Virus record (IMG/VR): IMGVR_UViG_3300035183_000244
Coordinates: 1-31,709 of that record
Strand: one strand, 5' to 3'
From: a virus
Length of the DNA: 31,709 bases
Shown here: piece after piece, positions 1-31,709 of the stretch
Layout of the letters: each line of letters begins with the position of its first letter
Numbering within the stretch: position 1 is the first letter of the stretch
The notes under the pieces: model-generated
Database searches by the model: none
Seen by the model: the letters and a program-made list of their open reading frames with translations, nothing else
What the model was told of the DNA's origin: nothing
Program-made: the position numbers and the translations under genes

Positions 1-140
1 GCAACATTATCAAATCTTGGTGGAAGTCCTCCACAGGCTAAATACGCAGTTGTTTATAAAGAAAGGGTTTATGTGGCTGGATTTTCTCCTAACTTTTCAA
101 CAGTTTGGTTTTCTGATATAGGCAATCCAGAATCTTGGAA
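1..140. repeat. Left copy of 140-bp terminal direct repeat (genome join)
   Basis: Bases 1-140 match 31570-31709 with one difference: C at 127, T at 31696. The reading frame of the tail gene is continuous through the overlap. This fits the ends of a circular or circularly permuted molecule whose unit length is 31,569 bp. The mismatch argues against a pure copying artefact and suggests mixed phage genotypes or a real terminal repeat that has drifted. Confidence 0.93.
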
Positions 141-1026
141 TCCAAACAGTCAGTTTGACATCAACGCCAATGATGGAGACCAGATAACTGGATTAACGGT
201 TTTGGGAGATAGTTTGTTGATTTTCAAGGAAAACTCCATTTGGGAGGTTCAGGTTGACCAGCAGAATGTTGTTTCTTTTAAAAGATTATTCGCTCAATCA
301 GTTGGAACTACTTCGTTCAAGTCAATTGTCAATATAAACAATGTTCTTTATTTCTTTGATAGGAATGGAGTTTGGGCTATTTTTCAGAGATATCCAGAAC
401 TTATTTCAGCGAAAGTTCAGCCATTTATAGACGCAATTCAAGATCCCTACAATGTGGTTGCCTGGGGCTGGAAAAACAAGTATTTTCTTTATGTGGGTGA
501 TATCCAATATCAGGACAGGTTTTTCAAAAATGTTGTTTTGGTTTATGATACGGTTTATAATCAGTGGACTTTTAGGACTTTCGCTCACAAGATTTTTAGT
601 GCTCAAGATTTTATTAAGTCAGACCAAACGAAAACATTGTATCTTGGAAGTTCAGACAACAACACCCTTGAGTTTGATAAGGGTTTCTCTTACGCAGGAA
701 ATCCAATAGAAGTTGAATATGAGATGCCAATTTTTCAGCCAGAGGAGATTGATAAAAGAAAGGTTTTCAGGGAAGTAATTTTGAGATTAAAGGATGTAGC
801 AAAATCAAAACCAGGAGTTTCAGTGTCAATAGAGGGAAGTGACTTTTTTATGCTTGGGACTGCGGAAAAAACATATTCAGTTTTTCCAATAACACAAAAA
901 CAAGGAGCAGAAGAGGGAAGGGATTTGAGATTGAAAATTCTTGAGATTAGTGACAGGGATATGAATGAAATTTTACAAATAGTTATCAACTGGGCGCCAA
1001 TTAAAGCAGTAGCACCACAGAAATAA
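1..1026 (+). CDS. Tail/connector beta-propeller-like protein, C-terminal part (gene continues from 31168)
   Basis: The frame is open from base 1, and joining it to 31168-31569 gives one protein of about 475 residues. A GTG at 73 could be taken as a start, but it is internal to the joined gene. The chain is rich in repeated short beta-strand segments with Trp and Tyr and shows no transmembrane segment or signal peptide. Such proteins next to the head-tail adaptor of podoviruses are usually tail hub or DNA-stabilisation components (P22 gp10-like). That role is inferred from position and composition, not from a diagnostic motif. The stop overlaps the next ATG (TAATG at 1024-1028), so the two are probably translationally coupled. 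Confidence 0.75.
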   Translation, partial: ATLSNLGGSPPQAKYAVVYKERVYVAGFSPNFSTVWFSDIGNPESWNPNSQFDINANDGDQITGLTVLGDSLLIFKENSIWEVQVDQQNVVSFKRLFAQSVGTTSFKSIVNINNVLYFFDRNGVWAIFQRYPELISAKVQPFIDAIQDPYNVVAWGWKNKYFLYVGDIQYQDRFFKNVVLVYDTVYNQWTFRTFAHKIFSAQDFIKSDQTKTLYLGSSDNNTLEFDKGFSYAGNPIEVEYEMPIFQPEEIDKRKVFREVILRLKDVAKSKPGVSVSIEGSDFFMLGTAEKTYSVFPITQKQGAEEGRDLRLKILEISDRDMNEILQIVINWAPIKAVAPQK

Positions 1027-1889
1027 TGTTAAATCCAATTGATTTGGAAAAAGAGGGTTTTGATAGTTTTGGAAGACACATTATGGCTCCTTTGAATAGG
1101 AAAATTCCGATAACATTCAAGGATGTTTTTCAAGGCGAGAAAGTAATTTATACACAGGGGAATGTTCAGCCAAGAAGTGTTAATCGTTTTAATGTTTCTT
1201 TGGATGTTCTTTTAAGTAAATTTGATTTTGTTTTGACTGGAACAAAACAGATTTCAACTGGATACGATTGGTCGCAGAACAATTATCTTTTCGTGGCTAC
1301 TTGGGACGGAACTAATTATTATTTGAGGAGATACAATACTATTGATTTTGCTGTTCCTTCACAGGACGGCTATTCAGTTAATATCCCAACGGTTAACAAC
1401 ATTTATGGCGTAGCGGTGTTGTATAATAGGGTTGTTGTTATAGGAAGTGATACGGGAGGGAACAAGGCTTGGTATTATGATTTCGGATTGAACTTTCAAT
1501 CAACAGAGACAAAAAATGCGCCTACAAATCCTATAACTGGAACATTCACATCGGATGGAAAAAATCTTTACTTTCTTGACAATGCAAACAACCTTTTGAG
1601 AGTTTATAATGGCACGAACTATACATTATCTTCGAGTTATTCTTGGCCAACAGCACAATATTCACCAACACCAAACAGACTTCTTTGTTTTGATAGGGTG
1701 GCATTTTGGGCATTTGACACAACCAACAAAAAGGTGGTAAGATTTAAATTGAATAGTGATGGAAGCATTACTGTTTTAATGAATTTCTTGTTCCCCGAGG
1801 ATGTTTTCGGGATTATGTTTTTGAAGGGTATGATTTTTGTTTCTTACCAGCAAGGGTCGTTATTAACATCAATTCCACTAATTTTATAA
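1026..1889 (+). CDS. Predicted virion protein, beta-rich, unknown
   Basis: This gene encodes 287 residues and starts at an ATG that shares bases with the upstream stop. The sequence is beta-rich, with repeated turns containing Asn-Gly, Asp-Gly and Tyr-Tyr, for example around DGTNYYLR and DGKNLYFLDN. This suggests propeller-like blades similar to the upstream gene. No catalytic motif or membrane segment is visible. The neighbours are a tail hub-like protein and a low-complexity virion protein, so a tail or tail-tip role is most likely. I do not recognise a named family. Confidence 0.7.
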   Translation: MLNPIDLEKEGFDSFGRHIMAPLNRKIPITFKDVFQGEKVIYTQGNVQPRSVNRFNVSLDVLLSKFDFVLTGTKQISTGYDWSQNNYLFVATWDGTNYYLRRYNTIDFAVPSQDGYSVNIPTVNNIYGVAVLYNRVVVIGSDTGGNKAWYYDFGLNFQSTETKNAPTNPITGTFTSDGKNLYFLDNANNLLRVYNGTNYTLSSSYSWPTAQYSPTPNRLLCFDRVAFWAFDTTNKKVVRFKLNSDGSITVLMNFLFPEDVFGIMFLKGMIFVSYQQGSLLTSIPLIL

Positions 1890-1890
1890 A

Positions 1891-3351
1891 ATGGCAACAT
1901 TAACACCACAACAATCAACTCAGGTAGCACAAGCATTATTACAGGCTATTCAGAAAGGGTTTTTTGGTCCTGTTTCTTCTCCCACAAAAACATCAGCTCC
2001 TTCAACATCAAGCGGTATTTCTGTTCCTTCATCTCCTCCTAAACCAGCAACAACTACCCCTACTCCATCATTTTCAGGAGGATTTTCACAACCAAAACCA
2101 ACTACTCCAAGTGGTTCGGTTTCAAGTGCTCCAAAAACTTCATCGCCACAGCTAAATGTTTCAACATCAATTGTGGATTACTTAAAAAGTATAGGACAAC
2201 CAAGCGATTTTACTTCCAGAAAATTATTGGCAGAAAAATATGGAATCAAGGATTATGTGGGTTCGGCAGAACAAAATGTTCAGCTTTTAAATTTATTAAA
2301 GGGTGGTGGAGGTTCATCTCAAACAGTGCCAGCCACGGCAGCTCCAAGTTCATCAATTGTTTCTCCGGTATCAGCAATATCGCCTTCCCCCGCTCAGCAG
2401 GTTCAACCTTCTACCACATCAACACAGCAACAACCAATAACGGATTTGGATGCACAGATAGAGCAGAAAGTAACAGATGCCTTAAATAAGTTTTTAAAAC
2501 CAGTGGATTATGCTGAGGTTGCAAAACAAGCAGCGCAAATAGCACAGACAATGAACCAACCATTAGTGAATGCTTTTGATGAATTGAAAACAACGCTCAT
2601 AAACCAGTTTGAATTGGCAAAACAGGATTTGATGGAGCAACATCAACAGGAAAAAGAAAATCTTGTTGGTCAATGGGCAGAAAGGGGATTTGCTCCAACA
2701 GATCCAATAGTTCAAAGAGCATTACAACAACTTGGAGAAATACAGGAAAGGGAAATAAACGATTTGGAGAACAAAAAGGCTTCTCATCTTGCTGATTTGG
2801 CATACAATACAATGAAAGTTGAGCCATCAACGGTCACGCAAATAATGAACAGCATCTTGACGACAGAAAGGAGCGGATTGACAAGCGTGATTGATTTATT
2901 GGATAAAATTGCAGCAGCAAAGGAAAGGAGAAGACAAAAAGAACAGGAATTGGTTTTAAAAACTGCTCCGCAAATAAAAACAGAAATTCAGAAATTGACT
3001 GATGGAGTTTATTTGGTAACATATAGGGTTAACCCAGTTACGGGAGCAACGGAAATTATAAACAGAATAAAAATTGGGGCAGCACCACAACCGCAAAGGA
3101 CATTTAGGGTTGTAACTCCAATGAAGGATGCCCTCGGCAATGTGGTGGGCAATGTTGTTACGATCTATGACGCGGAGACGGGGGAACAAATAAGTCAACA
3201 AGTGGAACAATTACCAAGAACAGGCGCTACACGAACACCATCGCCATCAACGGAACAACCGCAAACACAACAAGGAGGAGGTCTACTTAGGAATATTATT
3301 GAGGGTGCAAAATCAAGAATTCGAGAAGGTTTACAAACCCTTGGCTTCTAA
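1891..3351 (+). CDS. Low-complexity and coiled-coil virion protein, unknown
   Basis: This 486-residue protein starts one base after the previous stop. Residues about 25-95 and 140-185 are Pro/Ser/Thr/Gln-rich linkers. Between them lies a compact motif (SIVDYLKSIGQPSDFTSR, then AEKYGIKDY and NVQLLNLL) that looks like a small folded module. Residues about 185-355 are strongly helical and rich in Gln, Glu and Lys, consistent with coiled coil. A short beta-rich segment follows before a final linker. Position between tail genes and the ~950-residue protein suggests an internal virion or ejection protein. Function is unproven. Confidence 0.72.
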   Translation: MATLTPQQSTQVAQALLQAIQKGFFGPVSSPTKTSAPSTSSGISVPSSPPKPATTTPTPSFSGGFSQPKPTTPSGSVSSAPKTSSPQLNVSTSIVDYLKSIGQPSDFTSRKLLAEKYGIKDYVGSAEQNVQLLNLLKGGGGSSQTVPATAAPSSSIVSPVSAISPSPAQQVQPSTTSTQQQPITDLDAQIEQKVTDALNKFLKPVDYAEVAKQAAQIAQTMNQPLVNAFDELKTTLINQFELAKQDLMEQHQQEKENLVGQWAERGFAPTDPIVQRALQQLGEIQEREINDLENKKASHLADLAYNTMKVEPSTVTQIMNSILTTERSGLTSVIDLLDKIAAAKERRRQKEQELVLKTAPQIKTEIQKLTDGVYLVTYRVNPVTGATEIINRIKIGAAPQPQRTFRVVTPMKDALGNVVGNVVTIYDAETGEQISQQVEQLPRTGATRTPSPSTEQPQTQQGGGLLRNIIEGAKSRIREGLQTLGF

Positions 3352-3352
3352 A

Positions 3353-6196
3353 ATGGACGAATTCCAACAAAAATTAAATCAATTGGTAGTTCCTCAAGAA
3401 CAACAACAGAAACCGAAAGGAGTTGGTGCTTTGGCAAAAGATATCGGAAAAGTGGGCTTTGAATTTGGCAAGGAATTATTAAGAGCAACCCCTGAACTTG
3501 CTTTAAAAGCAGGAAAAGAAATTGTTTCTGCCCCTTTTCATCCAATACGAACGATTGAAGGAGTAGCACAATTCGGAGGAGAGATGGCGAGGGGGTTGGC
3601 AAGGGATATAGTGGCGACAACCGCCCCCTTGTATGAACTAATAACCGAGGGAGAAATAAGAGGAGAAACAATAAAACCAGCGGGAACATTGGCAGAACCA
3701 ATCTTGGGGAAAGAACCAATCAAACCAATTCAGGAACAGATAAAAGGAACAAGGGAGAGCACAAGGCAAAAAATAAGAGAATTTTTAACGCCCTATTTAG
3801 GAGAAGAAAGAGCAAGACAAATCGCTGAAGCGGCAGGAGTGGGAGCGGGATTGGCATCAGGAGCATTGGTGGCGAGTTCTATCATTCCTCTTGCTCCAAT
3901 AAAAGATATCTCCAAACAGATAGCGAAAGAAGGTTCAGAGGAGATTGTTAGCAATATTTTAAGGAGTTCGTTTAAAAACCTTTCGGAAGAGGAGATTTTA
4001 AGACTGAGCAAGATGTTTGCTCCAGTAAGGGACGCAAGAATAATTGAGGATGAACTGAAAAATGTTGTGGGAGAATTGGGAAAAAGACAATTCACGGAAA
4101 GGATTACCAAACAAGAGGTAAAAGGAATTCCAAGGGTAGTAAAACAGCAAATTAAACAAGATGCCGACTTACTTTTCAGGGATGTTCATCACGACCCGCA
4201 ATTGATTAGTCAAGCTCAGGAATTCATAAGAACCAGGGGTATTGGAGAAGCCTTAAATACGTTCAACAAACAGCCACTTAATGATTTTACGCAAACATTA
4301 GGAAGACAACTCATTCCGCTTCTGGAAAAAGAAAAAAGATACGACGACATTTACGAAATCATCAAAAAGGTTGCGGGAGAATCAACAGAAATAGCCAGAA
4401 ACTTTAGGCAACTACAATTTTGGGGGACGCTCTCTCCGGAAGGACTGGTGGAGATGGCCCATAAGACATTGCAGGAATTCACTGAAAAACTAACTCAAAA
4501 TCCAGCCAATAGACTTTTGGCAAGGCTACAAAGGAAATCGGTTGATGCTTTAAAACTAACCGGCGAAGAAATCAAAAAACTTATGGATATCGGGAAAAGG
4601 ATGCAAAAAGCGGAAAGCGAATTGGAAAGAATAAAGCTGGCAAGAGAAGCAAGAGAATTGATAGCAGACAAAGTTCCCTGGACAATGAGGGACTTGCTTT
4701 TGGACATTTGGAATTTGCCAAGAACATTCACCGCCGGCTTTTTTGATTTATCCGCAACATTGATGCATAACGCAATGTTCGCAGCAAGACACCCCATTTT
4801 GACATTGAGAAATTTTTGGGAAGCAGGAGTAAAGCCGTTCTTTTCAGAACAGGCATATGAGAATGTAATGAAAGACATTTTGACTAACCCGCTTTTGGAC
4901 AAAATGGAAAAAGCAAAATTGGCTATTACAGATTTGAACGCAGACAGGATTTTAAGGGAAGAGCAGTTCAGGTCGGTTTTGGCGGAAAGAATTCCTGTTT
5001 TGAAGCATCCAATAAGAATGTCAGAAAGAGCGTGGACAGCGTTCCTGAATAAGATGAGGGCTGATAGTTTTGAAATGATGTATAGGAACTTTGAAAGGGC
5101 AGGAGCAAAAATTGACGATAGAGTTTTGCATTGGATGGGAAGGTTTATAAACGCTGCTACTGGTAGAGGAGATTTGGGAAGGATGGCAGTGGCAAGTAAT
5201 TATTTGGCACAAATTTTGTTTTCCCCGAGAAAAATGTTGGCGGCGGCAGAAATGATGTCATTTCCTTGGTGGCCAGGAATACCATCCCCCGTAAGAAAAG
5301 AAATAATTAAGACCTGGATTTCATTTTTAGGAGCAGGATCTACTATTCTTGGATTGGCAAAATTAGCAGGAGCTGAAGTTGGCACTGATCCGGATAGTGC
5401 TGACTTTGGAAAAATCAAGGTTGGCAATACGAGAATAAATGTTTTTGGACCATATCAGCAATACGCGGTTCTGTTTCACAGGATTTTCAATGGTAGATAT
5501 GTCAGTTCGGTTACCGGAAGGGAATTTGACTTAGGAGTTGGATATAAGCCTATGACAGGTGCGGAATTGATTGGCAGATGGTTTGACTCAAAAACGCATC
5601 CGACATTGTCATTTATTGAGAGCTGGCTGAGGGGAAGAAGATTCACCGGGGAGAAATTTGAATTGGGACCGGCGATGATTGATACAATGATGCCGATGAT
5701 TCTCCAGGATCTGAACGACTTGATAGCGGAGCACGGAACGGATCCCAAAACTCCGCTTTTCGCTTTCTTGTCTTTTCTCGGTCTGCCGGTTCAGACATAC
5801 GGAAACTTCACGCTTTACACCCCATATTTGAAACTTCTGCCGTCAGGAGAAAGGAAAATTGAGATTGAACCACCGCCATCCATAGGACAAAGAGTTTGGG
5901 AGTTTCTTTTTGGTAAACAGCTTGAGCCGGGAATGATGCCAGTTCCCGATGATATGAGAAAACAAGCAATTCTGAAATGGTATATTGATGGAGAGAAGAA
6001 TTATGTAGCGCAAAGGAAAGGAGAGTTAAGACAAAGGATTTTAAGAGGGGAAATGACACAAGAACAGGCATTGGCAGAAATGGAAAGAATACTTAATGAT
6101 GCGGAGCAAAGGGTAAGAAAAACTATGGGCGAGTTGGGATTAAGCGAGGAGTCGCTTCTTAACATTTATCCGGAAGAGGTAATAGCAACACAATAA
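3353..6196 (+). CDS. Large internal virion-like protein (about 947 aa)
   Basis: An in-frame TTG at 3299 would extend the frame, but it lies inside the upstream gene. The ATG at 3353, one base after the preceding stop, fits the pattern of its neighbours. The N-terminal part is amphipathic helix with a Gly/Ala-rich hydrophobic stretch (AAGVGAGLASGALVASSIIP, about residue 170). The middle is helical. A conserved-looking segment around TDPDSADFGKIKVGNTRI, followed by YQQYAVLFHRIF, resembles a region I have seen in large virion-associated proteins of tailed phages. The size and the place before lysis genes fit an ejection or internal core protein. No transglycosylase or protease active site is evident. 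It ends in TAATG, coupled to the next gene. Confidence 0.7.
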   Translation: MDEFQQKLNQLVVPQEQQQKPKGVGALAKDIGKVGFEFGKELLRATPELALKAGKEIVSAPFHPIRTIEGVAQFGGEMARGLARDIVATTAPLYELITEGEIRGETIKPAGTLAEPILGKEPIKPIQEQIKGTRESTRQKIREFLTPYLGEERARQIAEAAGVGAGLASGALVASSIIPLAPIKDISKQIAKEGSEEIVSNILRSSFKNLSEEEILRLSKMFAPVRDARIIEDELKNVVGELGKRQFTERITKQEVKGIPRVVKQQIKQDADLLFRDVHHDPQLISQAQEFIRTRGIGEALNTFNKQPLNDFTQTLGRQLIPLLEKEKRYDDIYEIIKKVAGESTEIARNFRQLQFWGTLSPEGLVEMAHKTLQEFTEKLTQNPANRLLARLQRKSVDALKLTGEEIKKLMDIGKRMQKAESELERIKLAREARELIADKVPWTMRDLLLDIWNLPRTFTAGFFDLSATLMHNAMFAARHPILTLRNFWEAGVKPFFSEQAYENVMKDILTNPLLDKMEKAKLAITDLNADRILREEQFRSVLAERIPVLKHPIRMSERAWTAFLNKMRADSFEMMYRNFERAGAKIDDRVLHWMGRFINAATGRGDLGRMAVASNYLAQILFSPRKMLAAAEMMSFPWWPGIPSPVRKEIIKTWISFLGAGSTILGLAKLAGAEVGTDPDSADFGKIKVGNTRINVFGPYQQYAVLFHRIFNGRYVSSVTGREFDLGVGYKPMTGAELIGRWFDSKTHPTLSFIESWLRGRRFTGEKFELGPAMIDTMMPMILQDLNDLIAEHGTDPKTPLFAFLSFLGLPVQTYGNFTLYTPYLKLLPSGERKIEIEPPPSIGQRVWEFLFGKQLEPGMMPVPDDMRKQAILKWYIDGEKNYVAQRKGELRQRILRGEMTQEQALAEMERILNDAEQRVRKTMGELGLSEESLLNIYPEEVIATQ

Positions 6197-8577
6197 TGCC
6201 AAACCAACCATTCCAAAATCAACAATCAGAAAAGAGGTTATTCAATAAAATGATTGATTTATCAAATAAAACCTGTTTGGTTTATGATTTTGGGTTGTTT
6301 ACGGAACAAGCAGCAAGACTTGCAAGGGATTTTGGGAGTGTTTATTATTTCTGTTTTGATGAAAAAACTGAGATTTTGACAGATAGGGGATGGAAATTTT
6401 TTAAAGACTTGGATGGTTCAGAAAAGGTAGCAACTTTAAATCCAAATACTTTTGAGATAGAATATCATAAACCTTATGCTTATCAAAAATTTTATTATGT
6501 TGGAGAGATGATACATTTTTATTCACCCCAGAAAGCAATAGATTTGCTTGTAACACCAGAACATCGTATATGGGGATTTACATCAACAAATTTGAAAAAG
6601 AAAAAACTTCAATCTTATAGAGCGGATAGTATTCCTAAAAGTCATTTTTGGATACCAAGAACTGGTAAATGGAGAGGTAAGGAGGAAGAATTTTTTATTT
6701 TACCAGAATATATTAGCCAATGGAAGGGTATAAATAGGCAAAAATACTATCCACCAATAAAAATTAATATGGATTATTGGTTAAAATTTCTTGGATGGTA
6801 TTTAGCAGAAGGCAATGTGAGTTATAATAAAGTTGGAAATTTAAGTAGAGCTAAAATCACACAAAAAAATAAACGAAAAGAGATTGAAAATCTTTTATCA
6901 AAACTTCCATTTAAATATTCAATTTACAAGAGGGAGGGAGGAATATGGAATTTTTTTATAAATAGTCCTCAATTAGCAAATTATTTGGCACAATTTGGAA
7001 TGCACAGTCATACTAAAAGGGTTCCTGATTTTATCAAATGGTTATCTCCAAGACAGATTGATATATTTCTTAACGCTTTTTGTAAGGGGGATGGATATGT
7101 CAAAAAGTCGAGTAAAAACAAAAAAGGAGGTAGCGGAGGACAAAGAGTTTTTTATTCATCAAGCAAACAACTCATAGATGATATTCAGGAATTGGTTTTT
7201 AAGATAGGTAAAAGCGGAGTTATTAAAAGTCGTTTCAGCGGTTTTTCTTCTAAAGAACAATATGTCTTATTTGAAAAAAAGAAATTTGATAAGTTTTATA
7301 TAAAACAAAGCGGGAAGTTTACAAATCATTTACACAGGGAATTTTATGAAGGATTTGTATATGACGTAACAGTTAAAAATCATATTATCTATGTTCGCAG
7401 GAATGGGATACCCATTTGGTCAGGTAATTGTCCCTGGCAGGACGCCTTTCCAAAGGTTGAAAAGTCTTTAATTGGAAAAGATTTTGATGGCTTGATAAGA
7501 ATTTCTTCCTTTTGGGAATATGTAGATAAGGCAGATATTATTTTTATTCCCGATACTCATACAGGTGATTTGGTAGAGTTCTTGAAGACTAAAGGATACA
7601 AGGTTGCTGGACCAGGAAAAGCGGAGTTATTGGAATTGAATAGGATTTTGGGGAGAAAAGTCCAGAAAGAGTTGGAACTTCCAACACAGGAAACTTATGT
7701 TTTAAAAGGCTTAGAGAAGTTAAGGGAATTTTTGAAAAACACGAAAGAAGAATTGTTCATAAAACTTAATACTTTCAGGGGAACGATTGAGACATTCAGA
7801 CATATTGATTACGAAAGTTCTGAACCATTATTGGACCACATAGCCTATGAGAGCGGACCGGAGCAACACATCTTGGAGTTCGTAGCGGAAAAGGCTTTGG
7901 AGGGTATAGAACCAGGAGGAGACCACATATTTAATGGAGAAAAAATTTTCTATCCGACGATGTATGGTTTTGAACTGAAAAGGGCTGGTTATATAGGCAA
8001 AATAGTCAATGAAAATGAATATCCAGAACAACTAAAAAAAGTTGATGATGCTTTATCTATTGTTTTGGAGGAATTGAATTACAGGTTTTTCTATTCAACG
8101 GAGGTCATTATTACGAAAGACAGAAAGGGATATTTGATTGATCCTTGTATAAGATTAGCTGCTCCTGTTGTTTCCGCGCTCCAAACGGAACTTATAGAGA
8201 ACTATTCAGAGGTTGTTTATGGATTGGCAACGGGAGAAAAAATACAGCCAAAATACAAAGCAAAATATGGAGGAGGAGTTGTTTTTGAGAGTGAGTGGGC
8301 ACAGAATTATTGGCTTAAAGTATCTTTCCCGAAAGAATTAAGGCAGTGGATAAAATTGAGAATGGCGATGAAATTTAAAGATGCGTATTACGCTGTTCCA
8401 GGATTTACTTCCATTTGTTCAGTAGTGGCTATTGGTAATTCACCGGACGAGGTTTTTGAACAAGTAAAGGAAAGAGCGGAAAAAGTCAAGGCATATCTTC
8501 TTAACAAAAATCTGTCGGGCATTGAACCACTGAAAAAACTCATCGGCGAGGCGAAAGATTACGGAATCAATTTTTAA
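6196..8577 (+). CDS. PurD-like ATP-grasp enzyme interrupted by an intein
   Basis: The 793-residue product consists of a 52-residue N-extein, a 359-residue intein and a 382-residue C-extein. The joined exteins give 434 residues, close to the size of phosphoribosylamine-glycine ligase (PurD). The C-extein shows an ATP-grasp layout: GPGKAELLELNRILGRKVQ, then ELPTQETYVL, then LFIKLNTFRG, then LEFVAEKALEGIEPGGDHIFNGEK, and finally LIDPCIRLAAP, corresponding to the Asn/Asp...Arg metal site. The family forms carbon-nitrogen bonds through an acyl-phosphate. The substrate here is unknown, and a role in nucleotide synthesis or in modifying a virion or host protein are both possible. It sits, oddly, between virion and lysis genes. 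The ATG overlaps the previous stop (TAATG). Confidence 0.82.
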   Translation: MPNQPFQNQQSEKRLFNKMIDLSNKTCLVYDFGLFTEQAARLARDFGSVYYFCFDEKTEILTDRGWKFFKDLDGSEKVATLNPNTFEIEYHKPYAYQKFYYVGEMIHFYSPQKAIDLLVTPEHRIWGFTSTNLKKKKLQSYRADSIPKSHFWIPRTGKWRGKEEEFFILPEYISQWKGINRQKYYPPIKINMDYWLKFLGWYLAEGNVSYNKVGNLSRAKITQKNKRKEIENLLSKLPFKYSIYKREGGIWNFFINSPQLANYLAQFGMHSHTKRVPDFIKWLSPRQIDIFLNAFCKGDGYVKKSSKNKKGGSGGQRVFYSSSKQLIDDIQELVFKIGKSGVIKSRFSGFSSKEQYVLFEKKKFDKFYIKQSGKFTNHLHREFYEGFVYDVTVKNHIIYVRRNGIPIWSGNCPWQDAFPKVEKSLIGKDFDGLIRISSFWEYVDKADIIFIPDTHTGDLVEFLKTKGYKVAGPGKAELLELNRILGRKVQKELELPTQETYVLKGLEKLREFLKNTKEELFIKLNTFRGTIETFRHIDYESSEPLLDHIAYESGPEQHILEFVAEKALEGIEPGGDHIFNGEKIFYPTMYGFELKRAGYIGKIVNENEYPEQLKKVDDALSIVLEELNYRFFYSTEVIITKDRKGYLIDPCIRLAAPVVSALQTELIENYSEVVYGLATGEKIQPKYKAKYGGGVVFESEWAQNYWLKVSFPKELRQWIKLRMAMKFKDAYYAVPGFTSICSVVAIGNSPDEVFEQVKERAEKVKAYLLNKNLSGIEPLKKLIGEAKDYGINF
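6352..7428 (+). other. Intein with LAGLIDADG homing endonuclease (residues 53-411)
   Basis: Splicing block A begins at Cys53 (CFDEKTEILTDRGWKFFKDL). Block B carries TPEH with His123. Two LAGLIDADG-type helices are present: LGWYLAEGN at 199-207 and FLNAFCKGDGY at about 291-301. Block F (VYDVTVKNH, His396) and block G (IPIWSGN, terminal Asn411) precede the +1 residue Cys412. All nucleophiles needed for splicing are therefore present. The penultimate residue is Gly410 rather than the usual His, a known but less common variant. Splicing would join SVYYF to CPWQDAFP. The acidic residues of both LAGLIDADG motifs (Glu and Asp) are retained, so endonuclease activity is plausible. Confidence 0.93.
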
Positions 8578-8580
8578 ATG

Positions 8581-8607
8581 TTGCTAAATCCAAGAATGTG
8601 CTATAAT
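8581..8607 (+). promoter_or_regulatory. Extended -10 promoter for the lysis region, leaderless layout
   Basis: TTGCTA at 8581-8586 and TATAAT at 8602-8607 are 15 bp apart, and a TG at 8599-8600 makes an extended -10. Exactly 8 nt separate TATAAT from the ATG at 8616, so transcription would start at or next to the start codon. The same 8-nt spacing recurs at 24244-24258. Confidence 0.6.
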
Positions 8608-8615
8608 AAAAGAAA

Positions 8616-8834
8616 ATGCAATACAAGGAAACAATAACACCACAGGGAAATGTCAAAGTTGAGAAGGGCGAAAATGACAATTATGTTTTGGTTGGTTATT
8701 ACAATCCTGATGCTCCTTTTGTTATTACTTCCTTCAAAAATCTCGCATTCTATTTGATTGAACAAAAAGGATATAAACTACACCAGGTTTTAACAGCCGA
8801 GAAAACAAAATTCTTTTATGTTTTGACAAAATAA
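8616..8834 (+). CDS. Hypothetical 72-aa protein
   Basis: This is a small soluble-looking protein of mixed alpha/beta character (MQYKETITPQGNVKVEKGEN start). It has no cysteine cluster, membrane segment or recognisable motif. Its ATG lies 8 nt after a good -10 box, so it may be translated from a leaderless message, and it ends immediately before the endolysin ATG. That placement makes it the first gene of the lysis group. A regulatory or anti-holin role would be guesswork, and I do not recognise the family. Confidence 0.6.
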   Translation: MQYKETITPQGNVKVEKGENDNYVLVGYYNPDAPFVITSFKNLAFYLIEQKGYKLHQVLTAEKTKFFYVLTK

Positions 8835-9833
8835 ATGTGGAGATTTTCAACAAAACTAAACGAAGTATTGCTTTTGACAGACTATGGATATAACGCAGAA
8901 CTATCCAAAAGATTTGGTATCCCGTTTCACGTGGGCATTGATATAAGCATTGGAGATCACGACCCTATTTATAGTTTTGTCTATGACACCGCCAAAGTCT
9001 CAAAAGTTAATCCTGTTGCTAAAGACGAAGGAACTGTGGTTTTAGTTGATGTTGATAACTACGAATATGTTTTTGCCCATCTTGATAATGTTCAGGTTAA
9101 AGAGGGTGATTTAGTAAAATTCGGTGATTATTTCGGTAATCAAGACAGCAAAGGACAATCGGTTCAGGAACAATTAAAACCATACTGGCAACATTTACAT
9201 TTCTCTGTTAGAAAAATATCCGCAGAAGGGCAATATTCAACATTATGGAATTATGGTAATAAATACGCTAATATGGATAACAAACTTGAGGGATTTATTG
9301 ATCCTAATGAAACTTGCTTACAAGTTGTTTATCGTGTAGCAGAGGCAATCTGTCAGATAGAAAGTGGGTGGAATAGATGGACTAATCAGTGGCATCCAGC
9401 AGCAAGAACTTTACAAGAAAACAACAATCCTGGTGGCTTGAGATACTCAATTTTTCAAAAAGGAACAAAAAATGGGTTTGCTATTTTTGATACTCCATTA
9501 AATGGTTTTTCTGCTCTTGTCTATGACTTAATACAAAAAGCAAAGGGAAACACAAAAACAAAACTTAATGGAAAATCAACCATAAGAGATTTTACAAGAA
9601 TTTGGGCTCCTTCTAATGATGGAAATAATCCATTTAAATATGCGGAATATATAGTAAGAATTTGCGGTTTTAGGAGTTTAGATGATAAATTAGAGGATTG
9701 GCTATTGACTGAATTGGATTATGTTCGAAAATACTCTAACTATGCCCAAACTGCTCCCGAGAAAACATTTGCTACAAGTGGAATTGGTATGCTTTTGAAT
9801 TATTTGTGGAATAAGGCTTTCAAGGGGTCGTAA
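8835..9833 (+). CDS. Endolysin: M23-type peptidase plus C-terminal lysozyme/glucosaminidase-like region
   Basis: The 332-residue protein opens with a LytM/M23 metallopeptidase fold. HVGID supplies zinc ligands His32 and Asp36, FAHLDNVQVKEGDLVKFGDY is the usual beta core, and HLHFSV gives His120 and His122. All expected metal and catalytic residues are present, so cleavage of peptidoglycan cross-bridges is likely. The C-terminal half (about 165-310) contains AICQIESGWNR and NNPGGLRYS, followed by AIFDTPLNGFSAL. This resembles phage lysozyme-like or glucosaminidase-like modules, making the enzyme bifunctional. There is no signal peptide, consistent with holin-dependent export. It abuts the 72-aa gene, and a holin lies 155 bp downstream. 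Its stop codon lies inside a GGTCGTAATTAA element. Confidence 0.88.
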   Translation: MWRFSTKLNEVLLLTDYGYNAELSKRFGIPFHVGIDISIGDHDPIYSFVYDTAKVSKVNPVAKDEGTVVLVDVDNYEYVFAHLDNVQVKEGDLVKFGDYFGNQDSKGQSVQEQLKPYWQHLHFSVRKISAEGQYSTLWNYGNKYANMDNKLEGFIDPNETCLQVVYRVAEAICQIESGWNRWTNQWHPAARTLQENNNPGGLRYSIFQKGTKNGFAIFDTPLNGFSALVYDLIQKAKGNTKTKLNGKSTIRDFTRIWAPSNDGNNPFKYAEYIVRICGFRSLDDKLEDWLLTELDYVRKYSNYAQTAPEKTFATSGIGMLLNYLWNKAFKGS

Positions 9834-9837
9834 TTAA
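9826..9837 (+). promoter_or_regulatory. GGTCGTAATTAA start-codon-proximal element (+ strand example)
   Basis: This is one of a family of GGTCGNNATTAA-like elements that begin 25-33 nt before start codons. Other + strand copies are at 9964 (before 9989), 24479 (before 24508), 26154 (GGTCATAATTAA, before 26183) and 27669 (AGTCGTATTAA, before 27695). A variant at 24230 (GGTCGGAAATT) precedes 24258 by 28 nt. Several overlap the stop codon of the preceding gene. No Shine-Dalgarno accompanies them. Function is unknown. Confidence 0.7.
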
Positions 9838-9850
9838 AAACATTTCAAAA

Positions 9851-9961
9851 ATGGTAGAAGAAATACTTGAACAAGAATTAGAAGAATTGGAAGAAGAATT
9901 GGAAGAAGAAGAACCAACTTGGGAAGAATTGGCTGAAGAAGAGGAAGAAGCAAGTCAATAA
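9851..9961 (+). CDS. 36-aa extremely acidic peptide
   Basis: The frame runs from ATG 9851 to TAA 9959-9961 and encodes 36 residues, more than half of them Glu, with no Lys or Arg. Helical periodicity (LEQELEELEEELEEEE) predicts a single acidic helix. A GGTCGTAATTAA element starts 25 nt before its ATG, and another follows its stop, which is the same arrangement as the neighbouring genes. That is the main reason to believe it is translated. Position between endolysin and holin suggests a lysis-related or DNA-mimic type role, but nothing proves it. Confidence 0.55.
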   Translation: MVEEILEQELEELEEELEEEEPTWEELAEEEEEASQ

Positions 9962-9988
9962 AAGGTCGCAATTAAAAGAAAAAAAACA

Positions 9989-10297
9989 ATGGAAACATTC
10001 CCTATAGATACAACAACCCTATTGTCCGTTGCTTTTGTCTATGCCCTTGTTATGGGTCTTACTGAATTGGTAAAAAGGCTTCTTTCAAATAAAATCACAA
10101 ACTTTAATGATTATGCTCCTTTAGTTTCTGTCTTATGGGGTGTTGCTTTAGGTCTTTTGGTTTATTATACTGGATATTCTCAAAATCTTTTGGCTTCTGT
10201 TTTGTCTGGAATTGTTATAGGATTACAAGTTTCAGGATTATGGGATTTTGGCAAAAGAACAATTGGAGATGGAATTTTAGGTCGCTTTAAGGAATAA
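9989..10297 (+). CDS. Holin-like membrane protein
   Basis: The 102-residue protein has three likely membrane segments. They are around LLSVAFVYALVMGLTELV (residues about 9-28), LVSVLWGVALGLLVYY (about 44-60) and LLASVLSGIVIGLQVSGLW (about 68-86). The ends are charged and short. Size, topology and its place right after an endolysin fit a phage holin, which would permeabilise the inner membrane to release the endolysin. The A-rich leader contains GGTCGCAATTAA 25 nt upstream and no Shine-Dalgarno. No holin subfamily signature was recognised. Confidence 0.75.
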   Translation: METFPIDTTTLLSVAFVYALVMGLTELVKRLLSNKITNFNDYAPLVSVLWGVALGLLVYYTGYSQNLLASVLSGIVIGLQVSGLWDFGKRTIGDGILGRFKE

Positions 10298-10308
10298 ACT
10301 ATTAGAAA

Positions 10309-10347
10309 ATGAAAAAAAATAAAAAAGGAAAGAAATCTAAAAAATAG
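10309..10347 (+). CDS. Possible 12-aa lysine-rich micropeptide
   Basis: ATG 10309 to TAG 10345-10347 encodes MKKNKKGKKSKK. It is listed because a GGTCGCTTTAAGG stretch lies about 28 nt upstream, inside the holin C-terminus, at the spacing seen for other genes. The composition could equally be chance in A-rich DNA. Confidence 0.22.
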   Translation: MKKNKKGKKSKK

Positions 10348-10349
10348 TT

Positions 10350-10425
10350 TATAATTACAATGTTATCACGATGAGGGGGCTACCAAAGGGTTTTGTCCCG
10401 AGGAAATCCCCCTCATATAATCTTT
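10350..10425 (+). ncRNA. -10-like box and GC-rich hairpin after the late operon
   Basis: TATAAT at 10350-10355 has no clear -35 box. Downstream, ATGAGGGGG (10371-10379) pairs perfectly with CCCCCTCAT (10408-10416), and the loop contains a smaller GGG/CCC hairpin (10388-10399). Together with the following terminator this could be a short independent RNA or simply the structured 3' end of the late message. No coding frame of note is present. Confidence 0.4.
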
Positions 10426-10492
10426 GCCCCCTATGATGATATTCGGCGCCGTGCCGTGCTCCCGAAAGGGACTAATCATAGGGGGCTTTTTT
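10426..10492 (+). terminator. Rightward intrinsic terminator with three-way junction
   Basis: GCCCCCTATGAT (10426-10437) pairs over 12 bp with ATCATAGGGGGC (10475-10486), followed by six T. Inside are two more hairpins: CGGC/GCCG (10444-10456) and CCC-GAAA-GGG (10461-10470, a GNRA loop). It follows the holin gene at the convergent end of the late operon. The internal architecture is more elaborate than an ordinary terminator. Confidence 0.85.
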
Positions 10493-10552
10493 ATTCTAAA
10501 AGGCTTATTTTTCAAAAATATCGTAAAATCGTGGTTTTTGGCAAATTAAAAA

Positions 10553-10575
10553 CTACGAAAAATCGTGGCTTTTTT
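10553..10575 (+). terminator. Second rightward terminator
   Basis: CTACGA (10553-10558) pairs with TCGTGG (10563-10568), with one G-U pair and an AAAA loop, followed by C and a run of six T. A related AAAATCGTGG stretch occurs at 10525-10534, so the block may be partly duplicated. It backs up the terminator at 10426. Confidence 0.55.
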
Positions 10576-10670
10576 ACAATGACATTTCACCATTAGCATT
10601 ATTTTTCTCTTTCAAGTATCTCCCTACTTGGAAAACAAAAATAACTCTCTACAGAGCAAAATAAGGGCAT

Positions 10671-10714
10671 CTATAAAAGAAAAGAGGGATAATTCCATAG
10701 AAAGGAACTATCCC
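10671..10714 (-). terminator. Leftward terminator of the protease/Cas4-like cassette
   Basis: On the - strand GGGATA-G-TTCC (10714 downward) pairs with GGAA-T-TATCCC (to 10686). The stem is 6+4 bp with one internal mismatch and a 7-nt loop. It is followed by TCTTTTCTTTTATAG down to 10671. It lies 30 bases beyond the protease stop. Confidence 0.75.
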
Positions 10715-10743
10715 CTGCTGTGTGTTTTGGTTCTATCGCTCCA

Positions 10744-11391
10744 TCAACTTGCCTCAAGGTTGATGATGGAAGAAACGAGAGTCCAGCTCTGTGAGTAGAA
10801 TTCAGAATGGATAGCCCAGACATACCATTCATCTCCCTTATTTGTGAAAATTCCACCTCCGCTCACGCCAGGACAAGCAAAGTTCTTTGTGTAGAGTTTA
10901 TTTTCTGACATACCGATAAATCTTGGTTTCCAGACCTTTCCCAAAAGCCCGAGAGGACATCCAAAAGCCCAAAGATTGTCAGTAACGAAAATCGTATCTT
11001 TGGACAGCCAGCCTATCTTGACTGGCTTGAAATAGGGGGAAAGAACTGGATGGGAGACAACAATGATGTCATTGGGCTTGTCCTCAAGAAGAACATCTCC
11101 CAAGTCAATCGTGACCCAGTTGTTGTTTTCAAGAAGGAAGGAAGCCCACTTATCAACTATCTCCGTGTTATGGACGAACAGGTGATGGGCGGTGAGAATT
11201 CCCATATTCGTGAGAGTTCCTGATCCACACCAGAAATTGTTCTTGCTTTCTACTACCACGAGGCAACAGAACTTGCGGAAAGGAAACGGAAGACTATCTG
11301 GCATAAGAATGGGGACACCGTGCGATTGGGCTTTCTTTTTCTTGACTTGGTAGATGGGACGGATAAGAGGAATTTTCTTGGTTTTCCTCAT
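10744..11391 (-). CDS. Trypsin-like (S1 fold) serine protease
   Basis: The 215-residue protein carries a complete chymotrypsin-type triad. GSGTLTNMGILTAHHLF supplies His70, NDIIVVSH supplies Asp108, and CPGVSGGG supplies Ser177. AFGCPLG before the serine loop is also typical. There is no signal peptide or membrane segment, so action in the host cytoplasm is likely. The N-terminus is basic. A full Shine-Dalgarno (AAAAGGAGGTGA, 11410-11399) precedes the ATG, unlike most genes here. It follows the Cas4-like gene after 18 bp and is closed by its own terminator. Sampled 60-base lines of the cassette are about 45-50% G+C, against 18-28% in the adjacent - strand genes, suggesting separate acquisition. 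The substrate is unknown; host or rival-phage protein cleavage and virion maturation are all possible. Confidence 0.85.
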   Translation of the reverse strand: MRKTKKIPLIRPIYQVKKKKAQSHGVPILMPDSLPFPFRKFCCLVVVESKNNFWCGSGTLTNMGILTAHHLFVHNTEIVDKWASFLLENNNWVTIDLGDVLLEDKPNDIIVVSHPVLSPYFKPVKIGWLSKDTIFVTDNLWAFGCPLGLLGKVWKPRFIGMSENKLYTKNFACPGVSGGGIFTNKGDEWYVWAIHSEFYSQSWTLVSSIINLEAS

Positions 11392-11398
11392 TGTCCAT

Positions 11399-11410
11399 TC
11401 ACCTCCTTTT
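11399..11410 (-). promoter_or_regulatory. Canonical Shine-Dalgarno of the protease gene
   Basis: AAAAGGAGGTGA on the - strand lies seven bases upstream of ATG 11391. It is noted because nearly all other genes in the window lack such a site. A similar AAAGGAGG at 12079-12072 precedes the Cas4-like gene by 8 nt. Confidence 0.85.
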
Positions 11411-12063
11411 CATCGCCAACCACTGGTTGTCTCACATTGCTTATCCCTACAGGAACAACGGGGAGGCTGGTTATTGATAAGTAGAGTGTGGAGTGTCTGT
11501 GCTCTGGCGATGAGATGTTCCATATGCCAATCGGAATAGATACGAGGGAACTCTTTTACACCGAGACCTCCGTGAGAAAGATAACCCACATAGAGCAAAA
11601 CTCCACGAGTAATTCCCATTGCTCCCATATAGAAGTTGAGTTGGAGAATGTGAGGGAAATAGGGGTTAGCAGGAATAGAGCGAACATGCTTGAACTCATA
11701 GACAGTTTTTTCCATTCCCTTGCCCCTAATAGCATCAGCGTGTCCGATGATTTTGATTTTTTGTCCTCCGGCAACCTCAACTTCTACAGAGCACTCAACT
11801 TCTACCGCAGACCAGTAAGACTTCCCGTTTTCCTTTAGGGATTGAATTAGCCGATGGAACACAATGCCTCCCGAAAGAAGCAGTACCATATCGTCAGGAA
11901 TTTCCTCTGGCTTTTTACCAGAGAACTCTTTATAGTAATTCCATTGACGCCTGATACAACTCCACGAGAGGGCAGATGGGCGATACACTCCGATTTTGAC
12001 CGGTTGTGGATTGTTGCCGAAGTAGGCTTTCCGACAATAATCCGCCAAGAGTTTCTTAATCAT
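11410..12063 (-). CDS. Cas4-like PD-(D/E)XK nuclease with putative Fe-S cysteines
   Basis: The 217-residue protein follows the Cas4/RecB nuclease order. Cys36 is in RPSALSWSCIRRQW, His70 is in GGIVFHRLI, and Asp110 is in IIGHADAI. Glu123 and Lys125 are in VYEFKHV, Gln141 is in HILQLNFYM, and a C-terminal cluster Cys203, Cys205, Cys210 is in RCSCRDKQC. The four cysteines could hold a 4Fe-4S cluster as in Cas4, which is an end-resecting exonuclease. No Cas1 or Cas2 and no CRISPR array are present, so this is a stand-alone phage version. It has its own consensus promoter and a strong Shine-Dalgarno, and shares the transcript and higher G+C with the protease. A role in DNA recombination or in attacking foreign DNA is possible. 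Confidence 0.86.
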   Translation of the reverse strand: MIKKLLADYCRKAYFGNNPQPVKIGVYRPSALSWSCIRRQWNYYKEFSGKKPEEIPDDMVLLLSGGIVFHRLIQSLKENGKSYWSAVEVECSVEVEVAGGQKIKIIGHADAIRGKGMEKTVYEFKHVRSIPANPYFPHILQLNFYMGAMGITRGVLLYVGYLSHGGLGVKEFPRIYSDWHMEHLIARAQTLHTLLINNQPPRCSCRDKQCETTSGWR

Positions 12064-12101
12064 CGTTCTTCCCTCCTTTCGTATAGAATTTTGCTACCTC
12101 A

Positions 12102-12129
12102 ATTATAATTCCTTTTTTCTTTTTGTCAA
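12102..12129 (-). promoter_or_regulatory. Consensus sigma70 promoter of the Cas4-like/protease cassette
   Basis: On the - strand TTGACA (12129-12124), a 16-bp spacer and TATAAT (12107-12102) match consensus perfectly. Expected start is near 12095, giving a leader of about 30 nt before ATG 12063. The promoter overlaps the last codons of the HAD gene, consistent with a unit inserted at the end of the operon. Confidence 0.88.
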
Positions 12130-12486
12130 GAGTTTCAAGATTTGCCTTTTATCTTTTTTCCAGTTTGTTAATCTAAAGGCTTTGTCATCAATCAATAGAA
12201 CTCCAAAAACTTTTCCACAAAAAATTCTGTCAAAAGGGATTTGATAATAAAGAAGGTATTCTTCTATTGGTTTGTATTCGCTCCAGGGTCTTGCGGTATA
12301 AATTACAATTTTGTATCTTAATTGTTTAATTTTTTCAAGTGTTTCTTTTGCTCCTTTCATAGGAAGGTTTTTGATATAGTGTTTTTTATCCTTTTTATCG
12401 TAAGGATGTATTGTTCCATCAAAATCAACAAGAACCCATTTTGTTTCTTTATTTGTTAAATGAAATTTCTTGCTAAAGTTAATCAT
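12103..12486 (-). CDS. HAD-superfamily phosphatase, small
   Basis: I place the start at ATG 12486 (127 aa) rather than at an upstream ATG at 12522. It overlaps the stop of the resolvase gene by 8 nt (ATGATTAA), implying coupling. HAD motif I is VLVDFDGT with nucleophile Asp21 and acid Asp23. Motif II is IVIYTAR with Thr64, and motif IV is LLIDD with Asp100/Asp101. There is little cap domain. Such stand-alone phage HAD proteins can remove phosphates from nucleotides or from 3' ends of nucleic acids, as in polynucleotide kinase-phosphatases. Next to a Holliday junction resolvase, a DNA-end or nucleotide role is reasonable but unproven. Confidence 0.82.
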   Translation of the reverse strand: MINFSKKFHLTNKETKWVLVDFDGTIHPYDKKDKKHYIKNLPMKGAKETLEKIKQLRYKIVIYTARPWSEYKPIEEYLLYYQIPFDRIFCGKVFGVLLIDDKAFRLTNWKKDKRQILKLLTKRKKEL

Positions 12487-12934
12487 TTTTTTTCTTTTTG
12501 GGGAGGGTGTAAATAACTCCAATCCTAACGCAAACTAATTTGTTTTTGTGCGGTTTCTCGCTTTCCGCTATTCCTTCCCAATAAATCATATTCGCTATAT
12601 TTTTGTTTTTGAGCATATCAATAAGTTCTTCTGTTTTTATGTTTTTGAGAGAATTAAGATTAAAATCATCCAAAATTTCTCTCAAAAGTTTTGGCGCCTG
12701 TTCGTGTGTTATTGATTTTTTTAATTGCCAAAAGCCGATATAAAACTCAAAATTAAAATCGTCAAGGGTTCTTGGCTCTTGTGGGACTGGTCTTATAGAG
12801 TTCCAACTTAAGGTCACTAAATCAAATACAGATTTGCTCCCCGCACTCCTAACGACGACATAATCATAATATCTCAGAGCATCTCTAACTTTCCATTCAA
12901 ATCGTCTACCCGCTAAATATCTTTTATTTGGCAT
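12479..12934 (-). CDS. Hjc-like Holliday junction resolvase (PD-(D/E)XK)
   Basis: The 151-residue protein begins with YLAGRRFEWKVRDAL (Glu13), then YVVVRSAGSKSVFDLV (Asp38), then FWQLKKS (Gln70, Lys72). This is the order of the archaeal-type Hjc resolvase active site, with RSAGS being characteristic. It would cut four-way junctions formed in recombination or replication before packaging. The C-terminal third is an extra helical region of unknown role. Its start overlaps the stop of the preceding 80-aa gene by 22 nt, and its stop overlaps the HAD start, so all three form one leftward unit. Confidence 0.83.
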   Translation of the reverse strand: MPNKRYLAGRRFEWKVRDALRYYDYVVVRSAGSKSVFDLVTLSWNSIRPVPQEPRTLDDFNFEFYIGFWQLKKSITHEQAPKLLREILDDFNLNSLKNIKTEELIDMLKNKNIANMIYWEGIAESEKPHKNKLVCVRIGVIYTLPKKKKND

Positions 12935-13155
12935 TGCTTTTTATCCCAGTTTAATTCCGACACTTCATCTTCTAAAAATTCCTCCATTGTGTAATGTTTC
13001 AGCCTGTTTCTCCAGAATTTTGCCAATTTTTTTACCATTAAATATGGTTCATAAGTTTCATAGATTTTTCCATTGTTTTCAAATCTTATCGGGGATAATT
13101 GCCCCACTTTCCATAATAAGTCTGATTTTTTTGGTTGTAAGATTTTGACTGCCAT
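12913..13155 (-). CDS. Hypothetical 80-aa protein
   Basis: The protein (start MAVKILQPKKSDLLWKVGQL) is mixed alpha/beta and charged, with no cysteine pair or membrane segment. A variant of the GGTCG element (AGGTTCATTCATTAAAA) lies 30 nt upstream, inside the 3' end of the preceding gene. This supports ATG 13155 even though it creates a 70-nt overlap with that gene. Function is unknown. Confidence 0.6.
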   Translation of the reverse strand: MAVKILQPKKSDLLWKVGQLSPIRFENNGKIYETYEPYLMVKKLAKFWRNRLKHYTMEEFLEDEVSELNWDKKQCQIKDI

Positions 13156-13406
13156 TGTTGTTTTTTTGATTTTAATGAATGAACCTCTGAAACTAATTTT
13201 TTGTAGTTGTAAAGAAATTTTGTTGGTTCAACTAAAGCCTTTCCTGATTTGAATTTTATAATCTCATTGTTAAGTTCATTTGTCAAATCAAAAACAAAAA
13301 CAATTCTTTCATCATCAAGAGCAAACATATCCTTGTAATTGAAACCAACAGAAACAAGATAAGATGCTTCTGGGGTGTCAGTTGTTTGGTAAATTTGGTT
13401 GTTCAT
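13086..13406 (-). CDS. DUF5659-like small protein
   Basis: I choose ATG 13406 (106 aa). The frame also has an ATG at 13454, but that would overlap the upstream gene and the protein family begins near the QIYQTTDTPEASYLVSVGF motif. This motif, followed by a beta-rich segment (RIVFVFD), matches small phage and bacterial proteins of the DUF5659 type, whose function is unknown. The C-terminus is Lys/Gln-rich with aromatic residues and overlaps the next gene by 70 nt. Confidence 0.6.
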   Translation of the reverse strand: MNNQIYQTTDTPEASYLVSVGFNYKDMFALDDERIVFVFDLTNELNNEIIKFKSGKALVEPTKFLYNYKKLVSEVHSLKSKKQQWQSKSYNQKNQTYYGKWGNYPR

Positions 13407-13426
13407 TGTCTTTATTTTTGAATAAA

Positions 13427-13852
13427 TTAATCCCACCACGGACATTTTTTGCATTCTTTTTTATGTAAAGAAAGAATTTCTTTTGAATAGTATTCTGCTA
13501 TTCTGTAAAATTCATTATTTTCTTTGTAAGTTTCTCTCCAATAAGGAAATAAAAAATCTCCTTTTCCGTAACCAATAGAACGTTTTTCGCAAAATTCTTG
13601 TGCTTCAAAAAATCTTTTCAACGCTTCAACATATCTTTCGCCTTGTTTAACTACTTCTTGGGGCAATTCCCCTTTTATATATTTTATTAATTTTAAATGA
13701 ATTACCTTTTCTTCATTGGTTTCTTTCTTATCTTCTTTAATTTCATTTTTTATTTTTTGAAGAGAACTAACTACAGGAGAAAAAAGAACATTTTTTGTAA
13801 GATGCCAAACAAATTTTACTTTTTTTTGTTTATTTTTTTTCTTTTCTTTCAT
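13427..13852 (-). CDS. Hypothetical 141-aa basic protein
   Basis: The N-terminal 50 residues are very Lys-rich, and residues 60-135 are helical with aromatic residues. The end carries CKKCPWWD, a possible half zinc site. GGTCAAAATTAAAA lies 27 nt upstream of the ATG. No family is recognised. It belongs to the run of small - strand genes between the resolvase group and the lysozyme-like gene. Confidence 0.6.
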   Translation of the reverse strand: MKEKKKNKQKKVKFVWHLTKNVLFSPVVSSLQKIKNEIKEDKKETNEEKVIHLKLIKYIKGELPQEVVKQGERYVEALKRFFEAQEFCEKRSIGYGKGDFLFPYWRETYKENNEFYRIAEYYSKEILSLHKKECKKCPWWD

Positions 13853-13867
13853 TTTTTTGTTTCATTT

Positions 13868-14191
13868 TTAATTTTGACCATATAATTTTTGTTCTTCTTC
13901 CTTTTTTCTTTTGATATATTCTTCATCATTTTTATCAAGCCATTCACACAATTCATTGATTTTCATATTTCTAAATTCAATTTCTTCAAAAATTTCAGGG
14001 TCAATTTCTTTATTTTCCTTGAGGAGTATTTTTTTAAGGCAATTATAGCATATCAGGAAAAGTTTGTTTTTAAGAAGAAAAGTTTTGTTTCCTTGAACTT
14101 CTCCTAAAGTGATTGAAGTAAAATATCTCCCGCATTCTTCACATTTGACTTTAAATTGGTGAAGAGCCCAATAATTTTTCCCTAATTCCAT
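13868..14191 (-). CDS. Zinc-ribbon-like hypothetical protein, 107 aa
   Basis: Two cysteine pairs, CEEC (about 16-19) and CYNC (about 48-51), sit about 30 residues apart in a beta-rich N-terminal half, as in a zinc ribbon. The C-terminal half is acidic/basic helix ending in KRKKEEEQKLYGQN. GGTCGGAATTAA lies 26 nt upstream of ATG 14191. A nucleic-acid or protein-binding role is suggested only by the zinc motif. Confidence 0.65.
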   Translation of the reverse strand: MELGKNYWALHQFKVKCEECGRYFTSITLGEVQGNKTFLLKNKLFLICYNCLKKILLKENKEIDPEIFEEIEFRNMKINELCEWLDKNDEEYIKRKKEEEQKLYGQN

Positions 14192-14217
14192 TTTTTGTTT
14201 AATTTTTAATTCCGACC

Positions 14218-14418
14218 TTATTCATCCAATAATTTTTTTAAAAAATTTTTATATCCAATATGCAATAAGTAAGGCATAGAAAAGACAATTTCCATTCTAA
14301 ATTTTTCATAACATTTTTTATGATATGGTCTCGGATTTTCCAAGTCATCAGCAATAATATACCATTTCAGTTTTCCTCCTTTGCCACAATAGGAGCATTT
14401 GAGTTTTTTATTTTTCAT
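14218..14418 (-). CDS. Small zinc-finger-like protein, 66 aa
   Basis: CSYC near residues 8-11 and HKKC near 33-36 could form a Cys3His zinc site, a layout common in tiny phage proteins that bind nucleic acid or host proteins. The start overlaps the stop of the preceding gene by 11 nt, implying coupled translation. No named family is recognised. Confidence 0.6.
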   Translation of the reverse strand: MKNKKLKCSYCGKGGKLKWYIIADDLENPRPYHKKCYEKFRMEIVFSMPYLLHIGYKNFLKKLLDE

Positions 14419-14770
14419 CTTTTAATTGATTAATGATTTCTTGGATTTTTTTATTTTGGTTTTGAATTATATACTTGTAAGTTTTATCTAATTTCCAGGC
14501 GTCTTCGTGTAATCCATCTAAATCTATTTCTCTAATAAAGTTTTCATCTATTTTTAGATTTTCCAAAATCTCAATAAACTTCTGGCTATCTTTAGATTTT
14601 TCAGATTGAAACAGTTCCAAAATCTGGTTTTTTTGCCATTCTAATCCTTTTCTTACCTCTTCTATTTTAAATTTATCTAACGGTGGATTTAAAAATGGCA
14701 TTGCCAGAATAATCTCTATTTGTTCCTCTAAAATTCTATTTATTTCTTTTTCCCAATTTTCTTCTTTCAT
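14408..14770 (-). CDS. Hypothetical 120-aa helical protein
   Basis: The product is almost entirely charged amphipathic helix (start MKEENWEKEINRILEEQ) without cysteines or membrane segments. GGTCGTAATTAA begins 27 nt upstream of ATG 14770, an almost exact match to the + strand copies. It is coupled to the zinc-finger-like gene by an 11-nt overlap. Function is unknown. Confidence 0.62.
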   Translation of the reverse strand: MKEENWEKEINRILEEQIEIILAMPFLNPPLDKFKIEEVRKGLEWQKNQILELFQSEKSKDSQKFIEILENLKIDENFIREIDLDGLHEDAWKLDKTYKYIIQNQNKKIQEIINQLKDEK

Positions 14771-14785
14771 AATTTCATTTATTTT

Positions 14786-14797
14786 TTAATTACGACC
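14786..14797 (-). promoter_or_regulatory. GGTCGTAATTAA start-codon-proximal element (- strand example)
   Basis: This - strand member of the family seen at 9826 precedes ATG 14770. Other - strand members, by 5' position, are 19143 (for ATG 19114), 18927 (18899), 18330 (18305), 16974 (16946), 16755 (16722), 16552 (16523), 15283 (15256), 14217 (14191), 13879 (13852) and weaker 13437 (13406) and 13185 (13155). The core is (A/G)GTC(G/A)NNATTAA. The Cas4-like and protease genes lack it. Confidence 0.72.
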
Positions 14798-15256
14798 CTA
14801 TTTCCTAAACCCTATTTTTCTTATACAATTTCCCCATAATTTTTTTAATGTTTCCATATTCTCATTTTCCAAAATCTTTACAACCAAATACTTATTTGTT
14901 TCTCTGTTCCAAATGATTGTCATTATGTAGTTCCAGTCTGCTTTTTCTCCCAAAACTCCATATTTCACAGCAAACATTTTGAAGGTTTCTGGCTTCCACT
15001 GTGCGAATGAAAAACTGGCAGTCCCATCTCTATCTTTAGCATTTATTGTCAAAGGTTCATTAGAACTCTCACACATTATCAACTTTTCAGCCATTTCCTC
15101 GTAATAACCTGTATCTTGGTTTTCCACAGCCGATAATTGAACTAATGAACTTTTTACTTCTTTGATATTCTTTTTTACAAGCCATATTGTTATTATTAAG
15201 ACCAAGATTGCCAAAAATATAAGCAAAATCTTGGCTTTTTTACCCGAAGGGTTCAT
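14798..15256 (-). CDS. Membrane-anchored lysozyme/transglycosylase-like protein
   Basis: The 152-residue protein has a short basic N-terminus and one hydrophobic segment (ILLIFLAILVLIITIWLV, about 10-27), followed by an exported domain. KLIMCESSNEP, then INAKDRDGTASFSFAQW and PETFKMFAVKYG, match the lysozyme-like core of soluble lytic transglycosylases, with the Glu in CESS as the candidate catalytic acid. Being signal-anchored and in the early/middle strand, it is distinct from the late endolysin. It could locally open peptidoglycan or act in superinfection exclusion. The substitution of Gly by Ser/Phe in the usual SYGLLQ-like stretch (here SFSFAQW) means activity is not certain. Confidence 0.72.
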   Translation of the reverse strand: MNPSGKKAKILLIFLAILVLIITIWLVKKNIKEVKSSLVQLSAVENQDTGYYEEMAEKLIMCESSNEPLTINAKDRDGTASFSFAQWKPETFKMFAVKYGVLGEKADWNYIMTIIWNRETNKYLVVKILENENMETLKKLWGNCIRKIGFRK

Positions 15257-15402
15257 TTTTAAAGATTGAATTTAATGACGACATCTTAATTTTAACATTG
15301 ATTACTAAATTATTTTAAATTCCTATTGTGATAGGTATTAAATAACATTTTAGTTGCTATTGTGGTAGAAACTGAATTTTTAACTCTAACATTGATTTTT
15401 GT
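15257..15402. other. AT-rich spacer with paired short repeats beside the array
   Basis: No gene is visible. TAACATTG occurs at 15293-15300 and 15387-15394. CTATTGTG occurs at 15323-15330 and 15357-15364, each followed by a G/ATAG that could form a small CTAT/ATAG hairpin. The block also carries the element for ATG 15256 (15283 downward). It may be a leader or trailer of the repeat array. Confidence 0.45.
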
Positions 15403-15842
15403 TTTCCGCTCTTTACTTATGGTTTTCCTAAAATTAATGGCTCGCTTATTAACTGAGGTTTTCTGCTAACGATTGGCTCGCTCCCGATTTTAGGATTTTT
15501 GAAGAGGGTTGGCTCGCTACAATAGCTTGGTTTGCTTTCTTAATCAGGCTCGCTACAGGAAAATGGTTTTCTTTAAAGAAGTGGCTCACTATACAGGATA
15601 GGTTTTCTTTTATTTAATGGATCGCTGTACAACAGCGGGTTGTTTGCTCGAAATGGCTCACTCATCATATACGGGTTTCTGGGGTTTAATGGTTCGCTGG
15701 AGGAGCAAGGTTTTCTCAGTATGTGTGGCTCGCTTTTAATAAATGGATTACTAAAAGAAATTGGCTCGCTCACCGACTGAGGTTTCCTTAAGGAGGATGG
15801 CTCGCTAAACACTATTGATGTTCTTTTTGATTAAGGCTCAAA
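15403..15842 (-). repeat. TIGR-like tandem interspaced guide array, 36-nt period
   Basis: On the + strand each unit is (T)GGCTCGCT, a variable 10-mer, GGTTTTCT, and a variable 10-mer. Eleven full units run without a single length change from 15439 to 15834. GGCTCGCT-like blocks start at 15439, 15475, 15511, 15547, 15583, 15619, 15655, 15691, 15727, 15763, 15799 and 15835 (the last degenerate). GGTTTTCT-like blocks start 18 bases after each. One more GGTTTTCC at 15421 and a decayed block at 15403 extend the array. On the strand of the adjacent tas-like gene the blocks read AGCGAGCC and AGAAAACC, sharing AGNNANCC. The variable blocks all differ. A 36-nt unit with two repeats and two spacers is the hallmark of TIGR arrays, which are processed to 36-nt tigRNAs. 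Strand of transcription is assumed from the gene, not shown. Confidence 0.88.
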
Positions 15843-15845
15843 TTT

Positions 15846-16523
15846 TTACTCTACGACTACATCCTCCATTTGATGCTTCAAAACATCAACAACATAAGGC
15901 TTTGATACTGACAATCCCTCTAATTCTCTCCATTTCACATATAAATCAACAAAAAATCTTTTCACCATATATCTTCTTGCTCTCATATCAATATGTCCTT
16001 TAGTCAGTTCTGGATGTTTCTCTTGCTCGTATTTCTTTCTTTCATCATAAAGTTTTCTATATGGGGATTTTGACTTAATAAAGCAATCAGCAACCTTCCA
16101 AGCAATTGTTTTTGCTAATGGATTGTAATTTACTTTTTCTCCTTTTTTTCTTTTTTGATTAGGAGATAATCCAAAATAACTCCAAATGTTGGAAGGGTGT
16201 TTTGCTTTCTTGATGTCAATTAAAGATATTAAAGCACAACCTAAAACTTCTCCAATTCCTTTAACTTTTTTTAACCATTCTTCCCATATAGGAACACCAT
16301 TTAGGCTATTTTTCAGATATTTCTTCATTTCCTTCTCAATATCAAAAATCCTTTTGTAAAAGTTATTGATTGGAGCATCAGGATTTTTCTGTTGATTGAG
16401 AGCAAAAACTTGGTTTCCCATAGCAACCCTGTGTTTTTGTATTCTGTAATAGTGTCCTATAAGATATTTGATTTCTCTTTTTCTAACTTCTGTCCATTCA
16501 ACTTTTTCATTTTTCTTTTTCAT
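15846..16523 (-). CDS. tasA: Tas-like protein: Nop/IS110 C-terminal-domain RNA-binding protein without nuclease (TasA-like)
   Basis: The 225-residue protein has a helical N-terminal part (about 1-80). A domain follows like the Transposase_20 region of IS110/IS116/IS902 enzymes: VKGIGEVLGCALISLIDI (about 87-104), HPSNIWSYFGLSP (109-121), LAKTIAWKVADCFIKS (136-151), and GHIDMRARRYMVKRFFVDLYVKWRELEGL (176-204). No RuvC-like DEDD domain and no HNH motif is present, so this is not a transposase. Its stop codon lies 3 nt from the 36-nt-period array. TIGR-associated (Tas) proteins have exactly such a Nop-like domain related to box C/D RNP proteins and IS110, alone or fused to RuvC or HNH. By family knowledge it would bind guide RNAs from the array and be directed to DNA. 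An element AGTCGATTATTAA starts about 30 nt upstream. Confidence 0.85.
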   Translation of the reverse strand: MKKKNEKVEWTEVRKREIKYLIGHYYRIQKHRVAMGNQVFALNQQKNPDAPINNFYKRIFDIEKEMKKYLKNSLNGVPIWEEWLKKVKGIGEVLGCALISLIDIKKAKHPSNIWSYFGLSPNQKRKKGEKVNYNPLAKTIAWKVADCFIKSKSPYRKLYDERKKYEQEKHPELTKGHIDMRARRYMVKRFFVDLYVKWRELEGLSVSKPYVVDVLKHQMEDVVVE

Positions 16524-16623
16524 TTTTAATGGTTAATTTTTTAATAATCGACTTTCTAATTGTTTAAAAATAATGCAAAATTCCATAAATTATTAAACTC
16601 TTTACAATAACACTTATTGCTGC

Positions 16624-16722
16624 TTAAAATGGTGTTATTGGTTCTATTTTTTGTCCTATTAATAGAATGTTATCAATTGCACCTATAAAGAAAAGCAAAA
16701 TAAGAAAATATTTGAACCACAT
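16624..16722 (-). CDS. 32-aa single-span membrane peptide
   Basis: ATG 16722 to TAA 16624-16626. The sequence begins MWFKYFLILLFFIGAIDNIL and contains one hydrophobic span followed by a short polar tail. GGTCGCAGAAAAATTAAAA lies 33 nt upstream of the ATG, which is the main support for translation. It is below usual ORF cut-offs. Function is unknown; it resembles the two tiny membrane peptides at 18909-19114 in character only. Confidence 0.5.
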   Translation of the reverse strand: MWFKYFLILLFFIGAIDNILLIGQKIEPITPF

Positions 16723-16769
16723 TTTTAATGGTTAAATTTTAATTTTTCTGCGACCATTTTATTCAATTT

Positions 16770-16946
16770 CTATTCAATTTCATAGTATTGATTTAATAAT
16801 GACTGTAACTGGTTGAAATCGTAAAGCCTTCTTTTTAATCCTTTCTTTTTTGATTTAATGTTCCACTTCTTTATCAGATAGTAAACTGTAGACTTTGGAA
16901 GATCAATGATTTCGGATATTTCTCTGACTGTTTTGTAATCCTCCAT
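16770..16946 (-). CDS. 58-aa helix-turn-helix DNA-binding protein (excisionase/MerR-like)
   Basis: ATG 16946 to TAG 16770-16772. TVREISEIIDLPKSTVYYLI (residues 6-25) is a clear helix-turn-helix. It is followed by a basic KSKKKGLKRRLYDFNQLQSLL wing, typical of small excisionase-type or winged-helix regulators. GGTCGTTTGTTAAA lies 28 nt upstream. It lies between the recombination genes and the tas-like gene, so it may control that unit. No integrase is seen, so excision is unlikely and transcriptional control is the better guess. Confidence 0.75.
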   Translation of the reverse strand: MEDYKTVREISEIIDLPKSTVYYLIKKWNIKSKKKGLKRRLYDFNQLQSLLNQYYEIE

Positions 16947-16996
16947 TTTTGTTTTGTTTATTTAACAAACGACCTATTTGTTTTTTGTCATTATTT

Positions 16997-17605
16997 TCAG
17001 GATATATTTCCACTTCTTTTTTCATCATCGTATAATTCTTGGATTCTTTTCCACGCCTTTTTTATTCTTACTCCAATATCTAACAAATCCTCCATAGTCC
17101 TTTTGGTTTCAAAAGTCTTAATATCTGAAGTTAAAACAAACTCTCCTATTTCCAATTTGGATGGTATCCAATAAAGAAAAATCTTATTAGGAAGCCTTCC
17201 GTAATTAAGATAAACAAGCATAGCATAGAAGGTTAATTGCCCGAATTTATCTACATAGTTCTGTGTCCATTCAAAAGTCCCCGTCTTAATCTCGTGGATA
17301 ACCAAATCTTTTTCATCAAATCCATCTAAAACTCCCAAAATTGGCACATCGTCCACCATTCCTTTCAAAGTAAATTCTTTTTTCTCAAACTTTGGCATTA
17401 GAAGTTTTGCTATTTCAAAATCTAACGGCAACTCTTCCTGTTCTAATTCAACTGCTTCAGCAAAAGCCTTTCCCAACTTCAACAAAGGATGCATTTTTAT
17501 TCCTTCTCCGTATACATACCTCACAACATATTCATATTCAGATTTTTCTAATAATGCCAACTGACTCCAGCTCAAATAAGGTTTAGGCGTTTTCTTCTGT
17601 TCCAT
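16997..17605 (-). CDS. RecB-like PD-(D/E)XK nuclease
   Basis: The 202-residue protein has the RecB-family order: LSWSQLALLEKSEYEY near the N-terminus, GKAFAEAVE, GVLDGFDEKDLVIHEIKTG (Asp94, Glu105, Lys107), then FGQLTFYAMLVY (Gln123). No Fe-S cysteine set is visible, which separates it from the Cas4-like gene at 11410. Its start lies within the end of the annealing-protein gene (23-nt overlap). The pair therefore looks like an exonuclease plus single-strand annealing protein recombination module, as with Red or RecE/T. Confidence 0.82.
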   Translation of the reverse strand: MEQKKTPKPYLSWSQLALLEKSEYEYVVRYVYGEGIKMHPLLKLGKAFAEAVELEQEELPLDFEIAKLLMPKFEKKEFTLKGMVDDVPILGVLDGFDEKDLVIHEIKTGTFEWTQNYVDKFGQLTFYAMLVYLNYGRLPNKIFLYWIPSKLEIGEFVLTSDIKTFETKRTMEDLLDIGVRIKKAWKRIQELYDDEKRSGNIS

Positions 17606-18305
17606 AATTTAATTCTTTTTTCTTCTCTTCAATGACCTTGTTTATTTTTTCTTTTTGTTCTTCCGTTAGGTAATCCCAAATTTTAGGTTTTCTTATCTTT
17701 TCTTCAATCATCTTTATTCCATAAATGGTGTTTTCTCTTTGTATCCTTTCTATAATCTTTTCTATTGAATCTTTAACTATCTTTTCTTCCCTCACTTGTT
17801 CTTTTACTCCTTCCATTTCCTCTGCTGGTGTTGGTTCATAACCCGCCAATTTCATTAGCCAACCATATCTATTTCTCAAAGCCTTTGCTATAGCCCTTGT
17901 TTGAGCCATTGACAGAATAGCATATTCATCTTGCCCTCTTCTCTTTGATTCTTTTGAACTTGCTATCCCGAATCCCTTGCTAACAACATTTCCGTTTTTA
18001 TCATAAACTTCTACCTCTGCTATCCACTTAATTTCTTTTCTTTTTATAGTCTGACCATTAGGTAAAAATTCTTCATACTCTCCTGAAAGATTTTCTACCC
18101 TAACTACTTTAGGAATTACATTATCCAAAGCAGCTACAAATTGCCAACCTTCCATTAAAACATATCTCTTGCCAACAATTTCAACTGATAATTGTTGCTT
18201 ATCCACAAAATCTTGAAGTTTTTTCGCAGTCTTGTTTAAAATCAAGATATTTTTTTCCCCTTCTGTTAAACTTTTGATAGATTTTTTATTATTTTCTTTT
18301 TCCAT
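17583..18305 (-). CDS. Probable single-strand DNA annealing protein (Erf/Rad52-like)
   Basis: The 240-residue protein contains KRYVLMEGWQFVAALDNVIP, a beta-rich WIAEVEVYDKNGNVVSKG segment and DEYAILSMAQTRAIAKALRN followed by LMKLAGYEPTPAEEM. I recognise this layout in phage proteins that sit beside a RecB-like exonuclease and are usually taken as recombinases. The C-terminal 80 residues are charged helix. The annealing role rests on gene context and on remembered similarity rather than on a catalytic motif. GGTCGTAGTAAG lies 25 nt upstream, overlapping the end of the previous gene. Its end overlaps the nuclease start by 23 nt. Confidence 0.68.
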   Translation of the reverse strand: MEKENNKKSIKSLTEGEKNILILNKTAKKLQDFVDKQQLSVEIVGKRYVLMEGWQFVAALDNVIPKVVRVENLSGEYEEFLPNGQTIKRKEIKWIAEVEVYDKNGNVVSKGFGIASSKESKRRGQDEYAILSMAQTRAIAKALRNRYGWLMKLAGYEPTPAEEMEGVKEQVREEKIVKDSIEKIIERIQRENTIYGIKMIEEKIRKPKIWDYLTEEQKEKINKVIEEKKKELNYGTEENA

Positions 18306-18308
18306 TTT

Positions 18309-18899
18309 TTAGTATTGACTTACTACGACCTGTTTTCTTTCTATGACTTTTACTCCTGGGATATTTTTTCCATTAAGAGCATCTCTCCTTATTCTAACCA
18401 TATCTGGAACAAGATATTCCCTTGGTATAAGACTTTCATTCTCTATCACTACTTCTTTTATCATTCTAAAAGATACTTTTCCATCTTCCGTCTTAATAGA
18501 ACTATTCATTGGCTGTTGTTCTAAAACAGATAAAGCGTGTTCTATTTTTAACTCTCCTTTCTCCACTTTTTTAGCCAATTCTTTTCTTTCTTTTTCAATC
18601 AATTTCCTTTTCTCTTCTTCGTATTTTGCTATTCTATTTTTTAATTCCAGAACCAAATCATTAACTTTATTTTCAAGAGGATAAAAAAGACTTCGTATAT
18701 TCTTTAAGGCTTCATTCAAGGGTTTTGTTATGGATTCTTTCTTTTCCGTTATTTCTCTTTTAAGATTGTTCAATTGAGTTAAATAACTACTTGCTGCTTT
18801 AAGTTCTTCATCATTTTTAATTTTCCCGACTTTTATCTCTTGAACTTTTAACTCTAAACTTTTTATTTCTTTTTTAGCCTGATTTATTTTAGTTTTCAT
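18309..18899 (-). CDS. Conserved coiled-coil phage protein next to the recombinase
   Basis: Residues 1-125 of the 196-residue protein are heptad-rich Lys/Glu helix. The C-terminal part (VSFRMIKEVVIENESLIPREYLVPDMVRIRRDAL, in two blocks, then IPGVKVIERKQVVV) is a small beta-rich module. I have seen this arrangement in many phages beside Erf or RecT genes, with no settled function. The gap to the recombinase ATG is only 3 nt. GGTCATCATTAA lies 28 nt upstream of ATG 18899. Confidence 0.68.
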   Translation of the reverse strand: MKTKINQAKKEIKSLELKVQEIKVGKIKNDEELKAASSYLTQLNNLKREITEKKESITKPLNEALKNIRSLFYPLENKVNDLVLELKNRIAKYEEEKRKLIEKERKELAKKVEKGELKIEHALSVLEQQPMNSSIKTEDGKVSFRMIKEVVIENESLIPREYLVPDMVRIRRDALNGKNIPGVKVIERKQVVVSQY

Positions 18900-18908
18900 T
18901 TTTCGTTT

Positions 18909-18995
18909 TTAATGTTTAATGATGACCTCGTAAAAGATGACAAGCAAGCCAAGAATGATGAATGATATTTGTAAAATTAGAATTTTTTTTGGCAT
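18909..18995 (-). CDS. 28-aa membrane peptide
   Basis: ATG 18995 overlaps the stop of the 39-aa peptide gene (TAATG), and TAA is at 18909-18911. The sequence MPKKILILQISFIILGLLVI, continuing to a short polar end, is one transmembrane span. The overlap junction is the same type used by confirmed neighbours, which supports it. Function is unknown. Confidence 0.45.
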   Translation of the reverse strand: MPKKILILQISFIILGLLVIFYEVIIKH

Positions 18996-19114
18996 TAGCA
19001 GAACGGAGTTCCGAATATTTCTAAGCAACGACCAATGACATAGGGCAGGAAATATCCGAAAACTCCGAGAAGTAAGATTGTGAATGTATAGAATATAATT
19101 TCTGTTTTATCCAT
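18995..19114 (-). CDS. 39-aa membrane peptide, first gene of the leftward operon
   Basis: ATG 19114 to TAA 18995-18997. It encodes one or two hydrophobic stretches (FYTFTILLLGVFGYFLPYVI) and two cysteines near the end. A consensus promoter (19190-19163) and GGTCGTTAATTAA (29 nt upstream) precede it, so it is the promoter-proximal gene of the - strand program. Early, tiny membrane proteins of phages often act on host membrane functions, but no specific role can be assigned. Confidence 0.6.
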   Translation of the reverse strand: MDKTEIIFYTFTILLLGVFGYFLPYVIGRCLEIFGTPFC

Positions 19115-19162
19115 TTTTAATTTTTAATTTTTAATTAACGACCTTTTTAATTTTTCAATTAT

Positions 19163-19190
19163 ATTATATTTCAATTTTTTAATTTGTCAA
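19163..19190 (-). promoter_or_regulatory. Main leftward sigma70 promoter
   Basis: On the - strand TTGACA (19190-19185), a 16-bp spacer and TATAAT (19168-19163) are perfect consensus boxes. Start is expected near 19156, giving about 42 nt of leader before ATG 19114. It diverges from the rightward promoter at 19312. Confidence 0.88.
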
Positions 19191-19311
19191 GTTTTTCAAG
19201 AAGTTCAAAAATATAAGAAAATAAAGAAGTTTTTAATTTAAATTCACAAGTTATCAACATTTTAAAAATTTTTAATTTTAATTTTTTAAATTTTTTTTAA
19301 AAAAAATAAAC
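19191..19311. other. AT-rich divergent control region, possible replication origin
   Basis: No gene is present. The 120 bp between the divergent promoters is almost pure A/T in its right half (19260-19310). TTATCAACA at 19251-19259 differs from the DnaA box TTATCCACA by one base. A single DnaA-like box and easily melted DNA are suggestive only. The iterons at 19851-19916 are an alternative or complementary origin. Confidence 0.35.
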
Positions 19312-19340
19312 TTGACTTTTGAAAATTTTTAATATATAAT
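19312..19340 (+). promoter_or_regulatory. Rightward sigma70 promoter for the leader RNA and initiator gene
   Basis: TTGACT (19312-19317), a 17-bp spacer and TATAAT (19335-19340) form a near-consensus promoter. Start is expected near 19347, about 220 nt before ATG 19567, leaving a long structured leader. Confidence 0.87.
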
Positions 19341-19346
19341 TAAAAT

Positions 19347-19550
19347 ATCCATTGTGCCGATGTCTGGGCTCCTTGAGAGCACTGGACATTGGAGATAATC
19401 GCGCGGGCGGGGATGCGGTTACTTGTAGCTCCCCCCGCTTCGCAGAAAAAGAGGACGACAATTAAACAATAACCGGGAGAAGGAAAAGGGCGCCCGTCCC
19501 AGCCAATCATTTGGCACACTACATTACTCCCGGTGGCGCCCTTTTCTTTT
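19347..19550 (+). ncRNA. GC-rich structured leader RNA ending in a terminator
   Basis: This GC-rich block in AT-rich DNA has no convincing frame. Hairpin 1: CCGATGTC (19357-19364) with GACATTGG (19385-19392), topped by GCTC/GAGC. Hairpin 2: GCGGGG (19407-19412) with CCCCGC (19433-19438), topped by GTTA-CTTG-TAGC. Hairpin 3: GAAAAGGGCGCC (19483-19494) with GGCGCCCTTTTC (19535-19546), followed by TTTT, a likely intrinsic terminator, with GCCAA/TTGGC inside its loop. ACCGGGAG (19472-19479) also pairs with CTCCCGGT (19527-19534), crossing hairpin 3. The two pairings could compete, as in an attenuator or riboswitch, or form a pseudoknot. The gene starts 17 nt further on. Confidence 0.72.
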
Positions 19551-19566
19551 ATCCAGGGCATTCAAA

Positions 19567-20295
19567 ATGGAGGAGAAACAAAAAAGAGGATTTTGGGCGT
19601 TTATACCATCTGTCGCATTAACAGATAAAAGACTATCTTCTACCGAGAAATTGATTTTGGCGGAAATATATTCTTTATCAAATCATCTTGGATTATGTTG
19701 GCCATCAAATAAACATTTTTCTGAAATGTTCGGTATAACTGAAACTCAAGTTAGTCTTTGTATAAAGAATCTCAAAAAATATGGATATATTGAGATAGAA
19801 ATACTTACAGACAAGGGAAATCTGCGAATAATCAGAATATGTTTGGGGGGTCTTGAAGAAAACTTAAAGACCTCTTTAAGAAAACTTAAAGACCCCTCTT
19901 TAAGAAAACTTAAAGATAGAAATACATATATAGAAAATCAATTAGAATATATAAACAAAGAAAAAGAAAAAAAACAATCTCCTTTTAAAAAGGCAGGTGA
20001 TATAACAATTTTTCATTGTCCTGTTTGCGGTCGTGATTATCCAGAAAATATGGCTATCCAAATTAGCCCCCGTGATTGGATCTGTAAAGACTGCCATTTA
20101 CAAAAAAGAAAAAAAGTGGTAGAATTTAATAAGAAAAAAACAAATAAAAAAGTTCCCATGAATGTTGATTATGAAAAAGTTATGGTTTATAAAGAAAAAA
20201 CTGGTGGTAAAATTATATCAGACGATGACAGGTCAAAAATAGATGCTATAGTTTCAAAAGCGGAAAGAAAATTAAAGAGTGTTAAAATTAGCTAA
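19567..20295 (+). CDS. HTH replication-initiator-like / regulatory protein with zinc site
   Basis: Residues 1-95 of the 242-residue protein form a winged helix (LSSTEKLILAEIYSLSN, then WPSNKHFSEMFGITETQVSL and CIKNLKKYGYIEIEI), as in Rep or helicase-loader-type proteins of phages and plasmids. The linker carries a duplicated SLRKLKD. Around residues 150-180, CPVC and CKDC form a four-cysteine zinc site, and the C-terminus is basic. The gene has its own promoter and a structured leader, and contains three palindromic iterons, reminiscent of lambda O, where the origin lies inside the initiator gene. No helicase or polymerase is encoded in the window, so it would recruit host replication proteins. 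A transcriptional regulator is the alternative. Confidence 0.72.
   Translation: MEEKQKRGFWAFIPSVALTDKRLSSTEKLILAEIYSLSNHLGLCWPSNKHFSEMFGITETQVSLCIKNLKKYGYIEIEILTDKGNLRIIRICLGGLEENLKTSLRKLKDPSLRKLKDRNTYIENQLEYINKEKEKKQSPFKKAGDITIFHCPVCGRDYPENMAIQISPRDWICKDCHLQKRKKVVEFNKKKTNKKVPMNVDYEKVMVYKEKTGGKIISDDDRSKIDAIVSKAERKLKSVKIS
19851..19916 (+). repeat. Three 20-bp palindromic iterons inside the initiator-like gene
   Basis: TCTTTAAG-AAAA-CTTAAAGA occurs at 19873-19892 and 19897-19916, and with one mismatch (TCTTGAAG) at 19851-19870. Each is an 8-bp inverted repeat around AAAA. Copies 2 and 3 are read in the same codon phase (SLRKLKD), but copy 1 is read in another phase, so conservation is at DNA or RNA level. 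A role as initiator-binding sites is inferred. Confidence 0.7.
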
Positions 20296-20316
20296 TTGGA
20301 TTTAAAATATTGAGAA

Positions 20317-20628
20317 ATGGAAAGAGAATTAAAACAGTTTATCAAAGAAAGGGCAATTCCAGATTTAAAAAATCAGGTTATAGCAATGCAATACAATCTT
20401 TTGGCTTATGAGTTTAAGATTTCAAAAATAAACGAGAAAATAAGGGAATTAGAGAGAACCCCGATTTTACAAGGTGATAGATGGAAAAGGCAACTTGAGG
20501 AGCAGGCAATTAAGAGGGAGGAGAAAAAGAGGGAGCTTGAGAACTTTGAGAGACTGAAAGAGAAAACAACAGAGGAAATAAATGAATTAAATGAGTATAT
20601 TCAATATCTTGAGAAAATAATCATTTAA
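20317..20628 (+). CDS. Hypothetical 103-aa coiled-coil protein
   Basis: The protein is almost wholly charged helix with heptad-like spacing (start MERELKQFIKERAIPDLKNQ), without cysteines or membrane segments. It follows the initiator-like gene by 21 bp and precedes the terminase genes. No family is recognised. The ATG at 20317 is preceded by an A-rich leader without a Shine-Dalgarno. Confidence 0.6.
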   Translation: MERELKQFIKERAIPDLKNQVIAMQYNLLAYEFKISKINEKIRELERTPILQGDRWKRQLEEQAIKREEKKRELENFERLKEKTTEEINELNEYIQYLEKIII

Positions 20629-20660
20629 AATAAATTGAAAACAGAGAAAAAACAACGAAA

Positions 20661-21035
20661 ATGTCAAATCCAAAAACATTAAAACCATTTAAGAAAGGAC
20701 AATCAGGAAATCCGAATGGAAGACCAAAAGGGGCTTTAAATTACAGAACGAGATTTTTAAAGGCTGCAACTTCAGTGGCTGAGGCTTTAAAATTAGGCAA
20801 AGAACCAGATGCGGTAGAATTGGAAATTGTAAAAAGAGGCATAATTCAGGCATTAAAAGGAAACTTCAATTTTTACAGAGATATTCTTGACAGATTATAC
20901 GGAAAGGCTCCGGACAAGATGGAGATTGATTTGAAAGCAAAAAAGATTGAAGAACTTGAGGAATTGATTTGGGAATGGGTAAAAACAGACAATGAAAAAA
21001 ACAGCAAATCTGATAAAAAAACTTTACAGAGATGA
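20661..21035 (+). CDS. DUF5681-like protein, probable small terminase subunit
   Basis: The 124-residue protein starts with KPFKKGQSGNPNGRPKGA, the signature of DUF5681 proteins that commonly precede large terminase genes. A helical region follows. The C-terminus is Lys-rich and overlaps the large terminase gene by 44 nt. It would recognise phage DNA and recruit the packaging motor. The DUF5681 call is firm; the small terminase role rests on position. Confidence 0.75.
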   Translation: MSNPKTLKPFKKGQSGNPNGRPKGALNYRTRFLKAATSVAEALKLGKEPDAVELEIVKRGIIQALKGNFNFYRDILDRLYGKAPDKMEIDLKAKKIEELEELIWEWVKTDNEKNSKSDKKTLQR

Positions 21036-22362
21036 TAAAGGAGAACCATTAGAACTTACTCCTTCGCAACTTGAACTTTTTGACTTGATTTTTTTCAAAA
21101 AATATCCATATAACTTGATTTTGGCTTTTACAAGATACGGGAAATCTTTCATAACGGCATTGGCGGTTTTAACAAGATGTTTGTTTTTCCCAGAAAAGTG
21201 GGCAATTGTTGCTCCCACAGAAAGACATGCAAGGATTATTATGGGATACATTATAGATCACATTTTTGACAATGAGTTAGCGATATCAAAACTGGAGATA
21301 CAAGAAGGAGAGAGTTTGGAAAGGCTAAGAAGGGAAAGGAGCAAAAGCAGATTAACTTTCAAGGTTTACAAAAGGAACGATTTTTCAGAAATTTATATCT
21401 TGTCAGCACATTCAGAAAGAGAGAATCCATTAAGAACATTGATGGGTTTTGGTGCAGAGAATGTCATTTTAGACGAGAGTGCGTTGATTGGTGATGAACA
21501 ATATGCTGGAGTTTTGAGGATGCTTGGAGATAGCCCAAACCCTTTCCTTCTGGAAATATCAAATCCATTCAAAAAAAATCATTTATGGGAAACATTCAAT
21601 GATCCAAAATTCAACAAAATCATTATTGACTATAAAAAAGGACTTGAAGAAGGTAGGATCACACCAGAACAGGTTGAACTTATGAAAAAACAGCCATTTT
21701 TTGATATTCTTTATGAATGTAAATTCCCTTCCGAGAGCGAGATTTTCAAAAAGGAATGGCTGATAAAAGACAACGATGATTTAAAAGAAGCAGAAATAAT
21801 TTCAATTGGAACAGATTTAGCGGTATCAGAAAAAGAAACTGCAGACTTCAATGCCATTGTGGTTTGCGGATTGAAGAAAGACGGTAAAATATCAATAAGA
21901 CTTTCTAAACAATTCAAAGGAGGACTAAATGTTTTCCTGAACTTGACAAACCACATCTATGAGTTGTATAATAGGAGTGGAAAAACAATTTTATTGGGAA
22001 TTGAAGACGTGGGTTATCAGAAGGTTGTAGGAGAGGAACTTGAAAGAAGGTTCGGATTAGCACCAATTTATGTAAAAAGAGTAAAGGACAAAAGGAGCAG
22101 GTTTTTGGCTTTATCAGTTTATTTTCAAAACAAGCAGATAACATTTCACGGAGAACACGATGAACTTTTGGATCAATTACTTTCGTATCCAACAGGAGAG
22201 CACGATGATTTAATAGATGCACTTGAGATGTCAGTTTCTCTCCTTAAAGACTATATGATAAAAGTTGAAGAGATTGAAGAAGAGGAAAAGCCAAAAACAC
22301 TTAAAGAAAAAATTCTGTCGCGAATTAAACAAGAGCAAGGAGAAGGTGAAATTTACATATGA
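20992..22362 (+). CDS. terL: Terminase large subunit (packaging ATPase-nuclease)
   Basis: The 456-residue protein has an N-terminal ATPase with a Walker A variant LAFTRYGKS (Lys51, Ser52) and Walker B NVILDES (Asp161, Glu162). The RNase H-fold nuclease follows: IGTDLAVSEKETADFNAI (Asp275), LLGIEDVGYQ (Glu338) and GEHDDLIDALEM (Asp405/Asp406/Asp409). All catalytic acids are present. It powers DNA translocation into the prohead and cuts the concatemer. The ATG at 20992 lies inside the small terminase gene, and the TGA stop overlaps the next ATG. The terminal 40 residues are charged and probably flexible. Confidence 0.95.
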   Translation: MKKTANLIKKLYRDDKGEPLELTPSQLELFDLIFFKKYPYNLILAFTRYGKSFITALAVLTRCLFFPEKWAIVAPTERHARIIMGYIIDHIFDNELAISKLEIQEGESLERLRRERSKSRLTFKVYKRNDFSEIYILSAHSERENPLRTLMGFGAENVILDESALIGDEQYAGVLRMLGDSPNPFLLEISNPFKKNHLWETFNDPKFNKIIIDYKKGLEEGRITPEQVELMKKQPFFDILYECKFPSESEIFKKEWLIKDNDDLKEAEIISIGTDLAVSEKETADFNAIVVCGLKKDGKISIRLSKQFKGGLNVFLNLTNHIYELYNRSGKTILLGIEDVGYQKVVGEELERRFGLAPIYVKRVKDKRSRFLALSVYFQNKQITFHGEHDELLDQLLSYPTGEHDDLIDALEMSVSLLKDYMIKVEEIEEEEKPKTLKEKILSRIKQEQGEGEIYI

Positions 22363-22616
22363 TTTTTGCGGTCGCAATCATAGTGTTAGTAGTTGTTTTT
22401 CTTACATTTTTGGGGCTATTGTTTTGGAGAATTGAGAAATTTTTAAAATCAATCATTCTTGTTTTGAAAAGCAAAGATTTTTACGAGGCAAAAGAGATTT
22501 TAGGAGAAAAAGAGGAAGAAATTGAAGAAGAAGCAAAAGAAATTCCACTTGAAGAAAGTGATCCAGAAAAAGTTTTAGAACTTTTACAAAAAGAGGAAGA
22601 AAAACTATATTTATAA
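22359..22616 (+). CDS. Small membrane-anchored acidic protein, 85 aa
   Basis: An N-terminal hydrophobic span (FAVAIIVLVVVFLTFLGLLFW) is followed by a short basic helix and a strongly acidic C-terminal half (EKEEEIEEEAKEIPLEE). Its start overlaps the terminase stop (ATGA). It sits between terminase and portal, where many phages carry small unassigned proteins. No known family is recognised. Confidence 0.62.
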   Translation: MIFAVAIIVLVVVFLTFLGLLFWRIEKFLKSIILVLKSKDFYEAKEILGEKEEEIEEEAKEIPLEESDPEKVLELLQKEEEKLYL

Positions 22617-22619
22617 AAA

Positions 22620-24248
22620 ATGGAGGCAAAAGAAGTTGATACAATCATAAAAGATGTGGGACAGGCAAGGTTGAACTACGAGATGAGATGGTATATCATT
22701 GACAGGTTTTTTGATGGTGTTCATTTTGACAGGGTTTTGAAAGTCAATTCTGATGGCTCATTTCAATTAGAGAAACCAACTTTTCAAAAAGGAATCAGGC
22801 CAATTCCAATTCCAAGAGTTGATAAACAAATTGAAAGTATTTTGAATATTCTTTTTTTCAATAAGCCAGTTTGGAAATTATATCCATTGGAAGCAGACTC
22901 TATTTTGATTGATTTTACTGATAAAATGGGTGATGCAATGGATGTTCTTTACGATGTTTTGGAGATACAGAACAAATTGAAATTGGCAACCGCCGATGCT
23001 TTGAAATATTACACATCATATCTGGAAGTTGGGATTGATTACAAAGATAATCTTTTTGTGGAGAAATGGTCTCCTTGGAGCATTTACCACGATATCGGAA
23101 TAGAGAACTTGGAACAGACGAGGTTTTTGATTAAGGTTATCAAGAAAACCTTACAGGACATAAAATTGAATTCCTCATACAACCAGGAGGTTGTTGAACA
23201 AATAAAAACAGAAGGCAAGGAAAGTTTTAGTATGTTCTACGAGCAGAGGTTTAAGGAGAAGTTCGCGCACCAGATAAAACTCTCGGACGAGAGCAAAAAT
23301 TTCGTTCTTATAAAGGAGGTCTGGTTCAGAGAAGGTGAAACCTGGAAAATGGGAGTTGAGTGTCAGGGAAAATGGTTAAGAGAACCACAGGAAGTTCCAT
23401 ATTTTCCGTTTATTGCTTTAACATTCGGAAACTCAAATGATATTTACGGAACAAGTTTAGCGGAAAAACTTATTCCATTAAACAGAGAACTTGATATGCT
23501 CGTGGCTTACATCAAACATTTCATTTACACAACATCACAGGGGAAACTTTTAGAACCAAAAGGAAGCAAAATTGAAAGGATTTTGGATCAACACGGAGAG
23601 AGGATAAGATACGAAGGGGGCAGAGAACCAAGGTGGCTTGATATTCCGCAACTATCACCGGCAACAACCGCATTTTTACAACTCCTTCAAACTTATATGG
23701 ACGAAAGAGGAATTGCGGTTCTAAGTTTCGGAAAATTGCCATCTGCTAAACTTGGATGGAAAGCATTAGAAAGCCTGAAACAAATTGAACTTGGAAATAT
23801 GCAGGGATTTGTTGAAAAAATTACTGAAACAATCAGAAAAATTGGATATAAAATTTTAGAAATTGGAGAAAATGCCTGGGTGGGAGATGATTTTAATGGC
23901 TACAGGATAACAAACGGGGACAAAACATTCAATTTAGTTAGTGAGGCTGCTTATAGAACAATGGCAAAATTCCAAACAGATGAAAAAACAATTCCAATAA
24001 GCACGAAATGGGGAATAAAGGTTGAGATTGAAAGTGGATTGGCTTATACAGAGGAAGGGAAAATGGAAAAATTGTTAGAACTTTTGAAAGCAGGCGTTGT
24101 TTCACCAGAAGAAGTAAGGGAAAAACTAAAACTTGGACCATCGCCCGTAAAAGAAGCAGAAAAAGCATTGTTAGAAAAAGTTAGAACAGAGGCTATAGCA
24201 CAAGAACCATTAGAACAAAACTTGACAGAGGTCGGAAATTTGTTATAA
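22620..24248 (+). CDS. Portal protein
   Basis: The 542-residue protein lies directly after the large terminase and before scaffold and capsid genes. It shows portal-like features: an N-terminal helical region with IPRVDKQIESILNILFFNKPVW, a region with WSPWSIYHDIGIENLEQ, PYFPFIALTFGNSNDIYGTSLAEKL in two stretches, then LNRELDMLVAYIKHFI, the characteristic helix pattern of the P22/T7-type portal. The C-terminal 60 residues are charged helix. It would form the dodecameric DNA entry vertex. Its stop lies within the promoter of the next gene. Confidence 0.85.
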   Translation: MEAKEVDTIIKDVGQARLNYEMRWYIIDRFFDGVHFDRVLKVNSDGSFQLEKPTFQKGIRPIPIPRVDKQIESILNILFFNKPVWKLYPLEADSILIDFTDKMGDAMDVLYDVLEIQNKLKLATADALKYYTSYLEVGIDYKDNLFVEKWSPWSIYHDIGIENLEQTRFLIKVIKKTLQDIKLNSSYNQEVVEQIKTEGKESFSMFYEQRFKEKFAHQIKLSDESKNFVLIKEVWFREGETWKMGVECQGKWLREPQEVPYFPFIALTFGNSNDIYGTSLAEKLIPLNRELDMLVAYIKHFIYTTSQGKLLEPKGSKIERILDQHGERIRYEGGREPRWLDIPQLSPATTAFLQLLQTYMDERGIAVLSFGKLPSAKLGWKALESLKQIELGNMQGFVEKITETIRKIGYKILEIGENAWVGDDFNGYRITNGDKTFNLVSEAAYRTMAKFQTDEKTIPISTKWGIKVEIESGLAYTEEGKMEKLLELLKAGVVSPEEVREKLKLGPSPVKEAEKALLEKVRTEAIAQEPLEQNLTEVGNLL

Positions 24249-24249
24249 T
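24222..24249 (+). promoter_or_regulatory. Internal sigma70 promoter, leaderless layout
   Basis: TTGACA (24222-24227), a 16-bp spacer and TATAAT (24244-24249) are consensus. The ATG at 24258 follows after 8 nt, so the transcript would begin at or next to the start codon. The spacer contains GGTCGGAAATT at 24230, at the distance from ATG (28 nt) seen for the GGTCG element elsewhere. Confidence 0.82.
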
Positions 24250-24257
24250 CAAATAAA

Positions 24258-24479
24258 ATGCCAGCGGAATCAAAAAAACAAAGAAAATTTATGGGACTTG
24301 CATTAGCAGTTAAAAGGGGAAATGTTTCCCCCGATGAAGTCAGCGAGGAAGTAAGAAGGGCAGCAGAAAGTATGACAGAAGAGGAATTAAGGGATTTCGC
24401 TAAAACAAAAGAATCAGGACTTCCCGAGAAGAAAAAGAAGAGATTGGATACGAGGGTTAGGAAGGAAGTCATCGGATAG
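24258..24479 (+). CDS. DUF3008 small protein
   Basis: The 73-residue protein starts MPAESKKQRKFMGLALAVKRG and continues with VSEEVRRAAESM, DFAKTKESGLPEKKK. This is the pattern of DUF3008 proteins found in many phages near portal and capsid genes. It is basic, helical and of unknown function. A strong promoter lies directly in front of its ATG, marking it as the first gene of the capsid-assembly sub-operon. Confidence 0.82.
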   Translation: MPAESKKQRKFMGLALAVKRGNVSPDEVSEEVRRAAESMTEEELRDFAKTKESGLPEKKKKRLDTRVRKEVIG

Positions 24480-24507
24480 GTCGCAATTAAAACAAAAAAT
24501 TTTCAGA

Positions 24508-25317
24508 ATGCCTTCAAGAACAAGTTGGCAAAATATTTTAAATGCCCTGATGAATTTTATTAGGAGAGGACAGCAATTTGTAACTTCATATGGGTTGGGA
24601 ACTGCAATTTCTACGGTGCCAACCTTGTCGCCTACTTCTACTCCTCCTGGCACTCCTTTAGTATTGGAAAAAGCTGAACCAGTTGTTAAGCCAGTTGTTG
24701 AAAAAGGAGCCAGATTGGTGTTGGGATCAGATGTACTAGCAGGGGAAAGACCAACTCCTCCAACAACTCCTGCTGCAACAAAAGGGACTCCAACCCAAGA
24801 AACAAAATCAGGGACAACGGTTTCTTCCGCCGTTATCCAAGCGCCAGCAAAAGTTTCTGCACCAGCAAGGAGTTCTGAAACAACATTACCAGGACAAGTT
24901 TCTCCAACTGCAACTGCTACAGAAATAACAAAGACAGCGGTAGGAGAGACAGCAAAAAGACCAGAGACAGCCCCTTCGCCAGCGAGGATTGTTTCATCTC
25001 CTCCTACTGGAGCAGGTTTAATTCCAACTCCGCCAACTCCAGTTGGTTTAGGAGGTGGAACCCCAACACCAACAGAAGCACCAAGAGTTGGAGGAATTAC
25101 AGCAACTCCGCCAATTGGAGCAGGAACAATTCCAACACCGCCATCTCCAGTAAGATCAGAAACAGTTATTCCAATTTCACAAATTATTCAACAACTTTTG
25201 GCAAGCGAGCCAGAAAGAAAAATGGCAGAATTGCCATTGCCAGAGGAAATTACCGAAAGAGGAAAGATAAGGCCAAGAAGATTTGAAGAGGTTTTATCAG
25301 AACTTATAACAAGATAA
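24508..25317 (+). CDS. Proline/threonine-rich low-complexity protein
   Basis: A short helical N-terminus (WQNILNALMNFIRRGQQF) is followed by about 170 residues of Pro/Thr/Ala/Gly-rich sequence. Degenerate repeats of the type PTPPTPVGLGG and IGAGTIPTPPSPV occur there. The protein ends in a charged helical tail. GGTCGCAATTAA precedes the ATG by 29 nt. The repeats are likely disordered. Position before scaffold suggests a virion or assembly role, possibly surface decoration or a linker. No family is recognised. Confidence 0.65.
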   Translation: MPSRTSWQNILNALMNFIRRGQQFVTSYGLGTAISTVPTLSPTSTPPGTPLVLEKAEPVVKPVVEKGARLVLGSDVLAGERPTPPTTPAATKGTPTQETKSGTTVSSAVIQAPAKVSAPARSSETTLPGQVSPTATATEITKTAVGETAKRPETAPSPARIVSSPPTGAGLIPTPPTPVGLGGGTPTPTEAPRVGGITATPPIGAGTIPTPPSPVRSETVIPISQIIQQLLASEPERKMAELPLPEEITERGKIRPRRFEEVLSELITR

Positions 25318-25321
25318 AAAC

Positions 25322-25350
25322 TTGACAAACAATTTTCAGTCGTGTATAAT
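25322..25350 (+). promoter_or_regulatory. Strong sigma70 promoter for scaffold and capsid
   Basis: TTGACA (25322-25327), a 17-bp spacer and TATAAT (25345-25350) are perfect consensus at ideal spacing. Start is near 25357, leaving about 69 nt of leader before ATG 25426. This would boost scaffold and major capsid expression. Confidence 0.9.
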
Positions 25351-25356
25351 TAAAGC

Positions 25357-25425
25357 GAATTATGACCAGGCCAAAAGGAGAACTCCCCACGGGAATAATC
25401 TCCTGGAGGACAGTCAAAACTCAAA
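25357..25425 (+). promoter_or_regulatory. Structured leader of the scaffold gene
   Basis: The leader holds GGAG-AA-CTCC, TCCC-CAC-GGGA and CTCC-T-GGAG, plus CCAGG pairing with a later CCTGG. These small pairings exclude one another. GGAGG about 17 nt before the ATG is the only purine-rich ribosome-site candidate. This is one of the few late leaders with folding potential; regulation is conjecture. Confidence 0.4.
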
Positions 25426-26154
25426 ATGGACGAATTAGAACAAATCTTGGACGAAAAAATAGGAGGAGCAGACCAGGGCGAACAAGTACAGTCTGTTCCA
25501 GAGAAGGAGGTTGCTGAAACAAAGGAAACCCAAGAAACAGAACAAACTCCTCAACAGGAAGGACAACAGGAAGAGGTTTTTGAGATAGGGGGACAAAAAT
25601 ATACCTTATCTCAACTTGAAGAAGCTTTAAAGAAGGCCAGAGATTATGAGTATTTGCAGAAGGAATTTACAAGAAAATCACAGAAATTATCGGAACTGGA
25701 AAAACAATTCCAGCAATCATCATCTCCTGAAGATCAAGTTAAAGCTGAAACTTTGAAATATTTAAGAGAGAATTTGGGTCTTATGACTCGCGAGGATTTT
25801 AATGAGTTTATGAAGAACCTCGCTGCATGGATTGATGAAAGTAATAGACTGAATCAGGTTGTGGATGAGTTATCAAAAAAATATGATGGCACGAGATTTC
25901 CAAAATTTGACTATTCAAGGATTGTTGATCATCTTTACCAGAAGTATGGCGAGAAAGAGAACTGGCCTCCGACAATTGACCTTGAATACGAATACTTTGA
26001 CTTAAACCGTGAATTCTTTTCTAAATTACCGGAGGTTCAAAAGAAGGCAGTGCCATCAGAAAGGGGAATACCATCTTCTACGGTTAGTGCTAAAAAGATA
26101 GAAACTTTAGAGGATTTGAAACAAGCTGCACTTGAGGATCTTCGGGAGATGTAG
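25426..26154 (+). CDS. Capsid scaffolding protein
   Basis: The 242-residue protein is acidic and Gln/Glu-rich at the N-terminus. EVFEIGGQKYTLSQLEEALKKARDYEYLQKEFTRKSQ (residues about 44-82) is a segment typical of phage scaffold proteins, and coiled coil follows. It lies immediately before the major capsid gene, the usual order. It would nucleate prohead assembly and leave the shell before or during packaging. No protease of the prohead type is adjacent. A strong promoter and structured leader precede it. Confidence 0.8.
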   Translation: MDELEQILDEKIGGADQGEQVQSVPEKEVAETKETQETEQTPQQEGQQEEVFEIGGQKYTLSQLEEALKKARDYEYLQKEFTRKSQKLSELEKQFQQSSSPEDQVKAETLKYLRENLGLMTREDFNEFMKNLAAWIDESNRLNQVVDELSKKYDGTRFPKFDYSRIVDHLYQKYGEKENWPPTIDLEYEYFDLNREFFSKLPEVQKKAVPSERGIPSSTVSAKKIETLEDLKQAALEDLREM

Positions 26155-26182
26155 GTCATAATTAATCCTACATTTCCCAGAA

Positions 26183-27361
26183 ATGGTAGACTTAAGTAAA
26201 CTTTCTGCTATTCTCGAAAAGAGAATTCAGCCTTATGTGGCTGATAATCTTTCCAAGAAAACTCTTTTCTACAACTTTACTCAAAAATCAACAAAAAAAC
26301 CAAATTTAATTGGTACAACCGTTTTCTACCCAGTAAGAGTGGGTAGGGTTGCCAACTTTTATGGTGTTCCTGATTCTGAAACCACAGTTGGTAGAGGTGA
26401 GCCAGATTACAAACAGGCTCAATTCTCTGTCAAACTTTATGCAGGAAGCATTGAATTTACCAAGAAGGCTCTTTCCGTTCCCGATCCTGAACAGGTTGTG
26501 GATCATTTAGTGAGAATTACCGATGATGTAATTCAAGATGCTCAATGGATTTTGAATTATGAGTTCATTACAAAAGATACTGCGGAAATTGGAACTGCTG
26601 CTAATAGTGGGTCATCTTCCACCGCATTGACATTCAAACCTTATACAGTTGGAGGAACTGATAATGGTGATATTACTGCTCAGGATTTAATTGCTCCGGG
26701 TGATTACATTAAAATCGGAACAAATACTCCTGTTCAAGTTTCTGCGGTTAATGGAAATTCCGTAACATTAGCCACCGCGCAAACTTGGTCCGCAGGAGCC
26801 TCAATTAAGAGAGCAACCGTTAACGGAAATGTTGAAGATTCTATGCCTGGACTTTTATCAATTGTTGATGATACAGACTTCGCTGGCTTATCGGTTGCTT
26901 CTGTTCCCGCTTGGCAGGCATACAAGGATGTACCAGTATCCACAGCCGTTTTGGCTTTACCAGATTTATATAAAGCTTTTACTGCCATTAATAAGCTTGG
27001 AGATGTTGATTACATCTTTATGAATAGAACTTTGTTCAACAAATATGGAAGCATTCTTCAGGCTCAGATAAGGTTCACTCCAACACAAAAACTTACTGCT
27101 GGTTGGGTTGGTCTTGATTTTATGGGAGGGAATGCTCAAGTTATTCTTGACTATCATATTCCTTCTGATGCGATTTACTTTATCAGTTCAAAGAACCTTC
27201 ACAGAATTGAAATTGAAGCTCCTCATTTTGAGAAAGGAACAGATGGCAATCTTTTAAGAAGCTATGGTGGACTCAAATATGAGGCAGTTCTAACTGCTTT
27301 GCTCACTCTTGCTTGCGATGTCAGGGGTGCTCACGGAGTTGTTGGAAACAGAACAGCATAA
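26183..27361 (+). CDS. Major capsid protein (HK97-like fold expected)
   Basis: The 392-residue protein sits after scaffold and has the composition of a major capsid protein. It has a helical N-arm, a long beta-rich E-loop-like region (VFYPVRVGRVANFYGVPD), a helix VDHLVRITDDVIQDAQWILNYEF, an inserted beta domain around 130-220, and a C-terminal AQVILDYHIPSDAIYFISS with the P-domain-like end. It would form the icosahedral shell. The fold is expected from context, not demonstrated. GGTCATAATTAA precedes the ATG by 29 nt. Confidence 0.88.
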   Translation: MVDLSKLSAILEKRIQPYVADNLSKKTLFYNFTQKSTKKPNLIGTTVFYPVRVGRVANFYGVPDSETTVGRGEPDYKQAQFSVKLYAGSIEFTKKALSVPDPEQVVDHLVRITDDVIQDAQWILNYEFITKDTAEIGTAANSGSSSTALTFKPYTVGGTDNGDITAQDLIAPGDYIKIGTNTPVQVSAVNGNSVTLATAQTWSAGASIKRATVNGNVEDSMPGLLSIVDDTDFAGLSVASVPAWQAYKDVPVSTAVLALPDLYKAFTAINKLGDVDYIFMNRTLFNKYGSILQAQIRFTPTQKLTAGWVGLDFMGGNAQVILDYHIPSDAIYFISSKNLHRIEIEAPHFEKGTDGNLLRSYGGLKYEAVLTALLTLACDVRGAHGVVGNRTA

Positions 27362-27370
27362 TGATTGGTT

Positions 27371-27408
27371 GATGGGAGCGGGGGTTAATTCCTCCGCTCC
27401 CATCTTTT
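27371..27408 (+). terminator. Hairpin after the capsid gene (partial terminator)
   Basis: GATGGGAGCGG (27371-27381) pairs perfectly with CCGCTCCCATC (27394-27404), followed by only four T before the next ATG. It may reduce transcription of the genes downstream of the capsid gene or stabilise the capsid message. Confidence 0.7.
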
Positions 27409-27409
27409 A

Positions 27410-27670
27410 ATGATGGACAGAAAAGAGCAGGAAAGACTACAATACGAACTCAAAAAAATTTACGAACAAAACCCTGACTTTTATAAGAGGAGCGAGGCGG
27501 ACAAAAAGAAATACGGAGAGGAAAGATTAAAAAGGCTGAATCAAGAAACTTTGAAAGCAATTGAGAAAAATAACCTTGGTTTAAAAGAAAAATTTAAAGA
27601 GGAAAGAAAAGAATTTTTGGAGGATTTTAAGAAAGATGCCATCAATTTTCTCAAGAGAAAACATTTTTAG
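27410..27670 (+). CDS. Hypothetical 86-aa charged protein
   Basis: The product begins MMDRKEQERLQYELKKIYEQ and is highly charged helix with Lys, Glu and Arg throughout. The two adjacent ATGs (27410 and 27413) cannot be told apart. It follows the capsid hairpin by two bases. No motif is present; a minor assembly role is possible. Confidence 0.58.
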   Translation: MMDRKEQERLQYELKKIYEQNPDFYKRSEADKKKYGEERLKRLNQETLKAIEKNNLGLKEKFKEERKEFLEDFKKDAINFLKRKHF

Positions 27671-27694
27671 TCGTATTAATTCCTGAAACAAAGA

Positions 27695-27904
27695 ATGCTT
27701 AAGAATTATTCGGACCACACAATAAGCTTCAAAATTGGTAATGTTTATGTGGAAATTCCTGCTGGATGGAGTTATGATTTGTTTAATGATGATCCCGAAT
27801 TAGAGGAATTTTTAAAGAATAGATATCCTGAATTAAATGAGAATTACGGAAAAACCGAAACAGAAGAGGAAAAACCAAAAAGAAGTCGTAAAAAGACTGA
27901 ATAA
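27695..27904 (+). CDS. Hypothetical 69-aa protein
   Basis: The first 40 residues are beta-rich (HTISFKIGNVYVEIPAGWSYDL), and the C-terminus is acidic then basic (KPKRSRKKTE). AGTCGTATTAA lies 26 nt upstream of the ATG. The position after capsid suggests a head or connector accessory protein, but no family is recognised. Confidence 0.58.
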   Translation: MLKNYSDHTISFKIGNVYVEIPAGWSYDLFNDDPELEEFLKNRYPELNENYGKTETEEEKPKRSRKKTE

Positions 27905-27909
27905 ACAAA

Positions 27910-28488
27910 ATGCTAAAAGAAATAGTTAGAAAATTCAAAAATCTGAAAAGATTTCTTTGGAAAAAGAAACTTCACGCTTTTGTTATTACTGCTGATGTAA
28001 AACATATCAGAGATGGAAAGATTATTTGGGAAGCGAAGGATTTAGAGGTAAGGTTAAACGGGTTAATGGATGAGGGAGAAAATCAGATTTTGGATGTTTT
28101 TTTCAGGGGTGCCACTGCACCTACTTCTTTTTATTTGGGATTGGGAAATAATGGTGGAACGCCTGGTGTTCCTGCTGAAACGGCAACATTGTCAACCATT
28201 ACAGAGGTTTCTGGCACTGGATACGCAAGACAGACAGTTGAAAGAAGTTCGGTTGGATTTCCAACAATTCAAAAGGATACGGCTACGGGAGACTGGGAAG
28301 TTATATCTAAAGATGTGACTTTTACGAATACGGGTTCAACAAACTGGACTGCTGCGGATTATTTGTTTTTGACAGATGTTGCTTCTGGAACATCGGGAAA
28401 ACTTATAGCAACAGTTGCTACAAGTGTCAGTAGGGTTTTAGCTCCAAATGACTCACTGATAGCGAACATTAAAATCAGACTTGCATAA
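27910..28488 (+). CDS. Predicted head/tail fibre-like structural protein, 192 aa
   Basis: After a basic N-terminus the protein contains SFYLGLGNNGGTPG, TGYARQTVERSSVGFP and DVTFTNTGSTNWTAADYLFLTD. These are beta-rich motifs resembling minor structural or fibre proteins that appear in many phages. The next gene starts directly after its stop. It is likely on the virion surface; receptor binding is only a possibility. Confidence 0.65.
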   Translation: MLKEIVRKFKNLKRFLWKKKLHAFVITADVKHIRDGKIIWEAKDLEVRLNGLMDEGENQILDVFFRGATAPTSFYLGLGNNGGTPGVPAETATLSTITEVSGTGYARQTVERSSVGFPTIQKDTATGDWEVISKDVTFTNTGSTNWTAADYLFLTDVASGTSGKLIATVATSVSRVLAPNDSLIANIKIRLA

Positions 28489-28779
28489 ATGGATCAGACT
28501 TTTGCTTATTTGCCACAATTTAAGGAAATTATTGGACTTTTTATTCTTTTTATAGTTGTTTGGAAAATTTTAGTTCCTCTTTTTGAAAAGTTTATATTGA
28601 AAAATCCTCCAAAATTTGAGAAGTTTTTAAACAATGATTTTAAGCACGTGGAAGAGAGAATGAACAGAATAGAGCAGAGACAGGACGAGTTTAGTAGGGA
28701 GATTTTGAATATAAAGGACGATATTGCCTCAATAAGACAGGAAATTGGCTATTTAAGTGGGAAAATTAATCAAAAATAA
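28489..28779 (+). CDS. Membrane-anchored coiled-coil protein, 96 aa
   Basis: A hydrophobic span (IIGLFILFIVVWKILVPLF, about 14-32) precedes a long coiled coil (about 50-96, HVEERMNRIEQRQDEF and following). The layout resembles small holin-like or spanin-like proteins, but the position among virion genes is unusual for lysis. The start codon directly follows the previous stop. Function is unknown. Confidence 0.6.
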   Translation: MDQTFAYLPQFKEIIGLFILFIVVWKILVPLFEKFILKNPPKFEKFLNNDFKHVEERMNRIEQRQDEFSREILNIKDDIASIRQEIGYLSGKINQK

Positions 28780-28782
28780 ACA

Positions 28783-30021
28783 ATGTGGCTTACTGGTTGG
28801 AAATACAGGAAAAAAATAACAATTCAAGGAAGTTCTGGTGCTGGAACAAACTATCAGGTTCTTTTGAAGGTTGGTGAAAGTTCAGGGGCAACTGGAGCAG
28901 ATTTTCATTTAGAAGGATTAGCAGATGCTTTTCCTTCTGGAAACAATCAATCAGGAGATTTAAGATTTACATCAAGCGATGGTTCAACCTTATTAGATTT
29001 TTGGGTGGAAAAAGTTACGGGAACATCTCCAAACAGAGTTGCCCATATTTGGGTTGAAGTTTTAGAAAATTTAGGAACAAGCAAGGATATTTACTGCTAT
29101 TTTGGCGGCGGGGCAAGTGCTCCAAATGTAAGTAATGGAGATAATACATTTTTATTTTTTGATGATTTTGATGATGGAACAAACTATAGCGATAAGTGGC
29201 AGATTATTAGAGGGAGTGCAGGAACAGAGGTGGTTCAACAAAATGGTCAATTAATTTTAGATGGGAACGGATCAACAATAGGTGGAATTACTGTTAGAAC
29301 TGTCAATCAATTGTCTTTACCAAACAATGTGGCAGTTGAGGCGCTTGTTTATTCTTATGATTGGGACGAAATATTAAGTATTTTCCTATCTGCAACAAAT
29401 GATATTAACACTGGTAACCAACACGGCTTTGATGATGGTTATGATTTTGGCTTGTGGGGTTGGAGTGGAACTAAACACGCGGTTCGTGTTTGGGTAAATG
29501 GAACTGATACAAGATTACAATGGCCTTCAGCCCAAGCAGCTTCTAATAATACCTTTTATAGATTTGTGGGAATAAGAAATGGCAATAATTTGAATGGATA
29601 TATAAACAACAATTTGGTGCTTTCTGCCACAGACTCAACTTATACTTCTGGCTGGCTAAGAATAATGTTAATGGTGTGGGATGGTGCTAAGTGGGGGTTT
29701 GACTGGATTTTTGTTAGAAAATATGTTTCCCCAGAACCAGCATTTTTAAGTGCAGGACCATTGGAAAAAGTGGAAGTAGGATTTGTTTCAATACAATCAA
29801 CGATTTTTGGCAAAGACAACAAAATAAACAGGGAACAAAACAACCTTGTTTTAATTCAATCTTCTGTTTTGGGGAAAGATGGTTGGTTATACAAGGAGAA
29901 AGAAAGGCTTATTAACATCCAATCTTCTATTTTTGAAACAACAAAACGGGAAAGACCAAAACAATTGATAAAATCATTGAAAACAGAGTCGCCGCAAACA
30001 AAAATAGAAAACTTACCATAA
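28783..30021 (+). CDS. Tail fibre/receptor-binding candidate: DUF2341 plus lectin-like domain
   Basis: The 412-residue protein opens with WKYRKKITIQGSSGAGTNYQ, then YQVLLKVGES and IYCYFGG, the signature of DUF2341. FFDDFDDGTNYSDKWQII begins a concanavalin-like beta sandwich (about 125-330) of the kind that binds glycans. The C-terminus has a degenerate repeat of about 20 residues seen three times: SIQSTIFGKD, LIQSSVLGKD and NIQSSIFE. A host-surface binding role on the tail is likely. The ATG lies three bases after the preceding stop. Confidence 0.75.
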   Translation: MWLTGWKYRKKITIQGSSGAGTNYQVLLKVGESSGATGADFHLEGLADAFPSGNNQSGDLRFTSSDGSTLLDFWVEKVTGTSPNRVAHIWVEVLENLGTSKDIYCYFGGGASAPNVSNGDNTFLFFDDFDDGTNYSDKWQIIRGSAGTEVVQQNGQLILDGNGSTIGGITVRTVNQLSLPNNVAVEALVYSYDWDEILSIFLSATNDINTGNQHGFDDGYDFGLWGWSGTKHAVRVWVNGTDTRLQWPSAQAASNNTFYRFVGIRNGNNLNGYINNNLVLSATDSTYTSGWLRIMLMVWDGAKWGFDWIFVRKYVSPEPAFLSAGPLEKVEVGFVSIQSTIFGKDNKINREQNNLVLIQSSVLGKDGWLYKEKERLINIQSSIFETTKRERPKQLIKSLKTESPQTKIENLP

Positions 30022-30022
30022 G

Positions 30023-31168
30023 ATGATAGAACTAAAACTGGAACATCCACCATTAGAAGGAAATCCAGACACAATTCTTACAGAACAGGCTAATGCAGGA
30101 GCAACATCAATAAAGGTTGCCAACAATTCTGGTTTTTCTGCTAATGATTTTATTGTTATCGGAAATCCTGGTTCAGAATTCACGGAGATTGTTAGAATTT
30201 CATCGCTGTCTGGAAATGATACTTTAAATATTGCTACCGCTTTAAAATTCTCGCATTTTTACTCCTCTCCAGTGACTTTGACTTATTACGACAAGATTGA
30301 GGTTGAAAGGGCAGATGTCAAAGCTGGACCATATACTCTTTTGACAACGATAGACATCGCTATTGATGAGGATTTCACCACATATAGGGATGAGACAGGG
30401 GACATTGACAAGTTTTACAGGATAAGATACAAAAATTCATATAATAACAAGACTTCCGCTTATTCTTCACCGCTGGCTGGTTCTGGTTTTACAGATAATT
30501 CAGTAAGAATTCTTTTAGAAAAGGCAAAGAGACTTTTTTCAAGACACTCCGAGAAACTTCTTGACAGGGATGTTTGGATGCATCTATTGAATGAGGGCTA
30601 TCAGGAAATGGTTAATAGGATAATTTCTTTGAATAAGGATTTTGGCGTGAAGAAAACTGAAATTACATTGACAGCAGGAGAAAATACATACAATTTGACA
30701 CCTGATTTTCTTACATTAAGAAGGCTTTATGTTGATTGGGGAGATGGAAATCTTTATCCCGTAAGATATCTTGATTTGGGTGTTTATGAACCAGTGAGAC
30801 AAACTTTTCTTGAAACTCATCCATTTTATAGGTTTGAAGCTGGAAAAATAGTGATTTATCCAACGCCAAAGAAATCAGGTGGAAAACTTATTTTTTATTA
30901 CTATTACCAGCCAGCAAAACTTCAATTTGATGATGATGTTTTGGATACCAGCTATATTCTGCCAACTTATGCTTCAATCGTGATTGAGTATGTTTTGAAA
31001 AGGGCATTGGAACTTGACAAGCGATACGAGGAAGCAAATTGGTATGGACAAATTTTTGAAAACAGGATAGGACAACTCTTGGAGATTTACGAGAACCGAT
31101 ATAAAGAAGCCACGGAGACAATACCATTTTGGGGGTCGGATTTTGACATCTCATATCCTTTCCATTAA
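30023..31168 (+). CDS. Head-tail adaptor-like protein, 381 aa
   Basis: The N-terminal 150 residues are a beta-rich module (DTILTEQANAGATSIKVAN and following). The C-terminal part is helical with DVWMHLLNEGYQEMVNRI, then a beta segment (YNLTPDFLTLRRLYV, FEAGKIVIYPTPKK), then YASIVIEYVLKRALEL. This helical/beta core resembles podovirus adaptor proteins (T7 gp11-like or related connector families) that sit below the portal. The stop overlaps the next ATG (TAATG), coupling it to the tail hub gene. Confidence 0.65.
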   Translation: MIELKLEHPPLEGNPDTILTEQANAGATSIKVANNSGFSANDFIVIGNPGSEFTEIVRISSLSGNDTLNIATALKFSHFYSSPVTLTYYDKIEVERADVKAGPYTLLTTIDIAIDEDFTTYRDETGDIDKFYRIRYKNSYNNKTSAYSSPLAGSGFTDNSVRILLEKAKRLFSRHSEKLLDRDVWMHLLNEGYQEMVNRIISLNKDFGVKKTEITLTAGENTYNLTPDFLTLRRLYVDWGDGNLYPVRYLDLGVYEPVRQTFLETHPFYRFEAGKIVIYPTPKKSGGKLIFYYYYQPAKLQFDDDVLDTSYILPTYASIVIEYVLKRALELDKRYEEANWYGQIFENRIGQLLEIYENRYKEATETIPFWGSDFDISYPFH

Positions 31169-31709
31169 TGCCATCAATAGAGATAAATTCATTTCACGGA
31201 GGAATGAACTTATCAGTAAATCCTTTGCTTCTGAAGCCATATGAAGCAAGTTTAGCGAAAAATGTTGAGTTGAGCGAAATCGGGACACTAAAGAAGGCAA
31301 AAGGATACATTGTTTTCAAATCATTGGGGACAACTCCTTTATTGGATGTAAAAACACTTTATTCCTTTTATAAGATTGAATCATCTGGAACAACGAGGTT
31401 TTTATTGGCGGAGTGGAATGGCGGGCTTTATAAATACGATTTTGGAACTAATTCGTGGGTATCAATAGTGACAACGGGATTAACAACAAACCAGTCTTCG
31501 CAGTGGATAACATACAAGAATTTGGCGATAAGGTTTAATGGTTCTGATGTTCCAAAGAAATTTGATGGGGCAACATTATCAAATCTTGGTGGAAGTCCTC
31601 CACAGGCTAAATACGCAGTTGTTTATAAAGAAAGGGTTTATGTGGCTGGATTTTCTCCTAACTTTTCAACAGTTTGGTTTTCTGATATAGGCAATTCAGA
31701 ATCTTGGAA
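31168..31709 (+). CDS. Tail/connector beta-propeller-like protein, N-terminal part (continues at base 1)
   Basis: ATG 31168 is coupled to the adaptor stop. The frame is open to the window end and continues in the same phase at base 1, since 31570 corresponds to base 1. Joined, it gives about 475 residues. The start MPSIEINSFHGGMNLSVNPL resembles podovirus tail proteins that attach to the connector. The T at 31696 changes the Pro of NPESW (codon 127-129 in the left copy) to Ser. Confidence 0.75.
   Translation, partial: MPSIEINSFHGGMNLSVNPLLLKPYEASLAKNVELSEIGTLKKAKGYIVFKSLGTTPLLDVKTLYSFYKIESSGTTRFLLAEWNGGLYKYDFGTNSWVSIVTTGLTTNQSSQWITYKNLAIRFNGSDVPKKFDGATLSNLGGSPPQAKYAVVYKERVYVAGFSPNFSTVWFSDIGNSESW
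31570..31709. repeat. Right copy of 140-bp terminal direct repeat
   Basis: Same sequence as 1-140 except T at 31696. The repeat ends at the window edge. Confidence 0.93.

What the first reader, a model, noticed from the sequence alone, without database searches (positions are those of the whole stretch)
15403..16523. TIGR-Tas-like locus in a phage: 36-nt-period dual-spacer array beside a Nop/IS110-like protein
Seen: eleven successive 36-base units with no length change, each with two constant 8-9 nt blocks (GGCTCGCT and GGTTTTCT on the + strand) separating two variable blocks, 3 nt from a 225-aa gene. That protein resembles the C-terminal domain of IS110-family transposases. Known: TIGR-Tas systems of phages and parasitic bacteria (Faure et al., 2025, as I recall) pair such arrays, processed to 36-nt tigRNAs with two spacers, with Tas proteins carrying a Nop domain akin to box C/D RNPs and IS110. 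Inferred: this is a working RNA-guided DNA-binding system of the phage.
Basis: partly seen in the sequence, partly recalled or inferred. Interest (0 to 1): 0.96.

Follow-up and report, generated by a model that had tools for sequence, protein, structure and literature searches.

The report
Phage TIGR-TasA RNA-guide array locus
A 31.6-kb phage carries a complete TIGR-TasA locus, a small RNA-binding protein next to a 12-unit array of paired short guides; it belongs to a recently described family and resembles its known members, and what its guides aim at is still unknown.

Summary
On the minus strand, 15407-15839 holds 12 units (not 11) of exactly 36 nt: edge repeat AGCGAGCC, 10-nt spacer A, loop repeat AGAAAACC, 10-nt spacer B. 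[quoted passage not shown] That protein passes NCBI's curated TIGR-Tas model (190.8 bits, cutoff 100) and fails its IS110 model (26.6, cutoff 140). Its predicted fold matches TasR best in the PDB. It has no nuclease domain, so it is TasA. A DNA pattern made only from the repeats found at least 120 viral contigs, and 85 of 123 stretches examined also encode a Tas homologue. Across such arrays, position 6 of one edge repeat pairs with position 3 of the next in 50 of 51 informative units, supporting a 36-nt RNA cut mid-edge to mid-edge. A related phage carries an 89%-identical TasA (dN/dS 0.05) with almost wholly different spacers. No target was found in this phage, two related phages, or IMG/VR. 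It is a new member of a known kind; function is inferred and targets are unknown.

The parts
15846..16523 (-). tasA: 225-aa solo Nop-domain Tas protein, no nuclease domain
   Evidence: NCBIfam NF052498 190.8 bits vs cutoff 100; PDB sequence hits TasR/TasH; AlphaFold pLDDT 91.6, Foldseek best hit 9mty; dN/dS 0.05 vs L001
15407..15839 (-). TIGR dual-repeat array, 12 units of 36 nt
15835..15839 (-). 5'-truncated first edge repeat (GAGCC)
   Evidence: L001 has AGCC at the same place
15799..15834 (-). unit W1: spacer A TTAATCAAAA, loop AGAACATC (degenerate), spacer B AATAGTGTTT, next edge repeat AGCGAGCC
15439..15798 (-). units W2-W11, the last position being the edge repeat that opens W12
15411..15438 (-). 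unit W12: spacer A ATTAATTTTA, loop GGAAAACC, spacer B ATAAGTAAAG; the only unit with a counterpart in the L001 array
15407..15410 (-). 3'-truncated last edge repeat (AGCG)
   Evidence: L001 has AGCGA

Best explanation
This is a phage-borne TIGR-TasA locus. tasA and the array lie in tandem on the minus strand and are probably one transcript (inferred). The array RNA is cut within each edge repeat into 36-nt tigRNAs, each carrying spacer A, the loop repeat and spacer B. The unit boundaries are supported here by covariation; the cutting itself is inferred from published systems. A TasA dimer holds one tigRNA through the AG...CC box D/C motifs of the edge and loop repeats (inferred from the TasR and TasH structures). 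The complex binds about 18 bp of DNA, with spacer A pairing one strand and spacer B the other (inferred). With no nuclease domain it most likely binds, opens and bends the target without cutting it. The most likely role is blocking transcription or replication of other mobile elements competing for the same host, and the spacer set turns over quickly (role inferred).
For: Membership: curated TIGR-Tas model passed, IS110 model failed; TasR/TasH nearest by sequence and by fold; array anatomy. The repeat pattern alone recovers at least 120 viral contigs, and 85 of 123 stretches examined carry a Tas homologue, most on the array's strand. The experimentally characterised SpTIGR array of Salicola phage CGphi29 has the same edge octamer, AGCGAGCC. 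Unit boundaries and strand: 50 of 51 informative units keep the pair between edge i position 6 and edge i+1 position 3, with 9 G-U and no A-C, against 35 of 51 for the reverse relation; within-locus permutation 0 of 2000. Function retained: dN 0.05, dS 0.98. Turnover: L001 shares the repeats and TasA but only one of its four units. No target in its own genome or in the sampled flanks of 970 related units, which fits foreign targets.
Against: No target found anywhere: viral-contig scans for four window units gave chance-level or uninformative results. No predicted terminator follows the array, although Faure et al. call one typical. Unit W7 has a U-U mismatch at the end pair, and unit W1 has a degenerate loop, so not every unit need be active. 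No RNA or binding data are available.
Confidence: 0.9

Rival explanations
1. The protein is a fragment of an ordinary IS110-family transposase, and the repeats are unrelated.
For: Pfam Transposase_20 matches at its cutoff, and PHROGs names the family transposase.
Against: The NCBIfam IS110 model scores 26.6 bits against a cutoff of 140, while the TIGR-Tas model scores 190.8 against 100. There is no DEDD catalytic domain. IS110 proteins rank behind TasR and TasH by fold. The repeat and Tas gene co-occur in 85 of 123 stretches.
Confidence: 0.01
2. The 36-nt periodicity encodes a 12-residue protein repeat (SEPxxxRKPxxx).
For: A 79-aa open frame with that repeat runs through part of the array.
Against: That frame has stops in units W1, W8, W9 and W12, and 50 of 54 related arrays have no fully open sense frame. 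Spacers vary at all positions, and edge repeats show RNA pairing.
Confidence: 0.01
3. It is a true TIGR-TasA locus, but it acts on the phage's own or host genes (regulation, or help in integration) rather than on competitors.
For: Faure et al. list regulation and integrase assistance as possibilities for TasA (PMC12045711). A nuclease-free effector suits regulation.
Against: No match better than chance in its own genome, nor in own-flank tests across 970 units. Host genes were not tested because the host is unknown. Spacers turn over fast.
Confidence: 0.3

Closest known systems
TIGR-TasA with dual-repeat array (e.g. Flavonifractor plautii FpTIGR; Faure et al. 2025, PMC12045711)
   Same: Solo Nop-domain protein, adjacent array of alternating short repeats with dual spacers, 36-nt unit, truncated terminal edge repeats.
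   Different: Different repeat and spacer sequences; no predicted terminator after the array; 225 aa, at the short end of the homologues collected here.
TIGR-TasH of Salicola phage CGphi29 (SpTIGR)
   Same: Same edge octamer AGCGAGCC and a similar loop (AGACAACC), 36-nt unit, phage-borne.
   Different: TasH carries an N-terminal HNH nuclease; this protein does not.
TIGR-TasR (PDB 9mty)
   Same: Best solved relative by sequence and fold (33% identity, TM 0.74).
   Different: TasR has an N-terminal RuvC nuclease; its box motifs are UG/CCA rather than AG/CC(A).
IS110-family RNA-guided transposases (IS621, ISCro4)
   Same: Shared Nop-like RNA-binding fold at the C-terminus.
   Different: No DEDD domain, no bridge RNA; scores far below the IS110 family cutoff.

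Membership tests
TIGR-Tas | Nop-domain Tas protein encoded beside the array | tested here: met
   NF052498 190.8 bits vs cutoff 100; profile hits TasH 7.9e-53, TasR 7.4e-51; Foldseek 9mty E 5e-11
TIGR-Tas | Two alternating 8-12-nt repeats separated by spacers of about 9 nt (up to 12) | tested here: met
   8-nt edge and loop repeats, 10-nt spacers, 12 units of 36 nt
[quoted passage not shown]
   GAGCC at 15835-15839, AGCG at 15407-15410; likewise AGCC and AGCGA in L001
[quoted passage not shown]
   AG....CC in both repeats in the window and across 770 units
TIGR-Tas | Extra base pair between edge-repeat halves of the processed tigRNA, supported by covariation | tested here: met
   50 of 51 informative units paired across the unit vs 35 of 51 in the reverse relation; window 4 of 5
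TIGR-Tas | Rho-independent terminator after the array (typical, not universal) | tested here: inconclusive
   None on the minus strand; fold z-score -0.5
TIGR-Tas | Processing to 36-nt tigRNAs bound by Tas | not testable with these tools
   Needs small-RNA sequencing
TIGR-Tas | tigRNA-guided binding of both DNA strands | not testable with these tools
   Needs biochemistry; no natural target found
TasA subtype | No HNH or RuvC domain | tested here: met
   All-helical 225-aa model starting in the coiled coil, pLDDT 91.6
IS110 transposase | Meets the family model; DEDD catalytic domain | tested here: not met
   26.6 bits vs cutoff 140, only the C-terminal part matched

The most novel reading that the evidence does not exclude
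TIGR-TasA cassettes in phages sharing a host act as a fast-changing, nuclease-free interference system, in which homologous guides are kept but adjusted one spacer at a time as targets change. Supporting hints: one window unit has a diverged counterpart in L001 while TasA synonymous sites are near saturation, and in 6 of 8 related unit pairs with three differences all three lie in one spacer (chance about 0.2 each).
Probability: 0.12. Interest if true: 0.75.

Novelty: new member of a known kind. Interest (0 to 1): 0.4.

Why it matters
TIGR systems are recent and their natural targets and role are open. This locus adds a compact phage TasA with a relative that shares the protein but not the guides. 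The comparison also gives independent sequence evidence, not needing RNA data, for the phase and strand of tigRNA units in arrays of this repeat class. The co-occurrence of repeat pattern and Tas gene in at least 85 stretches gives an easy handle for finding many more such arrays.

Tried and rejected
Self-targets in the window, in L001's 42-kb phage record and in the sister phage L245: best matches equal re-paired and wrong-geometry controls. All-against-all targets among about 1.1 Mb of related loci: no enrichment. Own-flank targets for 970 units: same distribution as controls. Viral-contig scans for W6, W10 and W4 gave 1, 2 and 0 contigs; the W6 hit is a 51%-GC unrelated phage and the W10 hits show no similarity to this phage. 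W12 is too AT-rich to be informative. A unit conserved in five other arrays gave 21 contigs in five unrelated groups, judged chance. Host: one Patescibacteria genome of 380 has a terminase homologue at only 26% identity, so the host stays open. Plasmid records: no Tas match. PADLOC: no match.

Full report
OBSERVATION. The minus strand of 15407-15839 reads as 12 units of exactly 36 nt: AGCGAGCC, 10 nt, AGAAAACC, 10 nt. Identity at lag 36 is 0.54 against 0.27 +/- 0.02 in shuffles, and lag 18 is also raised (0.41) because the two repeats resemble each other. The first edge repeat is cut to GAGCC and the last to AGCG. Faure et al. describe this as the typical shape of TIGR arrays (PMC12045711). 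The stop codon of the 225-aa gene ends 6 nt before the array, on the same strand.

PROTEIN. NCBIfam's TIGR-Tas model matches at 3e-56, 190.8 bits against a cutoff of 100; the IS110 model reaches only 26.6 of 140. The best sequence matches with solved structures are TasR 9mty (5e-26) and TasH 21kl (1.5e-14). With a 52-member profile they rise to about 1e-51 to 1e-53, while IS621 stays at 8e-5. The AlphaFold model (pLDDT 91.6) matches 9mty best, then TasH, then IS110 recombinases. The model is all-helical with no nuclease domain, so the subtype is TasA.

PHAGE CONTEXT. The window is a phage: terminase, major head protein, replication protein. Its ends overlap by 140 nt at 99.3%, so it is probably a complete circle of about 31.57 kb. 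A related record, L001 (42 kb), has TasA at 89% identity and some early genes but no detectable copy of the terminase. A sister phage with a 74%-identical terminase, L245, shows no TasA or array in the 16.4 kb examined. The cassette therefore looks accessory and shared between phages with different structural modules.

FAMILY-WIDE TEST. A DNA pattern built only from the repeats hit at least 120 viral contigs (scan stopped at its limit). In the 123 sequences examined (including the window and earlier loci), 85 also encode a Tas homologue, most on the array's strand. In bacterial and archaeal genomes the same scan was noisier, with mostly single matches and 22 of 119 stretches with a Tas hit. 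The published SpTIGR array of Salicola phage CGphi29 uses the same edge octamer.

RNA EVIDENCE. In TasR the edge repeat adds a base pair between the two halves that end up at the two ends of one tigRNA (PMC12045711). I tested this on arrays of this repeat class, using units whose two flanking edge repeats differ. Position 6 of the upstream edge pairs with position 3 of the downstream edge in 50 of 51 units (34 G-C, 9 G-U, 7 A-U, 1 U-U). The reverse relation pairs in 35 of 51, and pairing within one edge in 43 and 35 of 51. Fifteen loci favour the tigRNA relation, ten are neutral, none favours the reverse. A within-locus permutation never reached the observed value in 2000 trials, whereas the reverse relation was average. 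Nine G-U and no A-C pairs also support the strand. The window contributes five informative units, four paired; its unit W7 is the single mismatch. The locus set was chosen with a pattern fixing Y at position 3 and R at position 6 in at least one unit, which still permits the A-C mismatch; related loci are not fully independent.

EVOLUTION. TasA of the window and L001 differ with dN 0.05 and dS about 0.95, so the protein is strongly conserved. Of 12 and 4 units only one pair is related (W12 and L2, 3 of 20 letters different; 0 of 20000 shuffles reach this). Spacers therefore turn over much faster than the protein, and the retained unit is more conserved than synonymous sites. Across other arrays, homologous units with three differences have them all in one spacer in 6 of 8 pairs, by my count; this is suggestive, not tested further.

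TARGETS. Using the published geometry (one strand reads spacer A then reverse-complement spacer B, deduced from the cleavage pattern in PMC12045711), nothing better than controls was found in the window, in L001's record, in L245, in 1.1 Mb of related loci, or in the flanks of 970 units. Exact scans of IMG/VR gave chance-level results. Absence of self-targets fits foreign targets but does not prove them.

VERDICT. This is a TIGR-TasA locus, an ordinary member of a recently published family, with intact anatomy and evidence of selection. Expression, RNA processing, DNA binding and biological role are inferred.

Noticed in passing
window 1-140 and 31570-31709: The two ends are 99.3% identical over 140 nt, so the record is probably a closed circle of about 31.57 kb.
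   Followed up: yes
window 15286-15397: Between the array and the next gene lies a stretch absent from L001, with an 18-nt direct repeat at its borders and two 30-nt CRISPR-repeat-like copies (73% identical) 34 nt apart; RNA fold is not stronger than shuffles.
   Followed up: partly
window 16770-16946: A 58-aa ORF that reads like a helix-turn-helix protein lies upstream of tasA on the same strand, after a PDDEXK-like exonuclease gene (16997-17605).
   Followed up: no
window 6196-8577: A 793-aa protein with a LAGLIDADG homing-endonuclease domain, probably an intein, inside an enzyme gene.
   Followed up: no
window 10744-11391: A trypsin-like serine protease gene (Pfam at cutoff), unusual in a phage; L001's record and L245 have relatives.
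   Followed up: partly
L374 3240-3600: Microcystis phage Mvi-JY20 carries a Tas homologue and a dual-repeat array ending in a clear terminator; a hypothetical CDS is annotated inside the array.
   Followed up: partly
L373 2122-2452: Mycobacterium phages (75 records match) carry a Tas homologue, often annotated transposase; upstream of it in KyMonks1A is a non-coding stretch with inverted repeats that by eye resembles a stem-loop TIGR array.
   Followed up: partly
L045, L104, L090, L079, L016, L054: A group of viral contigs shares homologous tigRNA units at various positions, useful for studying array turnover.
   Followed up: partly
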